From NCBI GenBank assembly GCA_003963305.1, contig RXJR01000028.1, positions 124,001 to 188,000 on the forward strand: a stretch of DNA of 64,000 nucleotides, written 5' to 3'. Positions 1 through 64,000 of this stretch are shown one piece after another. The translations under genes and the position numbers were made by a program. Under the pieces are notes generated by a model. That model did not search any database. It saw only the letters and a program-made list of their open reading frames with translations, and was not told the origin of the DNA. Source of the DNA: Candidatus Melainabacteria bacterium. GTDB lineage: Bacteria > Cyanobacteriota > Vampirovibrionia > Obscuribacterales > Obscuribacteraceae. Position 1 is the stretch's first letter, and the number at the start of each line of letters is the position of its first letter.

Positions 1-2
1 TC

Positions 3-683
3 GGCGCGACACCACGCTATCAGCAAATCACTCTATTCATCGGCGCAGTCGTAGCGTCGATAGTGATTGGTATCACCGTCAAACTGCTTGATTATCCGTC
101 ACCAGACATGCAGGCTCTCGGAATAGTGCACGCAATTGGCAGTGACAAATTTCCGGCACCGCAAGGCACCCTGATGGCAACTCTGATCAAAGGGATGCTG
201 TCTTTCAACCTTGATTGGAACTTTGTTCTTGTCGGCATCTTTTTAGCAATAACAATGGAATTGTGCGGCGTCAATGCCCTCAATTTTGCCGTCGGGGCGT
301 ATCTACCAATCTCAACCACTCTTCCAATTTTTGTGGGCGGCGTCGTTAAGAAGCTAGTTGACTTGCGAGCAGAACGACGCGGCGAGAAAACTGAAGACGC
401 AGAGATTGGCAGTGGAAGCCTCTTCGCAACAGGGCTGGTGGCTGGAGGAGCGCTGGCAGGGGTAATAGTTGCACTGCTTTCAATACCACCGCAAATCTAT
501 GAACAGTTGCAGCGTGTCAGTATGGAAGAGTCAATTACTAAGGCCCTTTCATCGGATGGCTACCAGCTTCTTGGTGTTGTTTTCTTCACTGTCATGGCTG
601 GCACGCTCTTCTACGTTGCCACAAAAAGCACGCCCAGCAAGTCGGAACCTAATTCGGAACGAATATCGAACTCGGGAACATAA
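3..683 (+). CDS. OPT-family oligopeptide transporter, C-terminal part
   Basis: This is the last 226 residues of an inner-membrane transporter; the reading frame is open to the window edge, so the true start lies upstream. The fragment opens with GATPRYQQ, a sequence typical of the OPT family, and contains about five hydrophobic segments. The stretch NALNFAVGAYLPISTTLP matches the conserved late OPT region. OPT proteins import short peptides or metal chelates with protons. The last 25 residues are a polar Ser/Asn tail. It is convergent with the ATPase gene that ends 36 bp later, and I see no terminator between them. The substrate cannot be told from this fragment. Confidence 0.85.
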   Translation, partial: GATPRYQQITLFIGAVVASIVIGITVKLLDYPSPDMQALGIVHAIGSDKFPAPQGTLMATLIKGMLSFNLDWNFVLVGIFLAITMELCGVNALNFAVGAYLPISTTLPIFVGGVVKKLVDLRAERRGEKTEDAEIGSGSLFATGLVAGGALAGVIVALLSIPPQIYEQLQRVSMEESITKALSSDGYQLLGVVFFTVMAGTLFYVATKSTPSKSEPNSERISNSGT

Positions 684-718
684 TTGGAATAGGGATAATT
701 GAAATCGGGACCAGCCAG

Positions 719-2857
719 CTAAACGTTCCTGCGCATCTGAGCAACTAGTCCTTTAACGACTTCAGTCATCGGAAAATCTTTGACGTTGGGCGCCTTCAGG
801 CAAAACACACCAGCTGCGGTGCCAACACGGTAACAGAAAAATGAGCGCGTGTCTTGCGCCAGCAATCTGTCGATATTCAACTTCTCCTCATCGGAAATCA
901 GCTCAAACTGTGGAGAGGTATTAACCTGATTAATCCAGTTTTGAATGGTCCTGTTCTTCGGCTTACGTCCATCGACTCTGAAGATCTGCGGACCAAGGGA
1001 GTCCGCATCTTTCTTAGTGAGAGTAAAGCAACACATCGTTTTAACACCAATGGTAAGCTGACTTCGAAAATCTTCAGGCAAATGCTGAAGCGTCTTAATG
1101 CTGCCGATAAAGCCAATCTTAAGTTCTTCGGAATCGAGAGTTATTGAATTGAAGGTTTCCTTTTCAATGAAATTATCTAATTCATCAAGGTATAACGCGA
1201 CTGGAGGCTGCTCACATGATGTAGTTTCGGACAGAGAAAGCGCAGCTTGTTTGACTCCAGTAACAATCAGACTCCCCAACAAATTAGCGTGCTGATCGAA
1301 CTTTCCTCTCTGAATTTTGACAATAAGTATTCGTCTGTCTTTGATGACGTTCTCAAGTTTTAAATCGCTTACTGGTTTGGTTAAGATCGAACGAATTCGA
1401 TCATCCCCAAGCATCGGAGTAACTCTGTTTAGAATGGGTTCAACCCAGGAAATCCACTGGTCACCCCTAGCCAGGCGCTTATAGTTTCCCCAGGTCTCAA
1501 GCAATGTTGTAAATTCACTTCGTTCAAATCTTCGCTTTTCGACTGTTTCAAGCAAAACATCTCGAAAATCACTGTCATTGAGTAACACCGGCAGATCGAC
1601 CAGGGTTCGTCCATTAACCATCAGCAGCATCGCTGCGCTTCTCAGTATGTTCGCAGTCTGCTGAGTCCACTGGCTCTGTGAGTTGGGAGGCTCCATATAC
1701 AATGCTTTGAAGCCGTATACCACGGCAGCCGCAGCACTCTGCAAATCGCCGTCGGGCGGAAACTCAAGCGGATTGTATCCGATTGACGCTCCTTTACTTG
1801 TGGGCTCTAAAAGAGTCACGCGTTCTGCCAAATGTTCGCGATTGGGCTGAGCGGCAATCCACCGAGTAATTAAATCAGTCAGGTTTCCATCAGAATCTAC
1901 AACAACTACAGCACGATCGGCAGACTTTATGTCATGTATGACCATATTAGCCATCAAGCGAGATTTACCGGTGTCACCTGTTCCTGCAATCAAGACATGC
2001 GGATTCGCGTCTCGCAGTTCAGGGGTAAGCACAAGATTCCTGGCTTCTAATGGTCGCCAGAACTTCCATTCCTTACGGACACCTAACGGCAACCCGCCCG
2101 GCTGAAGAGACTTGTTGAGAAGATTCAATTCTTGCAAATGCTGCTTTCGAAACTGTGAAGGAATGTACTTTTGCTTTTCCCATACGTTGAGCTTGCCGTT
2201 GGGACTGAACAAACTAAACGATACAAACAGTGACACAAAACCGAATGCGGCTGTCGTCACTGCACCAACCATGAATTTCATGGCCATATTTAGTTGTAGG
2301 AACCATTGCCAGAGTTCGTCCAGCGGATTGTAGAAAGTAATTTTTACTTGCGGACCATCGTGCAGCCACATGACGGCAGTACAACCGAGCACGACTAACA
2401 ACGACAGAAGAGTGACTGCCAACAAATCCTTGTTGGTAAAGCGCTTAGTTTCCTTTAAGTACTCGGTGCGAACTTTACCGATATTCTGTTTTTCCGAAGG
2501 ACTCTCATGCCTTCCGTCGGATTTCGGTTCATTTTGTGCGTCAGCACAACCAGGCGTATTTGATTTGGCAGCCGCAGAATTCGAATTCGAATTACTTAGA
2601 GCGCTCGAGATACTCGGCCTCGACAGAACATACAAGTCTTCTGCCGGTAAATCATCGTACACTCCAGGATCGTTAGTTGCGTCTTCCTGCGTTAGCGAGT
2701 CCTGGAAAAATGAAAAATGCGGCGACGCTGGCTTACTCCCCTGAATCGGAGTAACAACGAAAGCCGAATCCTCAGTCAACGCGGTTCCGCAATTAGAACA
2801 CTTGGTCTCGTTGCTGGCAGAGATTGATCCGCACGTTTGGCAGATTAAAATGTTCAA
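719..2857 (-). CDS. Zinc-ribbon VirD4/TraG-like membrane ATPase, orphan
   Basis: A 712-residue protein. Residues 5-25 carry two CxxC pairs (CQTC and CSNC) forming a zinc ribbon, followed by an acidic, Ser/Asn-rich linker. Two membrane helices lie at about 142-162 and 190-217. The ATPase part has Walker A (GTGDTGKS, near 290) and Walker B with LDELD (near 554), as in type IV coupling proteins and FtsK/HerA ATPases. No relaxase or type IV secretion gene is nearby. The start chosen is TTG at 2857 because CGGAG sits 7 nt upstream; a longer frame to TTG at 2947 has no ribosome site. It lies 102 bp after the MscS gene and may be co-transcribed with it. Its role could be DNA or protein pumping; this is inferred from the family only. 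Confidence 0.75.
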   Translation of the reverse strand: MNILICQTCGSISASNETKCSNCGTALTEDSAFVVTPIQGSKPASPHFSFFQDSLTQEDATNDPGVYDDLPAEDLYVLSRPSISSALSNSNSNSAAAKSNTPGCADAQNEPKSDGRHESPSEKQNIGKVRTEYLKETKRFTNKDLLAVTLLSLLVVLGCTAVMWLHDGPQVKITFYNPLDELWQWFLQLNMAMKFMVGAVTTAAFGFVSLFVSFSLFSPNGKLNVWEKQKYIPSQFRKQHLQELNLLNKSLQPGGLPLGVRKEWKFWRPLEARNLVLTPELRDANPHVLIAGTGDTGKSRLMANMVIHDIKSADRAVVVVDSDGNLTDLITRWIAAQPNREHLAERVTLLEPTSKGASIGYNPLEFPPDGDLQSAAAAVVYGFKALYMEPPNSQSQWTQQTANILRSAAMLLMVNGRTLVDLPVLLNDSDFRDVLLETVEKRRFERSEFTTLLETWGNYKRLARGDQWISWVEPILNRVTPMLGDDRIRSILTKPVSDLKLENVIKDRRILIVKIQRGKFDQHANLLGSLIVTGVKQAALSLSETTSCEQPPVALYLDELDNFIEKETFNSITLDSEELKIGFIGSIKTLQHLPEDFRSQLTIGVKTMCCFTLTKKDADSLGPQIFRVDGRKPKNRTIQNWINQVNTSPQFELISDEEKLNIDRLLAQDTRSFFCYRVGTAAGVFCLKAPNVKDFPMTEVVKGLVAQMRRNV

Positions 2858-2959
2858 GACAAAACTCCGAAAAGGCGCCTGCCTGTTTCTATAAAGGAGT
2901 TGGTTAGTAAGGCCAAAGATGTTACGCTCGTTCAAGCCACTTGTCAAGAATCGATTTTA

Positions 2960-4858
2960 TCACTGCGAATTTTTTCTTGCTGCAGGGGACATCGGCGCGC
3001 GTTTTGGAGCATCTTCCTTTCGGTACTTAACTGGAATAGCGTCATCAGAACCATCCCTGACGGTATGGCAGTGTGGTGACATGATCTCGACACCAGCTTC
3101 GAAGAATTTATCAAGAATATTCTTGTGCAAATCCGCGTAAGTCTGGGCCATCAGATGCGGTGCCGACGTAAAAGCATTGATCTGATGCGTGACGTAAAAG
3201 TCGTCAAGACTGGTAACCAGCACAAATGGAGGTGGCTCACTTCGAATGTTGGTCGTTGCTATGGCCGCCTCGATCAATAGTTTTTCCACCAGGCGCCATT
3301 CCACGTCATACCCGATCGTCACCGATGTGTGCAAAACCAATCCATTTCCCTGCATAGAAGCACTGTAGTTGATGATATGGCTGCCCAGTACGAGCGAGTT
3401 GGGAATGGTGATAAATTCGTCTTTGATTGTGCGAACACGAGTATAAAGAAGACGCCTCTCAGTGACATCACCTACGGTATCGGCAATGCGCACACGATCA
3501 CCAAGTCTGAAAGCTCCTGTATAGGTAAGAAAGACGCCGGCAATGACATTCGATACCGCGCCTGATGAACCCAGCGAAATCAGCACACCAAGAAAGATTG
3601 AGACCTGCTGGAAAGCAGGAGAACCGGAGCCAGGAAGGTACGGAAACATCAAAACTATGGCAAACGAGATAATAAGAAAGCGGGCGATTGTATAAGTGGG
3701 ATTCGCCCATTCCTGCTCGAAACCCGAGAAAGTAATACTTCCGCGTCCAATCTCGTTGAAAATAAATCTGGTAAAAGCGATCAGATAGTAAGCACCAACC
3801 GCTACAGCGGCGATAATTACGAGGTTAGGTACGTATGAAGTAATCGACGAGATCACAAGGCGTACAATCGGCAGCACAAACTTCTCAGACACTTGACCAG
3901 ACAAATCGCGTGTAGTCGGGTAAAAACTGAGCACTGCCTCAACAAATGCTGTGAGCAAGATCAACGTCAGCAGCGCTCTGAGCAATCGACACATACCAAC
4001 GAATATTTCGGTCAAAGTCGCTTCCGAAATCAACTCTGCCTTTTGAATTTTTATGGAGGCGATGTACTTGCCCCGTGCCTGCTCGATGCGTTTGTACAAC
4101 CAGGGGAAAACAATTGCCAAAAGAGAAAGTGCGACCATGAGCGCGATCGAGGCAGCCACGGTAAAGATTGACGCCATGAGGATCACCTTCGGACTGCTCG
4201 CTTCTCGTTCTTTGAGCAACCCGCGCTTGAGCCTATCCGCACACTCCGAAGCCAGAATTTTTCGATTAGGATGACCGACATATCGCGCATCACGATCTGT
4301 AATCGTAAATATAGTGTCGTTACCAACCACAACATCAGTGCTGTAGCCGGTCTCTTTAGTGTCAATAGAATCGATATTCAGACCCTTCTGCTCTAACTCT
4401 TTAAGACGAAAGAGAATAGCTCGGACTCGCTGCTCGGGAGTGAAACCACTTATGGTGCCTTTAAAACGTAGAACCTCGACCCCACCGATATTGAGCGGAA
4501 TGCCTTCTATCTGTTCCCCAGTAACAGGTATATCCTGTGAAACATTGGACTTCGTATCTGACTCTCCGTTAGGCTTTGATTCTAACTGAGAGTTTGACTC
4601 AGACTTAGATGATGTATCCGACTGAGCATTCGATTCAGACTTAGACGATGGTTCTGACTGGGACTTTGATTCAGACTTGGAAGATGGCTCAGACTGAGAC
4701 TCAGATTCAGTTTTAGACGATGGCTCCGGCTGAGTTTCACCTTGCTGATTGGTTTGCTTTTCCGCCCCGGTCGATTGAGCACTAACCACAAGTGGCCAGC
4801 TAGCTGAGACTGCCAGGGTAGAGAAGATCAACAAAAGCACTTTTAGATTTCTATACAT
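2960..4858 (-). CDS. Exported-N-terminus MscS-type mechanosensitive channel
   Basis: A 632-residue inner-membrane channel. A signal peptide (cleavage near VVSAQS) leads into a Ser/Glu/Lys repeat segment at about 41-89, then a periplasmic domain. Hydrophobic segments follow near 226-258, 291-312, 326-365, 389-411 and 419-457. The last of these carries the Gly/Ala-rich pore pattern SLGSSGAVSNVIAG, followed by the beta domain (FRLGDRVRIADTVGDV) of the MscS family. Such channels open under membrane tension to release solutes. The start is ATG 4858, 4 nt after the TolC gene's stop, with AGG 7 nt upstream. It is the sixth gene of the efflux operon, which suggests a link between pumping and osmotic or envelope stress. 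That link is inference. Confidence 0.88.
   Translation of the reverse strand: MYRNLKVLLLIFSTLAVSASWPLVVSAQSTGAEKQTNQQGETQPEPSSKTESESQSEPSSKSESKSQSEPSSKSESNAQSDTSSKSESNSQLESKPNGESDTKSNVSQDIPVTGEQIEGIPLNIGGVEVLRFKGTISGFTPEQRVRAILFRLKELEQKGLNIDSIDTKETGYSTDVVVGNDTIFTITDRDARYVGHPNRKILASECADRLKRGLLKEREASSPKVILMASIFTVAASIALMVALSLLAIVFPWLYKRIEQARGKYIASIKIQKAELISEATLTEIFVGMCRLLRALLTLILLTAFVEAVLSFYPTTRDLSGQVSEKFVLPIVRLVISSITSYVPNLVIIAAVAVGAYYLIAFTRFIFNEIGRGSITFSGFEQEWANPTYTIARFLIISFAIVLMFPYLPGSGSPAFQQVSIFLGVLISLGSSGAVSNVIAGVFLTYTGAFRLGDRVRIADTVGDVTERRLLYTRVRTIKDEFITIPNSLVLGSHIINYSASMQGNGLVLHTSVTIGYDVEWRLVEKLLIEAAIATTNIRSEPPPFVLVTSLDDFYVTHQINAFTSAPHLMAQTYADLHKNILDKFFEAGVEIMSPHCHTVRDGSDDAIPVKYRKEDAPKRAPMSPAARKNSQ
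4591..4735 (-). repeat. Four 36-bp tandem repeats inside the MscS gene
   Basis: Four successive 12-codon units, each reading roughly S-E-P-S-S-K-S-E-S-K-S-Q with small changes, encode a disordered Ser/Glu/Lys linker just behind the signal peptide. The in-frame unit length means copy number can change without breaking the gene. Confidence 0.8.
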
Positions 4859-4862
4859 CAAC

Positions 4863-6620
4863 TTACCTGACCAGCGCTTTAGGGGAGGTCAAAGTATCGA
4901 CTGATATTTTGCCGACCGCTTTCAATAGATCAACTTGTGCTTCATTAAACTGGACAATCGCATTAGCCTTCTCGATTAGCGCGTTTGTATAGCTTCGTTG
5001 GGCATTAACCACGTCCAGGTCAGTGCCTACGCCTTCATCCAATCGAATCACTGCCACTTTCAACTGCTGCCGCGACGAATTCACTGCTGCCGTCGTTGCA
5101 GCAATCAAATTCTTAGCTTCAATCGAACTCAAGTAACTGTCTCGAACATCTCGACACACCCACTGAAGTTCACGCGCAAACTCCAACTGGGTCTTCCGTG
5201 CTTCCATTCGCGCCGCTTTGATGTTGTTGGCGGCAGTGTATCCTAATCCACCAACGTTCCACTGAACGGCCAGACCGATCGTGAAAATTTCTGCCAGACT
5301 GAACTTTCGCGGACGATTTCCACCATTTGCAGTCGATGTTTCCGCAGTTGTGGAAAAACCGCCGGCGGCGAGACCACCTGTAGCTACTGAACTCGAAGCC
5401 TGGGCCGCACTGATGGGCACAACTTTCGCACCTGTGGTTGCTAACGCGCCTGTACCCGATATGGTCGGCAGCAACGGTGAGTATGCCAATTTGATTGCAG
5501 CTTTGGCCGCCAGCCTTTGCTGCTCCCACTTCTTCAACTCGGGTCGATTATCAATTGCGATCTGAACAAGATCTGTCACTTTTGTATCGTCATCAATGAG
5601 ACGGTTCGGAGAAACAAGCCGATCACTGATGATCAGATCCTCGTCAAGGTTCGCATTTAAGGTCGTCGCCAGTTTTAACGCCGCTTTTCTACGCGCAATC
5701 TGTTGCGAAATCAGTTTCTGCTTATCGTCAGCAAGCTGCGTTTCGGCTTGCAGAAGATCCAGTTGAGTGTTTGCGCCATACTTATATTGAATCGCATTTT
5801 TCTGATAGAGAGCTTCCGAAGTCTCGACGGCTTTAATGCGAATTTGCAGAAGAACATCCTGCAACACGAGCTGGTAGTAAAGCCGAGCGGCATACAACAG
5901 CTCGTCATTTACAGTGCGCTGTACATCGTAATTGTGAGCCAGATAGGTGTGTTTCGCTTGCTTGGCACTGAATATGGTTGTGCCACCATCAAAAAAGTTC
6001 CAGACCATCCCTGACGGAATAGTCAAATAAGGACTTCCTATATTAGTAAGGGCACCAAAAGGGCTGGCATATTTACCGGTGATTCCCTGATAAGTTAGCT
6101 GGTTCGAAACATTCGGCAAAAAACCGCCCAGAATGCTCTTGTACTGATAATGGGCAGCCTGCGCATTTGTACGAGAGATCTGAATATTCAAGTTATTGAG
6201 CATCAACTGATTGAGAACATCCCGCAAAGAGATCGGGCGGTTCTGCCCCAGCGCATCCAGACTGTAAGGCGAGACGTTTCTGTGTAGTTCAATCAACGCC
6301 GTGAGAAGCGGAGCCTTAACTTGCACCTTGTCCTCATCCACAAACATGGCACCTTCAGAAGCTTCAGCCTGATTAGCAATCTCGTCCAGTTTCGTTGTAG
6401 CGGCACCAACAGGTCCGCGCAACTTCGGCGGCAGTTCGTCAGCTGACAGAGCGCTCGGTCGCGATACATCAGCAATCTTTTTGCCGGGACGCGCATGACC
6501 GGCATTTTGAGCAGTGGCAGGAAGCGATAATAGTCCCAACAACGCCAGCGCGATGCAAGTGATTGTCGTTATATAAGGTGTATCTGCCGGTTTCATAGCT
6601 ACTTGACGCGATAATTCCAT
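4863..6620 (-). CDS. TolC-family outer-membrane efflux channel
   Basis: A 585-residue protein with a signal peptide (hydrophobic core CIALALLGLLSLPATAQ) and two outer-membrane-efflux repeats, roughly 120-340 and 350-575. These have the expected long alpha-helical hairpins, including YQLVLQDVLLQIRIKAVETS. It should form the trimeric exit duct for the RND pump and adaptor encoded just upstream. ATG 6620 directly abuts the adaptor's stop codon, so translation is probably coupled. MscS follows 4 nt after its stop. A Gly/Ala/Ser-rich insertion near 405-440 of the second half looks like an extended loop. The substrate is unknown. Confidence 0.9.
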   Translation of the reverse strand: MELSRQVAMKPADTPYITTITCIALALLGLLSLPATAQNAGHARPGKKIADVSRPSALSADELPPKLRGPVGAATTKLDEIANQAEASEGAMFVDEDKVQVKAPLLTALIELHRNVSPYSLDALGQNRPISLRDVLNQLMLNNLNIQISRTNAQAAHYQYKSILGGFLPNVSNQLTYQGITGKYASPFGALTNIGSPYLTIPSGMVWNFFDGGTTIFSAKQAKHTYLAHNYDVQRTVNDELLYAARLYYQLVLQDVLLQIRIKAVETSEALYQKNAIQYKYGANTQLDLLQAETQLADDKQKLISQQIARRKAALKLATTLNANLDEDLIISDRLVSPNRLIDDDTKVTDLVQIAIDNRPELKKWEQQRLAAKAAIKLAYSPLLPTISGTGALATTGAKVVPISAAQASSSVATGGLAAGGFSTTAETSTANGGNRPRKFSLAEIFTIGLAVQWNVGGLGYTAANNIKAARMEARKTQLEFARELQWVCRDVRDSYLSSIEAKNLIAATTAAVNSSRQQLKVAVIRLDEGVGTDLDVVNAQRSYTNALIEKANAIVQFNEAQVDLLKAVGKISVDTLTSPKALVR

Positions 6621-8114
6621 CTACTCTTTAGCGGCGTCCGATTTACTCGCATCAGGTTGGCTCGAATCCTGATTACCACCTGCGGCTTTAACGCCTTCAG
6701 CATTACCGCCTTCCGGTTTACTGGCTTCCGCCTTACTGGAGTCCGATGTACCTTCATCCGGTTTACTGACAGCCGCTATATTCATGGCTTGAACGGGATC
6801 TCCTTCGCGAAGATCATCGGGCGGACTGACAATAACTACTTCGTTATCAAAAAGTCCGTTTTTTATCTCAACCATGTCCCCAAAATCCCGCCCCAGGATT
6901 ACCTTCTGATAGTGAGCTTTGCCGTCTCTAACAACCGCTACTTCAAGATTGTTGTCGCGCGGCAGAACAGCATCACTGGGCACCTGCACCCAATTTTCTG
7001 GACGCTGCACGGTCAGCTTTATCTGCCCATACATGCCGGGCAAAAGTGCGTGATCGAAATTATCGATTTTTATTTCCGTTTGACGAGTTCTGGTTTGCGG
7101 GTCCAGCGCACCGGAGACATTCGTCACCTTACCAACGAAGGTCCGCTCAGGATAAGACGAAACGCTCACCTCGGCTTCCTGCCCTGGCTTCAAATATCGA
7201 GATAGAGACTGGGGAACATTGACATACGTACGCAAAATATCCAGTTTAGCCAGCTGAAACAACTCTTGCGTGCTTGACTGGCTGCCTGCGGTAATCAGAG
7301 CGCCCTGGTCAACTTTTCGAGCAACAATGACGCCATCGAAAGGTGCCACCACATATTTGAAGCTTTGCTGCGCTTTGTACTTAGCCAACGCAGCCTGCTT
7401 GGCCTCTACATTCGCACGTGCAACGTGCACTTGCGAAGCAGCCGCCTCAACTTGTTGATCTGCGGCGCGCTTCTGTGCGATAGCCGCTTCAACACTTGCA
7501 TTTTGCGCTTTGAGCGAGCGATCCTTTTCGTCGCGGCTTTGCAGGCTTACCGCACCATACTTAGCCATGTTGTCCCAACGATCTGCCGTTACCGCAGCAT
7601 AATTCTGATCAGCCTTGGCGCGCACGACCTGCGCGGCAGCAGCTTCTGCCTGAGCTTTTGCTTCCTTAAGAGTGGCCAGTGCGCTGACAACTTGTGCTTG
7701 CGCCTGCACTACATCGGCGGCAGCTTGCGAACGATCCTGGTCGGCACTTGGTGAATCGATTTCTGCCAGCAATTGACCTTGCTTGACTTTGTCTCCGATG
7801 TCGACGAGACGTTTTGTCAAATAACCATCCAGACGAGCGTAGATAGTGGCAAACTGCATCGCCCCGATGTTGCCCGGCAAAACAGCAGATTCACTGAAAG
7901 GTGCATTTTTAGTCAGCACCGTATGCACCACCGGAACAGCCGAAGCTGCCTGTTCTTCTTTTTCGTTCAACGCCTTTTTATCGAACAATTTCGGGATGAC
8001 ACCGATGGCGAAGAGAATACCAACAATTACAGCCAAAATCAGCAGCACAAGCATTGTGCGTCCTTGTTTCGATCTCTGTCTGCGTTTATGGTTGGTGACA
8101 ATTGGTTTGATCAT
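6621..8114 (-). CDS. RND efflux periplasmic adaptor (HlyD/MFP family)
   Basis: A 497-residue membrane-fusion protein. An N-terminal anchor (about 19-41, TMLVLLILAVIVGILFAIGV) is followed by two lipoyl half-domains (near 85-115, with GDKVKQGQLLAEID, and near 255-285, with VVAPFDGVIVARKVDQG) around an Ala/Gln/Lys-rich helical hairpin, then a beta-barrel domain. The last 45 residues are a low-complexity Ser/Glu/Lys/Gly tail with several S-K-P/E repeats. It bridges the RND pump and the TolC channel in the periplasm. Its start overlaps the pump's stop by 4 bp (ATGA), and its own stop abuts the TolC start, showing a coupled operon. Confidence 0.92.
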   Translation of the reverse strand: MIKPIVTNHKRRQRSKQGRTMLVLLILAVIVGILFAIGVIPKLFDKKALNEKEEQAASAVPVVHTVLTKNAPFSESAVLPGNIGAMQFATIYARLDGYLTKRLVDIGDKVKQGQLLAEIDSPSADQDRSQAAADVVQAQAQVVSALATLKEAKAQAEAAAAQVVRAKADQNYAAVTADRWDNMAKYGAVSLQSRDEKDRSLKAQNASVEAAIAQKRAADQQVEAAASQVHVARANVEAKQAALAKYKAQQSFKYVVAPFDGVIVARKVDQGALITAGSQSSTQELFQLAKLDILRTYVNVPQSLSRYLKPGQEAEVSVSSYPERTFVGKVTNVSGALDPQTRTRQTEIKIDNFDHALLPGMYGQIKLTVQRPENWVQVPSDAVLPRDNNLEVAVVRDGKAHYQKVILGRDFGDMVEIKNGLFDNEVVIVSPPDDLREGDPVQAMNIAAVSKPDEGTSDSSKAEASKPEGGNAEGVKAAGGNQDSSQPDASKSDAAKE

Positions 8115-11100
8115 TTTTCTACAGTCTCGACGGCAGGTATCGAATGAGGTGGCATAACCGGTTCTTTCGGTCGTTTCAAAACGCTATACATCAAAGGCAC
8201 AAAGAAAAGAGTGGAAAACGTAGCAACTGTCAAACCGCCAATAACGGCGCGTCCTATGGCAGCATTCTGTCCGGTACCAAGCGACATCGGAATCATGCCC
8301 AACACCATGGCGATGGCGGTCATACAAACCGGGCGGAAACGCTGCAATCCCGCCATTGATGCTGCTTGCAGCGGCGTCAATCCTTCGCGAAGCTGCTCAT
8401 TGCAAAATGTGACCATCAAAATACTGTTGGCGGAAGCAACACCGATTGTCATCACAGCGCCCATCAGCGCAGGAACGCTGAAGGTTGTTTGAGTGACGAA
8501 CAGACTCCAGACAATTCCAGTAAGCGCTCCGGGAATTGCCATCAAAATAGTTAACGGATCAAGCCATGACTGGAAGTTGACGACAAGCAAGAGGTAGACC
8601 AGAATAACAGCGCCGACCAGACCGACCAGCAGCCCCAGAAAAGCTGTCTGCATGCTCAAAACCTGCCCCATCACCTTTATCAGCGTGCCGCGCGGAAGAT
8701 GAGTCTTATACTTATCGACAATTTTTTGAATGTCATCGGACACGCCACCAAGATCGCGTTGTTCCGTGTCTGCATAAATATCGTAGCAGGGCTGAACGTT
8801 TATGTGATTCACCACATATGGTGTGTACTGCCGCTTCGGCTTAGCCAGATTGTTCATCAGTTGCACGGGCTGATTCTGATTCTCTTGAGTGCTGGCAGAA
8901 CCAACCGACATGTTGGCGAGATCGTTGAGTGACCGCATTGTGCGCTGTGGCGCCTGAGCAGCAAGGTTATACTGCACGCCGGTGAGAACGTTCGTCCAGA
9001 AGTTCGGCATTACCTGAAAGCTTGAACTGAGATTGACAAGCATGGAATTGGAGACGTCTTTTTGAGTCAACCCCACTTGATTGGCAAAAGTCCGATCTAC
9101 GCTGAATAAATATTCCGGTGCGTTCACGACTTGATGCAAGCAAACATCTACTGCGCCGCGAACCTTTTTGACATCTCGTTTGATATCAAGCGCCAGCTGA
9201 TAGTTTTCCTTAGCATTCAAACCAATAATTTTGATGTCGATCGGAGCAGGCAACCCTGCGTTCAAAATCTGAGTGACGATATCGGCGGGCTGATAATAAT
9301 GCGCACACTCTGGGAATTCGGTGTTGAGCATGTTTCGAATTTTGACCTGGTAGTAATCAGTCGGGTGGGACCGATGTTCTTCCAGAGAGACAAGAATTTC
9401 GCCGTCTGCTTCACTGATTGTTTGACTGTCTGAAAAGGCGAAGTTGATACCACTGACCGGCAAACCAATGTTGTCGGTCATAATTTTGATCTCTTCCTTG
9501 GGAATAATCTCTGAAATCTTCCGTTCTATCCTGGAGTAAATTTGTGCTGTTTCTTCTACGCGAGTGCCTGATGGCACGTTGACATGCAAGCGAATTTGTC
9601 CGGCATCGATGGGAGGGAAGAAGTCCCGACCAATAGATGGGACCAGCAGCGACGACAAAGCATAAAAGCCGAGGAACAATCCTGCCACAATCGGGCGATG
9701 ATCCAGTGCCCAAATCAAACCCTGGTGATAAGTATCGCGAGCGCGGTTGAAGTTGCCATCGATCCATAAGTGGATCTTTCCAAAAATGCCAGGTGGCTTG
9801 CGGTGGCTTTCTTCACCAGCTGCACCGTGAGCACCGCCTTCAGCGTGCGCACCGGCAGCAGCGTAGGCACCGGATGCCTCGCTCTCAACGCCTGCAGCTT
9901 TCTCGGCCGCGTTTGCGGCCCCGTGCTCAGCTCCGCCCTTACTGCCTTCAGCCGGCACGTGCTCTTCACTCTTAAACAGAGCTTTCGACATCAAAGGAAC
10001 AATCGTGCGGGAAAGACCGTAAGAAGCGAGCATGGCGAAACATACCGTCATTCCCAGTGGAACGAATAAGGAACGCGATGGCTCGGAAAGCAGAAAGACC
10101 GGCAGAAACACAATACAAATCGAAACTGTTGAAACCATTGCCGGTAGAGCAACTTCAGCAGCGCCATCGAGAATTGCCTGCTCGACGTGCTTGCCCATTT
10201 CCATTTGACGATGCACGTTTTCAATTTCAACAGTGGCGTCGTCGACAAGCATTCCTACTGCCAGAGCCAGTCCGCCGAGTGTCATTGAATTAATAGTATT
10301 GCCGGTGACGTGAAGACAAATAATTGCCGACAAAATAGCAAGTGGAATCGATGTAATAACGATCAAAGTACTGCGCCAGCTGCCCAGAATCGCCAGCATG
10401 AACAACGCTGTTAAGACAGCTGCGTTGACGACTTCAAATGCGACATCGTCGACACACTCCTGCACGAATTTGGATTGGTCAGTAAGAATTTCGAGACTCG
10501 CGGATGAAGGCAACATGGTGCGAATGTGCGGCAGAACTTCCTTCACCTTTTTAACGACTGCAAGCGTGGATGCGCCACCACTCTTGAGAATGTTCATGAT
10601 CACACCGCGATGCCCATTGATATTGACGATGTTCAATTGGGGCTGAAAACCGTCATGAACAAAAGCAACGTCTTTGACGAAAACGGTCGTGTTGTTCTGG
10701 TGCTTTACAGGTATGTCATTCAGTTGCTCGATTACTTTCGGGCTGTTGTTCAGAGTAATTACAAACTCCGATTTACCCATCTTGGCTGTGCCGCTCGGAG
10801 CGATGACGCTTGAGTTGTTGACGGCATTAACGACATCGGTTGGCGTCAGACCGTATCCAAACAGCGCCTTCTCATCCAGGTCAACTACCACCTGACGATA
10901 CTTACCACCACTGGGAAATGGGATCGTAGTGCCCTGCACAACGGCCAGCTGACTGCGAATAAATTGATTGGCCAGGTCGAAAAGCTGAGCCTCACCTAAC
11001 TCTTTGCTGGCAACTGAAAGTTGCAGAATCGGCACGTCGGTTGCCGACGATTGTACAACCAGGGGCGGCGACATGTTGGGCGGCATCTGCCTCAAGGTGG

Positions 11101-11443
11101 CAGATGATGTTGATGCAGCCTGAGCCACTGCCAGTCCGATGTCAGAACCTTTGTGCAGGTAAATCTTGATCACGCTCATGCCGTTTAGCGACATCGACTC
11201 GAGATGCTGAATGCCGCTTACTGTCGAAGCCAGAGACCGTTCACTCACCGTGGTGATCAGGTTTTCCACATTCTTAGGTGACATGCCGGTGTACGTCCAG
11301 ACGCAGCTGACGATCGGAATGTCGATGGGCGGAAATATGTCAACCGGCATCTGGCTCAGTGAAACTAAACCAAACAGCAAAATTGACACAGCCATCACTA
11401 TGAAAGTGTGGGGCTGAGACAAGGCGAGACGAACAATCCACAT
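8111..11443 (-). CDS. RND multidrug-type efflux permease
   Basis: An 1110-residue proton-driven inner-membrane pump. TM1 is near 11-29 with QMPVDIFPPIDIP after it, as in AcrB-like pumps. TM4 holds VDDA (near 401), the paired aspartates of the proton relay found in hydrophobe/drug exporters rather than the single Asp of CzcA-type metal pumps. The usual late helix lysine is not seen; TM10 reads GVASANSILMV. Two large periplasmic loops are complete. A 60-residue Ala/Gly/His/Glu-rich insertion lies at about 491-552, between the two halves. It overlaps the adaptor by 4 bp and starts 8 bp after the glycine-rich gene. The drug, lipid or dye it exports is not known. Confidence 0.92.
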   Translation of the reverse strand: MWIVRLALSQPHTFIVMAVSILLFGLVSLSQMPVDIFPPIDIPIVSCVWTYTGMSPKNVENLITTVSERSLASTVSGIQHLESMSLNGMSVIKIYLHKGSDIGLAVAQAASTSSATLRQMPPNMSPPLVVQSSATDVPILQLSVASKELGEAQLFDLANQFIRSQLAVVQGTTIPFPSGGKYRQVVVDLDEKALFGYGLTPTDVVNAVNNSSVIAPSGTAKMGKSEFVITLNNSPKVIEQLNDIPVKHQNNTTVFVKDVAFVHDGFQPQLNIVNINGHRGVIMNILKSGGASTLAVVKKVKEVLPHIRTMLPSSASLEILTDQSKFVQECVDDVAFEVVNAAVLTALFMLAILGSWRSTLIVITSIPLAILSAIICLHVTGNTINSMTLGGLALAVGMLVDDATVEIENVHRQMEMGKHVEQAILDGAAEVALPAMVSTVSICIVFLPVFLLSEPSRSLFVPLGMTVCFAMLASYGLSRTIVPLMSKALFKSEEHVPAEGSKGGAEHGAANAAEKAAGVESEASGAYAAAGAHAEGGAHGAAGEESHRKPPGIFGKIHLWIDGNFNRARDTYHQGLIWALDHRPIVAGLFLGFYALSSLLVPSIGRDFFPPIDAGQIRLHVNVPSGTRVEETAQIYSRIERKISEIIPKEEIKIMTDNIGLPVSGINFAFSDSQTISEADGEILVSLEEHRSHPTDYYQVKIRNMLNTEFPECAHYYQPADIVTQILNAGLPAPIDIKIIGLNAKENYQLALDIKRDVKKVRGAVDVCLHQVVNAPEYLFSVDRTFANQVGLTQKDVSNSMLVNLSSSFQVMPNFWTNVLTGVQYNLAAQAPQRTMRSLNDLANMSVGSASTQENQNQPVQLMNNLAKPKRQYTPYVVNHINVQPCYDIYADTEQRDLGGVSDDIQKIVDKYKTHLPRGTLIKVMGQVLSMQTAFLGLLVGLVGAVILVYLLLVVNFQSWLDPLTILMAIPGALTGIVWSLFVTQTTFSVPALMGAVMTIGVASANSILMVTFCNEQLREGLTPLQAASMAGLQRFRPVCMTAIAMVLGMIPMSLGTGQNAAIGRAVIGGLTVATFSTLFFVPLMYSVLKRPKEPVMPPHSIPAVETVEK

Positions 11444-11451
11444 CTGCTAAA

Positions 11452-13011
11452 TCAGCTCGTCGCGGATGGGGTTTGCTTAGAGTCTCCGCCGCCGTTCTGA
11501 GTCATACGAATGAACGCCATGGCCTGGGTGTTAGTCGGACCATAGTGAACCAAAACCTGACTGTTGTCCTTGCAAAGGGTGGCAAGGTCGGTGTCGAATA
11601 CGGTGCTATTGTTTTCGCCAATCGTAAATGAAATACGCTGCGTCTTTTTATCCAGCGCACCATAAATCTGAGATTTTTCGTTAGTGAGCTGATTCATGTA
11701 GTTACCGCGAATGATGCCTTCTTTGTTGATGGCAAGTTGGAACAACATGTTTGATTGAGTCTGACCCGGCTCTGCAAGCGCGAACACACCCAGGGGTTCC
11801 CACTTCTCATTAGGATCGGCCTGCTGCGAAGCAGCGTTGCCGTCCGGCTGAGTAGTGGAAGGAATTGTGGAATAAAACGATGAGTAGTTCGTGTAATTCG
11901 GTTGCTGATTTTGCTGACTTGCCTGTGCGGCCAGTTGCTGAGCCTGAGTGTAGTACTGAGCAGCGGTTCCGCTGGGCACACCGTTAACGTATACGTTATC
12001 GCCTTCATAAGTAACGTTGGTGACGTTACCAGAATTATTAGAGCCACCACCGCCGCCACCATGATTGGACGCAGCAATCATGCTCAGTCCCAAAAAACTG
12101 GTGAGAGTGCTGACACCCATGAAAGTCCAGGCAGCGCCTTCAGACCAGCCAGGGCAGCCCCAGGCGCCAGGATATCCCCATGAGCCGTGATAATAGCCGT
12201 TGGCGTAACCATGCGCATAACCGTTAGCGTAGCCGTGGTAGCCACCGTATCCGCCGTAACCACCATAGTGATTGAAATTGTTTACGGTGTTGCCGCTGCC
12301 ATTGAACGAATTACGCATGCTCTCGCCCTGTGCATTGAGCGAACTGGAGCTGATCTTCTGGGGAGTTCGATTCATGTTTCCAGAGATACCGCCAAAGCCG
12401 CCGTCAGTAGGGAAGTGCCCCTCATTACCGAAGTTCGGGTGATTTTGGAAACCGCCATTGCCGAAACCTTTATCTCCACCCATGCCGTCGAAACCGGGTC
12501 TGTTTCCGAAACCGTTATTGCCCGCGAAACCTCCGCCGTTACCGAAGCCCTTGTCTCCGCCGTAACCAGCGCCACCGTTGCCGAAACCCTTGTCTCCGCC
12601 GAACCCGGCGCCGTTACCCATGCCTTTGTTACCGCCGAAACCTTGACCGTTGCCGAATCCTCTGTCTCCGCCGAAACCTTGACCGCCGCCCATGCCTTTG
12701 TTACCGGCGAAGCCCTGGCCGTTGCCGAAACCGCTGCTACCGCCAAAGCCTTTGTTGCCGCCACCGCCGAAGCCGTGGTCAGCGCCACCAAAGCCGCCGC
12801 CGAAACCGCCTCCGGATCTTCCTCCGAATCCGCCGCCGCCGCCCCGGTCAAAACCACCGAAATGCCCGCCACCGCCGCCGCCAAAGCCACCAAAGTGTCC
12901 GCCGCCGCCTCCGAATCCGCCTCCGAAACCGCGAGCAAGCACAGGAATTGGCACCGCCAGTAGTGTGCTAAGTACAATCGCTAAACATACTTGAAATTTA
13001 TTGGTTCTCAC
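11452..13011 (-). CDS. Exported glycine-rich repeat protein with C-terminal beta domain
   Basis: A 519-residue exported protein of unknown function. GTG 13011 is the start, with AAGG about 8 nt upstream. A signal peptide ends at PVLARG. Residues 27-220 are Gly/Phe/Asn-rich, with recurring GFGG, NKGFGNG and GDKGFG units. A Tyr/Gly/His-rich stretch (YGGYGGYHGYANG) and a hydrophobic segment near 294-313 follow. The C-terminal 120 residues are ordinary and probably beta-rich (VFALAEPGQTQ, FTIGENNSTVF). It sits between the NTF2-like gene (32 bp) and the pump gene (8 bp), so it is co-transcribed with the efflux system. It may be a cell-surface or assembly factor. The strongly biased DNA gives long spurious open frames on the other strand. 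Confidence 0.8.
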   Translation of the reverse strand: MRTNKFQVCLAIVLSTLLAVPIPVLARGFGGGFGGGGGHFGGFGGGGGGHFGGFDRGGGGGFGGRSGGGFGGGFGGADHGFGGGGNKGFGGSSGFGNGQGFAGNKGMGGGQGFGGDRGFGNGQGFGGNKGMGNGAGFGGDKGFGNGGAGYGGDKGFGNGGGFAGNNGFGNRPGFDGMGGDKGFGNGGFQNHPNFGNEGHFPTDGGFGGISGNMNRTPQKISSSSLNAQGESMRNSFNGSGNTVNNFNHYGGYGGYGGYHGYANGYAHGYANGYYHGSWGYPGAWGCPGWSEGAAWTFMGVSTLTSFLGLSMIAASNHGGGGGGSNNSGNVTNVTYEGDNVYVNGVPSGTAAQYYTQAQQLAAQASQQNQQPNYTNYSSFYSTIPSTTQPDGNAASQQADPNEKWEPLGVFALAEPGQTQSNMLFQLAINKEGIIRGNYMNQLTNEKSQIYGALDKKTQRISFTIGENNSTVFDTDLATLCKDNSQVLVHYGPTNTQAMAFIRMTQNGGGDSKQTPSATS

Positions 13012-13043
13012 TTCATCAACCTTCGCTGAAAATATTGTCGGGT

Positions 13044-14009
13044 TTATTTGGCTACGCGCACGACTTTCAATACGGCGGAATCGTTATAGGGGAATCCATC
13101 CACCGACCGATTGACCGACTGCCATGAGAAGCTGTCAGGCGCTACAGCCGACAAAATATCAGTTGCTACGGTGGTGTTCCCGTCGCGATCTACTCCAACT
13201 GCTTGAACAACCCAGTTATTTTTCTCGTTAGACCAATCACCGTGACCAAAACCGCCGCTCGAGTCAAAGTGCCATGACACTGGTTGACCGACGCGCGGAT
13301 CCCAACCAATGACCTGTCTGCTTTCGACAACGGGCGCGTCAGGGGCGAGTTTAGTCTCATACTTGCAATTGATGAATTTATTGTTCGCAGTCCATTCTGC
13401 TTTCATCTTGATTGATCTGCCATTTCGTTCTGCCGACCATTCTCCAATCAACCAACCTAAATCACTGAGTCGATTCGAATTCTCTGAAGCAACTACAAGC
13501 GGTGTTTCAGTAGCTGTGGAAATCAGCCAGTTGCCGTCTTGCTTAACGAAGACGAGCGAATAACGTGTCTGAGGCTTGTCGCCCAATCCTTCATTCCGGC
13601 TTACAACGCCCTCGGCAAGAGCGACAGTCTCGGCCAGCATCTGCACAGGACTCTGCACGAATGTGACAGGGTGACGGCCGCCTTCTGCAATATTTTCTTT
13701 GAAACGCTTTTCAAGTGCCGCGCGCCCCTTCAACATAATGCCGTCTTCGTCCGTATATGTTCCGTCGACGGCCCACAATGCTGCCAGCTTGGTCGCATCA
13801 CCTTCAGCCAAATATTTTGAGATCAGCGAAACTTGCGAGGCGACAGCAGTTTTAGCATCGGTGTTGGTTGTAATGACCTCTGTACTTCTACTCTTTTTTG
13901 AGGAATGTTTTTCTTTTTTGGCTGCCAATGACATAGGCGAAGTACCTACGAGCATGATTCCAAGAGCCAGCATGGAAACTGCGAACCTCTGACTTTTCTG
14001 AACAAACAT
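13044..14009 (-). CDS. Exported NTF2-like (DUF4440/SnoaL-type) protein
   Basis: A 321-residue protein with a signal peptide (MLALGIMLVGTSPMSLAA). Residues 50-175 look like an NTF2-fold DUF4440/SgcJ-type domain, with WAVDGTYTDEDG, GRAALEKRFKE and the closing YSLVFVKQDGNWLIS. A second domain (180-321), opening with LGWLIGEWSAE, resembles the lipocalin-like partner seen with such domains. The fold commonly binds small ligands or has lost activity; no catalytic residues can be assigned. ATG 14009 has GGAAGG upstream. It is the first gene of the efflux operon, so it may bind or sense a pump substrate. That is inference. Confidence 0.75.
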   Translation of the reverse strand: MFVQKSQRFAVSMLALGIMLVGTSPMSLAAKKEKHSSKKSRSTEVITTNTDAKTAVASQVSLISKYLAEGDATKLAALWAVDGTYTDEDGIMLKGRAALEKRFKENIAEGGRHPVTFVQSPVQMLAETVALAEGVVSRNEGLGDKPQTRYSLVFVKQDGNWLISTATETPLVVASENSNRLSDLGWLIGEWSAERNGRSIKMKAEWTANNKFINCKYETKLAPDAPVVESRQVIGWDPRVGQPVSWHFDSSGGFGHGDWSNEKNNWVVQAVGVDRDGNTTVATDILSAVAPDSFSWQSVNRSVDGFPYNDSAVLKVVRVAK

Positions 14010-14222
14010 TCAATACCTTCCTCTGTGCACAAGAACTTTTCCGGAGCAAAGAACGGTGCGGAAAAACACCCGTTCATGCAAACGGTGAACATGCTACTAC
14101 ATCGAGCCAACTCTTGTATTGGAGCGCGATTAAGTAGGAGATAGACTACAAATGCACATGCGATGCCGCGTCCTTAAGCCGCTGCCATTCAAGACTAACG
14201 GATGTCATGGAACTCAGACGTG

Positions 14223-15488
14223 TCACTGTCTCGGCGCCATATCGGGCGGGTAAACACCAGGCACAGATGATGAACTGTTCGAAACATTTACTGCTCCTAA
14301 ACTTTTCCCGATCTGATGCAACCACGAGTGGTGAGTCGCAGTAGAAGGACTGGAAGAAGCTTGCGAAGGCGTTGAGGCAGTCGATCTGGTCACGACAGGC
14401 TGCGCAGAAATCGGTCTAACCGTCGGTGCCGGGGCCGACGCCACCAGAGCCGTATTGTCGGGATGGGCTGCGGTAGGAGCACTATTGAATGTGTTGGCGA
14501 CGCTCAAAATATTCCAGATATTGTTGACGCGGTAGGTGACATCTTTCTGCGCCAGATTATGTTGATAGGGCACCAATCGCTTTTCAAGGCGCTCAAGCCG
14601 ATCTTGCACCGGTCTGGTCGCATAATTATGACCGTAAACAAATTCTTCCATGGCTGAAAGTTTTTGATCCGTGCCGGTCACGCCATTTACGAATGGATTA
14701 ACCGGAGCTTTAGGTGGCTCTGAATCATCGTTGTCATCATCAGGCGCGTCGTACATGCCGGGAAAACCGCGTCCACTCAAAATAGAATTGCTGAAGATGC
14801 CTGGGCGGCTGGCTGAACCAACAGTACTACTGTTTAGCGGATCCTTATGATCTTTGAATATGTGATGCGTCTCAGCGTATTCGTCTAAGTCATCGACTCT
14901 GGCGCAAAGATCAGTTGAATTCGACGCTTTACCGAAAGCTTTAGCCTCTAATCTCGACAAACGCTGCGGAAGAGGCTCATGCACATAGGTGGCGTTGAGC
15001 ATATCTTTTTCCAACTCAGTTACGCGCGGATAATTTGCACCATCAAATGCAGGTGTTGCAGTCACGACAGGACTCGAACCCACAGAAGAAGATGATGATG
15101 GTGATGATGATGATGGCGAACCAGACGAATTCTGGGTTTGACTTCCAGCTTGAGACACTTTGTCGATAGCTGCTGCTTCACTGGCGAATGAAGACTGCAA
15201 TCTCTGCACGCGCTCAGCCGGTGTGCCAGTCTGGGCCGCGCCGAAGACAAACTTCTCAAGGCGAGTTAAGCGTTGATCTTCACTCTCATTGGGATACTTA
15301 TGCTCATACAGTTTGTCTTCCAGTTGGGCGATCGCCGCCTGGACCGAATTTCCTTTCGGACTGGCTGCTGAAACAGCCTGGTTGGACGCTTGCGCGCCAG
15401 TCTGCAAACCTGCAAACGAGACGGCCAGCGCAACCGAGTAAATGGCTGCGGAAGCAAAACCAGTAGTCAAGCCCTTGTAAAAGTGCAT
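14223..15488 (-). CDS. Exported protein with three RLxRLE repeats
   Basis: A 421-residue protein I do not recognise. A signal peptide ends near GAQAS. Three divergent repeats of about 33 residues lie near 50-84, 153-186 and 269-302. Each has the form LE-x-hydrophobic-x(5)-Y, then a polar turn, then RL-x-RLE-K (RLTRLEKFVFG, RLSRLEAKAFG, RLERLEKRLVP). They are joined by Ser/Thr/Pro-rich linkers, and the tail is also Ser-rich. The pattern suggests paired helices binding a protein or cell-wall partner. GGAG lies 7 nt before ATG 15488. It is separated from the efflux operon by 213 bp and probably has its own promoter. Confidence 0.75.
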   Translation of the reverse strand: MHFYKGLTTGFASAAIYSVALAVSFAGLQTGAQASNQAVSAASPKGNSVQAAIAQLEDKLYEHKYPNESEDQRLTRLEKFVFGAAQTGTPAERVQRLQSSFASEAAAIDKVSQAGSQTQNSSGSPSSSSPSSSSSVGSSPVVTATPAFDGANYPRVTELEKDMLNATYVHEPLPQRLSRLEAKAFGKASNSTDLCARVDDLDEYAETHHIFKDHKDPLNSSTVGSASRPGIFSNSILSGRGFPGMYDAPDDDNDDSEPPKAPVNPFVNGVTGTDQKLSAMEEFVYGHNYATRPVQDRLERLEKRLVPYQHNLAQKDVTYRVNNIWNILSVANTFNSAPTAAHPDNTALVASAPAPTVRPISAQPVVTRSTASTPSQASSSPSTATHHSWLHQIGKSLGAVNVSNSSSSVPGVYPPDMAPRQ

Positions 15489-15616
15489 GTGTAACTCCAG
15501 CGAAATCAGCTCGATAAGATAATCCGAATCACGCTTGAAAACAAGATGAATCAGCTAATCTCGCTAGTCTTGACGCCTTTGCCCAAAAGCCATCAAAAGT
15601 GGTATCACATCGCCCT

Positions 15617-16171
15617 TTAGCTCTGGGTCTTTTCCGCGTCAGGATCTATTGTTTCGTAAATAATCAAAGGCACGTGTGTTGTCGGGTCATTTATTGGCTT
15701 ACCATCCTGCCCCGCAACCCAGGCAGCAAACTGGTTCTGTCCATCGCTGAAGATGACTACGGTATGCGTCGGCGCGACCCAACTATTTGGAGGTTTGTAC
15801 TGACCGTTGATAATCGGCAGACTGCGAATGCTCGGGTCGACGGCAATAGCAAACTGGTAGTAGGTTCTAAAAATACCGCGCGACTGAGGCACGATTTCGG
15901 TGTTAGCGGGAGTGAAACTAACCGCCTTGAACATAGCGTGCAGAGCATCGTCGAGTTCGGGTTGAAGTTGGGGAAACCGTTCATGCGTCTTCCTATAGGA
16001 ACGCATCGCACCCGCGGCCAGATTCAGTTGGCGAATCAGTTCCTCGTCGCCCCCCAGCAATCCATCTGAGACCTGCGCTTGACAAGATTCAAGAAAAAGC
16101 ACCCTTCGCCCGACCTGAAGACCACCAAAACCACACCAGATGACAAAGCAGAGAATCAAGATTCGCATCAT
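15617..16171 (-). CDS. Membrane-anchored protein of unknown function
   Basis: A 184-residue protein. The first 24 residues (MMRILILCFVIWCGFGGLQVG) form a membrane anchor or signal peptide. The rest is a periplasmic domain opening with a helix (GGDEELIRQLNLAAGAMRSYRKTHERFPQ) and then beta-rich sequence. The short anchor plus long helix with a YRKTHERFPQ turn resembles pseudopilins, but a prepilin cleavage motif (G-F-x4-E) is not present, so I do not call it one. It is divergent from the 16412 gene across the region with TACCCAG boxes. Confidence 0.6.
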   Translation of the reverse strand: MMRILILCFVIWCGFGGLQVGRRVLFLESCQAQVSDGLLGGDEELIRQLNLAAGAMRSYRKTHERFPQLQPELDDALHAMFKAVSFTPANTEIVPQSRGIFRTYYQFAIAVDPSIRSLPIINGQYKPPNSWVAPTHTVVIFSDGQNQFAAWVAGQDGKPINDPTTHVPLIIYETIDPDAEKTQS

Positions 16172-16296
16172 ATCCGGCCTCGCTCAATTATCAGCCACTC
16201 AATGCATGCCACTCCGGAAGGCGCTCAATATGCTTTATATATTGAATAAATATCGATTGGATATCCATATACGCTCGAAACGCCATACCGTGGACA

Positions 16297-16403
16297 TACC
16301 CAGGATGCCTCCCACCTGGGTAGACGCACAAAAACCCCAGCCAGGTAATTCCTCAAAATTCTATACCCAGCCAGGGTTGGAGCGCTTAATCTTCTGGGTA
16401 TAG
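16297..16403. promoter_or_regulatory. Cluster of four TACCCAG boxes in alternating orientation
   Basis: In the divergent gap between 16171(-) and 16412(+), TACCCAGG (16297-16304) faces CCTGGGTA (16315-16322), and CTATACCCAG (16361-16370) faces CTGGGTATAG (16394-16403). Both pairs are perfect inverted repeats built on the same heptamer. The last box ends 8 bp before the GTG at 16412. Two related CCAGCCAGG copies lie in between. This looks like paired sites for a regulator, or nested RNA hairpins at the start of the plus-strand transcript. Confidence 0.5.
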
Positions 16404-16411
16404 CCATTGAA

Positions 16412-16762
16412 GTGACAGTCAAAACGTTGGAAATGGAAGACCAGACGGCGCAGACAGAACTGAATAAATGGCTCTCTGACCAATTGGCGGAGGCTCGTCT
16501 TTCCGCTGGTGAAATGAAAGAATTTGTGCAATGGTTGACGCAGAGGCAAGATGGAAGCACCGAGCGGCGGATAATGCGCAAATCGAACGATGTCGAAGAG
16601 TTTTTGTATTGGTTCAAAGACCGAATTCGCCAGAGTTCAATAAACGAAGCTGAAAAGCAGCAACTAAAGAGCTGGCTTTTCGGTAAACTAACGAGCAGCG
16701 CGTTAAGTTCTGACGAGGCTGAGCGGATTAAAGAACATCTGACCAGGTCCGTTGACAGCTAA
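16412..16762 (+). CDS. Small charged helical protein, unknown
   Basis: A 116-residue soluble protein (109 if it starts at ATG 16433 rather than GTG 16412). Neither start has a strong ribosome site. It is almost wholly helical and charged, and appears to hold repeated modules of the form hydrophobic-W-L/F-x3-L (LNKWLSDQLAEARLS, FVQWLTQR, FLYWFKDRIRQSS, LKSWLFGKLTSS). These are spaced by about 35 residues, each followed by a Ser/Asn-E helix cap, as in a small helical repeat. It is 21 bp before the next small gene and probably forms an operon with it. I do not recognise the family. Confidence 0.6.
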   Translation: MTVKTLEMEDQTAQTELNKWLSDQLAEARLSAGEMKEFVQWLTQRQDGSTERRIMRKSNDVEEFLYWFKDRIRQSSINEAEKQQLKSWLFGKLTSSALSSDEAERIKEHLTRSVDS

Positions 16763-16783
16763 CTTTGTATCAGGAGTAGATCG

Positions 16784-17062
16784 ATGCCAGTTATTTTGGG
16801 AGTTGTACCAGGTTCGCAGTCCGGACTTCTGCAGAACATGCGGAGCTGGATCGATCAATATAGACCTGGGCACACATTGCAGGAATTCATGGTAGATGAT
16901 TCGATTCGTTCGAAAATTGCCATGCTTGTCTATAAACAAATTCGGCTGTCAGATGCTGCCCTGGTCGGAATTCTAATCGAACCCAGTTGCCATAGCGAGC
17001 ATGAGCAAACAGCACTGCGAAATCTGGCAATGAGCCAGGGGTTGAGCTTCTATTTGCTCTGA
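16784..17062 (+). CDS. Small protein of unknown function
   Basis: A 92-residue protein. AGGAG lies 7 nt before ATG 16784, which makes the gene credible despite its size. The N-terminus MPVILGVVPGSQSG is hydrophobic and glycine-containing but too short for a membrane span. The rest mixes helix and strand (LVYKQIRLSDAALVGILIEPSCH). No motif is recognised. It follows the 16412 gene and is convergent with the beta-amylase fusion gene. Confidence 0.6.
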   Translation: MPVILGVVPGSQSGLLQNMRSWIDQYRPGHTLQEFMVDDSIRSKIAMLVYKQIRLSDAALVGILIEPSCHSEHEQTALRNLAMSQGLSFYLL

Positions 17063-17091
17063 GACACCTGCACTGCCTGCAGTGGCACGGC

Positions 17092-20000
17092 TCAATTAAC
17101 CGTTTTCGTTCTGAAGAAGTAATTCCAGAAGCTGGGCTGCACTGGCTGCACAGAATTTACGGCATTGACCAATTCTGACATTTTGGCGCGGGCGAGAGGA
17201 TTGTTGACGACATCCCCCATGCGCAAGAAAGTAACGCCATGGAAATAGCCGTCCTGTTTGGGCAAATCGAGCAACGATGCCATACGGTCCCAGGCAGCAG
17301 GGTCGCTGAGAGTTCCATTCAGAGCGTTCTCACCCTTTAGCCACAGCCCCTGGCGCTCAGCTTCTTGACCAAACCAGGTAGCGAGAGTATGAGGCAAGGC
17401 TTTTATGGCTGGCCCGTTATCACCATCGGGTAGTTCGATGGCCGTGAATGCCGGCACGATAATAGTGTCAGAGCCCTTCAAGGTTGGCTGAATCTGGCGG
17501 AACATAGTTAAAAGTGGTCGATATCCCCGACCATCAACGTCTCTATCCCAGTCACCGCGACTGGTGCGAATCAGCCCGGCAGAGAGTTCGGCCTGTCGAT
17601 CGCCCAGAGTAACATTGTCGCCCTGGCGCTCCCCGGCTCTCCAGTGCACGCCAGGTACCTTGGCACCGAGGTCAACACCGGCAAAAGGAGAACTTGGTTT
17701 GGCAAAAACATCTGCGGCCAGCGTCATAACACGCTGCCCATGATCGATCAGCGATTGGTTATACCAGTCAAAGAAATCACGACCGTATTGCGTGTTGAAG
17801 TGATCGCCACGTTGATAGAACTCGCTTGCATTGCTGGGGGGCAGAATGTGCGAATCGTCAAGATTCTGAATGCCCCAGGCTTTTCCGACCCCATCGCTGC
17901 CGCCATACTTTTCTTTGACATAGTCGCGGAATGACGAAATCGCCATGTCGGAATAAGCTTGCAGTCCGCCGCGCGTTGGATAGCCTGTATTAGTGTCATG
18001 CGAATTGTAAGATGGATAACGCAACTCGCCGGCAGGTCCGAGGCTGACATTGACTTCGCCTATGCTGTGACGTTTTCCGGCGAAATGCTGCTGGAAGTTT
18101 TCCATCACGGAGCGGTAGTTGTCCATGACCAGTTCATCAGCCCAGAGCGATACATACTCTTTGCTTGTGTTGCCCTGTTCGCTCTTGTACTTCACTGATT
18201 CTGCGCTTCCGCCCGGAAGCTTAGCGGCAAGATCGCCCCAGATCCACGAAGGCAATGGAACATTGACAGTGTCACCAACATTGCCGCCGCATTCATGGAA
18301 TGAAAGAATAGGATTCCATCTCAAGCCAGCCTTGATAATGTGATCGCTAAGTTTGTCTGCATAGGTAAAGTCGAATTTGCCCTTTTCGGGCTCGATCATT
18401 CCCCACCAAATATCTGTAGAGACGCTATCTACACCTAGCTTTTTAGCCTCGGCTAGTTGTCTGTCGAATTCTGCCCAGGCAGCCTTCGATGCAGGACTGT
18501 CAAAATTCGTCGGATCACCTATCATCAAAGGCGCCATGACATTGAAGTTTGTCTGACCGCCGTCAAGGCGAATAGCTGATGTAAAGCCATTGTCACGCCA
18601 CAGTTTCACTTCTTGCGGCTGGGCGCCGTTGGCAACAAGAAGATGGTTGCTGTCGTTGGTGAGCAAGAAGACCTTGCCGCGCACATCTGGTCCGGAGAAT
18701 ACGTGCTTAGCCCGATCGCCTTCAGCCAATGTCTCAGGATAGGCAGTGACGAGAAGATCTGCCTTGTCTGCCTCTGGCAAGAGCTTTCCTTCTGTCTTGA
18801 CCAACTGCTGAACAAACAGACTTTTCTCAGGACCGAGGTCTGGACTGTCTTTGGCGCCTCCGAGAATCTCTCGAACCTTCAGCATTGCGGACTGTGACTT
18901 ATTCTGGCGGAAAGCATCAAGCGCGTCTTTTCCTTCCGTCATAACGAACTCAACGGGCTTCGGCACCGTTTGCGGTGGCAACGGCGCCACCTCGACCGAA
19001 TGCACATCTGTATAAGGAGTGGTGTCGATCGGCTGAGACCGTGCCTTAGCATCGCCTGTACCGGCGGTCTGGTTGGATATAAGACCATTAAGCACACCGT
19101 CTGACGGCAAGCTCTCCGACTGCAACAGCGAGCGGGGAGTCATGTCGCCGCGACCGAGCATATCGATCGTGATTCTATCTGTATTGACTTTCGCTGTCTT
19201 TGAGTGAGTGTTCAGCTCAGCAAGCGGCTCTTCAGCGATAACAACATTGCTTCTCTGACGCCTGCCTGTGCTGTTGTCATTGCTGCCTGTGGATTTCTCG
19301 TGCACCACATGTGATGGCGTAAGCTTGGCACCGGTACCGGCAGCCGCGCCCATAACGAGAGCTTCAGCGGCACCACTCTTGAGCACTTTACCGAGGTCGA
19401 AGCTCTCACCAGCATCACGCTGCCTGACGATTTCCCCGCCACCGCCAGTGACCATACCAAACGTGCTGCCCATAGCAACAGAACCAGCCAGTTGATTTTT
19501 GACCAGCGCGCCTTTAGTGGCAGCATTGATGGCGCCGAACGCACCTTCGCCAATTCCCCATGTTGCTGCATCAAAGATCATCGCTTTCTTGTCGAATACA
19601 TTCGTTCCGACGCGCGCCAGAGCTTTGGTCGGATCCGTGAACAGGTCTCGCTGATAAATGTCATCGGCAGCTCGACTGCCCATACCGATGAGAACCCCTT
19701 TCGTGGGAGCGAAAGTGACGTTAGTTCCAACCGCATGGAAGATGCCCTTCATAGTGGCGCCCTTGGCCGCTCCCAGACCGAAATCTTCGACCTGCTGAGA
19801 AAGCGGTGTGTCTGGGCTTGCCTGTCCCAAGCCATATGCCAGAACTGCTCCGACCATTCCAGCCTTTCCACCGGTAAACAAACTAGCGGTTTTAATAAAG
19901 TCGCTGGCATAGTGGTCGACCGACATTCTCAGCGCGTTATCCGAGAGGAGACGGGAAGTGACAAGATCTACGCCCTTTTCCAGATAGCTCTGCGACGGTT

Positions 20001-20100
20001 GAATAAATTTCGGGCCGGCGCCAATTCTGTTAATCAACGCAGCGTCGTGATTGACCTGCTGGGCGACGATAACTTTTGATTCGTTCGGATTGTCTGGCAT
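17092..20100 (-). CDS. Large protein with C-terminal GH14 beta-amylase domain
   Basis: A 1002-residue protein. From about 515 to 980 it is a glycoside hydrolase family 14 domain. It has GVDSVSTDIWWGMIEP, then SFHECGGNVGD (a hallmark of beta-amylases), the proton-donor region LGPAGELRYPSY (Glu near 690), and FTAIELPDGDN (Glu near 887), matching the second catalytic glutamate. Beta-amylases release maltose from alpha-1,4-glucan ends. The N-terminal 270 residues are Gly/Ala-rich and weakly amphipathic (GKAGMVGAVLAYGLGQAS, GSVAMGSTFGMVTGGGG), with a polar linker to 380 and a second unknown domain to 510. No signal peptide is seen, so it may act on stored glycogen. ATG 20100 has no clear ribosome site. 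No other glycogen gene is nearby. Confidence 0.85.
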   Translation of the reverse strand: MPDNPNESKVIVAQQVNHDAALINRIGAGPKFIQPSQSYLEKGVDLVTSRLLSDNALRMSVDHYASDFIKTASLFTGGKAGMVGAVLAYGLGQASPDTPLSQQVEDFGLGAAKGATMKGIFHAVGTNVTFAPTKGVLIGMGSRAADDIYQRDLFTDPTKALARVGTNVFDKKAMIFDAATWGIGEGAFGAINAATKGALVKNQLAGSVAMGSTFGMVTGGGGEIVRQRDAGESFDLGKVLKSGAAEALVMGAAAGTGAKLTPSHVVHEKSTGSNDNSTGRRQRSNVVIAEEPLAELNTHSKTAKVNTDRITIDMLGRGDMTPRSLLQSESLPSDGVLNGLISNQTAGTGDAKARSQPIDTTPYTDVHSVEVAPLPPQTVPKPVEFVMTEGKDALDAFRQNKSQSAMLKVREILGGAKDSPDLGPEKSLFVQQLVKTEGKLLPEADKADLLVTAYPETLAEGDRAKHVFSGPDVRGKVFLLTNDSNHLLVANGAQPQEVKLWRDNGFTSAIRLDGGQTNFNVMAPLMIGDPTNFDSPASKAAWAEFDRQLAEAKKLGVDSVSTDIWWGMIEPEKGKFDFTYADKLSDHIIKAGLRWNPILSFHECGGNVGDTVNVPLPSWIWGDLAAKLPGGSAESVKYKSEQGNTSKEYVSLWADELVMDNYRSVMENFQQHFAGKRHSIGEVNVSLGPAGELRYPSYNSHDTNTGYPTRGGLQAYSDMAISSFRDYVKEKYGGSDGVGKAWGIQNLDDSHILPPSNASEFYQRGDHFNTQYGRDFFDWYNQSLIDHGQRVMTLAADVFAKPSSPFAGVDLGAKVPGVHWRAGERQGDNVTLGDRQAELSAGLIRTSRGDWDRDVDGRGYRPLLTMFRQIQPTLKGSDTIIVPAFTAIELPDGDNGPAIKALPHTLATWFGQEAERQGLWLKGENALNGTLSDPAAWDRMASLLDLPKQDGYFHGVTFLRMGDVVNNPLARAKMSELVNAVNSVQPVQPSFWNYFFRTKTVN

Positions 20101-20244
20101 CCAGTAGGCAAACTCAACGAGAAGGAGGCTTCGTTCTGCTGAAGTGGGAACGAGTGTGCCTATAACTTATCTGTGCCCGGGCCCGTCCACAATGGGGGAA
20201 GCACCATGCCCAGGTTAAGCCTGCTGGATTCAGCCTGGCGAGCT

Positions 20245-20275
20245 TTTGACAGTCAAATTTCTTCCGATATCGGAA
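20245..20275. promoter_or_regulatory. Two adjacent palindromes in a divergent promoter region
   Basis: TTTGACAGTCAAA (20245-20257, 6+1+6) and TTCCGATATCGGAA (20262-20275, perfect 14 bp) lie 4 bp apart between the divergent beta-amylase and acetyltransferase genes. The first contains TTGACA, a good -35 box, but no convincing -10 follows at 16-18 bp. They look like two operators, possibly for the same or competing regulators. Confidence 0.4.
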
Positions 20276-20312
20276 AAAACTCTTGAACACAACTGCTCCG
20301 AGCGCAAAGATC

Positions 20313-20382
20313 GGACGCCCAGCGACCTTTCGGCTCCCGGTGAACCGATCAAGCCGCAGCAATCGGGCTGCCCCGGGCGTCC
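20313..20382. other. GC-rich structured element upstream of the acetyltransferase gene
   Basis: GGACGCCC (20313-20320) pairs perfectly with GGGCGTCC (20375-20382). Inside is a hairpin GCAGC/GCTGC (20356-20360 with 20367-20371), and GATCGG/CCGATC offers an alternative pairing. On the plus strand this would be a folded 5' leader of the acetyltransferase mRNA, or a short independent RNA. No known RNA family was recognised. Confidence 0.3.
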
Positions 20383-20417
20383 AAAGCTGAGATCCCGCTG
20401 TCGGCTACAATCGAAAC

Positions 20418-20966
20418 ATGGTCGAAAACAAGGTGCACAGAGTAAAAACAACGCCGCTCCGCCGACTGAAGATGAGTCGACAGACCGAGCTTCTGGCGTC
20501 CCCGCATGATTTTGGACGATATCTTCTGCGACCATTAAACGAGGAAGACAGCATAATGGTCGGCGATCTCTTGTTTAAGAGCTTCAGGGGAAGCATTGAC
20601 GATGAGGGACAGACACGCAATCAATGGCGACAGCTTGCTTTGAGTACCTTCAATCGGGGTATTTGCCGGACATCATCGCTTGTTTTACTTGATGGAAAGG
20701 TGCCAATCTGCGCAATGGTCGTAGTTAAGCGCGGTCTTCACAGAGAGCGTCGCTCCCTCGACCTCGCTATGACTCATCCGGACTATCGCGGTCAGGGACT
20801 TGCCGAGCGATTAATCAGACAGTGCCTGCACAATCTTCGAGAAACGGGCATTGGCGCTGTCAGTTTGTGGGTAACCGAGCAAAACACCCCGGCTTTAGGA
20901 CTCTACCGCCGTTTGGGTTTTGAAGTGCAGGAAGACTTTTACTACCTCAAAGTAGTCATTACGTGA
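20418..20966 (+). CDS. GNAT-family N-acetyltransferase
   Basis: A 182-residue enzyme (164 if ATG 20472, MSRQTELL, is the start; neither site has a strong ribosome binding sequence). Motif A of the GNAT fold reads HPDYRGQGLAERLIRQCL, binding the acetyl-CoA pyrophosphate. It is followed by VSLWVTEQNTPALGLYRRLGFE, the usual strand/helix with the YxxxGF ending. Such enzymes acetylate an amine on a small molecule, peptide or antibiotic; the substrate cannot be told. The gene is divergent from the beta-amylase fusion gene and 39 bp ahead of the TPR/J-domain gene, with which it may be co-transcribed. Confidence 0.85.
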   Translation: MVENKVHRVKTTPLRRLKMSRQTELLASPHDFGRYLLRPLNEEDSIMVGDLLFKSFRGSIDDEGQTRNQWRQLALSTFNRGICRTSSLVLLDGKVPICAMVVVKRGLHRERRSLDLAMTHPDYRGQGLAERLIRQCLHNLRETGIGAVSLWVTEQNTPALGLYRRLGFEVQEDFYYLKVVIT

Positions 20967-21005
20967 GTGCATTGTGTATTCTGTTTTAGTAACCAGGCGT
21001 GACTC

Positions 21006-21611
21006 ATGACTTCAGGCCCGAATAGCGAACCATTGAAATTCGACGTCACGCAAATCGGTGACGATTCTCTGCGCTCCCATTTGATGACGGCGCAAGAACT
21101 TCATTTGACCGGGCGAACCAGACAGGCTGAAGAACGTTACAGACAGGCTTTGCAGCTCGCTGAAACACACTACGGTCCGCAGCACTTTTACTACATGCAA
21201 GTTCTTATTGCGGTGACTGAATTTTACGAAGCAGTCGGCGCCATGGAAGAGATTCGTAAGCTTGGCAATAAGCGCAACGAAACACAGTCAGGGCTCGAAA
21301 AGAAACTCCTGAAGACCAAGGACGATACCGATGAACCTGTCAAAACAGTAAAGGCTCCTCTGCCCACTGAAATTCGCAAAGCAGCGCAAATCCTCGGGGT
21401 GCCGTTCGACGACCTGACACCAGCTACGGTGCACAAGGCGTGGCGTTCACAGATGGCACTTCAAACGGTACACCCGGACCTTGGCGGAGAAGCAGAGGCA
21501 GCCGTTCTGGTGAATAAGGCTAAAGCTCAGCTGGATGCCTGGTTTGAAGAGCGCTCACCCAAGTTGGGCAAGAAACTCAAGCCTGGCGATAAGCCAGGCG
21601 ACAAAAAGTAA
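21006..21611 (+). CDS. TPR plus J-domain-like protein
   Basis: A 201-residue cytosolic protein. Residues 18-75 resemble tetratricopeptide helices (QELHLTGRTRQAEERYRQALQLAETHYG). The C-terminal part looks like a J-domain: a helix (VHKAWRSQMALQ), then the diagnostic HPD (TVHPDLGG, near 156), then a helix AAVLVNKAKAQLDAWF. The HPD tripeptide is what J-proteins use to stimulate the DnaK/Hsp70 ATPase. The arrangement, with the J-domain at the C-terminus and TPRs before it, differs from DnaJ. It ends in a Lys/Gly/Asp tail. It is likely a co-chaperone for a specific client, by inference. Confidence 0.7.
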   Translation: MTSGPNSEPLKFDVTQIGDDSLRSHLMTAQELHLTGRTRQAEERYRQALQLAETHYGPQHFYYMQVLIAVTEFYEAVGAMEEIRKLGNKRNETQSGLEKKLLKTKDDTDEPVKTVKAPLPTEIRKAAQILGVPFDDLTPATVHKAWRSQMALQTVHPDLGGEAEAAVLVNKAKAQLDAWFEERSPKLGKKLKPGDKPGDKK

Positions 21612-21674
21612 GTCGGCAGTTAGCGCCGCGCCATAGACTGGACCGGACGTAGATAGCACCATATATGGTACTAC

Positions 21675-22805
21675 CTAGGCGTACCGAACGTCGTCGCCCT
21701 GATCGTTCATACGCGCCCATTTATTCATGTTGTTGGTCACATATGCCATATAGCCACGAGGATTATTGCGGTCAGAACCCGGCGCGTACTTGTGAATAAC
21801 CCCAGCCAGCGACTTTCCGTGATATGCATCGGAGCCCATTAAGCGCATCCAGTCATCAATGCCCTCTTTGACGTCGCCATAGTGTTTGAACCCATGCCTC
21901 CCGGCGCGAATATTGCCGAAACTGTTATTTCGTGCAGCCGCACCTTTGGTGCCGAAAGTCGACTCCTGCCCGTACATTGCCAGCGCGAAAGCAGGATTGA
22001 TACCCCTTGCCACAGACTGATCGTAGATATAAGCACCCATGCCTGCCGCGGGAGAATGATTGTCGCGCAAGACTTTGTCGATTCCAGCGGCGCTGATCGT
22101 CGGTGGTCCCCAGATATTTGGTTCGCCGCCTCTTGCAGAACGGTCTCGAGAAGGGTCCGCATTGAACGGAGACTGAGATCGGTCGCCGACTCTGTCCCCT
22201 GAGCGGTCTCCCAAACGGTCAGCTGAACGATTGGCGCGAAAATCTTGCTGCCCACGATCGCTCAGGCCTGACCCTGGAGCCATCTCCTGGTCGGTCAAAG
22301 TATCGCTACTTGCCACCTGCTCTTCACCTTGCCCGTCACCGGCCCCGGCGCTTCGACTATCGCCGCCACGGTGTCCGCGTCGGTGTCCGCCGCCACCTCC
22401 GTGACCTCGTCCGTGCCGCCGACCGTGAGACCGGCCGCGTCCATGTCTGCCGCCCTGCGACTCTGGAGCTGACTCGCCCGAGATGTCGGCTCCTCCACGT
22501 TTGACGATGTCATGCCCCTGCCCATCAACATCGAGATGGAGTCGCGGTAAGTAACCATCTTTATGAAGCTGCGCATCGATTGCTTTTACGTCTGCCCTGT
22601 ACTGCGCAAGGTTAAAAGAACCGTTCTGCATAGCCGCCTGCCGCATCAAATTCAGCTCTTCATGCAGAGCCTCGGCACCGTGACCCGAGGCGATGCCCTG
22701 TTCGATTCGGCGAGCGCCGTTTTCGAACTGATGCGGACCGAAATCTGTTTGACGACCACGACCAGGCTCTTGGGGAGGGATTGCGTCTGTGTGACCACGA
22801 CTCAT
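21675..22805 (-). CDS. Glucosaminidase/lysozyme-like domain protein with Gly/Arg/His linker
   Basis: A 376-residue protein whose last 130 residues resemble a bacterial glucosaminidase or lysozyme-like cell-wall hydrolase. They read INPAFALAMYGQESTFGTKG, with a likely catalytic Glu near 283, followed by NNSFGNIR and YRGYMAYVTNN-type segments. The middle (about 110-230) is extreme low-complexity Gly/Arg/His then Arg/Asp/Ser (GRGRSHGRRHGRGHGGGGG; DRLGDRSGDRVGDRS). No signal peptide is visible, so export would need another route or the protein acts inside. ATG 22805 is the only plausible start. It is convergent with the TPR/J gene. Confidence 0.7.
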   Translation of the reverse strand: MSRGHTDAIPPQEPGRGRQTDFGPHQFENGARRIEQGIASGHGAEALHEELNLMRQAAMQNGSFNLAQYRADVKAIDAQLHKDGYLPRLHLDVDGQGHDIVKRGGADISGESAPESQGGRHGRGRSHGRRHGRGHGGGGGHRRGHRGGDSRSAGAGDGQGEEQVASSDTLTDQEMAPGSGLSDRGQQDFRANRSADRLGDRSGDRVGDRSQSPFNADPSRDRSARGGEPNIWGPPTISAAGIDKVLRDNHSPAAGMGAYIYDQSVARGINPAFALAMYGQESTFGTKGAAARNNSFGNIRAGRHGFKHYGDVKEGIDDWMRLMGSDAYHGKSLAGVIHKYAPGSDRNNPRGYMAYVTNNMNKWARMNDQGDDVRYA

Positions 22806-23388
22806 TGGGGAAAGCCCTTTGTTTGGTTAGTAATTCCGACTCAAACAGTCTATTCTTCGAAGGTTTCCGAGTTGTTACCAGATATTACAAACCGTCAGAG
22901 TCGAACTGGAGAGCGTTTTACTGTTCAGCTACAACTTGACCATGAAGCAATCACGTCTGGTTATCCACCATAGATAAATTGGTCACGGAAACGCCGATCA
23001 GCGCTTTCAAAATGCCACCAAATTTGACACCAAAAAGACTTTTGACCCTGCCATCAAATGGAAGTGAGATGTCGTCAAAAGCAAATCAGTGGAAATGGCT
23101 GTATTTTTCACTGCTGACAACCAGCAGGCAGATGAAAATTGAACTTCACTGGTCGGCGTTCACGTTTATTTCTTAATTCAGCCGGCAAGCTAATTTTGCA
23201 GACTCACATACTGCCGAGACTGTCGACTATCAGCAACAGAATCTAGCCGCACCGGTCGTCAACGGGTTGCAACTGCGGCATATATAGGGTAAAAATCACC
23301 TGCTGAGGATCAGACGCTTAGTGATCTAAGAGTTTGACACTTTACAACGACACACGAGCCGCAATTTGTGTGGAAAATCGGAGGGTTT
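22806..23388. other. 583-bp divergent intergenic region
   Basis: This lies between the glucosaminidase-like gene (minus) and the secreted-protein gene (plus). It contains a 65-codon plus-strand frame at 22979-23176 starting with TTG, which has no ribosome site or family resemblance, so I do not call it. A weak plus-strand promoter, TTGCAA (23267-23272) with TAAAAA (23290-23295) 17 bp apart, could serve the downstream gene. A small inverted repeat CTTAG-TGAT-CTAAG lies at 23317-23330. Nothing else stands out. Confidence 0.4.
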
Positions 23389-24210
23389 ATGCGTAGTTTC
23401 AAATTGCTACTTTGCACAGCTATGGCTTATGTGGCGTCCACCGTCGGCGCAAACGCACAAAACGCGAACGGGCTCATCGTAGCTCCATTTGCAGTAGGTA
23501 ACCCAGCTCTGTTTGCATCTGCAATCTTAAATGTTAACCTTCCAAGCTTCTTCAACGGCTCCAATGTCTATGCCGGTGGCATCAACCTGGGTTCGGGCAC
23601 AGCTCCTACGGCTGACACTGCAGGTGAGCGCCCCAGTGTTTTCAGCCGAGCCAGAAATCTTGCGTACCAATACTCTTCGAACACAGTAAACTACACAACG
23701 ACTGAGCCTGTGCTGGTTTTCACAGATCTGGCTGCATCGTCTGACCCACGTACCGGCAGCTGCGGTGTCAGTATCAGCAATCTGGCCTCACCTTCCAACG
23801 TATCAAGCGTTACGTTCCAGTATTCACCTATGTCACTGCAAACTGGTCTCGTCACCAGCAACTTCGCCAGTGCTCCTTATCTGGTCATCGTCGACGGCGT
23901 CAACGGAAATCGTGTCAGATATCTGCCCATCACAGCGGGCTCGGTTGTTTCAAACTATGCTCTTAATAGATTCAACGGTTTGAACCAACCAGGCGCAACG
24001 GCAGCTCAACCTACCGATAACACTCCTGTTTTGAGCAACGCTTTCATTAGCGTCAGCTTCAATGCGGCTCAGTTAGGCATACAAGGAACTGTACAAAAGA
24101 TTGGGTTGGTAGTATTCAACCCAAGTTTGACTCTGGTAAAGAACATCGGAGTCAACAATCAGCCAACAACCGGGGTCATCGCCGGTAGCTCTAACGTCTA
24201 CCCATTCTAA
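23389..24210 (+). CDS. Secreted protein of unknown function
   Basis: A 273-residue exported protein. ATG 23389 is chosen because CGGAGGG lies just upstream; a GTG 21 bp earlier overlaps that site. The signal peptide is clear (LLLCTAMAYVASTVGANAQ). The mature part is rich in Ser, Asn, Thr and Val, has a single visible cysteine in the first third (TGSCGVSI), and looks all-beta (SVTFQYSPMSLQTGLV; ISVSFNAAQLGIQG). A surface or fibre-like role is possible. It is transcribed alone and closed by a strong terminator at 24238, which suggests high expression. The family was not recognised. Confidence 0.75.
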   Translation: MRSFKLLLCTAMAYVASTVGANAQNANGLIVAPFAVGNPALFASAILNVNLPSFFNGSNVYAGGINLGSGTAPTADTAGERPSVFSRARNLAYQYSSNTVNYTTTEPVLVFTDLAASSDPRTGSCGVSISNLASPSNVSSVTFQYSPMSLQTGLVTSNFASAPYLVIVDGVNGNRVRYLPITAGSVVSNYALNRFNGLNQPGATAAQPTDNTPVLSNAFISVSFNAAQLGIQGTVQKIGLVVFNPSLTLVKNIGVNNQPTTGVIAGSSNVYPF

Positions 24211-24237
24211 CCACCCGGTCCTGGTTAAAACATAGCT

Positions 24238-24266
24238 AAAAGCCTGCTCTCAAAAGCAGGCTTTTT
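24238..24266 (+). terminator. Rho-independent terminator of the secreted-protein gene
   Basis: AAAAGCCTGCT (24238-24248) pairs perfectly over 11 bp with AGCAGGCTTTT (24255-24265) around a 6-nt loop and runs into T residues. It lies 28 bp after the stop codon. Confidence 0.9.
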
Positions 24267-24562
24267 ACTTTTCGAATGACCCATCAATCAACGAACAACA
24301 ACGACAACAACAACATAAATGATAAGTGACCCTGTATGTAGTGTCACGGGGTGTTCATTTTCAGCGCAAGAAGAATTGTGTAGCCCAGCAGCCTGGAAAG
24401 CCCGGTGAAAGATTGGAACCCTACCCTTGACTTTCTAAGAAACGGTCAAATCGTTGAATAGACCTTCGAATTTGAATCTTCCCAGCATCGAAAATGTTAT
24501 TCGGTGTATGCTTTTTATAGGCTAGCAGTCTTTGCAGCCAGGTCGAGGAATCATTCACCACT
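24267..24562. other. Intergenic region with CAA-rich tract
   Basis: Between the terminator and the adaptor lipoprotein. It holds a short (CAA/CGA)n tract at about 24292-24313 and a small inverted pair GTGAC/GTCAC (24326-24330 with 24343-24347). No convincing promoter or coding frame was found. A minus-strand frame across 24421-24894 is the antisense shadow of the adaptor gene. Confidence 0.35.
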
Positions 24563-25960
24563 TTGGTCAAGAAAAACCACCAAAATTTGCTTCTTGCTGC
24601 AGCCCTTATAAGCACAGCTGTTGCCTCTTCATCTTGTGGAAGCGGGACAAAGAGTGAAACCCATCCTGCCGCTGCCCACCCCGACCCCAACGCACCACAC
24701 GTTATCAAGCTCACACCTGAAGCAGCACAACAAGCTGATGTACAGACTGACATTGTCGAGACCCGCCCCATTTCCGTGCCACTGCACCTGACCGGACGCA
24801 TCGAACCCGATTTCGGCAAGGAAGTCGACGTTAGCAGCCGCATTTCAGGCAAAGTTACAGATCTGCTCGTCAAGCCAGGGCAATTTGTCAACAACGGTCA
24901 GGTTATGGCGATCATAGACAGCCGAGAAATCAGCGAACTAGAAGCAGAAGTCATCGAAGCAAAATCAAAATACGACATCGCCCGGGCCCATGAGGAACGA
25001 GAGCGGCAGATCTATGAAGAGCTGATTGCCAGACCTAAGTCACTAATCGAAGCCAAAAGCACATTCCGTCGAGCCAAGGTGCAAAAAGAGCTGTCGGAAT
25101 CAGAATTCAGGCGTGTCGAAGGACTGTACAAAGAAAAAATTTCCTCTCAAAAAGATTACGTGGCAGCACAAGCCAAAGTTGCAGAAGACACAGCTGATTA
25201 CGATCAAGCACTGCTAGACTTGCAGCGCGAAACAGAGTTATACAAGAACAGATCTCTTTTAAAACGGGACTATCAGCTGGCCGTAGCCGAAACGCAGCGC
25301 GACAAGCAACATTTGAACACCCTCAGACAAAGACTGGAATTTCTCGGCGCAGACAAGCAACAAATCAACGATTTGATCAAAGAAGGAAAAATCGTCGGCA
25401 CCACCCGAGTACTTGCGCCGGAAACGGGTGTGGTCAGTCACTTTGAAGTTGCCGTGGGCGAATCAATTCATCCGGACAAATCACTCTTCAAGATAACGGA
25501 TTTGAGCACCGTAATTGTCAGCGCGGATTTACCTGAAGCCGATCTGCAGCGGGTGAAACTGGGCAACACAGTAAAAGTAAAGGTGTCCAGTTATCCAGAT
25601 AAGATATTCACAGGCGTGATCAGTTTTATCAGCGAGCATGTTCATCCCGATTCGAGAACAGTTTCCATTCGAGCTCGACTGGACAACAGAGACAAGAAAT
25701 TCCGAACTAATATGTTCGCTGAAATTGACCTGGAAGGTCAGAAGCAAAACCTGCTGGCGTTGCCCAAACAAGCGTTGCAGGAACATGCGGGTCAGAAGAT
25801 CGTATTTGTGCTGACTAAGGATGGATTCGAGGAACGGAAAGTCAAAGTCGGCAGAGAATCAGAGGATTTCGTGGAGATTCTTTCTGGTGTTGAGCAAGGT
25901 GAGAAAGTTGCCACGCAGGGCAGCTTGATGCTCAAAACCGAATTGACTTACCAGCATTGA
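24563..25960 (+). CDS. Orphan periplasmic adaptor lipoprotein (HlyD/CusB-like)
   Basis: A 465-residue membrane-fusion protein. The signal peptide ends in a lipobox-like SSSC (Cys near 25), so it is probably a lipoprotein. Lipoyl half-motifs occur at VSGKVTDLLVKPGQFVNNGQ-like residues (near 95-120) and at TRVLAPETGVVSHFEVAVGE (near 280-300). Between them is a long coiled-coil hairpin rich in Glu/Lys/Gln, then the beta-barrel and C-terminal domain (VFVLTKDGFEERKVKVG). The only in-frame start is TTG 24563, with GAGGA 13 nt upstream. No RND pump or TolC gene is next to it, unlike the complete set at 4.8-11.4 kb. It may serve a pump elsewhere, perhaps metal-type. Confidence 0.85.
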   Translation: MVKKNHQNLLLAAALISTAVASSSCGSGTKSETHPAAAHPDPNAPHVIKLTPEAAQQADVQTDIVETRPISVPLHLTGRIEPDFGKEVDVSSRISGKVTDLLVKPGQFVNNGQVMAIIDSREISELEAEVIEAKSKYDIARAHEERERQIYEELIARPKSLIEAKSTFRRAKVQKELSESEFRRVEGLYKEKISSQKDYVAAQAKVAEDTADYDQALLDLQRETELYKNRSLLKRDYQLAVAETQRDKQHLNTLRQRLEFLGADKQQINDLIKEGKIVGTTRVLAPETGVVSHFEVAVGESIHPDKSLFKITDLSTVIVSADLPEADLQRVKLGNTVKVKVSSYPDKIFTGVISFISEHVHPDSRTVSIRARLDNRDKKFRTNMFAEIDLEGQKQNLLALPKQALQEHAGQKIVFVLTKDGFEERKVKVGRESEDFVEILSGVEQGEKVATQGSLMLKTELTYQH

Positions 25961-26066
25961 AGCTCATAGAATTGGCTCTCAAACAAACAATCCTGACCTA
26001 TGTCATTAGTACTGCCCGCGGTGTATGCGCTGGTTGACAAGCTGCATGCCAACTCAGCTATGGAAC

Positions 26067-26083
26067 GCACCCGTTCCGGGTGC
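26067..26083. other. Perfect 7-bp hairpin downstream of the adaptor gene
   Basis: GCACCCG (26067-26073) and CGGGTGC (26077-26083) flank TTC. No T-run follows, so it is not a classical terminator. It may stabilise the 3' end of the adaptor mRNA. Confidence 0.4.
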
Positions 26084-26139
26084 AAGTGAAGGGTGTACTC
26101 TACGGAATGCTGGCGCCGCTTTTCTCGATAGAACAGAAG

Positions 26140-26182
26140 CGCCCCGACTCAATCACCGTCAAAACAGAATCAAATCGGGGCG
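26140..26182 (-). terminator. Possible terminator of the 26193-26558 gene
   Basis: CGCCCCGA (26140-26147) and TCGGGGCG (26175-26182) form a perfect 8-bp stem with a 27-nt loop, 10 bp beyond the minus-strand gene's stop. On the minus strand the stem is followed by CTTCTGTTCT, a poor T-tract. Confidence 0.4.
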
Positions 26183-26192
26183 TTCGCATAGC

Positions 26193-26558
26193 TTAGTGGT
26201 GCCAGTAATCACCACGACGGAAACCGCCGAAGTTTCTCTCAAAATCACTCATCTGGCGATTAATGTCATTGGAAAGATTGTTCAACTTCTCTTGCAACCT
26301 TGAGCGCTCCCGCCACGATAAGCCATTACCCGACATGCGTAGCCTCATTTCCAATCGATTTATCTGTTGCAGCTTACTCTGCAATCGTGATGCTTCGCCT
26401 CTTGTAAGAGCTCCAGATCTGATACCGGCGTTTATACGCGCCTGCAATCTTGCTTGTGTGCCATCAACACCACCACCATATGCAAACTGAGCGTTAGCAG
26501 GAACTACAGAGGCGGCTAAACTGGCCACCGCAAATGCCGTCATAAATAATCGTTTCAT
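26193..26558 (-). CDS. Small exported helical protein (paralogue of 50862-51221)
   Basis: A 121-residue exported protein. ATG 26558 (MKRLFMTAF) is chosen over upstream codons because GAGGTG precedes it and the signal peptide (MTAFAVASLAASVVPANAQ) then begins correctly. The mature part is two amphipathic helices with an RLQ-x-R/K-I opening, a central G-A-L-T-R-G turn, a conserved GNG, and an Arg-rich second helix. The last residues (RRGDYWHH) are aromatic and basic. The arrangement matches the protein at 50862-51221, so they are one family, probably periplasmic. Function unknown. Confidence 0.75.
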   Translation of the reverse strand: MKRLFMTAFAVASLAASVVPANAQFAYGGGVDGTQARLQARINAGIRSGALTRGEASRLQSKLQQINRLEMRLRMSGNGLSWRERSRLQEKLNNLSNDINRQMSDFERNFGGFRRGDYWHH

Positions 26559-26586
26559 ATCGCACCTCAACATAATAATATTCATC

Positions 26587-26620
26587 TCGCCGATGCCAAG
26601 TTTTGTGGCGATGTTTTTTT
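26587..26620 (+). terminator. Terminator-like hairpin facing the small exported gene
   Basis: TCGCC (26587-26591) pairs with GGCGA (26607-26611), extended by CAT/ATG with a 2-nt bulge, and is followed by seven T residues on the plus strand. No plus-strand gene ends here, so if real it stops read-through or antisense RNA coming from the adaptor side. Confidence 0.35.
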
Positions 26621-26634
26621 AGACGTGAACGTCT
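26621..26634. promoter_or_regulatory. Inverted repeat AGACGT-GA-ACGTCT
   Basis: A perfect 6+2+6 inverted repeat in the divergent gap between the small exported gene and the HAD-ATPase fusion gene. It is a candidate operator. Confidence 0.35.
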
Positions 26635-26711
26635 CGAATTTGTTCTGCCGAAAACCAAATTTCATATTCATCCTTGTCCCCAGAGCCGGTGTTATACGAC
26701 ACTGGAGTCAG

Positions 26712-26740
26712 ATAAGGATGTGGTTGCTATACATCCTTAT
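26712..26740. promoter_or_regulatory. 10-bp inverted repeat upstream of the HAD-ATPase promoter
   Basis: ATAAGGATGT (26712-26721) and ACATCCTTAT (26731-26740) are perfect complements separated by 9 bp, 29 bp before a TTGACA box. The spacing and position fit an activator or repressor site better than a terminator. Confidence 0.45.
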
Positions 26741-26769
26741 GAGCGCCAGCAACGCGGTTTTCACTTGGA

Positions 26770-26798
26770 TTGACAACACATTTCGTGCTAATTAAAAG
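26770..26798 (+). promoter_or_regulatory. Likely promoter of the HAD-ATPase fusion gene
   Basis: A consensus TTGACA at 26770-26775 is followed at 16-17 bp by TTAAAA/TAAAAG (26792-26798), a usable -10. The gene's ATG is 20 bp further on, with GAGAGG as ribosome site. Confidence 0.5.
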
Positions 26799-26817
26799 GA
26801 ACACCTGGAGAGGAAAC

Positions 26818-28227
26818 ATGCGGTTCATAGCGCTAGCCACAGATTATGACGGAACACTAGCAGCAGACGGCGTTGTTAACGAAGCAACCCTGGCCACATT
26901 GCACAGGTTCAGCAAAACAGGTCGCAAATTGATTCTAGTAACCGGGCGGCAGTTGAAAGACTTGCTTCTGGTCTTTCCGCAAATAGACATTTTCGATCTG
27001 GTCGTTACAGAAAACGGTGGCGTTCTCTATTTCCCTGCCACCAGGGAAGAACGATTGATAGCGAGCGAGGCCCCAGCAAATCTGGTGGCAGCACTGAGAG
27101 AAAAAAATATTCAACCACTAGAGGTCGGCAAGTGCGTTGTAGCTACCTGGCACCCACACGAGAATGTCGTTCTCGAAACGATTCGAAATCTGGGGCTGGA
27201 GCATCAGGTGATCTTCAACAAAGGCGCTGTGATGGTGTTACCACCGGGCGTAAATAAAGCCTCGGGTATGGAAGCAGCACTGAAAGAACTCGGACTCTCA
27301 CGACATAACGTTGTTGGCACAGGAGACGCTGAAAACGATCTTGCCTTTCTCACTGCTTGTGAGTGCTCAGTCGCTGTCGCAAATGCATTGCCCTCTGTTA
27401 AAGAGGCAGCTGATATCACCACCAGCAACTCCCGCGGCGAAGGGGTGAGTGAAGTCTTGGAGATGGTAATAAACTCAGAACTGACGGACGTCAATCTCAG
27501 TCGCCATGACATTTTGATTGGAACAGACTGCCAAGGCAACGAAGTCATGCTTGATGTGCATGGCAAAGGAATGCTGATTGCCGGCACCTCGGGCAGTGGC
27601 AAATCCAAGACAGTAACTGGTATCATCGAACGTCTAGTCGAGAAAGAATATCAATTTTGCCTGATCGATCCGAAGGGAGACTTCGAGCTGTTCGAGCACG
27701 CTCTAACCACTGGAAACAGCCAACATGCGCCGACAGTAGCCGAGGCAGCTCAACATTTCAAATTGCCCGGTACCAATATCATCATCAACTTACTGGGTGT
27801 GCCGTCAGCGGAAAGACCAGAGTTTTTAAATGAACTGCTGCCTCACTTAAAAAGCATGCGTGCTACCCTGGGTCGCCCTCACTGGATAATAATCGATGAA
27901 GCTCATCAGATGATACCGAAACATGAAAATCATGTCGCACAAAGTTCGGCAAGCGACATGACAGGCACAATCTTCGTTACGGAACACCCGGATCATCTAG
28001 CACAGGAATCGCTGTCATCGCTAGACAAAGCATTGCTTCTGGGCAACCTAGCCAAAGAAATTCTGGAAAAATTTGCCACTGCATGCGGTATCGAAAAGCA
28101 GTTCGATATCGAAACTCCTCTTCAATCAGGCGAAGCACTTTTCTGGCAACGCGATAAAGAATTAAGACGTATAAAACTTGCGCCCCCGCATGCTATTTAC
28201 ACTTACGGGAGAAACGCTTCTCATTGA
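26818..28227 (+). CDS. HAD-phosphatase fused to HerA-like ATPase
   Basis: A 469-residue protein with two enzyme domains. Residues 1-225 are a HAD type-IIB (Cof-like) phosphatase: TDYDGTL with nucleophile and acid/base Asp, VTGR (motif II), and GTGDAENDLAF (motif IV metal Asp residues). Residues 240-469 are a HerA/DUF87-like ATPase with Walker A GTSGSGKS (near 257-264), LIDPKGDFELFE, and Walker B WIIIDEAHQM (near 358). Such ATPases usually work on DNA or membranes; here the partner is unknown. ATG 26818 has GAGAGG 4 nt upstream. Its 3' end overlaps the convergent membrane-protein gene by 35 bp. Both domains keep their catalytic motifs, so both are probably active. Confidence 0.85.
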   Translation: MRFIALATDYDGTLAADGVVNEATLATLHRFSKTGRKLILVTGRQLKDLLLVFPQIDIFDLVVTENGGVLYFPATREERLIASEAPANLVAALREKNIQPLEVGKCVVATWHPHENVVLETIRNLGLEHQVIFNKGAVMVLPPGVNKASGMEAALKELGLSRHNVVGTGDAENDLAFLTACECSVAVANALPSVKEAADITTSNSRGEGVSEVLEMVINSELTDVNLSRHDILIGTDCQGNEVMLDVHGKGMLIAGTSGSGKSKTVTGIIERLVEKEYQFCLIDPKGDFELFEHALTTGNSQHAPTVAEAAQHFKLPGTNIIINLLGVPSAERPEFLNELLPHLKSMRATLGRPHWIIIDEAHQMIPKHENHVAQSSASDMTGTIFVTEHPDHLAQESLSSLDKALLLGNLAKEILEKFATACGIEKQFDIETPLQSGEALFWQRDKELRRIKLAPPHAIYTYGRNASH

Positions 28228-29332
28228 CCCAGACGCCGATACTTCCACCCGCCGCTGCCAACTTGGTTGCAACCAAAGCACCGGCCAGAAAAAACGCAGC
28301 TCGTTCTAATCCCAGCGCTTTCCATGACTCAAGGTTCAAAGCCGCAGACACGCCTGGATCAACGTTCACCGATCCAAAAAGTACAGACAAACCAGCGACA
28401 ACAGTGAAACTCAATAAAAGTGGCGCCTGCACCAGCACACTCAGAAAGGCGCCTGCAGCTCGTGACGTAGATTTTGACGACATTCCTATTGCAAGGCCGG
28501 GCGCAAAGAAGCAATAGACCACGATAGCTGCGAGGAAGAGAAATCCCCCGGAAGTTCCATTAGAGTAGGTGCTTGAATGAGTGGGAGTGGAGAAAGCCTC
28601 AAAGAGGATCCAGGCCGAAAGAACAGCAGGAAAGCACAGATAAGGCAGACCGCACTTTACCATCCTGAGGGCGTCAAAACTTTTTGGCAGCGTTTCCCGA
28701 CACAAATACCCGGCGTAACACAAACAGCCCATTGCTAGAGCCGTAACCGTGGCGAATGCTATGGATAGACCATACCCCACAGTCCAGCCTGCGCCCAGGG
28801 TAATTCCAATCCAGACAGCGCCGATAGCAGGAACAGCAGCAAGCCAGCGCCACGATTTCAATTGAAATAGAAGCGATGTCCAGAAACATATCGCCGAACC
28901 GGCTGCCACAAGCAATCCCATACAATCAGGCGCAGAAAACGGCCTGATAAAACTGTCGACGCTGATCCCAAGCGAGAAAAAACTCAACTGCGCAAAAACA
29001 AAAAGACTGACGGGAAAAGCCAGAATCGCAGTCAGCAAGTAGCAGTTGAAAGCAATACCGGATATTGCGGTGTCCCACATCTTCGCCAGCAACCCGCGCT
29101 GCGGAGTTAGTGATCGAGTGCCTGCGCCTATACAGGCGTTCATCCAGATGTGCTCTTCAGTGCTCGGATTGGCGACAAGCTTGTGTAACTGCAACAGATC
29201 TTTAGGAACTGTTTTACCGTCGTGTCTCTCCGACAGGGCATCATCACAATTCAATCGAACTTTCGGAGCCGCCTCTTTAAACGGCGCACACCAGGAGCCA
29301 GCCAGGGATTCATCGTTATCAAATAACTTCAT
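28193..29332 (-). CDS. Polytopic membrane protein, unknown
   Basis: A 379-residue protein (ATG 29332; five codons longer if ATG 29347). The first 85 residues are soluble and contain EEHIWMNACIGAGTRS. About eight hydrophobic segments follow, such as GIAFNCYLLTAILAFPVSLFVFAQL, VGYGLSIAFATVTALAMGCL and FLFLAAIVVYCFFAPGLAIGM. The C-terminus (VNEKRFSRKC) is short and basic. No transporter motif is seen. The gene's last 35 bp overlap the end of the HAD-ATPase gene on the other strand. It is divergent from the aminotransferase gene. Confidence 0.7.
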   Translation of the reverse strand: MKLFDNDESLAGSWCAPFKEAAPKVRLNCDDALSERHDGKTVPKDLLQLHKLVANPSTEEHIWMNACIGAGTRSLTPQRGLLAKMWDTAISGIAFNCYLLTAILAFPVSLFVFAQLSFFSLGISVDSFIRPFSAPDCMGLLVAAGSAICFWTSLLFQLKSWRWLAAVPAIGAVWIGITLGAGWTVGYGLSIAFATVTALAMGCLCYAGYLCRETLPKSFDALRMVKCGLPYLCFPAVLSAWILFEAFSTPTHSSTYSNGTSGGFLFLAAIVVYCFFAPGLAIGMSSKSTSRAAGAFLSVLVQAPLLLSFTVVAGLSVLFGSVNVDPGVSAALNLESWKALGLERAAFFLAGALVATKLAAAGGSIGVWVNEKRFSRKCK

Positions 29333-29494
29333 CACGACCAATATCATATGGAGCCTTATCGTTTATTCCCGCTGAAGCCCGCAAATAGTCAGCAATGAAA
29401 AAACTCTCATATGCCGCTGCGAACATTTTTCGTATAGTCAACTGCATAAGAACGCGGCACAGACCGGTTTATCGAAAGGACTCAGGCAAAATTT

Positions 29495-30742
29495 ATGACA
29501 TCCGACTTAGAGACGACGAACACGATTGCATCAGACAAGCAGCAAGAATGGCTCAACCGAGGCAAAAACGTGTTTATGAATACGTACGCTTCATATCCAG
29601 TCGTAATCAAAGAGGGCAAAGGCGCTCGGGTCGAAGATATTAATGGAAAAACCTACCTGGACTTCGTTTCAGGCATTGCCGTGAACTCGCTTGGCCATCG
29701 CGATGACGGCTACGTTGCAGCAATTACCACCCAGTTGAATCAATTCAGCCACTGTTCAAACCTGTATCTGCACGTGCCGGGAATTAAGCTTGCGGAAGAA
29801 TTGATTCGCAACGGTAAATTCGACAGAGCCTTCTTTTGCAATAGCGGTACTGAAGCGATCGAGGCTGCTATCAAATTGAGCAGAAAATATGCGAAGAAAC
29901 ATAAGGGCGATCAGTGCACCACCATTTTAACGATGAGCAACTCGTTTCACGGACGCACCTATGGTGCACTGTCCGCGACGGCGCAGACAAAATATCATAA
30001 AGGCTATCACCCGCTCGTTCCAGACTTTGAGACAGTTACATTCAATGATATTGACTCAGTTAAGTCGGTAGACCCGAATAAAGTTGCTGCAATTATCCTC
30101 GAGCCAATTCAGGGCGAAGGTGGCATTCACGTTGTAGATGCCAGTTTTTTGCAAGCAGTTCGTGATTACTGCACGAAAGAAAACATAGTTCTGATTTTTG
30201 ACGAAATTCAATGCGGGGTCGGACGCACAGGTCACTTCTTCGCTCACCAGCACTTCGGTACAGTTCCAGACTTGATTGCTCTGGCGAAAGGGCTTGGAGG
30301 TGGGTTTCCGATTGGGGCGTTACTGGCGGGAGAGTCCTTCGCGGCAGCCTTCGAACCCGGTGATCATGGCTCCACATTTGGTGGCAATGCCCTGGCTTGT
30401 GCGGCAGCTTTCGAATGTGTCAGCAGAATAGGACAACCAGAGTTCCTCGACTCTGTTCGCAAGCGCAGCGAACGCCTTCGTGAAGGTCTCAAGAAACTGC
30501 AAAAGGAAAAGAGCGGCATTGTTGCAATCCGCGGGCTCGGATTAATGGTAGGCGTCGAACTGGAGTTTCCTGGCAAGACCATTATCCAATCGTGCATGGA
30601 CAACGGCCTGCTTATCGTAGGCGCCGGCGAGAAGGTGCTGCGACTGTTGCCACCACTGACAGTGACTGACGAAGAAGTCGACCAGGCTATCGAAATTCTG
30701 TCGAGGGTTCTTAAAAGTCACAAAGAAACGACTAAAGCCTAG
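29495..30742 (+). CDS. argD: Class-III aminotransferase, probable acetylornithine aminotransferase
   Basis: A 415-residue PLP enzyme of the length usual for ArgD, which transfers the amino group between N-acetylornithine and 2-oxoglutarate in arginine synthesis. Conserved regions are FVSGIAVNSLGH, FCNSGTEAIEAAIKLSRKY (cofactor phosphate binding), FHGRTYGALSAT, ILEPIQGEGG, FDEIQCGVGRTG, and LAKGLGGGFPIGA with the Schiff-base lysine near 264. GSTFGGNALACAA follows. The succinylornithine and 4-aminobutyrate transaminases are close relatives, so the exact substrate is not certain. ATG 29495 has AGG 8 nt upstream. No other arg gene is in the window. Confidence 0.88.
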   Translation: MTSDLETTNTIASDKQQEWLNRGKNVFMNTYASYPVVIKEGKGARVEDINGKTYLDFVSGIAVNSLGHRDDGYVAAITTQLNQFSHCSNLYLHVPGIKLAEELIRNGKFDRAFFCNSGTEAIEAAIKLSRKYAKKHKGDQCTTILTMSNSFHGRTYGALSATAQTKYHKGYHPLVPDFETVTFNDIDSVKSVDPNKVAAIILEPIQGEGGIHVVDASFLQAVRDYCTKENIVLIFDEIQCGVGRTGHFFAHQHFGTVPDLIALAKGLGGGFPIGALLAGESFAAAFEPGDHGSTFGGNALACAAAFECVSRIGQPEFLDSVRKRSERLREGLKKLQKEKSGIVAIRGLGLMVGVELEFPGKTIIQSCMDNGLLIVGAGEKVLRLLPPLTVTDEEVDQAIEILSRVLKSHKETTKA

Positions 30743-30754
30743 GCTTCTGCTTCC

Positions 30755-31042
30755 TCAAGAACTCCAAACATTCTCAGTCAAAAATTCAATAAGTTCGTCG
30801 CGCTCATCCATAGCACGGCTGGCTGCTGCAAGTCCGGCTTGATATAGCCGTAATGCATCATTTTTATATCCCTTGCTGTAAGCGATCTTGGCGGCGAACA
30901 AGAGATTGGACCAATTTGCTTTACTGGCTGCCTGTCGAGCATTATCGGGCGACTCCACTTCCAGCCTTGTTCTCAAGTGCGCCGAACTCGTGGCTGCCAC
31001 CATACCCTGCGTACCTGCGCTGGCGTTTTCAAAACTACTCAT
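30755..31042 (-). CDS. Small TPR-like protein, unknown
   Basis: A 95-residue protein starting at ATG 31042, with AGG 6 nt upstream. The second half is helical and resembles a single TPR/MIT-like hairpin: SNLLFAAKIAYSKGYKNDALRLYQAGLAAASRAMDERDELIEFL. The first third is polar Ala/Ser/Thr-rich. It is convergent with argD, separated by 12 bp. Too short to assign a role. Confidence 0.55.
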   Translation of the reverse strand: MSSFENASAGTQGMVAATSSAHLRTRLEVESPDNARQAASKANWSNLLFAAKIAYSKGYKNDALRLYQAGLAAASRAMDERDELIEFLTENVWSS

Positions 31043-31333
31043 CACTACCTGTTAGAACCTGCCTGGGGACGGGATTCCACGCAGCATCGGTGGCAAGCCG
31101 ACGAAGCGCTTTGCATCGAGTCGATAGAATAGCTAACTCGAAGGCAATTGTAATCCAGCGATGCAGTTACCGCTAATTTGAGGGATGCCGAAAAAGCGCA
31201 TAAGTGCGTGCGCTCCTCCACAGTTAATATGAAATTCCAGAGGAACCGCTTGGAATGTCGTTTGGGCACACTTTGTCCACACTTCACCCGTACGATGCCT
31301 GTGCTTGGGTTGTAAGCATGGAGCACAGCTGAG

Positions 31334-33250
31334 ATGGGAATTTTTTTTCACAGACGGTCAGAGAGAGCAAATTGCATTCCACAACAAACGGAGTGCGCGC
31401 CTGTTCAGCCAGAAACCTGCTTACCAGAAGATCCTCGCCAGCAATTTGTAGAAATCAGAACTCAAAAAATCGAAACAAATACAGGTAAGTCGAACTTGCC
31501 GGGTCAAACGGAGCTGCCGCCTCCAGCACCAGCTGTAGACTCACCCGACCCCAGACGCACTGATACACCGCCTGCAAGAGATGGAAGGAGAGCCGAGCAG
31601 ACGCCAGCGCCCTCTCACGATGCGCATCCGCCCTTACCGGCTCTTGTCATAACAGACAGGACACAACCACAGACGCGCCGCACTCCCGGTGATGTGCCAC
31701 CACCGCCATTACCTGACCCTGAGCTGGCGGGCACTACCAAACGCGACCTTTACCAGTACGCCGACGGCAAAACAAATCGCACTGTTCGAGATGTGCCGCC
31801 TCCGCCGTTGCCCAATCCGGAGCTGGCGGGCAACACAAAGCGCGACCTTTACCAGTACGCTGACGGCAAACCAAATCGCACTGTTCGAGAAGTGCCGCCT
31901 CCGCCATTGCCCGACCCGGAGCTCGCGGGCAACACAAAGCGCGACCTTTACCAGTACGGCGACGGCAAACCAAATCGCCCGGCGCCTGGTACAACAAAAG
32001 ACCAGGACTTACCGCAGATGCCGTTAGATGTGCCTCAAACACCCGCACAAACACGTCGCGAAACCGATGCCAACCAACCTCCGAAGCCGGCAGAGATTTC
32101 TAACCGGGAAGCATTTGATGATCATCCCGGACCCGGCTCTCGAAAACGACGCTCACTCAGAGAGCAGCTGAACCTGCCTGAACGACACAGCCCAGATCCA
32201 GGTCGCCCGCCGATTAACAATACTCCCACACCAGATCGCACTCCGAATCAGCGAACGAACGACCAGAACTTTGCACCGGCTGACTACCGCCCGCCCACAG
32301 ACTACCGTCAGCCGGCACCACGACCAGGCGATGGACGTGTTACAGATATTTCGGCAGCACAACTAAAAGAATTGATTGCCAGATCAGATCGACCCATCCT
32401 CGTTGATGTGTGGCGAGAACGATGCGACGGCTGCACCGCACTTGCACCAGTCATGGATAAAATTGCCGCTAAGTATCAGGGTCAGGCATCGGTATACAGA
32501 ATACATTCGCGCGACTTTTTAAGCGACCCCCAACTGAGAAGCCAATTCAAATTCAACGCTGTGCCTACAACTCTCATGTTCGACGGCGGCCGACTGTTAG
32601 ACCAGAATACAGGCGCCAGACCGTCCAACTATTTCGAAGAGAGATTGAATGGCGCTCTCAGTCGCCATCGACAAGCTTCACCTACAGACATCAACGCTCC
32701 CCTTGGTCCCGACCCGAGGCGCCCGCAAGACAGATTAACAAACGACTACGAAGACCCACAAAACAGAAAACACAATCGCCTTGAAGCTCGGCTGGAGCGA
32801 ATCAAAGAAAAAATCGCCCGCTTGACGCATTTTTCTGCGCAAGAACGAGAGGTAGCATTCTCACCGAACACAGCCGAGCAACGCACGCTCGAGCTAATCA
32901 ACAACGAACGTAGACGGCACAGATTGCCGGATCTGGTGCACGACCCACGCCTGCAAATGATTGCCAACCGGCACACCGATTACCAAGTGCGTCACGGAAT
33001 GACACACAACGAAAACACGCCGGGATGGCAGAACGTTTCGCAGCGCATGAGCCAGGTCGGACTTGAAGGCTGGCGAGAAAACGCAGGCTCAGGAGCATTT
33101 ACTCCAGAAAGTCTGGTACAGATGTGGATGAATTCACCGGGACACAGAGCCGCGATTCTTGGCACTGGCAACATCGGTGCGGTGTGCATTCGCAATGGCA
33201 AAGCAACCTTCAATCTGACAACCGACCCAGAACTTCAGCGTGGTGCCTGA
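31334..33250 (+). CDS. Pro-rich thioredoxin-CAP domain fusion protein
   Basis: A 638-residue protein. Residues 1-330 are Pro/Arg/Asp-rich and disordered, with three near-identical 33-residue repeats (about 120-218). Residues 340-440 are a thioredoxin fold: ILVDVWRERCDGCTALAPVMDK, with the CxxC as CDGC near 365-368, and the cis-proline region FNAVPTTLMF. Residues 516-632 are a CAP/SCP domain: LELINNERRRHRLPDL, HTDYQVRHGMTHNE, ENAGSG, and WMNSPGHRAAIL. No signal peptide is seen at the ATG at 31334, which has no good ribosome site, so the true start or export route is uncertain. CAP domains bind lipids or cleave cell-wall or protein targets; thioredoxins change disulphides. The pairing in one chain is unusual. 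Confidence 0.85.
   Translation: MGIFFHRRSERANCIPQQTECAPVQPETCLPEDPRQQFVEIRTQKIETNTGKSNLPGQTELPPPAPAVDSPDPRRTDTPPARDGRRAEQTPAPSHDAHPPLPALVITDRTQPQTRRTPGDVPPPPLPDPELAGTTKRDLYQYADGKTNRTVRDVPPPPLPNPELAGNTKRDLYQYADGKPNRTVREVPPPPLPDPELAGNTKRDLYQYGDGKPNRPAPGTTKDQDLPQMPLDVPQTPAQTRRETDANQPPKPAEISNREAFDDHPGPGSRKRRSLREQLNLPERHSPDPGRPPINNTPTPDRTPNQRTNDQNFAPADYRPPTDYRQPAPRPGDGRVTDISAAQLKELIARSDRPILVDVWRERCDGCTALAPVMDKIAAKYQGQASVYRIHSRDFLSDPQLRSQFKFNAVPTTLMFDGGRLLDQNTGARPSNYFEERLNGALSRHRQASPTDINAPLGPDPRRPQDRLTNDYEDPQNRKHNRLEARLERIKEKIARLTHFSAQEREVAFSPNTAEQRTLELINNERRRHRLPDLVHDPRLQMIANRHTDYQVRHGMTHNENTPGWQNVSQRMSQVGLEGWRENAGSGAFTPESLVQMWMNSPGHRAAILGTGNIGAVCIRNGKATFNLTTDPELQRGA
31691..31987 (+). repeat. Three 99-bp tandem repeats in the thioredoxin-CAP gene
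   Basis: Units at 31691-31789, 31790-31888 and 31889-31987, each encoding a 33-residue block that opens with D/E-V-PPPPLP, passes through ELAG-(T/N)-TKRDLYQY and ends in DGK-x-NR. Identity is high at the DNA level, suggesting recent duplication. Confidence 0.9.
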
Positions 33251-33274
33251 TCGTCTGGCAACTGCTGCCACAAG

Positions 33275-33631
33275 TTATTCAACGACAGTGATTTTGCCTT
33301 CCATCGTGTCATGACCGCTGCCGCAGAAAACATCGCAAAAGAAATTGAACTCACCGGTTTTTTCAGGTGTGAACCTGACCTCACTTGGCTTTCCAGGCGC
33401 AATGTCAGCTCGCAAGTTCAACCCTGGAGAACTGAATCCATGAGTCCGATCTTCAGAAGTCAACTCTAAAATAACCGGAACTCCTTTTTTCACAGTGATC
33501 GCACTTGGCGTAAACTCGAATTTCTTTGCAGTGATCTTGACCACAGTCGGCGCGCTCCCACTGGCACCGGACCACAACGAGAGCAGTGAAGTTAATGTCA
33601 AAAGAAAACCGACAACGACTTTTCTGTTCAT
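33275..33631 (-). CDS. Exported CuA-like cupredoxin
   Basis: A 118-residue exported copper protein. After a signal peptide (LLTLTSLLSLWSGASGSA) comes a single cupredoxin fold. The ligands visible are His64 (THGFSS) and the loop FCDVFCGSGHDTMEG, giving Cys99, Cys103, His107 and Met110. That C-x3-C-x3-H-x2-M spacing is the binuclear CuA motif of cytochrome oxidase subunit II and N2O reductase, here without a membrane helix hairpin. It may carry electrons or copper in the periplasm. The ATG overlaps the upstream phosphoesterase stop by 4 bp, so the two are translationally coupled. Confidence 0.85.
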   Translation of the reverse strand: MNRKVVVGFLLTLTSLLSLWSGASGSAPTVVKITAKKFEFTPSAITVKKGVPVILELTSEDRTHGFSSPGLNLRADIAPGKPSEVRFTPEKTGEFNFFCDVFCGSGHDTMEGKITVVE

Positions 33632-34533
33632 ACTTTAGCCTCTGCATTGATTCCATACTCAGTCAATTCAAATTGATCCTTTTTCGACCGGCTTAGCACA
33701 CTGCGAAAACCAAGACCTTTATATGGTTGTTCGGTCGACCATAAAATCGGCTGACGCTTCGGAACAGAACCTGCAACAGGCAATGGCAGCATCAGAGATT
33801 TTGCGGAATGATGTGCAATGTGTCCGGTCATGTGGTGATTCTCCTGATGAACATGACCATAAAAAACAGTCACATGGTCATAAGACATGAGCAAATCAAT
33901 CGCGGTAGCACCATCCCTGGTGGCCCAATCCCACTGGGGATACAAATCGAACAATGGTCGATGAGTGAACACCACAATGTTATCATGCCGCTTCAGCTTC
34001 GATAAGTCCTGCTTTAGCCACTCCAATTGTGCTTCTCCAATGCTGCCTGTTGGATCAGACACATTGTCCAGAACAATAAAGTGCACCCCTTTATGGTCAA
34101 ACGTATAGTGCGTCTCGCCGAAAAACTCCTTATAGGTTTCACCTTTATCGAGCGATGCATCATGCTCCCCAGGCATAAAATGGATCACCTTTGTTTCCAG
34201 CTCACCCACTATGTCTCTAAACTCCTTCATCCTGGCTTTGCGGACGCTGACATCATCTGTTGTCTGCGTCAAATCTCCTGTAAAAACGATGAAGTCAGGT
34301 CTCTGTTTGAGGCTGTTCACTTCCTTTATCGCCTTAATCAACGTGCCCTTCGCGTCAGGGTTGACCTTAGCCCCCTCAAAACCCCAGTGGGTATCAGACA
34401 TTTGCACAAAAAAGAAATCGCTGCCTGGTGTTGCCAGGCTCAACGCTGGGCTTCCTGCCAGGCTCGACAGAAAGACCACGCCACCAAGACCCATCAGTTT
34501 CAAGAATTCTCGTCGGTCCATATCTTCTTGCAT
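33628..34533 (-). CDS. Tat-exported metallophosphoesterase
   Basis: A 301-residue calcineurin-like phosphoesterase. The start ATG 34533 has AAGGTG 6 nt upstream. The Tat signal reads DRREFLKLMGLGG, so it is exported folded, probably with its metals. Metal-binding motifs are visible: SDTHWG (D-x-H), FTGDLTQT (GD), GEHD in place of the usual GNHD, FTHRP, and YGHVHQENH (GHxH). The Asn-to-Glu change at the second motif is unusual, because that Asn contacts the metal and phosphate. Family members hydrolyse phosphomono- or diesters. Coupled to the cupredoxin gene and divergent from the ECF sigma operon. Confidence 0.85.
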   Translation of the reverse strand: MQEDMDRREFLKLMGLGGVVFLSSLAGSPALSLATPGSDFFFVQMSDTHWGFEGAKVNPDAKGTLIKAIKEVNSLKQRPDFIVFTGDLTQTTDDVSVRKARMKEFRDIVGELETKVIHFMPGEHDASLDKGETYKEFFGETHYTFDHKGVHFIVLDNVSDPTGSIGEAQLEWLKQDLSKLKRHDNIVVFTHRPLFDLYPQWDWATRDGATAIDLLMSYDHVTVFYGHVHQENHHMTGHIAHHSAKSLMLPLPVAGSVPKRQPILWSTEQPYKGLGFRSVLSRSKKDQFELTEYGINAEAKV

Positions 34534-34621
34534 GTTGCACACCTTATTGAATATCGCCTTCCAATAGGAACAACTGCGTGAGCAGCGATATTATTCAAAG
34601 CCTTTGAAAAAACAATTTTTC

Positions 34622-34639
34622 GGAAATTGAATAATTTCC
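34622..34639. promoter_or_regulatory. Perfect palindrome between divergent operons
   Basis: GGAAATT-GAAT-AATTTCC, a perfect 7+4+7 inverted repeat, lies between the phosphoesterase/cupredoxin operon and the membrane protein/ECF sigma operon. It is 48 bp before ATG 34688 and 89 bp before the phosphoesterase start, so it is well placed to control both. Confidence 0.5.
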
Positions 34640-34687
34640 AGGTGAAAACAGTTAACCCTATCGAAAGTCGCCAGGGAGCTTTTTTTG

Positions 34688-35215
34688 ATGGCAATAATGA
34701 TAAGCAAACAACTACGAAAAGCTCGGCAACACGAAAAATCTATTGTCATGCCAACGCTGTCAATATCAGGTGGATTCTTATTCCTTTTGTTTGAAACTAG
34801 ATTTGAACACCGGGCTGTGCTCACTGGTGACTGGCAGCCGTGGATACCAATCATAATGTCTGGTGCGATGGTCTTATTACTACCCCTTGCAGGCGTCTTT
34901 TGCGCCGGAGGAGGGAAAAGAATGCTGACAATAGTCTACTCACTAACAGTAGCGCTCGGTGTGCTGGGGGTGTACTTTCATAGCGAAGGACATTTTTTCG
35001 AGAGGCTTGCTGAGCTAGTAAAGGTATGGTTGGTCAATGTTGAAGACGGCGCAAAAATTGCTTCGCCCCACCCACCACTCCTGGCACCGCTGGCATTTGT
35101 TGGGCTCGGACTACTGGGACTATTCTCAATCTTTGACACTTTCAAGTGCAATTGCCAACATGACCATGACTCGATTACCGCTCCTGCAAACGCACAGGTG
35201 ATTGCGAAGCCATGA
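34688..35215 (+). CDS. Membrane protein in the ECF sigma operon
   Basis: A 175-residue inner-membrane protein starting at ATG 34688, with GGGAG 9 nt upstream. Four hydrophobic segments are seen (SISGGFLFLLFE, WIPIIMSGAMVLLLPLAGVF, MLTIVYSLTVALGVLGVYF, APLAFVGLGLLGLFS). The pattern FHSEGHFFERL falls between the third and fourth. The C-terminal tail holds FKCNCQHDHDS, a Cys/His cluster that could bind copper or zinc. Its stop overlaps the ECF sigma start by 4 bp. It may be the sensor or the stress target of the sigma system; this is inferred from its position. Confidence 0.7.
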   Translation: MAIMISKQLRKARQHEKSIVMPTLSISGGFLFLLFETRFEHRAVLTGDWQPWIPIIMSGAMVLLLPLAGVFCAGGGKRMLTIVYSLTVALGVLGVYFHSEGHFFERLAELVKVWLVNVEDGAKIASPHPPLLAPLAFVGLGLLGLFSIFDTFKCNCQHDHDSITAPANAQVIAKP

Positions 35216-35790
35216 AGTTTTTCAGAAGCAAACGAAAACAGTTTGAAGAACTGACCGGGCAATTCAGTCAGGATATCTATCGACTGGCATTATGGCGGCT
35301 TGCCAATCGACAAGATGCGGAAGATGTCGTGCAGGACACTTACCTGCGTGCATTTCGTTCATTTCACACTTTTCAAACAGGTACTAATACAAAAGCTTGG
35401 CTGACAAGAATTTGTCTGAACGTTATCAACGATACTTTGAAGAAAAGGATTCGACAACCGGATACGGTGACACTCGAATCTGAAAACGACGAATTGGAAT
35501 CTTTGCAAAGCCAATCGCAGTCGCTTCAAGATCCGGCAGTTCAGCTAGCCTCGAACGAATTCGATCCACATTTGTTGAGAGCATTGCAGAAACTGCCTGA
35601 GTCTCTGCTTTATCCACTATTGTTGCGCGAAATCGAAGAGTTAAGCTACGAAGAGATCGCTGCAGTACTTTCCATCCCCACTGGCACAGTCATGTCCAGA
35701 TTGTTCAGGGCGCGAAGAATTGTCCGAGAAAGATTGACTGAACCCGCCCAATCGCTCACAAAACAGAGGTTCGCAGACGATGAAATGTAG
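35212..35790 (+). CDS. ECF-family RNA polymerase sigma factor
   Basis: A 192-residue sigma-70 of the extracytoplasmic-function class. Region 2 is DIYRLALWRLANRQDAEDVVQDTYLRAFRSFHTF with the TKAWLTRICLNVINDT segment that follows. Region 4 is LPESLLYPLLLREIEELSYEEIAAVLSIPTGTVMSRLFRAR, a typical helix-turn-helix. The two are joined by a Gln/Ser/Leu-rich linker. It overlaps the genes on both sides (4 bp and 11 bp), so sigma and anti-sigma are made together. It should direct transcription of an envelope or metal-stress regulon that may include the divergent operon. Confidence 0.93.
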   Translation: MKFFRSKRKQFEELTGQFSQDIYRLALWRLANRQDAEDVVQDTYLRAFRSFHTFQTGTNTKAWLTRICLNVINDTLKKRIRQPDTVTLESENDELESLQSQSQSLQDPAVQLASNEFDPHLLRALQKLPESLLYPLLLREIEELSYEEIAAVLSIPTGTVMSRLFRARRIVRERLTEPAQSLTKQRFADDEM

Positions 35791-36544
35791 TGAAGCACTG
35801 CCACTTTTAGATTTGTTGTACGACCAATTGCTGGAAACAAAAGACTCGGCACTTGTGATCGACCATCTTCAAAACTGCGTCAATTGTCAGGACGAATGGG
35901 AGAGTATGGAAGATCTGAAACGGCGATTCAAGGCGGCAAAAAAGAACACAACTATGCCGCCAGAGCTTGTGGAGAAGATTTCACTGACTCTCAGACGAGA
36001 TGACATATCGACACTGCTACGCACTTCCTCTCGTCAATTCCCGTTAGTTGGAATAGCTGCATCGATTCTCATCCTGGGCTGGATAGTTGTACCGCAGCTA
36101 ACAAGTCCAAACGGGGAACAACGAACGCAAATTACTGCGAGCCATTTATCAGCAACAAAACTGATAAATAGTCTCACCACTGATGGTGCTGTGCATCGTG
36201 AGCCGAATAAGCAATTGTTGAATGAAAAACTTGGTTATGAACCAAAGTACATTCCCCTTCCTGAATGGAAAATGGAATCTTCTGGAGTATACACTGACGC
36301 TGCCAATATCGCCCGTTTTGACTTCGTCAGAAACGATAATCCCAACCAGCACCTCAGCTGTTACCAGGCCATTGAAGGAACCATAATCGCCTCCGGATCT
36401 GTGCAAAACATAGGTGGTAAGCAAGTAGTCTTGGGCACAGAATCTGGATATCAGTTTGCCAAATTTACTCAGAATGGGCGTGATTATCTATTTGTCACAA
36501 AGTTGCCGACAACAACGCTAGAAGAGATTATCAGAGGTGCCTGA
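35780..36544 (+). CDS. Zinc-binding transmembrane anti-sigma factor
   Basis: A 254-residue protein. The N-terminus has the ZAS/zf-HC2 pattern of anti-sigma factors: HLQNCVNC (H-x3-C-x2-C, near 28-37) after a helix LPLLDLLYDQLLE. One membrane helix (about 92-113, VGIAASILILGWIVVPQL) is followed by a 140-residue periplasmic domain ending in VTKLPTTTLEEII. It should hold the ECF sigma at the membrane until a signal is sensed outside. Overlap with the sigma gene (11 bp) supports the pairing. The signal is unknown. Confidence 0.85.
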   Translation: MKCSEALPLLDLLYDQLLETKDSALVIDHLQNCVNCQDEWESMEDLKRRFKAAKKNTTMPPELVEKISLTLRRDDISTLLRTSSRQFPLVGIAASILILGWIVVPQLTSPNGEQRTQITASHLSATKLINSLTTDGAVHREPNKQLLNEKLGYEPKYIPLPEWKMESSGVYTDAANIARFDFVRNDNPNQHLSCYQAIEGTIIASGSVQNIGGKQVVLGTESGYQFAKFTQNGRDYLFVTKLPTTTLEEIIRGA

Positions 36545-36624
36545 ACGCCTGCGAATAGTCCGTACTCGAGTGGTAGAAGTAAGATTCCGAGCGAATAGTT
36601 ATGATCGCCCTTGAAATACTCGAT

Positions 36625-38823
36625 CTACTCACCGTGATCAATGGGGTCGTGAGGCATTTCATCATCCTGGTCCGTTACGTTACCGGAAGTAATACCGCCT
36701 ACGCCACCATTTCCAGATGAACGCAATGTGATAGAGCGATTTGCTTTGACATTCCAACTTTGAACATCACATTTGACGCTAGAAAGCAGCGAGTCCACAT
36801 CGGGCTTCGCCCACTGAGAGACATCCAGAGAAAGAGCTTCTTGAATATTCATGCGGCTCAATGTCTTAATGGAGCGAGGAGTAATTTTGCAACCATCTAA
36901 TGAAAGTGCTTGCAAATTGGGCAATTCTGTCAGATGGGTCAAACCAGCATCAGTAATTTGGGGATTATTTCTCAGCGCCAGAACTTCAAGACTCTTTATG
37001 CCAGAAATATTCTTCAGGTCCGAATCGCGAAGGTCATCATCAGCCATTTTAAGTATCTTGAGTGATTTCGAGTGCCTGAGCGCAGGCAGCACAATATGGG
37101 CGTCTTTGATCATGCTCATTTTCAAGGCTTTCAAATGCAAAAGTTGAGGAAGTTTTCGCAACCCCTCGCCTGTGATTTGCGTGCGAGCTAATCCCAGAAT
37201 TTTCAAATTCGAAAGTTTCGACAGGTGCTCAATACTTGCATCAGTGACTGGAGCGGGTAGTTCGATCTGGTAGATGCTTTTTAAATCATCAATGAATGAG
37301 AGCGTATTATCGTAAATATCGTCGGGAAGCATGTGCTTTCGATAGTCATTATCTTCAAAGTAAAGTTCACCGATCTCATCGGGTCGAAATTTTTTGAGAA
37401 AGTGCGGTTTTTCATTGCACATGTTGTATCCGAGTCGCATGACAATACACGGCTCACCGGGCTGACAGGCAATCGTAAGTTGTCCAATCGCTTTCCTGGT
37501 AAGCAGCTTGTTCGTAGCAATATCCCTGTACCTTACTTCCCCAATTGATTCAGACGACGGGAAATTGAAAACGCGATAAGAGATACCATTCTCAATTTTG
37601 GGAGTGGAGAAAAACTTAGCTGCCATAAATTTCTCGTCGAATTTTTTATCGAATGTTTCATCCACCATCGGCACAAGAGCGATGTGGGTAGGCGAGGTAG
37701 CAACGGAAGCAGACGGGCTGCCTTTCAAAGTACTGTTTCGCCACAACATAAAAATAGCCGTGCCAGCAATCAAAACCAGTGAACCAATCACAACCGAGAC
37801 GAACAAGACCAGGCGAGGTTTGACCTTACGCGGTGTGACACTCACCGTTCCTTTTAACGCGCTAAGATGCCCCGGCACTTTGCCCTGCTGCAAATCTATT
37901 AAATCGTTTGCGGCGTCCAGTAGTCTCTGATAACGGTCCTGAGGATTCTTGGCGAGCATCTTTCCAACCAATGCTTCCAGATGTGGAGAGAACTGCCCGC
38001 CCATGGAGACTTCTTTTAAAGTGGGAGGCTTCTCCATCTGATGTTGCATCATAAGCGCGAGGGCATTTTCACTTGTAAATGGGGGCGCGCCGGCCAGCGC
38101 TTCAAAGAAGACACAGCCTAAAGAATAGATATCGGAACGCGAATCAACCGGCTGTCCCATACACTGCTCAGGGCTCATGTAAAAGGGAGTTCCGAAAACA
38201 GCACCCACCTTAGTCAAGCTCGTTGTATCAAGACCAACTAGCTTGGCTATGCCGAAATCCAGAATCTTGACCTGTACTCCTTCGGTCGTTTCAGCTTTAG
38301 CAATAGCGATATTACTCGGCTTGAGGTCGCGATGTATGACTCCTTTCGAGTGAGCATAGTCAAGGGCGAAACAAAGCTGAATAAAGAGCAGCAAAGCCTC
38401 ATCTACCGGAATCGGACCCTCTCTGCGCAGCCGCGCCGCCAGCGTTTCGCCGGCCACGAGATCCATCGTGAAATAGGCAATTTGATTGTCAATCAGACCA
38501 AAATCGTGCACTTTGACAAAGCCGGGATGGTCCAGTCGACTCGCCGCCATGGCTTCTTTTTGAAATCTCGGCCAGGCTTCGTCGTTAACGTGAACAGGAT
38601 CCAGAACCTTCATAGCGTAATCCTTCCTGAGAATTACATGTTCAACCTGATACACAGTGCCCGTGCCGCCACGCCCCAGCTCTCGGACCACGCGAAAGCG
38701 GATGTCGATAAATGCTCCCTGGGGATATGACGGGCGACGGTCGCCAGGGAAATTTAAATCAGCGCCGATTGGCAATGATTTTGACAGGAGATTTTCAGAA
38801 TCTTGGTCGAGCTGCTCGTCCAT
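36625..38823 (-). CDS. Ser/Thr protein kinase with extracellular leucine-rich repeats
   Basis: A 732-residue receptor-like kinase. Residues 42-300 are a Hanks-type kinase: LGRGGTGTVYQVE (ATP loop), AMKVLD (Lys), VIHRDLKPSN (catalytic loop), LDFGIAK (metal), GTPFYMSPEQC (activation loop). A membrane helix lies near 337-360 (LVLFVSVVIGSLVLIAGTAIFML). The outside part holds an unknown domain with a FRPDEIGELYFED motif, then about five leucine-rich repeats (SKLSNLKILGLARTQITG; SLEVLALRNNPQITDAG). All catalytic residues are present. It is paralogous to the kinases at 56962 and 58140. Confidence 0.92.
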   Translation of the reverse strand: MDEQLDQDSENLLSKSLPIGADLNFPGDRRPSYPQGAFIDIRFRVVRELGRGGTGTVYQVEHVILRKDYAMKVLDPVHVNDEAWPRFQKEAMAASRLDHPGFVKVHDFGLIDNQIAYFTMDLVAGETLAARLRREGPIPVDEALLLFIQLCFALDYAHSKGVIHRDLKPSNIAIAKAETTEGVQVKILDFGIAKLVGLDTTSLTKVGAVFGTPFYMSPEQCMGQPVDSRSDIYSLGCVFFEALAGAPPFTSENALALMMQHQMEKPPTLKEVSMGGQFSPHLEALVGKMLAKNPQDRYQRLLDAANDLIDLQQGKVPGHLSALKGTVSVTPRKVKPRLVLFVSVVIGSLVLIAGTAIFMLWRNSTLKGSPSASVATSPTHIALVPMVDETFDKKFDEKFMAAKFFSTPKIENGISYRVFNFPSSESIGEVRYRDIATNKLLTRKAIGQLTIACQPGEPCIVMRLGYNMCNEKPHFLKKFRPDEIGELYFEDNDYRKHMLPDDIYDNTLSFIDDLKSIYQIELPAPVTDASIEHLSKLSNLKILGLARTQITGEGLRKLPQLLHLKALKMSMIKDAHIVLPALRHSKSLKILKMADDDLRDSDLKNISGIKSLEVLALRNNPQITDAGLTHLTELPNLQALSLDGCKITPRSIKTLSRMNIQEALSLDVSQWAKPDVDSLLSSVKCDVQSWNVKANRSITLRSSGNGGVGGITSGNVTDQDDEMPHDPIDHGE

Positions 38824-39263
38824 CTTTGGTCATTCCGAGCTTCAGATTGATTTCTCAACCGACAAGGTCACAGATAAAGTGATTCGGCATCCAAAAGGTA
38901 TCCATGAAGTTATAGGTCAGTCGCAAGCAAGGTCCGAATCCAGGTTCCATGGACAATCTATGCCTCCATGACAAGACTATACCCATCAATATGGGACTTT
39001 TGGTTCCTTGACATCGCGACAGGATGCCGATGTGCGGTAGGCCCTGAAACCAAAACGACCGGAAGTTATATCTTCTCTATATCGGCTACAGGAGTGTTTT
39101 ATAGCGAAACAATATAGCTTTCCGGAACCTTTGAATCGATAACTTTCCCAAAAGCTTGGCATTCATTCCACCACTCGAAAAGCGCTTACCAAGCCAATCT
39201 TCAAGCGGAGAAAAAATTTCCTTAAATGAAAAATGGGGTACTAGCGCGTGGTGCCTGTCGGGC
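38824..39263. other. Intergenic region before the structured RNA
   Basis: About 440 bp between the minus-strand kinase gene and the RNA promoter. It should contain the kinase promoter. No coding frame with a ribosome site and no clear palindrome was found. A TTGACA at about 39016-39021 on the plus strand has no partner -10. Confidence 0.35.
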
Positions 39264-39269
39264 TATAAT
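39264..39269 (+). promoter_or_regulatory. -10 box of the structured RNA
   Basis: A perfect TATAAT, preceded by GGC. No good -35 is seen at 16-18 bp, so the promoter may need an activator. The expected RNA start is near 39276-39278. Confidence 0.55.
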
Positions 39270-39282
39270 AAATACATCAACG

Positions 39283-39294
39283 GTGAGCACTCAC
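39283..39294. promoter_or_regulatory. Inverted repeat at the RNA start site
   Basis: GTGAG-CA-CTCAC, a perfect 5+2+5 inverted repeat, is centred about 12 bp after the expected start of the structured RNA, a classical repressor-operator position. It could also form a 5' stabilising hairpin. Confidence 0.4.
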
Positions 39295-39447
39295 TTAAAT
39301 GTTGAGAGCTTTGAGCCGAGGGGCATTGCGGAAACGTCAGGTCGGCGCTGACCCGAAACCGTAGCAAGTAGCCCGATGCACATGACGGACTGACTGAAGT
39401 GTGCATAGATACTGAGTCCCGTCGAACGGACAGTCAGGCAGTAGCTT

Positions 39448-39485
39448 AAATACCACCGCGAAGCGATTCGGGTGGTATTTTTGTT
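39448..39485 (+). terminator. Strong Rho-independent terminator of the structured RNA
   Basis: AAATACCACC (39448-39457) pairs perfectly with GGTGGTATTT (39471-39480). Inside is a CGAA/TTCG extension closed by a GCGA tetraloop, with one bulged G. TTTTTGTTTT follows. Confidence 0.92.
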
Positions 39486-39624
39486 TTGGTTCCAATTACT
39501 GCTTCTGCATGAGCAGTTGACATGCATTGGCAAGCAAATGGCGCCAGAGTGTGGCTTGCATAGTCTCGGCACAATCGCAATCACGCACCAAATATGGTGC
39601 TCACAGACAGAGGAATAGTCGATC

Positions 39625-39837
39625 ATGTTCAAGAACAAAGAATCAGCCTATGAGCTTCACGAATTGTTGAAAGAAATTTGCCAGATCATCGATGAGGGTC
39701 ACGAGCTAGTCAACGAAGGCAAATTCACGAAGAAAGAACGTGAGTTGTACAACAAAAATATGGGCGAGATTCTCGGCAATCAACTGGGCGAACTTCTCAC
39801 AGAAATATGGGCGTCTCATCCTGAACTGCAACCCTGA
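39625..39837 (+). CDS. Small charged protein, unknown
   Basis: A 70-residue soluble protein starting at ATG 39625, with AGAGGA about 10 nt upstream. It is helical and strongly charged (Glu/Lys/Asn), for example YELHELLKEICQIIDEGHELVNEG and FTKKERELYNKNMGEILGN. There is one cysteine. No family is recognised. It lies 140 bp beyond the RNA terminator, so it could be the gene controlled by that RNA if read-through is regulated. A terminator-like repeat follows at 39870. Confidence 0.6.
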   Translation: MFKNKESAYELHELLKEICQIIDEGHELVNEGKFTKKERELYNKNMGEILGNQLGELLTEIWASHPELQP

Positions 39838-39869
39838 TCTTTTCAATTAACCGCGCCTGCGTGTTTTTA

Positions 39870-39923
39870 CGATTGTCAAGCTGTGCAATTCGTCTAGCAT
39901 GGTAGTTTGACAATCGCATTTTT
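39870..39923 (+). terminator. Long inverted repeat after the 70-aa gene
   Basis: CGATTGTCAA (39870-39879) and TTGACAATCG (39907-39916) are perfect 10-bp complements 27 bp apart, followed by CATTTTTG. It probably ends the 39625 transcript. The right arm also contains TTGACA, so an operator role for the next gene is possible. Confidence 0.5.
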
Positions 39924-39993
39924 GTGCGCACGCCTGTCTTCAGCAATGGGTGTGAATCAACAATATAAAAACATCCCTTCAACTGGAGGTCTG

Positions 39994-41472
39994 ATGCTTC
40001 TCGCAAAGCATTCTCCCGACGATGAAGCTGCGCCGCAGCATGATGACCATTCACATGAGGTAGTGCCCCTGCATGAACGGCGCGGTGCAGGCACTATGGG
40101 TCTGCTGTGGGTAACGATGGTGACGGCGTTTCCATCTGTTCTAATTGGCTTTCAATGGTTCAAGGAAGGTCTCACACTTTCGCAAGTTCTTATTTGTACT
40201 GCCCTGAGCTGCGCAATTTTGCTGGCATACTCCATTCCTGCAGCATATCTTGGTGCTGTAAGCGGACAAACCTACGGGCTTTTGAGCAGGCAGGTCTTCG
40301 GGCGGTGGGGCTCAAGACTTGTCTCCTGCAACTTATTGTGGATATTCATTGCCTGGTACGGTCTTACAGCGTTACTGTTAGCCGATGGACTGACCGGATT
40401 GTTCCACCTCAACGTTCCTGTCATGTTCCTGGCAGCCGCACTGGCAGTAGCAATGGCATTCAACAACTTCTTTGGATTCAGCGGTGTGGCCAACTTTGCC
40501 CGTTATCTGGCTGCACCACTATTGTTATGCATGGTCGGTTACACCTTCTTGAAAGTGGCGCCGACGTGTCCAACTACTGCACTGAATGCGGTATCGCAGG
40601 TGCCGATTATGACTGCACTGACATCAGTGTCAGGTTATGTCGTAGGATTTGCAGTATGGGGAAATGAGCCTGATTACTGGCGATATGGCAAACCAAACAA
40701 ATGGCTGGCGGCGCTGCCTTTGACTATTGCACTAGCGATCGGTCAGATCGTCTTTCCAGTTACGGGCTGGATGATATCCCGTCTCTCCGGAATCACTGAA
40801 TACGGTGCCGCGACAAGTTACATGAATAGCTACGCATTTGGCGGCATCGCCGCAGTTGCAGCCATCGTTCTGTCAGTTGCTTATTGCGCATCAAATGATT
40901 CAAACTTGTATGGAATGATTAACGCTATAGAGAATCTGAAAAAACTCTCCCACCACAAAGTCTGTGCCGCACTGGCGCTTATCTGTGCGTCGTTTGCCGC
41001 CTGGCTATCAACTGCTGGAATAGCCAAGTCACTCGAATCTATTGCATCGCTGAATTGTGTATTTTTACCGACCGTGACGGTAATCATGATAGCGGAGTTT
41101 TTCGTCGTCAAAAAATTGCTCGGGCAGGAAAATGATTTTTCTGCCGTTCCTGAATTATCATCTCTGCCTTCGATAAAGATTCCAGCCTTCGCGGCTCTCG
41201 TCATCGGTTGTACTGTAGGAGTTCTAACCTCTGGCGTTATTCCAGGTCTCGACTCTCTCCACGTTGGCGTCTGCTCCATTCAAGCGTGGCTTGCAGCAGC
41301 ATTTTCATACATTCCGTTGAGATTAATCGAACACAGACGATCAATCAGTCAGGCAAAAGTCTACTTCGAAGAACTGTTGTCTGAACAGATTAATCCGGAA
41401 CCGGCCAGGGAACTTTTGACGGATAGCATCCGCCGAAACCCTCATGGACGAATTCATACAGCCGATCGATGA
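39994..41472 (+). CDS. NCS1-like cytosine/purine permease
   Basis: A 492-residue inner-membrane transporter with about 12 hydrophobic segments. The start is ATG 39994, with GGAGGT 4-5 nt upstream; an in-frame codon 87 bp earlier has no such site. Residues 10-30 hold a His/Asp-rich cytosolic segment (DDHSHEVVPLHERRG). The following pattern, GLLWVTMVTAFPSVLIGFQWFKEGLTL, AAYLGAVSGQTYGLLSRQVFGRWGSRL and FGFSGVANFARYLAAPLL, fits the nucleobase-cation-symport-1 family (CodB-like). The ligand is not certain. It overlaps the acyltransferase-like gene by 29 bp. Confidence 0.8.
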   Translation: MLLAKHSPDDEAAPQHDDHSHEVVPLHERRGAGTMGLLWVTMVTAFPSVLIGFQWFKEGLTLSQVLICTALSCAILLAYSIPAAYLGAVSGQTYGLLSRQVFGRWGSRLVSCNLLWIFIAWYGLTALLLADGLTGLFHLNVPVMFLAAALAVAMAFNNFFGFSGVANFARYLAAPLLLCMVGYTFLKVAPTCPTTALNAVSQVPIMTALTSVSGYVVGFAVWGNEPDYWRYGKPNKWLAALPLTIALAIGQIVFPVTGWMISRLSGITEYGAATSYMNSYAFGGIAAVAAIVLSVAYCASNDSNLYGMINAIENLKKLSHHKVCAALALICASFAAWLSTAGIAKSLESIASLNCVFLPTVTVIMIAEFFVVKKLLGQENDFSAVPELSSLPSIKIPAFAALVIGCTVGVLTSGVIPGLDSLHVGVCSIQAWLAAAFSYIPLRLIEHRRSISQAKVYFEELLSEQINPEPARELLTDSIRRNPHGRIHTADR

Positions 41473-42688
41473 CCAGTTTGCCGTCTCCGTAGCGAAGATG
41501 CTCCTCCCGCTGGCGAAGTGGCAAAACGGACTCGACATTCAGATTTCAGACGAGTGCAAAGAGAGAATCCGTTCTCTGAGACAATCTCACGCAGTCCTCA
41601 TGATCAATCATTCGGACCGTTTTGATCCGCTGTGTGCCTGCGCTCTTTCAAACGAGTGCAACGAAAGCTTCAATTTCATTGCCTCAAGAGAACAGTTCGA
41701 CCGCATGCATGGCATCGCAGGTTGGGTCTTACAGCATCTTGGCGCATACTCTGTGATTCGGGGCAGCAGAGTTGAGCGTGCATCTGCCGAGGAAACGGTC
41801 AAAATACTTGTCCAGGGCAAGCACAAACTCGCCCAGTTTCCTGAGGGAGATGTCACAGGTCGCGACGATGCGATTCTGCCGCTGAAAGAAGATGGTTTGC
41901 ACAATCTGTTTGAAGCTCAGCGACAGCTTCTTGAACTGACAGGCGAGTCGCTTTTCGTCTTACCAGTTGCGTTCTATTACAAAGTGCGTCATGACTCGAT
42001 AAAACCGATGACTGACAGTATAAACAGATTGGAAAGAGCTCTCGCACTCTCGTCACTCAATACACTAAACCTGACATTCGAGCAAAGAATAAAGCGACTG
42101 GTTTCCGAATATATCAGGCACATCGCTAGAACCTACAATTTAGCGCTCTGCCAGAAGCATTCGCTGTCGGCTGAGTTGCGGGAACTGAGCCGGAAGATCG
42201 CGCTAGCGACAGCACGATCGTGCGGTCTGACACACCCCTCTGACTCAGAGGACGATGCAGTTTTGCTTTACGACGTGCGAGCCGCACTGCGCAAGGCGGC
42301 GGTGTCTGAATTACTATCTGCGAGTGACTATGAAATCAAACTGCATAACTCAGTGACCTCTAAATGCGCAGTGTTGACGAAGGATCTCGATCTCGCAGAA
42401 CAGCTTTTGATACTTGCCAGCACAATGCAGAGTGGCACGTTCTCCCCGCAAACTGCCTGGCGAGTGTTGGACAGGCTCGAACTGCAAGTAATTGGAAAAA
42501 CCACAGCTAAAGGGCACCGGACGGCGTTAATCCAAGCTGCAAACGCAATTGATCTGGTTCCGTTTTTCCACCAATATAAAATTGCAGAGGACGTTGGACT
42601 GAAATCCATTGATCGCCAGGTGCGACAGTCATTACTCGACCTGATGGACGGAATGCAGGCGGATGAGAAATTAGCTCTTTACGCTTGA
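41444..42688 (+). CDS. PlsC-like acyltransferase domain protein
   Basis: A 414-residue protein. The first 200 residues look like a lysophospholipid/glycerol-3-phosphate acyltransferase: INHSDRFDP (NH-x4-D, near 54-60), QHLGAYSVIRGSR, and QFPEGDVTGRDD (near 131) for substrate binding. It lacks obvious membrane helices. The C-terminal 200 residues are helical, with no recognised domain (LRKAAVSELLSASDYEIKLHNSV). The NHx4D motif is intact, so acyl transfer is plausible, though distant relatives act on other lipids. The start lies inside the permease gene (29 bp overlap), indicating coupling. The peptidase gene follows 94 bp later. Confidence 0.75.
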   Translation: MDEFIQPIDDQFAVSVAKMLLPLAKWQNGLDIQISDECKERIRSLRQSHAVLMINHSDRFDPLCACALSNECNESFNFIASREQFDRMHGIAGWVLQHLGAYSVIRGSRVERASAEETVKILVQGKHKLAQFPEGDVTGRDDAILPLKEDGLHNLFEAQRQLLELTGESLFVLPVAFYYKVRHDSIKPMTDSINRLERALALSSLNTLNLTFEQRIKRLVSEYIRHIARTYNLALCQKHSLSAELRELSRKIALATARSCGLTHPSDSEDDAVLLYDVRAALRKAAVSELLSASDYEIKLHNSVTSKCAVLTKDLDLAEQLLILASTMQSGTFSPQTAWRVLDRLELQVIGKTTAKGHRTALIQAANAIDLVPFFHQYKIAEDVGLKSIDRQVRQSLLDLMDGMQADEKLALYA

Positions 42689-42782
42689 GGTGCTATTAAA
42701 TACGTTTGTTCAAGCCGCTAATGGTCTGACCGATGTTGCTAAAATATCGGTTGCAATCGCCATTCAACTTTCAAAGAGCATT

Positions 42783-44087
42783 ATGCATTCTCCTGAAACT
42801 ATAGTTCAGCACTTCCGCGGCCTGACCTGCCAGGGACACTATTTCGATGTTCCGCTGGACTATGACAACCCTTCCGGACCGCACATCAAAGTATTTGCGA
42901 GAGAAGTTGTTGCAAATGAAACGAAAGAGAAAAAGTTACCCTGGCTCGTGTTCTTACAGGGCGGACCGGGGTTTGCATCACCCCGACCTGAATCAGCGGA
43001 TGGCTGGCTCAAGAGCGCGCTTAAGAACCATCGCGTGCTGCTCCTCGATCAGCGCGGCACCGGACTAAGTACTCCAGTAACACATGAAACGATGGAAGCG
43101 TTTGCAAGCCCTGCACAGCAAGCGGATTATTTGAAATACTTTCGCGCTGATAATATCGTCCGCGACTGCGAGTTCATCCGCAAAAGTTTTGCAGAGGGAG
43201 CCCAGTGGACAGTTTTAGGACAGAGCTATGGCGGATTTTGCATCACCACTTATCTTTCATACGCGCCTGACGGCTTGAGCAAAGCCATCATTTTGGGCGG
43301 CTTGCCACCACTGGTAAACAACCCGGACGAAGTGTACAAGGCTACTTATCGCCGCGTTATCGAGAAGAACAATCAGTACTATCAGCGGTTTCCTGCAGAT
43401 GGTCCAGCCGTTGAGCGAATCGTCAATCACCTGCGCACAAATCACGTCGAATTGCCAACAACTGAGCCCTTGAGCGCTCGTCGCTTTCTTCAACTAGGCA
43501 TAGCCTTTGGCTTCAACGGCGCCGGTGGAAATATGAACGCAATTCACTATTTGCTCGAAGGCGCTTTCGTCAGCCACAGCCCAAAAGAAAAGCTTTCGTA
43601 CAACTTCCTAAGAAATGTCGAAAGAATGATGAATTACAACAGCAACCCGATCTATTCGTTGCTGCACGAGGCAATCTACTGTCAGAACGAAGCATCTAAC
43701 TGGTCTGCAGAGAGAATGATGAATCAATTTTCTGAATTTGGCAGCGAACATCGACCGACATTTTTTACCGGCGAAATGATTTTTCCATGGATGTTCGACG
43801 AATATGAATGTCTTAAACCGCTGAAAGAAGCGGCGCGAATTTTAGCGGCTTACGAGAACTGGCCCCGGCTCTATGACGTAGGAGCGCTGCGTAAGAACAC
43901 AGTGCCTTGTGTCGCCACCATTTATTACAACGATATGTATGTCGACCGAAAATTCGCCGAAGAAACGGCTAACAACATTCACGGCATGAAAATTTGGATT
44001 ACTAACGAGTACGAACATGATGCCATCAGGCAGGACGGCGGACGAGTGTTAGACCGATGCTTCGAGCTGCTGGAAGATCCTGCTTAA
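42783..44087 (+). CDS. Alpha/beta-hydrolase, S33-type proline iminopeptidase
   Basis: A 434-residue enzyme. The start ATG 42783 (MHSPETIVQHFRG) leads directly into the fold's first strands (VPLDYDNP, IKVFAREV), with AAAGAG 4 nt upstream; the frame upstream to GTG 42690 is not conserved-looking. It has the oxyanion motif FLQGGPGF, LLLDQRGTGLS, nucleophile elbow GQSYGG (Ser near 147) and a late His in EYEHDAI (near 411). The lid is large and helical, as in prolyl aminopeptidases that release N-terminal proline from peptides. No signal peptide, so it is cytosolic. Confidence 0.85.
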   Translation: MHSPETIVQHFRGLTCQGHYFDVPLDYDNPSGPHIKVFAREVVANETKEKKLPWLVFLQGGPGFASPRPESADGWLKSALKNHRVLLLDQRGTGLSTPVTHETMEAFASPAQQADYLKYFRADNIVRDCEFIRKSFAEGAQWTVLGQSYGGFCITTYLSYAPDGLSKAIILGGLPPLVNNPDEVYKATYRRVIEKNNQYYQRFPADGPAVERIVNHLRTNHVELPTTEPLSARRFLQLGIAFGFNGAGGNMNAIHYLLEGAFVSHSPKEKLSYNFLRNVERMMNYNSNPIYSLLHEAIYCQNEASNWSAERMMNQFSEFGSEHRPTFFTGEMIFPWMFDEYECLKPLKEAARILAAYENWPRLYDVGALRKNTVPCVATIYYNDMYVDRKFAEETANNIHGMKIWITNEYEHDAIRQDGGRVLDRCFELLEDPA

Positions 44088-44103
44088 TAACCTGTTGAAC
44101 AGA

Positions 44104-44171
44104 TGCTTTGTACTGGTGAACATCCTGATTGACAGCCTGCTTTGTACTGGTGAACATCCTGATTGACAGCC
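44104..44171. repeat. Two identical 34-bp tandem repeats
   Basis: Copies at 44104-44137 and 44138-44171 begin TGCTTTGTACTGGTGAACAT and are identical. They lie between two convergent genes and run directly into the decamer array. Confidence 0.9.
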
Positions 44172-44227
44172 TGCTTTGTCCTGCTTTGTCCTGCTTTGTC
44201 CTGCTTTGTCCTGCTTTGTCCTGCTTA
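44171..44227. repeat. Tandem decamer array CTGCTTTGTC
   Basis: Five exact copies of CTGCTTTGTC (44171-44220) plus a partial sixth, then degenerate copies to about 44253 (ACCCTTTGTAC, TCTTTGTACTG). The core CTTTGT also starts each 34-bp unit, so the decamer probably arose from it. It lies just beyond the stop codons of both convergent genes. Confidence 0.9.
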
Positions 44228-44257
44228 GTACCCTTTGTACTCTTTGTACTGCTTTGA

Positions 44258-47200
44258 CTATTGGATCTCAATTTCCTCTGTGGTTGTTCTTCCGAAAGTC
44301 TCTGGCGAATACATTTCTTCAACCTTGCAAGGTGGCACAGTGAAAGCACCGGGCGTGGTGGCGCGGGCGAAATACGTATATTCGGCCGTGCCGCCAGGTA
44401 AGTAGGTAGTGAAAACTTCGGCGCGATTGTCTCTGAAGTTCTGATGGTCAAACCACGTCGGTCGCCAGATGTAGCGCAAGTCGCCTTCATCAGATTCGCC
44501 TTGCGAATCATCGCTCGACTCTGTTGGATACGAACCTTTCCCGCTGTCTTCGACTGTGCGTGTACCGGACAAAGCTGGATTCAAAGGTTCGAAACCAGCC
44601 GGGAATGGGTCTACCATCGCGACGTGATATCTGGCACCGGGATTCGATATTTTTATCGTCACCTTGACAGTCGCACCGGGTCGCACATGCAATTTGCCGG
44701 ATGCATCTCTACTTACGTCTGTTGCCGCATCGACCCCTGTATACGTACGGGAAATCGTGAAACCTCGCGACGTTGCCGGCGGATTCAAGTCCTTAGACGC
44801 GCACTTCATGCCGACTCTGTAATAAAGTCTGCCTGTTCCGTTTTTAGTTAAAGTCAACAGATCATCCTGCGGATGCTGCTGCAAATAATCCATCGGAATG
44901 TTCATCTGCGTTGAGTCTAAACTTCTTCCTACAAATTTTTGCTCAAACGAAATATGTTCTCCCAGCCAAAATTGAGCCAGAAAGTTCGGATCATCCTTTT
45001 CGTACACTTCAAAATACTTACTCAGCGCCACCAATGAAGCGGCGTTCTCTTGAGTATTCAGCCACCGTCCATTTCGGCGTGTCTGCAACAAGCCTTTTAC
45101 CAATTTCGGAATTACGTCGTTTTGAGGTTGACTTGCAAGCAGAGACTCCAAAACAATTGCAGTCTGACGATTGGGCGAATAGTAAAGAAGATATCCATAT
45201 TCACCATATGTATCGTCACCTGCGCTGGCCGTCGAACTGGTTTCATCTATGCCTGCGGCAACGAGATTTTCGATAGCTTCAACTTCTTTGCTGTTTGCAA
45301 CACGATCGTGCACCAACACCGGCAGTAACCGCGCCATTGTTTCAAGAGACATGACACGAGGCAACAGTTCCTGCAAGCTAAGATTATCAGCGGCTTGCGA
45401 GGATTCCTTAGAAGCGGTGCCGGCATCAACGCTACTCTTAACACCAGACGTCCTGGACTTCTCATATTGCGCAACGGCATCTTGCACCAAACGCCTTGCT
45501 GCCACGACGTCTACATCACCCATCTCACAGCGAACGCTCAAAGAATCAGCCAGCAAAGACAATCTGGACGAACTGCCATAGTACTTAGGAATGAGCGCTT
45601 CCGCATGCCTCAGATAAGACTTGCATTTCTCTAGAACATTAGAAGGAACAGTGATGCCTCGTTTTGAACACCGATAAAGGGCCCTTGCACACTGGATAGA
45701 TACATAGGGATATTTATATCTCTCCTCTCTGCTCCAGAGACCGAAACCACCGTCTTCCTGCTGTCGCTTGCAAAGCTCCACAACCAATTTATCTTGCAGC
45801 GCAATCACGTCTGGAAGACTGGCATCCTTCACGGCCGATTTGAATTTAGAGGTGAGATCGGCCAGAGCGCCCAACCCAAGCAGCTGCGAAGATATCTGCT
45901 CTGAACAACTAAACGGATACTCCCTCAAATATGAGCCAGCATCAGATAGCTGCTGCATCGCAGTGCTGCTGGTTGTAATTTCCAAACCGCCAACTGAATC
46001 GATTACATTCGCAGGTGCAACAATCTTCTGTGACACTACATCCTGATCGATTTGACCGTAAGTTGCGAAAGATTCAGAGGTTAGTGGAGCCTGCAGTGGA
46101 ATTGACAGTTCGGAAGCATCGCTTGATCCATCAGCAAAAACTGCCACCTGGAGATCTGCAGAACCAGCTGTTTTCGCAGCAACTGGAAACCTGATTTCAA
46201 CGCGATCGTTTGCGGGAATTTGAAATGCTTTTCCGCTTAAATACAGATTCTCATTCGCCTGCTGTGAATTTGATTCCTCACTGATCACGTTATTGGCTCG
46301 TACAACCAATTCCGCCTGCACAGGCTTATCAGTACCATTCTGAACGACAAAGGGCAGATCGCATCTGTCCTTATAATTCAAAAAACGCGGCACTGATGGA
46401 CGCACCATCAAGGGCAAACTGGCGGTAAACATCGAACTTCCAAGCCCGAACTCTCCAGCATTCCTGGCTGCAACCGCCATGACTTTGTATCTCGTCAGAT
46501 TACCCGGCAAGGTGAAATTGACTTCTGCAGTTCCATCGGCATTCGTCACTATGGCGGGATTAAAGTAAGCAAGAGGGTTGAAATCAGAACGAACCTTAGG
46601 TTTTGACTGGGACCCCGTGTCCTTGCCAGCCTCTTCCTGAACACTCTCAGCTGGAGCGGGAGCTTTTGCGGCGTTCTTGCGATCTTCTGAAGCAGAACCG
46701 CCCGGCAAGGGTGGCGGTGGCAACGCTGACGGTGGCGGCAAAGCGCTTATTTCGCTACCGAAGCTATCATAATTCGGCTTTATTTCTGCCTGATTGACGA
46801 TGTTAGATGAAAGATCATTATCACCTTGATAGGCGGCGTTTCGATAAAAAGTATCTAGTGGGTTTGCCCAGTCGTACTTTGTGAGAGCAAGAATCGACTC
46901 ATCCACAACAGCTAAAGCGACCTGACCTCCCTCCACTGCTTTACCCTGAGCATCTTTCAAACTGATCATCAATTTGACAGATTGGCCAGGTTGGTAAGCT
47001 GAAGCCTGAGCGGCAGCAGAAACTGACAATTGAACCGGTTCTGTTGGCACTACGATGTCGGTGCTGCAAGCAGCGGAGACATTCTTCGGACCATAAACTG
47101 TCGCATCAACAGTGACCTGCGGATAATAGGTATCCTTAATCGGCAGAGAGACGACAGCTTTCTGATTCGACACTTCAAATGGAATCAGCTCACGGATGAA

Positions 47201-50200
47201 CTGACCTTTTGCTAAAAGCACACCGTGACCGGTGGCAAATGGCACGTGAATTTGAATTTCAGCGACATCTCCGGGCTTGTAACTTTCCTTGTTGGCAGTG
47301 GCTGTTGGTGCACTATCTGCGGAATCGTCGGACGCTGATTGTTTTTCCTGAGAGTCCTTCTGGTCGGCAACAACCTCGACAGCTATCTTGGATTGATTTT
47401 GCCGTCCCTGTCTATCAGTTACTTTGGCTGTGACGTAATATTGACCTGGATCGCTGAAATTGAAAGTGCACGTTTTGGACTGTGCTCCAGACACGTCATC
47501 AATGACTTGAACGTCCTTCTGCACAACTGTGCCATGCGAATCAGTCACCTCGCGCGCGGCGAGAAGTTGTACTGCATAATCTGACTGAATTTTACCGTCA
47601 GTGTTAACAACAACAAATTCGAAGGTCTTCGGTGTCTTCGAATGCAGCTGCGTTTCGTCTTTCTGCTTCAATCCCACATATACTGAGGCCGGATGCACCT
47701 TGACTGTAGTGGAGGCGCTCCACTCTTGCCTGTTCAGATCCTGCAATGTAGGCTCGACTGTCAGGTCAACCGGTTCAATGACGTCAAGCTTCGAACATCG
47801 CAAGCTCACAGAATCTATGCCATCTACGCCTGAAATTCCATCTAAAGTCTTCTGAGCTCGATCACTATCGCTATCAAAATTGATTCGATTACATTTACTG
47901 TCAAAAGTAAAACTCGAAAAATCAGCGCTGGAAAAATAAGACGGCTGAGACTTGACCAGCCAGTGCACTTTGCTGTGAGGCATGACCGCACCAGTCCGAT
48001 AGGAGCCCTTTGCCTTGATCAAAGCTGCATCGCCCAGAACCATTTCAGACTTATCAGAATCGATAGTTACTTCAAACTCCGGACGCCGAAACTCTTGAAT
48101 CTGAAAGTCACCTGTACTCTCACGATTCTGCGGAATATATTTAGCCGAGTCTTTAGCTGTGAGATTAATCGTAGCTTCCCCAAGTTCAACCGCGTTGGGA
48201 AGCGTAAATTCAAAAGCAAATACACCATACTTATCGGTCCTGGTTGAACCTTTCGCAATCTCGACTTCATCGCTGCTTTTAATCACATAGGTAAACTCGA
48301 CCGGAACGGCAGGAACTGATAACGAACAGTCGCGGAGATAATCTGTCCAGCGCACCAATCCATTTACGTGCACCTTTTCACCGGGGCGATACAAGTTTCT
48401 ATCAGTGTTCTGGTAGACAAGAAAATCGCCGTTCTGCGGTGTGTAACTCCATCCATCATTGTTAGGCAAAATGGTACTTTGCACTACTTTGCCCAATGAA
48501 GCTCGGCATTCAACCAGGTATTGCTTATCATCAGTCAAAGCAAACTTTGCAAGACCATGATCATCTGTGAGTGATTTAGCACCACCAGGTAACATCACCA
48601 ACTCAGCACCGGGAAGGGCCCGACCGGTATTAGCATCAGTAACCAGGAAATAAGTCGTCTTACGGTCATTAAAGGTGCTAATGCGCGTCGAACTATATTC
48701 GAGCCACTGACAGAAGCGCGCTTGTATACCTGGGGCTTCGACAATAACTATGAAATGCGAGTGACCATCTTTTACATACTGACTCAGATCAATCGGCAAG
48801 TCGGTCCACTTTTCCAAAGTTCCACGAGAATCAAATTTTCGCTTGAGCAAAACCTTTAGAGAGGAAAGACCTTGTGCAAACTCTTTGGAATGAACAGAGG
48901 CATTAGAATATGCGGCGTGAAATTTTTTCCAATCAGAAACATCGGCTGACAGAAGCGAAACCATAACACCGGGCTGATTATATGTGAATATGTGATATGC
49001 CGGCTTCGGACCTGGCAATATTTGTGCAAGCGGGTCGTCGGGAAGGTAAATTTTCGGTGGCTTTGGCACGACAGTAAAGCGACAAAAATGCGATCCACTT
49101 AGTGGTTGCCCGTAAATATCTCGAAGACTGCTACTCAGGTTGACCGTGTAGGTAGTACCGAGTTTGAAGGCACCGCTCAAGCTCGCATCGAAACCTTGTA
49201 TCTCTACATTCAAATTTTTCACGGCAGGAAAAACTTTAAACATACTCGGTTCACAAACATCAGCGTCAAGCTGATTGCAAAACTTTATAGAAGCTGTGCC
49301 ACCTGCATAAATCGATTGGACTTCAGTCGGCTTCGTTGTCAGACGCAACGGCGGATAGGTATGAAAATTGAATGATTGGCGCTCGTGACCTCTATTTGGA
49401 CCTTCCATCGAAGGCACCCCAGGCGATACCACAACATCTACTCGAGTATTTCTAGGCAGACTGTTCAGAGCCTTGCAAAATAGATACCGGAGCTTTCGAC
49501 TGGCCGTCCAATCCGCAGGTACAGCCTCTTTACTTACATAGTCCCGGATCTCTTGCTCCGTAGCCAGCCTGAGCGGCACGGGTTTGCCATTAATCCTGGC
49601 CGAAACTAAATTGACTGCTTTCCTGGCTTCGATCTTTTGATTAAAACCAAAGACCATAAGCGGATTCAATGAGTCAGCCACCGTATTGTAAGGAGCGCTC
49701 AGGTTGAATGACTCTGCACGTGGAGATGGTGTCGAGAACGTGTTAGTGTAATTCGCTTCCAGAGTTCCACCAATGAGCGAATGAGTTCCGGCTGGAACTT
49801 CAATTTTAAATGTTGTGGCACTGGGGAAGAGTTTGGCTTTCGGCTGGAAGGCGATAGATTGAGCGTCATACCAGTGCCAGGCTCCCGGAATAGCAGGAGT
49901 CAACTTAACTGGAATAGCGGCATCGTTTCCCTCTGGTGAACTTATCGCCACCATAGGCTGACTAAACGATATCTTCAAAACATCAACAGCCGAAACTTGC
50001 CCCTGATGGCTGACACGTCTGACCTTGAGAGGCAAGCTCTTAGCCTGTTCTGGTCTGGACGGCAAATCAGATGCAGAATTTTGGGGAGGAAACTCCTGTA
50101 TCTGAACATTCGCTTTGGGTGGAGGTTGTTTGATGTAAGAGATCGGTTGAAACTTAGCAGTTGCTTCAGACTTCCGCATCGGAGGCATCAACAGGGCAAG

Positions 50201-50602
50201 TTCTTTCAATCTCTCTGGGGAAAGTGCCTTAAGATCCAGCGGCGTCGGCACAGAAGAAACAGCCGATGACGATTTCTCCTCCGTCAATTCTAAAACTTGT
50301 ATTGAATGGCTCTGTTGTTTATTGACCGGAGGAGGCGCGGGAGGAGGCGGCGGCAAAATTGATGGCGGTGGTAACTCCGGTGATGGAAAATGGGCGACAG
50401 ACAACTTGTGAGCTGCAATCTTTTGATTCCCTCCGTCAGCATCGCCTATCGACTGGCTGGAAGCATAAACTTGCAAATTAGCTACAGGGCAAAGGATAGA
50501 AACGATGCAATAGACGGTTATCCATAGTCGAAAATTCCTGAAGCGAGGCACATTGCGCCTCGGAAGCATACACGTAAAAAATTCCGACTTATCTGCAGTC
50601 AT
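44258..50602 (-). CDS. Bacterial alpha-2-macroglobulin, thioester type
   Basis: A 2114-residue protein that should trap proteases in the periplasm or at the surface. A signal or anchor segment (RLWITVYCIVSILCPVANLQVYA) is near the N-terminus, followed by Pro-rich spacers (about 75-95 and 1290-1310). The macroglobulin domains hold the MG1-like core (FNLSAPYNTVADSLNPLMVFGFN), the VYxPGE-type motif NLYRPGEKVHVNGLVRW and RSDFNPLAYFNPAIVTNADG. The thioester segment is PFSCSEQIS (C-S-E-Q, near 1566), intact, followed by the alpha-6 toroid. Start ATG 50602 has AGG 9 nt upstream. No PBP1C gene is adjacent, unlike in many proteobacteria. The bait-region target is not predictable. Confidence 0.92.
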   Translation of the reverse strand: MTADKSEFFTCMLPRRNVPRFRNFRLWITVYCIVSILCPVANLQVYASSQSIGDADGGNQKIAAHKLSVAHFPSPELPPPSILPPPPPAPPPVNKQQSHSIQVLELTEEKSSSAVSSVPTPLDLKALSPERLKELALLMPPMRKSEATAKFQPISYIKQPPPKANVQIQEFPPQNSASDLPSRPEQAKSLPLKVRRVSHQGQVSAVDVLKISFSQPMVAISSPEGNDAAIPVKLTPAIPGAWHWYDAQSIAFQPKAKLFPSATTFKIEVPAGTHSLIGGTLEANYTNTFSTPSPRAESFNLSAPYNTVADSLNPLMVFGFNQKIEARKAVNLVSARINGKPVPLRLATEQEIRDYVSKEAVPADWTASRKLRYLFCKALNSLPRNTRVDVVVSPGVPSMEGPNRGHERQSFNFHTYPPLRLTTKPTEVQSIYAGGTASIKFCNQLDADVCEPSMFKVFPAVKNLNVEIQGFDASLSGAFKLGTTYTVNLSSSLRDIYGQPLSGSHFCRFTVVPKPPKIYLPDDPLAQILPGPKPAYHIFTYNQPGVMVSLLSADVSDWKKFHAAYSNASVHSKEFAQGLSSLKVLLKRKFDSRGTLEKWTDLPIDLSQYVKDGHSHFIVIVEAPGIQARFCQWLEYSSTRISTFNDRKTTYFLVTDANTGRALPGAELVMLPGGAKSLTDDHGLAKFALTDDKQYLVECRASLGKVVQSTILPNNDGWSYTPQNGDFLVYQNTDRNLYRPGEKVHVNGLVRWTDYLRDCSLSVPAVPVEFTYVIKSSDEVEIAKGSTRTDKYGVFAFEFTLPNAVELGEATINLTAKDSAKYIPQNRESTGDFQIQEFRRPEFEVTIDSDKSEMVLGDAALIKAKGSYRTGAVMPHSKVHWLVKSQPSYFSSADFSSFTFDSKCNRINFDSDSDRAQKTLDGISGVDGIDSVSLRCSKLDVIEPVDLTVEPTLQDLNRQEWSASTTVKVHPASVYVGLKQKDETQLHSKTPKTFEFVVVNTDGKIQSDYAVQLLAAREVTDSHGTVVQKDVQVIDDVSGAQSKTCTFNFSDPGQYYVTAKVTDRQGRQNQSKIAVEVVADQKDSQEKQSASDDSADSAPTATANKESYKPGDVAEIQIHVPFATGHGVLLAKGQFIRELIPFEVSNQKAVVSLPIKDTYYPQVTVDATVYGPKNVSAACSTDIVVPTEPVQLSVSAAAQASAYQPGQSVKLMISLKDAQGKAVEGGQVALAVVDESILALTKYDWANPLDTFYRNAAYQGDNDLSSNIVNQAEIKPNYDSFGSEISALPPPSALPPPPLPGGSASEDRKNAAKAPAPAESVQEEAGKDTGSQSKPKVRSDFNPLAYFNPAIVTNADGTAEVNFTLPGNLTRYKVMAVAARNAGEFGLGSSMFTASLPLMVRPSVPRFLNYKDRCDLPFVVQNGTDKPVQAELVVRANNVISEESNSQQANENLYLSGKAFQIPANDRVEIRFPVAAKTAGSADLQVAVFADGSSDASELSIPLQAPLTSESFATYGQIDQDVVSQKIVAPANVIDSVGGLEITTSSTAMQQLSDAGSYLREYPFSCSEQISSQLLGLGALADLTSKFKSAVKDASLPDVIALQDKLVVELCKRQQEDGGFGLWSREERYKYPYVSIQCARALYRCSKRGITVPSNVLEKCKSYLRHAEALIPKYYGSSSRLSLLADSLSVRCEMGDVDVVAARRLVQDAVAQYEKSRTSGVKSSVDAGTASKESSQAADNLSLQELLPRVMSLETMARLLPVLVHDRVANSKEVEAIENLVAAGIDETSSTASAGDDTYGEYGYLLYYSPNRQTAIVLESLLASQPQNDVIPKLVKGLLQTRRNGRWLNTQENAASLVALSKYFEVYEKDDPNFLAQFWLGEHISFEQKFVGRSLDSTQMNIPMDYLQQHPQDDLLTLTKNGTGRLYYRVGMKCASKDLNPPATSRGFTISRTYTGVDAATDVSRDASGKLHVRPGATVKVTIKISNPGARYHVAMVDPFPAGFEPLNPALSGTRTVEDSGKGSYPTESSDDSQGESDEGDLRYIWRPTWFDHQNFRDNRAEVFTTYLPGGTAEYTYFARATTPGAFTVPPCKVEEMYSPETFGRTTTEEIEIQ

Positions 50603-50795
50603 GAGAAGAGCCTATCTAAAGGAGAATACGGTTCCGTGATTCGGGGCTCCGAGTATCCATGTTTACTGGTTTTCCATTATCCACTGTTTCAGAAATTAAA
50701 GCGGCAAGAAACAAATTTTTCAAAAACGAATTTAGTATGGTTCGAAAAATTAACAGCAGCGAAATTGTTCGGTGACATCAAATGCGGTGCAAATC

Positions 50796-50819
50796 AAAAC
50801 GCCGCCCTTTCGGGCGACG
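50796..50819 (-). terminator. Rho-independent terminator of the 50862-51221 gene
   Basis: On the minus strand CGTCGCCC and GGGCGGCG (50812-50819 with 50800-50807) form an 8-bp stem with a GAAA loop and one G-T pair, followed by TTTTGATTT. It lies about 45 bp after the gene's stop. Confidence 0.85.
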
Positions 50820-50861
50820 TTCAATTCATAAACAATTCAAAGCGTTTTAAATCGCCGTGAA

Positions 50862-51221
50862 CTATTTTGCTTTTTTGGTGGTCTTGTTCAAACCAGCCTG
50901 CTTATCCAATCTTGCTTCAAAGGCAGCCAACTGCTTCAAAATGTCCTTCTTGCCGGAAGCATTCATTCCGTTACCTCTGGATTTGAGGTCATCTTCTCTG
51001 GTCATGATGCCATCGAAGTCTCTTTGCAACTGGGCATTTTGGTCAGCATCGATCAAGCCGTTTTTGAAATCATCTTTCAATTTCTGTTGGATGCGTGCTG
51101 CATCTTTGTTCATTGAACCTTTAACAGGCTGATTGTTTGTAATTTCGCTCTGGCTGAAGCTTGGTGCAACTGGCATAACTGCAGCTACTACGAGCGCGGT
51201 CAAAAACAATTTCTTAAGCAT
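50862..51221 (-). CDS. Small exported helical protein (paralogue of 26193-26558)
   Basis: A 119-residue exported protein. ATG 51221 has AGGAG 6 nt upstream; an in-frame TTG two codons earlier overlaps the spacer. A signal peptide (LFLTALVVAAVMPVAPSFS) is followed by two charged helices. It lines up with the 26-kb protein from ARIQQKLKDDFKNGLI through the shared GNG to the second helix (KDILKQLAAFEARLDK). The mature part is Lys/Asp-rich, in contrast with the Arg-rich paralogue. It ends in TTKKAK. Transcribed alone, with its own terminator. Function unknown. Confidence 0.78.
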   Translation of the reverse strand: MLKKLFLTALVVAAVMPVAPSFSQSEITNNQPVKGSMNKDAARIQQKLKDDFKNGLIDADQNAQLQRDFDGIMTREDDLKSRGNGMNASGKKDILKQLAAFEARLDKQAGLNKTTKKAK

Positions 51222-51339
51222 TTGCAACTCCTGGTCAACTATGCGCGTTCATTTTAGTACATTGTCGAGAAAGATGTTATAGCAAATCCCGTAAACGATA
51301 CGGCATAAACTATTTCGGATGATTTCAAGGTGACATTAA

Positions 51340-52461
51340 CTACTTCGGAACCGAGCGTACACACCTGAAACCGACATGATTCGCTGCCGTCTTTTCTTCT
51401 CCCTTGCCCCGGGTGCCGACCAGGTAACGAGTGCAATATTGATCCGTACAAAGAAAGGAACCACCGCGTTGCACGCGTTTTTTCTCATTCGGCTCGGCGG
51501 GATCCCAAGATGTACTTGGTCCCTGGGGATTTCTGGTGACGACACCAGGTGTCAATTGGGCATAGTAGTCAGCTCGGTACCAATCGTTGCACCATTCCCA
51601 AACATTTCCGGCGATGTCGTATAGTCCATATCGATTGGGTGGAAATTTAGCGACCGGTGCAATACCGACAAAACCATCAGTACCGGCATCTTTAACAGGA
51701 AACGTGCCCTGATAGATGTTGGCCATCCACTTACCGCCAGGCTTGAATTCGCTGCCCCACGCAAATGGAGCACCGCTTAAACCACCACGGGCAGCAAACT
51801 CCCACTCCGCCTCTGTCGGCAATCGCTTATGAGCCCAACGACAGTAGGCCTCGGCATCGGGATAGGCAATTTGAACGACAGGATAATTGTCTTTGCCGAC
51901 AATATTACTTTTTGGTCCTTCCGGATGCTGCCAGTCAGCACCATGCTGATATCGCCACCACTGATAAATATTGTTCAGCGGCACCATATTCGGTGTGGGC
52001 GAAAAGACAGTCGCGCCGGCGACAAGATTTTCTTTCGGAGCCGTTGGAAATTCCTCCTGTGTTGGAGCAATTTCCGCTACCGTTTTGTATCCTGTCTCCT
52101 GCACAAACTTTCTGAATTGCGCGTTTGTCACCTCCGTCTTGTCCATCCAGAACGGATCGACAAAGACCCGGTGAACAGGACGCGCGTCACGCATGTGCTC
52201 GTGCCCGCCACCACAGAGTTCAAGCCCAGTGGGGTCCTCGCTGCCCATCGAAAATTCCCCGCCGGGAATAAGCACCATACCGTCTGGTGCTTTCTGTTTT
52301 AAGTTGACTCGATTTTGTACGGTCTCCTTAAACGCAGTTTCTTTCGACGCGGTTGAAATTTTTTTCTCAACCTCATTGATTGCAGAGACAGGCGCGGCAA
52401 GCAGAACAAGCGAACCTATCGCAGTGAGCACTGAGCTTAAGATAGCGGCGTGACTCCGCAT
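51340..52461 (-). CDS. Formylglycine-generating enzyme family protein, exported
   Basis: A 373-residue protein with a signal peptide (VLTAIGSLVLLAAPVSA) and a SUMF1/FGE-sulfatase domain. Typical segments are MVLIPGGEFSMGS, VHRVFVDPFWMDKTEVTNAQF, and WGSEFKPGGKWMANIYQGTFP. Near 339-344 is GGSFLCTDQYCTRY, with the two copper-binding cysteines in the C-x4-C spacing of active FGEs, and the domain closes with NHVGFRC. It converts the sulfatase active-site cysteine to formylglycine. Its ATG overlaps the sulfatase stop by one base (TAATG), so the pair is coupled. Both being exported fits activation in or on the way to the periplasm. Confidence 0.9.
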   Translation of the reverse strand: MRSHAAILSSVLTAIGSLVLLAAPVSAINEVEKKISTASKETAFKETVQNRVNLKQKAPDGMVLIPGGEFSMGSEDPTGLELCGGGHEHMRDARPVHRVFVDPFWMDKTEVTNAQFRKFVQETGYKTVAEIAPTQEEFPTAPKENLVAGATVFSPTPNMVPLNNIYQWWRYQHGADWQHPEGPKSNIVGKDNYPVVQIAYPDAEAYCRWAHKRLPTEAEWEFAARGGLSGAPFAWGSEFKPGGKWMANIYQGTFPVKDAGTDGFVGIAPVAKFPPNRYGLYDIAGNVWEWCNDWYRADYYAQLTPGVVTRNPQGPSTSWDPAEPNEKKRVQRGGSFLCTDQYCTRYLVGTRGKGEEKTAANHVGFRCVRSVPK

Positions 52462-54068
52462 TACTTACCCTGTGAGTTTATCTTTTCCATAATCGCCTGT
52501 TTCACAGATTCCATATTGAAGGTTGCACCCCTCTGCATTGGTGGAAATGCGACGAAAGATTGTGCAGCTTTGGATACTTCATCCTGGACAAAAACAAAGC
52601 GCCAGAACTGATCAACAAACCAATTATAGTAGGCAAGAGAACCCGTTTTACCATTTGGCATGCCGCATCGTTCGAACGGATCGAGACGAAGATTCGTCAA
52701 AATCGGCCAGTCGACTTTATCGGTTGAACCAAGCCATCCATTCGGTTGATCTGTAAAGCGATATTTGTAGTCGTTGATTCTGACAGCGCTGAGAGTACCT
52801 TCAGTGAAGTAGAAGATTTCATGACGCTTCGATGGACCTTTACCAGTGAGCAAATCTGTCTGATCGTAACCGTCAAGATAAACCTTGTAGGTTTGATCGC
52901 CTACTTGTTTCCCGCTCAGTAACTCACTCTTTATGTTCGGATTACCGGCTAACGAGACTAAAGTCGGAAACCAATCAAGCCCCGAAACGATGCTGTTTTC
53001 CACCTTGCCTGCCGGAATGTGTCCAGGCCAGCGAATGATTGCCGGCACACGGAAGCCACCTTCAAGGGCGGTACCTTTTCCGCCGGCAAAAGGAGTCTGA
53101 CCACCGTCGGGCCAGGTGAAGTTCTCAGCACCATTATCAGTGGTGAAGGCGACAATGGTGTCATTATCAAGCCCATTGTCTTTGACATACTTCAATACTG
53201 AACCGACAATATCATCGAGTTGCGCCATTCCAGCTTCTTCGATTGACCAGCCATTGTCGGGAGTACGCATCGCTTCGTACTTATCTGATAGATGCGTCTT
53301 AATATGCATACGAGTTGGATTCAACCAGACAAAAAATGGTTTGCCATCTTTTTTCGATTTATCCATAAATTTGAGAGCATTGTCGAGAATTTCGTCATCG
53401 ACAGTTTCCATGCGCTTTGGAAAGAGTTCTCCAGCATCCTGGATTTTCTGTTTACCAATTTTGCCCCAGCGCGGTTGGACAGTTGCATCATCAGCGTCAG
53501 TCGCCCAGCTGTGAATCATGTTGCGCGGACCCATCGTCGTCTTCAATGCTTCTGGATAATTGCGATGGGACGGATCTTCCATTGCATCGAGATGATACAG
53601 ATAGCCGAAGAACTCGTCGAAGCCATGAACCGTCGGGAGGAAACGGTTCAAATCGCCCAGGTGGTTCTTGCCAAATTGTCCTGTCTCATACCCCTGCCCT
53701 TTCAAAGCAGTAGCCAGCGTTATCGCCTGGTCCGGAATTCCTGTTGTAGAACCGGCCTGACCAACAGTTGTCAGACCAGTGCGAATAGGTAATTCACCCG
53801 TAATGAAGTTGGCTCGACCCGCAGTGCAACTTGCCTCAGCATAGTAATCGGTAAATCGCATTCCCTCATTAGCCATTCGATCTAAATTTGGAGTGCGACC
53901 AGCCATAATTCCCTGGTTGTACACGCCGATGTTCGACCAACCAACGTCGTCACCCATGATAAATATGATGTTAGGCTGTTTGCTCGTGGCAGCCATAGTA
54001 GCCGAAGGCAGTAGTGTTGTGCCGATGGCAAGAATGACTGAACAAACTTTGCGGGCAAGTTTTTTCAC
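52461..54068 (-). CDS. Exported arylsulfatase (formylglycine type)
   Basis: A 535-residue sulfatase. After a signal peptide (VILAIGTTLLPSATMAA) comes IIFIMGDDVGWSNIG (metal-binding Asp pair), then SCTAGRANFITGE near 77-89. The cysteine there is the residue modified to formylglycine, in a C-x-A-x-R context. FGKNHLGD and FTTDNGAENFTWPDGGQTPFAGGKG hold other active-site residues. The C-terminal subdomain ends in SFVAFPPMQRGATFN, as in AtsA-like arylsulfatases. It should release sulfate from aromatic or sugar sulfate esters in the periplasm. The maturase gene follows with TAATG overlap. The exact ester is unknown. Confidence 0.92.
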   Translation of the reverse strand: MKKLARKVCSVILAIGTTLLPSATMAATSKQPNIIFIMGDDVGWSNIGVYNQGIMAGRTPNLDRMANEGMRFTDYYAEASCTAGRANFITGELPIRTGLTTVGQAGSTTGIPDQAITLATALKGQGYETGQFGKNHLGDLNRFLPTVHGFDEFFGYLYHLDAMEDPSHRNYPEALKTTMGPRNMIHSWATDADDATVQPRWGKIGKQKIQDAGELFPKRMETVDDEILDNALKFMDKSKKDGKPFFVWLNPTRMHIKTHLSDKYEAMRTPDNGWSIEEAGMAQLDDIVGSVLKYVKDNGLDNDTIVAFTTDNGAENFTWPDGGQTPFAGGKGTALEGGFRVPAIIRWPGHIPAGKVENSIVSGLDWFPTLVSLAGNPNIKSELLSGKQVGDQTYKVYLDGYDQTDLLTGKGPSKRHEIFYFTEGTLSAVRINDYKYRFTDQPNGWLGSTDKVDWPILTNLRLDPFERCGMPNGKTGSLAYYNWFVDQFWRFVFVQDEVSKAAQSFVAFPPMQRGATFNMESVKQAIMEKINSQGK

Positions 54069-54150
54069 AATTAGCTCCCTGATTTAAACTCAACAGTTCC
54101 AGACTTTAGCATTGACTGAGTCCGCTCAACCTGAAAATTCACTGACTCAA

Positions 54151-55536
54151 TTATCGACGCAGAAGGTGAATCACCTTCTTGTCGTAGTCAACTGTATACT
54201 GCCAGCCATCGAAGACCTGATGGCCAAGCAGAGGCTCCTCCCCGCCAAAACCGCCGCCCATATGGGCTGCGACACTCAAATCATTACAGTCTATAGGACC
54301 GATGCGCAGATGGTTTATCGTATAGACGTACGCAGAGCCTGAGCCAGAAACACCGGTAAAAGTACCGGTGGGGCAACCATCCGGGACAGGCGCACCATAT
54401 TTGGCGGCTTGTTCAGGACTGTGAAAAGCAATACCGGAGCCGGAATTTCCAGTATCCATCATAAATTTGTTCTTGCGCCCGTTGATCTCGCCTTCGACGA
54501 TGATTCGATTTCCAGCCTCGCGAAAAGTAAAAGGCAAGCTGTAACCCTGACTTTGAGAAGAGGCAAGCGAACCTTTCTTCGTAAATCGAATGCACTTCGC
54601 CGACTGATCCACTTGATATTCGAAGTGTTTGACAAACGTCTGCCCCAGGAGCGCATGACCATCTTCCGAATCCATTACCTGGATATCAGCTTTAGGATCG
54701 ATGAAAGGTCCAACTTTGACGGCCGCAGTCATGCGCCATGTGCCAATTCTATCGGCATTAGATGAACCACCGGTGGAGCCAGTTGCTTCTCCATCCGGAG
54801 GACGCACGCCTATTGAAGCCAGCTCATGCCTGCCGATGCAAATACCCGGAGCGCCGGTATCAAGCATCATTTCAACAGGGTGACCATTGATTTCGACAGT
54901 CAACATCATCCTCTTTCCCTGTGCTTTGTAATACACATTCGCCTGATCAGGACCTTGAATTGTTGATTCAGAGCGGGAAGTAACGGAGGTGATGGAAGAA
55001 CTGGTAACAGATTGGCTACCGCGAGAAACTGCGCCTGTTGAATGATAACTGGGATCTAGTTTTACTAGAACAGACTCAGCATATGAAGCAATTTGGCTTC
55101 CTGGGCTAGTTTGCACAACCTGTCGATAAAGGCTTCTAGCACGAGACATATTGCCGATCTGTTGATTGCACAATGCGTCGTAATACATTGCATTGGCATC
55201 ACGAGGACTAGTCTGTAGATATAGATCAAAGGCGGCGCTGGCTTCTTTGAAGCGATGCGCTTGATAGTGCGCATAAGCTTCCTGAACCTTATTTGCACCA
55301 AAAGCTGGTGCGACGGAATTTGTCAAAAGCCCTGCTAATGACAACATCAAACCAATCTGGTTGAGCTTATCTAGAAATCGAATCGTCTTTTCTCCGCAGT
55401 CGAGACACGAATACCATCTTAAAATCTGCCTCTTGTCAACCTTGATAATAACGGCTAAGTCAAATTCTAAGCCATGTAAAGCACCTAAAATGGTCACGCA
55501 GTGGCATTTTACAGCATCACGAAGTAAATATTTCAA
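54151..55536 (-). CDS. TPR protein with duplicated retropepsin-like aspartic protease domain
   Basis: 461 residues in the longest frame. A hydrophobic segment near 61-78 is followed by TPR-like helices (about 85-150: AYAHYQAHRFKEASAAFDLY), a Ser/Thr linker, then two clan-AA aspartic protease halves. The first has MMLDTGAPGICIG and the second has FMMDTGNSGSGIAF, each with the catalytic D-T-G. The start is doubtful. TTG 55536 has no ribosome site and gives a 50-residue unlikely leader. GGAG 8 nt before an ATT at 55383 would give a perfect Sec signal peptide (RFLDKLNQIGLMLSLAGLL, cleavage after APAFGA). It probably processes or binds peptides in the periplasm. Confidence 0.8.
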   Translation of the reverse strand: MKYLLRDAVKCHCVTILGALHGLEFDLAVIIKVDKRQILRWYSCLDCGEKTIRFLDKLNQIGLMLSLAGLLTNSVAPAFGANKVQEAYAHYQAHRFKEASAAFDLYLQTSPRDANAMYYDALCNQQIGNMSRARSLYRQVVQTSPGSQIASYAESVLVKLDPSYHSTGAVSRGSQSVTSSSITSVTSRSESTIQGPDQANVYYKAQGKRMMLTVEINGHPVEMMLDTGAPGICIGRHELASIGVRPPDGEATGSTGGSSNADRIGTWRMTAAVKVGPFIDPKADIQVMDSEDGHALLGQTFVKHFEYQVDQSAKCIRFTKKGSLASSQSQGYSLPFTFREAGNRIIVEGEINGRKNKFMMDTGNSGSGIAFHSPEQAAKYGAPVPDGCPTGTFTGVSGSGSAYVYTINHLRIGPIDCNDLSVAAHMGGGFGGEEPLLGHQVFDGWQYTVDYDKKVIHLLRR

Positions 55537-55672
55537 TCAGGTCGAAATCTGGCATCGCCCGGGTATATAGATTCCAGACCGGGCTCAAATGTTGAACATT
55601 AAGCAGGCAGGGGCGCCCTGTCGCCGCCGCCTTGGTCGATTCGCTTAGTAAAGGATAGGAGAACGAGTCGAA

Positions 55673-56692
55673 ATGAGCATTGATAATGAAAATGACGACA
55701 TGGACGCTGAAAATCCAGGCAATGCTGGAGTAGCGACGGCGCCATCGATAGACGATCTCGATGCAGCCATGGCAGCTTTGATCCGCGCTGCAAGCCCTTC
55801 CGAAAGCACACAAGCGCAAAGCGCCATGGAGCCTGCCAGATCGGGACCAGCTATGGCCCTTGTAAATTCAGTCTCGATCATGGATGAAGACGACGACGAC
55901 TTTTTTGATGACGATGAAGAAGACGAAACCGAAGATGCACAAGACCAGGCTCCGGCGCCACTAGCCCAGAGACAGCAGCCGACTCCGCCTGCACCGATCC
56001 CTTTCCGTGCTCCTCAAGCGGCATCAGAACTGCAGACAGCTCCAGCCCAGATGCAGTATTCTCAACCTCCTCAGATGCAACAGCCGGCTCCTGTAACCGC
56101 TGAGTATCAGCAACCCCATTACACAGCGCCGCAACCACAGCAGGCTCCAATGCAGCCCGAGTATGCAGCACCGCAGATGCCACCGCAGCCGCAACCACAA
56201 CCGGTGCAGATGCAAGAGCAGCAACAGCCTCAGCAAGTTCAGCAAATGCAGCCACAACCACAGCCTATGGCGGCACCACAACCAGCACCGGTGCCGCAGC
56301 AAGCCCCAGCACCACAGGCAGCTGCTTATCAACAGCCTCAGCCAGCGGCTCAGCCCGAGGCACAGGCTCCTCAACAGAACTCCGCCCCCCAACACGCTAG
56401 AGCGACACTGATGCACGAAACCAACCAAGACAAACACCTCCACGATGCCAGCAAGTACATCAAGAAGTGGCTGGAAGACAACACTAATGATGAAGAAGTA
56501 GTGGAAGCCGCGATGGATTGGGCAAGAAAGCACAAAAATGCTGAACACAACGGACACGTTATTGCAAGTCTGTTGCTCCTCGACAATGGAGACAACGAAG
56601 TTACTGTAATGGCTGTACGCTGGTTGACGCATCACTCAATGCATGAACTGGCACCAGAAATCGTCGATGGTTTGACCAGAAGACAACAATAA
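55673..56692 (+). CDS. Acidic Gln/Pro-rich protein with C-terminal helical repeat domain
   Basis: A 339-residue protein with no signal peptide. The first 90 residues are acidic, ending in a run of Asp/Glu (EDDDDFFDDDEEDETED). Residues 95-245 are Pro/Gln/Ala/Met-rich (PQPQPQPVQMQEQQQPQ), probably disordered. The C-terminal 85 residues are ordered and look like HEAT/ARM-like helices: HLHDASKYIKKWLEDNTNDEEVVEAAMDWARKH, then VTVMAVRWLTHHSMHELAPEIV. ATG 55673 has AGGAG about 11 nt upstream. It is transcribed alone and closed by the terminator at 56734. A scaffold or condensate-forming role is conceivable; nothing proves it. Confidence 0.72.
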   Translation: MSIDNENDDMDAENPGNAGVATAPSIDDLDAAMAALIRAASPSESTQAQSAMEPARSGPAMALVNSVSIMDEDDDDFFDDDEEDETEDAQDQAPAPLAQRQQPTPPAPIPFRAPQAASELQTAPAQMQYSQPPQMQQPAPVTAEYQQPHYTAPQPQQAPMQPEYAAPQMPPQPQPQPVQMQEQQQPQQVQQMQPQPQPMAAPQPAPVPQQAPAPQAAAYQQPQPAAQPEAQAPQQNSAPQHARATLMHETNQDKHLHDASKYIKKWLEDNTNDEEVVEAAMDWARKHKNAEHNGHVIASLLLLDNGDNEVTVMAVRWLTHHSMHELAPEIVDGLTRRQQ

Positions 56693-56733
56693 AATCAGCA
56701 ATAACATCCGATCGGAATTATTGAGTGTGATAG

Positions 56734-56764
56734 CGAGCGGTACCTATGGTACCGCTCGTTTTCT
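56734..56764 (+). terminator. Rho-independent terminator of the Gln/Pro-rich gene
   Basis: CGAGCGGTACC (56734-56744) and GGTACCGCTCG (56748-56758) form a perfect 11-bp stem with a TAT loop, followed by TTTTCTTTC. Confidence 0.92.
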
Positions 56765-56961
56765 TTCTGCGATGAAGCGCAATCGGTTACGGAAGCGTCT
56801 CGTCTCTCAGCATTTGACCGGTATCTGACAGAATCTGATCAATACTTCGTGACAAGCAAATTCCAATAAAATTCACTCAGGATAAATTCGAATATAGTCA
56901 TCTAACTACAATGTTTTGGGCATAAAAGTTCTAGGAACCCTGTATTTATAAGACTCAAATC

Positions 56962-58143
56962 GTGTCCCAGCCAAAACAAGACTATATGTCTCCGCATACA
57001 CACATCGGCTTCCAGGCATCTGGTGTCGGTGATGAATACAGACAAGGAGACATGCTGGGTGGTCGCTACCAGGTAGTGAGCACGCTCGGCAGAGGAGGGA
57101 TGGGAGTTGTCTACAGAGTCAAACAAGTCTTTCTCGACAAAGAATTCGCTCTGAAAACTATCAGTAAACAGTGCCTTACCGAAACTTCGATCAGGAGATT
57201 TCAGCAAGAGGCATTAACATCATTCGCCATCGATCACGCCAACGTAATCATGGTCAATGACTTCGGTCTACTTGACGATGACACTCCATTTCTCGTAATG
57301 GAACTGCTCGACGGTGAAACACTGGGAGACCGCCTGCGCCTTCGAACCCGACTGAGTGTTGACGAGGCCACTGATCTTTTCATTCAAGTTTGCTTCGGCA
57401 TGGCATACGCTCACGAAAAGGGCATCGTGCATCGGGATATTAAACCGAATAACATCATGATTTTGCAAGATCGCCCACCTGGCACCGAAGGCAGTGTCAA
57501 AATAGTTGACTTTGGGATCGCCAAATATTCAGCCAGAGAAGGTGGAGAAGTACAAGCCCTGACTCGCACAGGCGAAATCTTTGGCAGTCCACTGTACATG
57601 AGTCCAGAACAATGCCAGGGAGGTAGCGTAGACCACCGCTCAGACATCTACTCACTTGGTTGCGTGATTTTCGAAACTCTCACCGGGTCGCCTCCCTTTG
57701 TTGGCGAGAACGCACTGATCACGATGATGATGCACCAAACCGAGACTGCGCCCTCATTGAGTGACGCCGCCGGAAAAGACTTCCCAAAGCAGCTCGAAGC
57801 CATTGTCGCTAAGATGATTGCAAAACAGCCTCACCAGCGCTATCAAAGTCTCGGTGAAGTAGCACTCGAACTTGGCGCTCTTAAAAACGGCGGCACTGTT
57901 AAAGCCGCTCGAACTCAGGAAAAAGCAAAGCGAGAACAGGAAAAAATATCAATAGCCAAACCCACCTTCATAGCATTACTCTTTTTAGCTGTAGCAATTT
58001 CTGCCTTAATTTCTTACTTCGCTGTATACGCTCTTACGCCAGTGGCGCCGCGCAAGGTAATTCAAGTAAGAGAATCAGCGATCACACAATCTGAAAATTC
58101 GCCTGCGAAAAATGCCGAACAGGAGCAACCGCGGCAAGAATGA
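56962..58143 (+). CDS. Membrane-anchored Ser/Thr protein kinase
   Basis: A 393-residue Hanks-type kinase starting at GTG 56962 (ATG 56986 is possible; neither has a strong ribosome site). Kinase motifs are complete: LGRGGMGVVYRVK, FALKTI, IVHRDIKPNN, VDFGIAK, GSPLYMSPEQC, and HRSDIYSLGCVIFETLTG. A single membrane helix near 335-357 (FIALLFLAVAISALISYFAVYAL) leaves a short outside tail. It has no leucine-rich repeats. It overlaps the next kinase by 4 bp (ATGA), and the two are close paralogues, so they were made by tandem duplication and are expressed together. Confidence 0.92.
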   Translation: MSQPKQDYMSPHTHIGFQASGVGDEYRQGDMLGGRYQVVSTLGRGGMGVVYRVKQVFLDKEFALKTISKQCLTETSIRRFQQEALTSFAIDHANVIMVNDFGLLDDDTPFLVMELLDGETLGDRLRLRTRLSVDEATDLFIQVCFGMAYAHEKGIVHRDIKPNNIMILQDRPPGTEGSVKIVDFGIAKYSAREGGEVQALTRTGEIFGSPLYMSPEQCQGGSVDHRSDIYSLGCVIFETLTGSPPFVGENALITMMMHQTETAPSLSDAAGKDFPKQLEAIVAKMIAKQPHQRYQSLGEVALELGALKNGGTVKAARTQEKAKREQEKISIAKPTFIALLFLAVAISALISYFAVYALTPVAPRKVIQVRESAITQSENSPAKNAEQEQPRQE

Positions 58144-60056
58144 AAACTGAAAAATCCGTCAAACAAGAGAATTCGAACCTCTTCGAGCCAGGTCAAACAC
58201 TTGGCGGTCGATACCAGATAATATCCGCTCTCGGTCGCGGTGCAGTTGGCGTTGTCTATCACGTGTCACAGATGTTCTTGAACAAAGACATGGCGCTGAA
58301 GACAATCGAGAAACGTGGACTAACCGAGAAAACGCTACATCAGTTTCAAAAAGAAGCACGCACTGCTTTTGCAGTAAAACATCCCAATGTGATTGCAGTA
58401 GACGACTTTGGGCTCCTCGATGACGGAACCCCCTTTCTTGTCATGGAACTAATCCGCGGTGAAACACTGGCAGAACGCCTGAAGCGCAAAGTGAACTTAC
58501 CGGTCAACGAAGCAGTGCCCATGTTTCTGCAAATCTGCGAAGGCTTAGCACATGCGCATCAAATGGGAATCGTCCACCGCGATATCAAACCCAGCAACAT
58601 CATGATTGTAGACGATCTTGAAGTCGGCACCGAAGGTAGTGTCAAAATAGTAGACTTCGGCATCGCTACTTTCTCATCCCCGGAAGACGATGACAACCAG
58701 AGCAACGAGATCTGCGGAAGTCCACTATACATAAGCCCGGAGCAATGTACAGGAGCGGCGGTAGATGAGCGCGCCGATATCTACTCGCTCGGATGCGTAC
58801 TGTTTGAAACACTCACAGGTACGCCGCCTTTCATTGGGGAGAACGCCCTGACGACACTAATGAAACACAAATCTGCAACGGTGCCAACGCTTCGAGAGGC
58901 GTCGCTGGGAAGATCATTTTCCAGAGAGATGGAACAGATCGTAGCTACCATGTTGGCAAAATCACCAGACAACAGATATCAGAAAATTACCGATGTTGCC
59001 CGAGATCTCGCTAGTGTCATGCAGGGAGAGAAAGTCAAGCCAAAATTAGCAGCATCCAAACCTAAACAGCAAACTACAGCACCATCAACGCCACTAACTC
59101 TCACTCGTAACTTATTCTTTGGAATAATCCTTGCGACAACACTAATGTCCTCGACCATAGCAGGTTTCGCGGCCTTCCAGATAAAACATCTGGAGATGGA
59201 AAAGCCCATCGTCGAAGTCATTCGTGACAAAGCGAGCGCGCAATTCCGCGCAGAAGATAGCGCGCTTCCACTTGACGACGAAACCATTGCAAACATTCAG
59301 ACAATTCCCAACGACCAGTTGCTGCTGCGATTGCAAGCCGCTAAGAGTGACGGGCGTCTGGGCCTACACTATACCAACCTGGATCGTCAAAAACTCCAAT
59401 TAATCGCCCAGGCGAACTGGATCAAGTTTCTGGATTTGGAGCAATGCACCCTGGACAACAAGTCGCTTGCTGTTCTGTCGCAACTGCCGGGTCTTTATTA
59501 TCTTTGTACGAAGGCATCCAACTTTGACGACACTGGTGCCGAGGCTCTGAAGAAAGTAAAAACTCTCACTACAGTCTCAGTTGGAGGTTGCAACGTTACT
59601 GATAAAGGTGTTGAATCGATATCGTTCAACAAAAATATAGACTATCTCGATCTCGACTCAACTAAGCTTACTAACAACGGTCTCAAGTTTGTTGCACAAC
59701 TGCCGAAATTGAACAAATTGAAAGTGAGAAATAATCCCCAACTGACGGCTGATGGATTGAAACATCTCAATTCATGCACGATTCAAGAACTCTGGCTAAA
59801 CGATAATCCCGGCATTGATGACGAAGCGTGCAGAACCCTGTCCAAATTCCCATTTCTGTCATTGGTGCTTCTTACTAACACTAACGTCACCTTGACTGGA
59901 CTTGAGGCTCTCTGCGGCAATCCATCGCTCAGAGAACTAACAATCGATCGCTGCAAAAGAATATCAGAAAAGGATGCGGTTATCCTCCGGCGAAAAAATC
60001 CGCATCTCAAGATTCACTCTCTTCCTGAAAAACCCAGAGTAAACCTTAACGATTAG
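58140..60056 (+). CDS. Ser/Thr protein kinase with extracellular leucine-rich repeats
   Basis: A 638-residue receptor-like kinase. Kinase motifs: LGRGAVGVVYHVS, MALKTIEK, IVHRDIKPSNIMIV, VDFGIAT, CGSPLYISPEQC. A membrane helix near 322-346 (LFFGIILATTLMSSTIAGFAAF) is followed by an outside region of about six leucine-rich repeats (QGPGLYYLCTKASNF-like, TLTTVSVGGCNVTDKGVESI, NIDYLDLDSTKLTNNGLKFV). The same plan occurs in the kinase at 36625. The GTG-start kinase just before overlaps it by 4 bp. Ligand and substrates unknown. Confidence 0.92.
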   Translation: MKTEKSVKQENSNLFEPGQTLGGRYQIISALGRGAVGVVYHVSQMFLNKDMALKTIEKRGLTEKTLHQFQKEARTAFAVKHPNVIAVDDFGLLDDGTPFLVMELIRGETLAERLKRKVNLPVNEAVPMFLQICEGLAHAHQMGIVHRDIKPSNIMIVDDLEVGTEGSVKIVDFGIATFSSPEDDDNQSNEICGSPLYISPEQCTGAAVDERADIYSLGCVLFETLTGTPPFIGENALTTLMKHKSATVPTLREASLGRSFSREMEQIVATMLAKSPDNRYQKITDVARDLASVMQGEKVKPKLAASKPKQQTTAPSTPLTLTRNLFFGIILATTLMSSTIAGFAAFQIKHLEMEKPIVEVIRDKASAQFRAEDSALPLDDETIANIQTIPNDQLLLRLQAAKSDGRLGLHYTNLDRQKLQLIAQANWIKFLDLEQCTLDNKSLAVLSQLPGLYYLCTKASNFDDTGAEALKKVKTLTTVSVGGCNVTDKGVESISFNKNIDYLDLDSTKLTNNGLKFVAQLPKLNKLKVRNNPQLTADGLKHLNSCTIQELWLNDNPGIDDEACRTLSKFPFLSLVLLTNTNVTLTGLEALCGNPSLRELTIDRCKRISEKDAVILRRKNPHLKIHSLPEKPRVNLND

Positions 60057-60081
60057 CGTTTTGACGGCTCATCTGAGTTCA

Positions 60082-60119
60082 GACCAACTCCACAGGGATT
60101 GACCAACTCCACACGGATT
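60082..60119. promoter_or_regulatory. Two tandem 19-bp direct repeats upstream of msrA
   Basis: GACCAACTCCACAGGGATT (60082-60100) and GACCAACTCCACACGGATT (60101-60119) differ at one base. An inverted partial copy, GGGGTTGGTC, lies at 60163-60172. The repeats end 8 bp before a TATAAT, so they occupy the -35 region and probably bind a regulator. Confidence 0.55.
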
Positions 60120-60127
60120 TCACAGCC

Positions 60128-60133
60128 TATAAT
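60128..60133 (+). promoter_or_regulatory. -10 box of the msrA promoter
   Basis: A perfect TATAAT 75 bp before the msrA ATG. No -35 at normal spacing; the direct repeats sit there instead, which fits an activator-dependent promoter. Confidence 0.5.
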
Positions 60134-60207
60134 CTAGAGTAACAAGGCGACCTCATGAAGTAGGGGTTGGTCGTGTCAATCATAGCGGGCGGCGGTTGAA
60201 CAGTATC

Positions 60208-60777
60208 ATGGCAAAAAAGAAATATATCACGGCGCTTTTAGTATCAACGTTTGTTTCCATTCAACTGGCAGGTGCCCAGACGTCGGTAAAGCAGACATCA
60301 GGGCAAACAAAGCTCGAACGAGCTCTGTTCTCAGAGGGCTGTTTCTGGAAAGTGCAGAGCGTGTTTAGCAAAGTGCCAGGGGTCGTGAAGACCACAGTCG
60401 GTTATTGTGGTGGCAAAGTTTCAAATCCTACTTACAAGATGGTTTGTTCAGACACAACAGGACACGCCGAGACGTGCCTGGTCGAGTTCGACCCGACTAA
60501 AACCTCCTATCACAAATTACTGGAAACTTTCTTTGCCAGCCATGACCCGACCACGCTGAACAGCCAGGGTCCTGATTTTGGCACTCAGTATAGATCGGTA
60601 ATCTTTTACTCGACCCCTGAACAAGAACGTGAAGCAGTGCAAATGAAGGACGAACTGTCGAAGCAGCACAAATTCGCTTCGCCCATAGTCACTGAGATTG
60701 TCCCGGCGAAGCAGTTCTACTCAGCCGAAAAATATCATCAGAACTACTTCGAGAAACATGGAATGGTCTGTCACTGA
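60208..60777 (+). CDS. msrA: Exported peptide methionine-S-sulfoxide reductase
   Basis: A 189-residue MsrA starting at ATG 60208. The signal peptide (LLVSTFVSIQLAGAQ) directs it out of the cytosol. The catalytic motif is GCFW (SEGCFWKVQSVFSKVPGV), then GYCGGKVSNPTY, GHAETCLVEFDPTKTSY, FFASHDPTTLNSQGPDFGTQYRSVIF, and the HQNYF close, all standard. It reduces the S epimer of methionine sulfoxide in oxidised exported proteins; the electron donor is not encoded nearby. MsrB follows 64 bp later, so the two repair both epimers together. Confidence 0.93.
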   Translation: MAKKKYITALLVSTFVSIQLAGAQTSVKQTSGQTKLERALFSEGCFWKVQSVFSKVPGVVKTTVGYCGGKVSNPTYKMVCSDTTGHAETCLVEFDPTKTSYHKLLETFFASHDPTTLNSQGPDFGTQYRSVIFYSTPEQEREAVQMKDELSKQHKFASPIVTEIVPAKQFYSAEKYHQNYFEKHGMVCH

Positions 60778-60841
60778 TGTAGTAGAAAGTGGAAAGTAGA
60801 AAAAAGAAAACAAAAAGCAAAAGCTAACAAAGAAGACAAAA

Positions 60842-61369
60842 ATGAGAAATTCAGTCAAAAATAATATGCAAAAAACTGCACTGATAACAAGCGCACTGCT
60901 TTCGCTTTACGGCTGCAGCAGTCAGGCAAAGGAAAACATTCAAGTGAGCGACAACGAATCCAAAACAAAACAAGCAGAAAATGCTGTCAAAAAGCCAGAC
61001 AGTTACTGGAAACAAAAACTCAGCCCCGAAGTGTATCAAGTGACTCGCTGCAGTGCTACAGAGCCGGCTTTTACTGGTAAGTACTGGAACAATCATGATA
61101 TCGGACAATACAAATGCAGTAACTGCGGCGAACTTTTGTTCGATTCGAAAACCAAATTCGATTCTGGTACAGGCTGGCCCAGTTTTACTGATGCAGAGAA
61201 AAATTCAGTCAGCACTGCAACGGACAATTCATTTGGCATGACACGCACAGAAGTTGTTTGCAAACATTGTGGAGCGCATCTGGGACACCTCTTCGACGAT
61301 GGTCCGGCTCCGACAGGAAAGAGGTATTGCATCAATTCCGCGTCTCTAGATTTCGAGAAAACCAAGTAA
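60842..61369 (+). CDS. msrB: Lipoprotein methionine-R-sulfoxide reductase
   Basis: A 175-residue MsrB. The N-terminus has a lipoprotein signal ([11 protein letters not shown], Cys 25), so it should be membrane-anchored on the outside. The enzyme has the zinc-site pairs CSNC and [21 protein letters not shown], and RYCINSASL with the catalytic cysteine. A second cysteine (TRCSATEP) could resolve the disulphide. ATG 60842 is used; the 64-bp gap after msrA is purine-rich (Gly/Ala-type ribosome-site rich) with no promoter seen, so co-transcription is likely. It reduces the R epimer of methionine sulfoxide. Confidence 0.92.
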
Positions 61370-61421
61370 CTATACAGCCAGGACAGGTGCTGAGGCAGTT
61401 TGCACTTATGCAGGCGATAGT

Positions 61422-62369
61422 TCAATTTGGAGAAATGATGCCCTTGATGAAACGAATTTTTGGATTATTTTGTGTTTCTCTCAAATGTTCAACGAACTGG
61501 TTCTGAACATCAACCAGATCAATTCCGAATTCTCTTTTAAATTCAACATCGAACATTTGATGTGTATTTGCCATCTCATAAACCACCCTGGCAATTTTCG
61601 TTATTGCGTTAGGGCACCCGGAGCCATTCAGGTCGACTCGAATGAATTCAATGAATTGTCTCCCCAACGGATAAACACAGTCAGCCCAACGTTCTTGCTC
61701 CTTCTTGTCCAGGTCGTAGCCTTCTTTCCTCGCTACAAATTTTTCTTGTTGAAAAAGCCAAATGGCATCATCGGCGGTGAGTCGATTGTCATACGAGCGG
61801 GCAGGGATACGTCCTGACGGGTACAAATATTTGTGCTTAGCCAGATCGAAACGATACTCCAGGCTTTGTGCTAATCCCTCGTCCCATGGACGGCTCCAGC
61901 CCAATTGCCTGGGATTCAATCCGTTTAGAGTTCGGTAAACCAAAAGGTGAGCAATTTCATGTGCAAGAACGGTGGAAAATCTGATCTTGTCCTTCTTGTA
62001 ATTTTCATAATTTGATGCCAGCAGATCGAGCTCCAGGGCTTCACCACCTGGCTCGGCATTTAGCGTTTTCTTTGCGTATGCGGTACTCAAAATAGCAACG
62101 CAATATTTTTTCTTGAGAGATTTGCTTGTCCAGCCTAGAGCTTCCATATCAAAATTGACAGCATCGGTTACCATTGCCGCTACAGCTTTGGCTTCAGCCT
62201 TCGGAATCCGACAATCTGACACAACCCGTGCGAAACTACTCTCATAGACAGTGGGCAGATTATAGAGTTGCTTATTTTCTGGTTGGCCAAACGAGGCGAA
62301 TACGGGCGCGCAGGCAGAGCCTGTAAAAACGATTGCCATGATAGCCAGGAGGTTTCTTCCAAATTTCAT
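61422..62369 (-). CDS. Exported zinc metallopeptidase (MA-type)
   Basis: A 315-residue protein with a signal peptide (LLAIMAIVFTGSACAPVFA). The zinc site is VLAHEIAHLLVYR (HExxH near 136), followed by PWDEGLAQSLEYR, whose Glu could be the third ligand as in gluzincins. The rest is helical. The start ATG 62369 overlaps the NDH-2 stop by one base, so the two are coupled. The target is unknown; the fold is close to peptidase MA-like families. Convergent with msrB, 52 bp between stops. Confidence 0.78.
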   Translation of the reverse strand: MKFGRNLLAIMAIVFTGSACAPVFASFGQPENKQLYNLPTVYESSFARVVSDCRIPKAEAKAVAAMVTDAVNFDMEALGWTSKSLKKKYCVAILSTAYAKKTLNAEPGGEALELDLLASNYENYKKDKIRFSTVLAHEIAHLLVYRTLNGLNPRQLGWSRPWDEGLAQSLEYRFDLAKHKYLYPSGRIPARSYDNRLTADDAIWLFQQEKFVARKEGYDLDKKEQERWADCVYPLGRQFIEFIRVDLNGSGCPNAITKIARVVYEMANTHQMFDVEFKREFGIDLVDVQNQFVEHLRETQNNPKIRFIKGIISPN

Positions 62370-63643
62370 TACTCTTCCAATTGGTCATGATCGCACACAA
62401 TCTCGGTTTCGGTAATTAATTGCGCTCCCCGCTGGCATGTAGTGAAGGTCCACAACCACTGACAAAAAACGAGAAATCGACTACGCAGTCCAATCAGAAA
62501 AAATATGTGGATTATCAACCAGCTCAGCCAGGCCAATACGCCTCGTGCATGAGCATTGAATGGCCATTTGATATTAGCGACTGCCCGCATGCGGCCGATG
62601 GTTGCCATATCGCCTTTGTCAAAGTATCTAAACGGCTTACGCGGCTGGTTGGCTAAGTCTCCGACTATTTGTTCCGCTGCATAAACGCCCATCTGCATGG
62701 CTGTCTGCGCCACCCCCGGCAACAACTTCCCATTTAGTTCAAGGTGCGCCAGGTCTCCGCAAATGAATATTTCAGGATGGTGCGGCGGGTTTAAAAACTC
62801 GTCCACTATCACACAGCCGCGTTTATCGACTGGAAAGCCCAATGACTTACCGAGCGGCGAAGCCTGCACTCCTGCAGCCCAGATAATCACAGCCGCGTCA
62901 ATTCGCCCGCTGCTGGTCATGACATAAGAATCTTGCACGTCAGTTACCTGAGTATTAGTCATAACTTCAACGCCGCAATCCTTCAATTGCTTGGTCGCGC
63001 TGGCGGACAGGTCCTCTGGATACGGTCCTAATACCTTCGGCATCGCCTCCAGCAATATCACCCTTGCTTTGGTGGTATCAATGTGACGAAATTCATCGCG
63101 CAGATAGACGTGACAGGTATCGGCAAGCGCCCCGGCAACTTCAACTCCAGTGGGTCCTCCGCCAATAACAACAAAATTCAAGGGCTTGTGCGTATTGGTT
63201 CGAACCATATCGCGTTCTGCTTCTTCGAAAGCAGAGAACGTTCTTCCTCTAATTCGAAGTGCGTCCTCTATAGTTTTAAGGCCAGGCGCATATCGCTCCC
63301 ATTCATGATGTCCGAAGTAAGAGTGAGTAGCTCCTGTCGCTAATATCAGATAGTCGAACTGCAAAACATCTTCGTTCTTCAAATGAACAAGTCGTTTTTC
63401 CGGATCGATGGATAGAACTTCATCCATCAGCACAGTGGTGTTTGCCTGCTTCTGCAAAATGGCACGGATGGGTTGAGCAATATCTGCCGGCGACAGAGTT
63501 GCAGTTGCCACCTGATAAAGCAAAGGCTGAAACGTGTGGTGATTTTTTCTGTCTACAACAGTGACACTGACTGGCGCTGAACTCAGCGTCTTGGCTGCAC
63601 GCATTCCAGCAAAACCACCACCGATGATCACAACTTTCTTCAT
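62369..63643 (-). CDS. Type-II NADH dehydrogenase (NDH-2)
   Basis: A 424-residue FAD-dependent NADH:quinone oxidoreductase. Start ATG 63643 (MKKVVIIGGGFAGM) has GGAAG 5 nt upstream; earlier in-frame starts lack one. FAD-binding is GGGFAG near the N-terminus and ICGDLAH near 295; NAD-binding is VIGGGPTGVEVAGAL near 165. QPLLYQVATATLSPADIA is a hallmark of NDH-2. Hydrophobic segments at the C-terminus (LSWLIIHIFFLIGLRSRFLVF) attach it to the membrane. It feeds electrons to quinone without pumping protons. It overlaps the metallopeptidase gene by one base. Confidence 0.9.
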   Translation of the reverse strand: MKKVVIIGGGFAGMRAAKTLSSAPVSVTVVDRKNHHTFQPLLYQVATATLSPADIAQPIRAILQKQANTTVLMDEVLSIDPEKRLVHLKNEDVLQFDYLILATGATHSYFGHHEWERYAPGLKTIEDALRIRGRTFSAFEEAERDMVRTNTHKPLNFVVIGGGPTGVEVAGALADTCHVYLRDEFRHIDTTKARVILLEAMPKVLGPYPEDLSASATKQLKDCGVEVMTNTQVTDVQDSYVMTSSGRIDAAVIIWAAGVQASPLGKSLGFPVDKRGCVIVDEFLNPPHHPEIFICGDLAHLELNGKLLPGVAQTAMQMGVYAAEQIVGDLANQPRKPFRYFDKGDMATIGRMRAVANIKWPFNAHARGVLAWLSWLIIHIFFLIGLRSRFLVFCQWLWTFTTCQRGAQLITETEIVCDHDQLEE

Positions 63644-63786
63644 AAAGGCTTCCATAAAGACATACCAAATACTATCACCTGGAAACACCTCTTTTCGATG
63701 GCTGCACGTACAACTCAGCCACGGACCAGCTTCAAATCCACAACGCGCAGAGACATTTCGACCAGCTACCGTTCTAAACGTGGCTG

Positions 63787-64000
63787 TCAGCTAACACTGC
63801 TCATCTGCAAAAAATTGGCTCGCAATTCCTCGATGCGCACAAGAGCTTCCTCAGCAGAACCAATTCGTTTTTCCAAATCCATGGCAGTCAAGTCAGCAAC
63901 TAACCTATCCATTCCCTCTGATATGTTTTCATCGAGGCTTCTAGGAGATGTGACTGACAAAGGAACAGGCTCCTGGGCAGTAAGCAAAAAACTCAGGGTA
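63787..64000 (-). CDS. C-terminal fragment of an unknown protein
   Basis: The minus-strand frame from the window edge to the stop at 63787 is open throughout (about 70 codons). It encodes a charged, mostly helical tail (MDRLVADLTAMDLEKRIGSAEEALVRIEELRANFL). The start, if any, is probably outside the window. It reads toward NDH-2 but is 143 bp upstream of it. Not enough remains to name a family. Confidence 0.4.
   Translation of the reverse strand, partial: TLSFLLTAQEPVPLSVTSPRSLDENISEGMDRLVADLTAMDLEKRIGSAEEALVRIEELRANFLQMSSVS

Follow-up and report, generated by a model that had tools for sequence, protein, structure and literature searches.

Poplar-1 is an RNA family that is catalogued in Rfam (RF03041) without an assigned function. 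Its original description is reportedly that of Weinberg et al. in 2017; among the papers searched, none mentions poplar-1 or RF03041 by name. The nearest functional parallel is Yfr2 of the cyanobacteria, a sister class, which is a multi-copy small RNA (sRNA) acting on RNA targets (PMC6778093). Yfr2 occurs in several copies per genome at unconserved loci, has its own strong promoter, and in Prochlorococcus MED4 the motif of its regulator was found only at its promoters (PMC6778093, PMC2662882). Poplar-1, when examined for the same features, was likewise found in multiple copies at unconserved loci with its own promoter, and it has a motif that is apparently exclusive to its copies. However, Yfr2a of Synechocystis is ~80 nt long, whereas poplar-1, judged by its promoter and terminator, would be ~205 nt long, and it has a different fold, and no Rfam cross-match was seen. 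Furthermore, Yfr2 has an open conserved motif at its 5' end, whereas the conserved 5' GGU of GGUGAG in poplar-1 is paired in helix P0. The likeness would be one of gene organization, and common descent is not claimed.

The arrays in which poplar-1 is found also resemble those of integron gene cassettes, as both contain direct repeats in a single orientation separated by unrelated genes. In contrast to integrons, however, the repeats here are structured RNA genes, the orientation of the intervening genes is mixed (46 to 29), and no integron integrase (TIGR02249) was found above the cut-off in any of 40 genomes.

Identity and distribution

The locus described here lies in a stretch of 64,000 nucleotides from a Candidatus Melainabacteria bacterium (G000:C28:124001-188000), hereafter called the window, in which all positions without a prefix are given. 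When all Rfam families were compared with the whole window, a single match was obtained, i.e., poplar-1 at 39310-39448 on the + strand. It spans the full model (1-141 of 141; E = 2e-29 over the window) and exceeds the gathering score, by which membership is decided on the covariance-model score (Table 1). The matches to SpF10 and other sub-threshold families scored far under the cut-off and were taken as chance. The core helices P2-P6 of the RF03041 consensus structure are present, and they covary in the family alignment of this RNA. Judged by its sequence, the locus at 39264-39485 is one more copy of the already catalogued poplar-1. The preliminary description had called the RNA unrecognized, matching no common family, and had proposed a search with Rfam/Infernal; this search returned a significant match to a known family, and the claim was wrong. 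As the RNA is already in Rfam, its discovery is not new. While the Rfam model has the same core helices as the RNA studied here, it contains neither the 5' strand of P0, hairpin P1, the terminator nor the upstream region, and it does not describe the organization in arrays. The full length, the shared control region and the one-directional arrays between unrelated genes may be novel relative to the model; parts of these are perhaps already described.

The genome of origin (7.48 Mb) contains five family matches. Within the Ca. Obscuribacterales, poplar-1 was found in 47 of 53 genomes, 44 of them above the cut-off, with 1-14 copies each; since the other six genomes lacked a match, the RNA seems dispensable. 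In a phylum sample of 386 genomes, the genome of origin was the only one with a match, and none was found in 14 control genomes. A pattern scan of one genome per species (84,980 species) yielded 107 stretches, and among the matches listed the records are mostly metagenome-assembled genomes labeled Ca. Obscuribacterales, Ca. Melainabacteria or Cyanobacteria, with a few under other labels. One of the latter, a Corynebacterium record (L145), is not a true copy, as a profile search found nothing there. Poplar-1 thus appears to be found almost only in the Ca. Obscuribacterales, non-photosynthetic relatives of the cyanobacteria. Viral spread was considered and rejected, since a scan of viral contigs for the exact core pattern gave no match. 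A tree of 80 copies revealed shared loci as well as lineage-specific expansions, and many copies have their nearest relatives within the same genome.

Structure and covariation

An alignment of 88 copies with <92% identity was folded, and pairs were then counted against the proposed structure, including the pseudoknot. The structure comprises 54 pairs in 10 helices, and 96.8% of 4737 cells are paired, as compared with 82.2% in shuffles. Changes on both sides were found in 45 of the 54 pairs, which supports the nested stems for which the preliminary description had proposed a covariation check. Cells with such changes numbered 772, against 201 in shuffles, and the covariation score was 0.503, against 0.215 when shuffled. 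The values for slid controls were lower still (28-40% of cells paired; covariation score ≤0.088), but this control is biased in favor of the structure, which was derived from the same sequences; the compensatory changes are not explained by this bias. In folding stability, the strand beats 199 of 200 dinucleotide shuffles (z = -2.98).

Both sides have changed in all seven pairs of P1 and in nine of the ten pairs of the terminator helix, and the outer pair of P0 occurs as C-G, A-U and G-C. The predicted pseudoknot is borne out by compensatory changes across the 88 homologues, with 91.3-91.6% of cells paired and both-side changes in five of six pairs. It is one of two alternative pairings that had been suggested for the loop at 39383-39399; the other, of 39387-39391 with 39415-39419, did not hold, as its middle pair is standard in 15% of the rows. 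The palindrome that had been noted at the start site is present. Other copies preserve it only in part (75.9% of cells pairable), as the right half falls within a variable hairpin stem. Most of the conserved unpaired bases belong to an internal loop that has two GAAAC motifs, and no long conserved unpaired seed was found outside this loop in the 88-copy alignment.

Table 1. Features of the poplar-1 unit and its downstream neighbor (positions in the window).
Feature	Position	Strand	Basis or remark
Approximate repeated unit (control region, RNA gene, terminator)	39105..39488	+	Inferred from alignments of same-array copies
Upstream region with conserved blocks	39105..39246	+	Profile of 105 copies
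-10 box TATAAT	39264..39269	+	Sequence; box kept in copies inspected
Transcription start	Expected near 39276	+	Inferred
Palindrome GTGAG-CA-CTCAC	39283-39294	+	Sequence
5' domain (P0 and P1), mostly outside Rfam model	39281..39318	+	Covariation in alignment
P0 CGGU/GCCG	39281-39284 with 39315-39318	+	Encloses P1; 99.7% of cells paired
Hairpin P1	39287-39293 with 39303-39309	+	91.9% of cells paired
Poplar-1 Rfam match	39310..39448	+	132.4 bits; gathering score 110.5 bits
P2-P3 region: P2, P2b, internal loop with two GAAAC motifs, hairpin P3	39321..39374	+	
P2 GGGC/GCCC	39321-39324 with 39371-39374	+	
Hairpin P3	39340-39345 with 39348-39353	+	
Hairpin P4 (region 39376..39406)	39376-39382 with 39400-39406	+	94.9% of cells paired
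5' pseudoknot strand CUGACUG, in P4 loop	39390-39396	+	
P5 (region 39410..39443)	39410-39414 with 39439-39443	+	100% of cells paired
P6	39416-39419 with 39428-39431	+	98% of cells paired
3' pseudoknot strand CAGUCAG	39431-39437	+	
Intrinsic terminator hairpin and U-tract, outside Rfam model	39450..39488; stem 39450-39461 with 39468-39478	+	99.3% of cells paired
70-aa protein gene, conserved neighbor, not part of RNA unit	39625..39837	+	Homologues in two congeneric genomes

Promoter, control region and terminator

The TATAAT box and the strong terminator (39450-39478, followed by a T-run) are present and conserved among homologues. In the copies inspected, a box resembling TATAAT, TATACT or TAAACT is located at the same place, and essentially every copy has its own -10 box, a GGGGTA element and a terminator. 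Thus, conservation in 88 diverged homologues bears out the description of the locus as a gene for a structured RNA that has a promoter, a pseudoknot and a terminator of its own. From the promoter and the terminator, a transcript of ~205-210 nt, running from ~39276 to 39485, would be expected. A simple promoter and terminator scan missed both elements, probably because of a weak -35 region and the interrupted stem of the terminator.

A profile of 105 copies revealed conserved motif blocks over ~170 bp upstream. Relative to the start of the Rfam match (39310), these are ATATnCGA near -200, GATCnnGCGCTTGTTAAT near -162, which is degenerate in this copy, and TTAAATn7GGGGTACT at -88 to -67 (39222-39242 here). 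GGGG[TG][AT] is found in a fixed position in 102 of the 105 copies. The exact motif TTAAATn7GGGGTA occurs four times in the genome of origin, three times at known RNA copies and once on contig C9, and matches with two mismatches were not above a reversed-pattern control. A role of this motif in a genome-wide regulon was dismissed, as every exact match coincides, or may coincide, with an RNA copy. The occurrence on C9 (G000:C9:545120-545140) is away from the five listed copies and perhaps marks a sixth copy that is cut by the contig end.

Arrays and neighboring genes

In the loci compared, the two copies of an adjacent pair always share their strand (52 of 52 pairs, 48 of them within 6 kb). Some of these pairs, being from related species, do not count as independent. 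Adjacent copies are separated by 275 bp to 10 kb, and gaps of intermediate size often contain a single ORF. A limitation is that metagenome assemblies break at repeats. Homology within arrays has a sharp right edge just past the terminator, at +173 to +190 from 39310 (median 178), and a left edge at approximately -205 (most between -165 and -240), which together define a unit of ~385 bp.

L140 has a single RNA unit, flanked by a PALP-type gene and a giant gene, whereas at the same place in L044 two units flank a gene for a 362-aa protein. As far as the terminator, the unit of L140 resembles the PALP-side copy of L044; beyond it, the sequence runs on into the flank of the other copy, and the junction of this gene-plus-unit difference coincides with the unit's 3' end. 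The 362-aa L044 gene is located between two RNA copies, and so is each of two distant homologues in G442 and G443 (26-29% identity). The giant ORF beside this array encodes 2903 aa in L044 (L044:5144-13855) and is also present in L140. In the congeneric genome G002, the stretch from a PALP-type to an AlkZ-like gene contains four RNAs with three genes among them, and one more gene adjoins the first RNA; in the corresponding interval of G001, another congeneric genome, there are two RNAs with no gene between them. For one intervening gene of G002 (L039:5574-6749), no close homologue was found in G000 or G001, only matches of 27-29%. One array has retained the same genes in several species, and gene turnover therefore appears to be slow. 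Comparison of the RNA with its own flanking DNA gave a signal only on the upstream direct strand. This signal was attributed to neighboring array copies and, as there was otherwise none, the idea of a bridge RNA matching its own flanks was rejected.

ORFs of ≥100 aa were called by a simple procedure without a gene finder. On this basis, 63 of 105 copies share their strand with the downstream gene, and in the other 42 this gene is antisense. The 79 downstream proteins represent 66 Pfam families, the commonest being dUTPase with six members, and the upstream proteins are similarly mixed. This diversity argues against a shared cis target. A dUTPase-like gene is found downstream of poplar-1 in several genera (L024, L047, L068, L070, L121 and L148), and this may be a site that the RNA has long occupied.

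Proposed function and alternatives

Together, the conserved structure, the promoter and terminator of its own, the unrelated neighbors and the presence of several copies are best read as those of a trans-acting RNA gene. With a probability of roughly 0.6, we consider poplar-1 to be a free-standing, multi-copy, trans-acting structured sRNA with its own control region, whose arrays are shaped by homologous recombination. The RNA would be transcribed independently from its own promoter behind the dedicated upstream region and be ended by its own terminator. It would then act in trans as a compact structured molecule, which is suggested by the lack of conserved neighbors. Its partner is probably a protein or another RNA, bound via the internal loop with the two GAAAC motifs and not via a long open antisense seed, since the concentration of conserved unpaired bases in this loop suggests protein binding or tertiary folding. 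Titration of CsrA/RsmA through a GGA in the P4 loop was rejected, as the GGA is missing from some copies. Gene dosage could be raised by maintaining several copies under a common regulator, and ordinary homologous recombination between the ~385-bp direct repeats would let the arrays acquire and shed intervening genes. A local effect at some copies is possible, given the bias toward co-directional downstream genes and the recurrence of dUTPase in several genera.

A classic antisense sRNA, in which the GGAAAC-type loop pairs with mRNAs, would fit a free-standing sRNA with a U-tail, and the multi-copy sRNA of the sister class, Yfr2, has RNA targets (PMC6778093). We nevertheless regard this as unlikely, since there is no long conserved seed outside the internal loop and no Hfq was recognizable in three congeneric genomes. 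The preliminary description had likened the locus to a riboswitch or an antisense-controlled RNA. In such a riboswitch or attenuator, rival pairings of the loop at 39383-39399 would control the terminator and hence the 70-aa gene and a permease. A terminator does follow, the loop can pair with 39415-39419 in this one copy, and both genes are kept behind it in two congeneric genomes. However, this reading is largely refuted, because the rival pairing is not conserved (its middle pair is non-standard in 85% of homologues), the terminator is an independent hairpin that shares no bases with any conserved helix, and the next genes vary from locus to locus in identity and strand.

The arrays raise the question whether the unit is mainly a DNA-level recombination site that delimits gene cassettes as in integrons, the RNA being part of the process or its guide. 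The uniform orientation, the sharp boundary just past the terminator, the difference between L140 and L044 with its junction there, and the position of the inserted gene and its homologues between RNA copies all agree with this idea. Yet, it is distinctly unlikely: no integron integrase exceeded the cut-off in 40 genomes, the match of the RNA to its flanks does not exceed what nearby array copies would explain, gene turnover in some arrays is slow, homologous recombination between direct repeats accounts for these data as well, and covariation points to selection on a transcript. At still longer odds, the units might mark, and the RNA take part in, an integrase-independent head-to-tail building of gene arrays, in which each gene arrives with one unit and the junction is at the terminator end. 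Dispersed copies, lineage-specific expansions and closest relatives within the same genome could also indicate a non-autonomous mobile or selfish element that carries an RNA gene and spreads by transposition. This is very improbable, as orientation is never mixed in arrays, several loci are vertically conserved, including this one, and the structure is strongly constrained.

As the RNA itself was already catalogued, the importance of poplar-1 lies in its function. An RNA that is found throughout an order in up to 14 copies per genome, with one apparently exclusive control motif and a structure defined from end to end, offers a tractable target for such work, and its one-way arrays between unrelated genes pose the testable question of whether an RNA gene may serve as a homology anchor for gene exchange.

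Genes near this copy

The neighbors of this copy, an LRR-bearing protein kinase and a Transp_cyt_pur permease, are the same in the genome of origin and in the congeneric genomes G001 and G002. The 70-aa protein encoded between the RNA and the permease has no Pfam match, and homologues with 87% and 67% identity are located at the same place in the two congeneric genomes. Hence, copies are inherited in place within a genus. The permease ORF (39907-41472) is listed from a TTG codon, but translation seems more likely to begin at an ATG near 39993 that has a GGAGG before it. At 35212-36544, a gene for an ECF-like sigma factor of the sigma-70 family is followed by a protein gene, possibly for an anti-sigma factor, and both are conserved beside the same kinase in G001.
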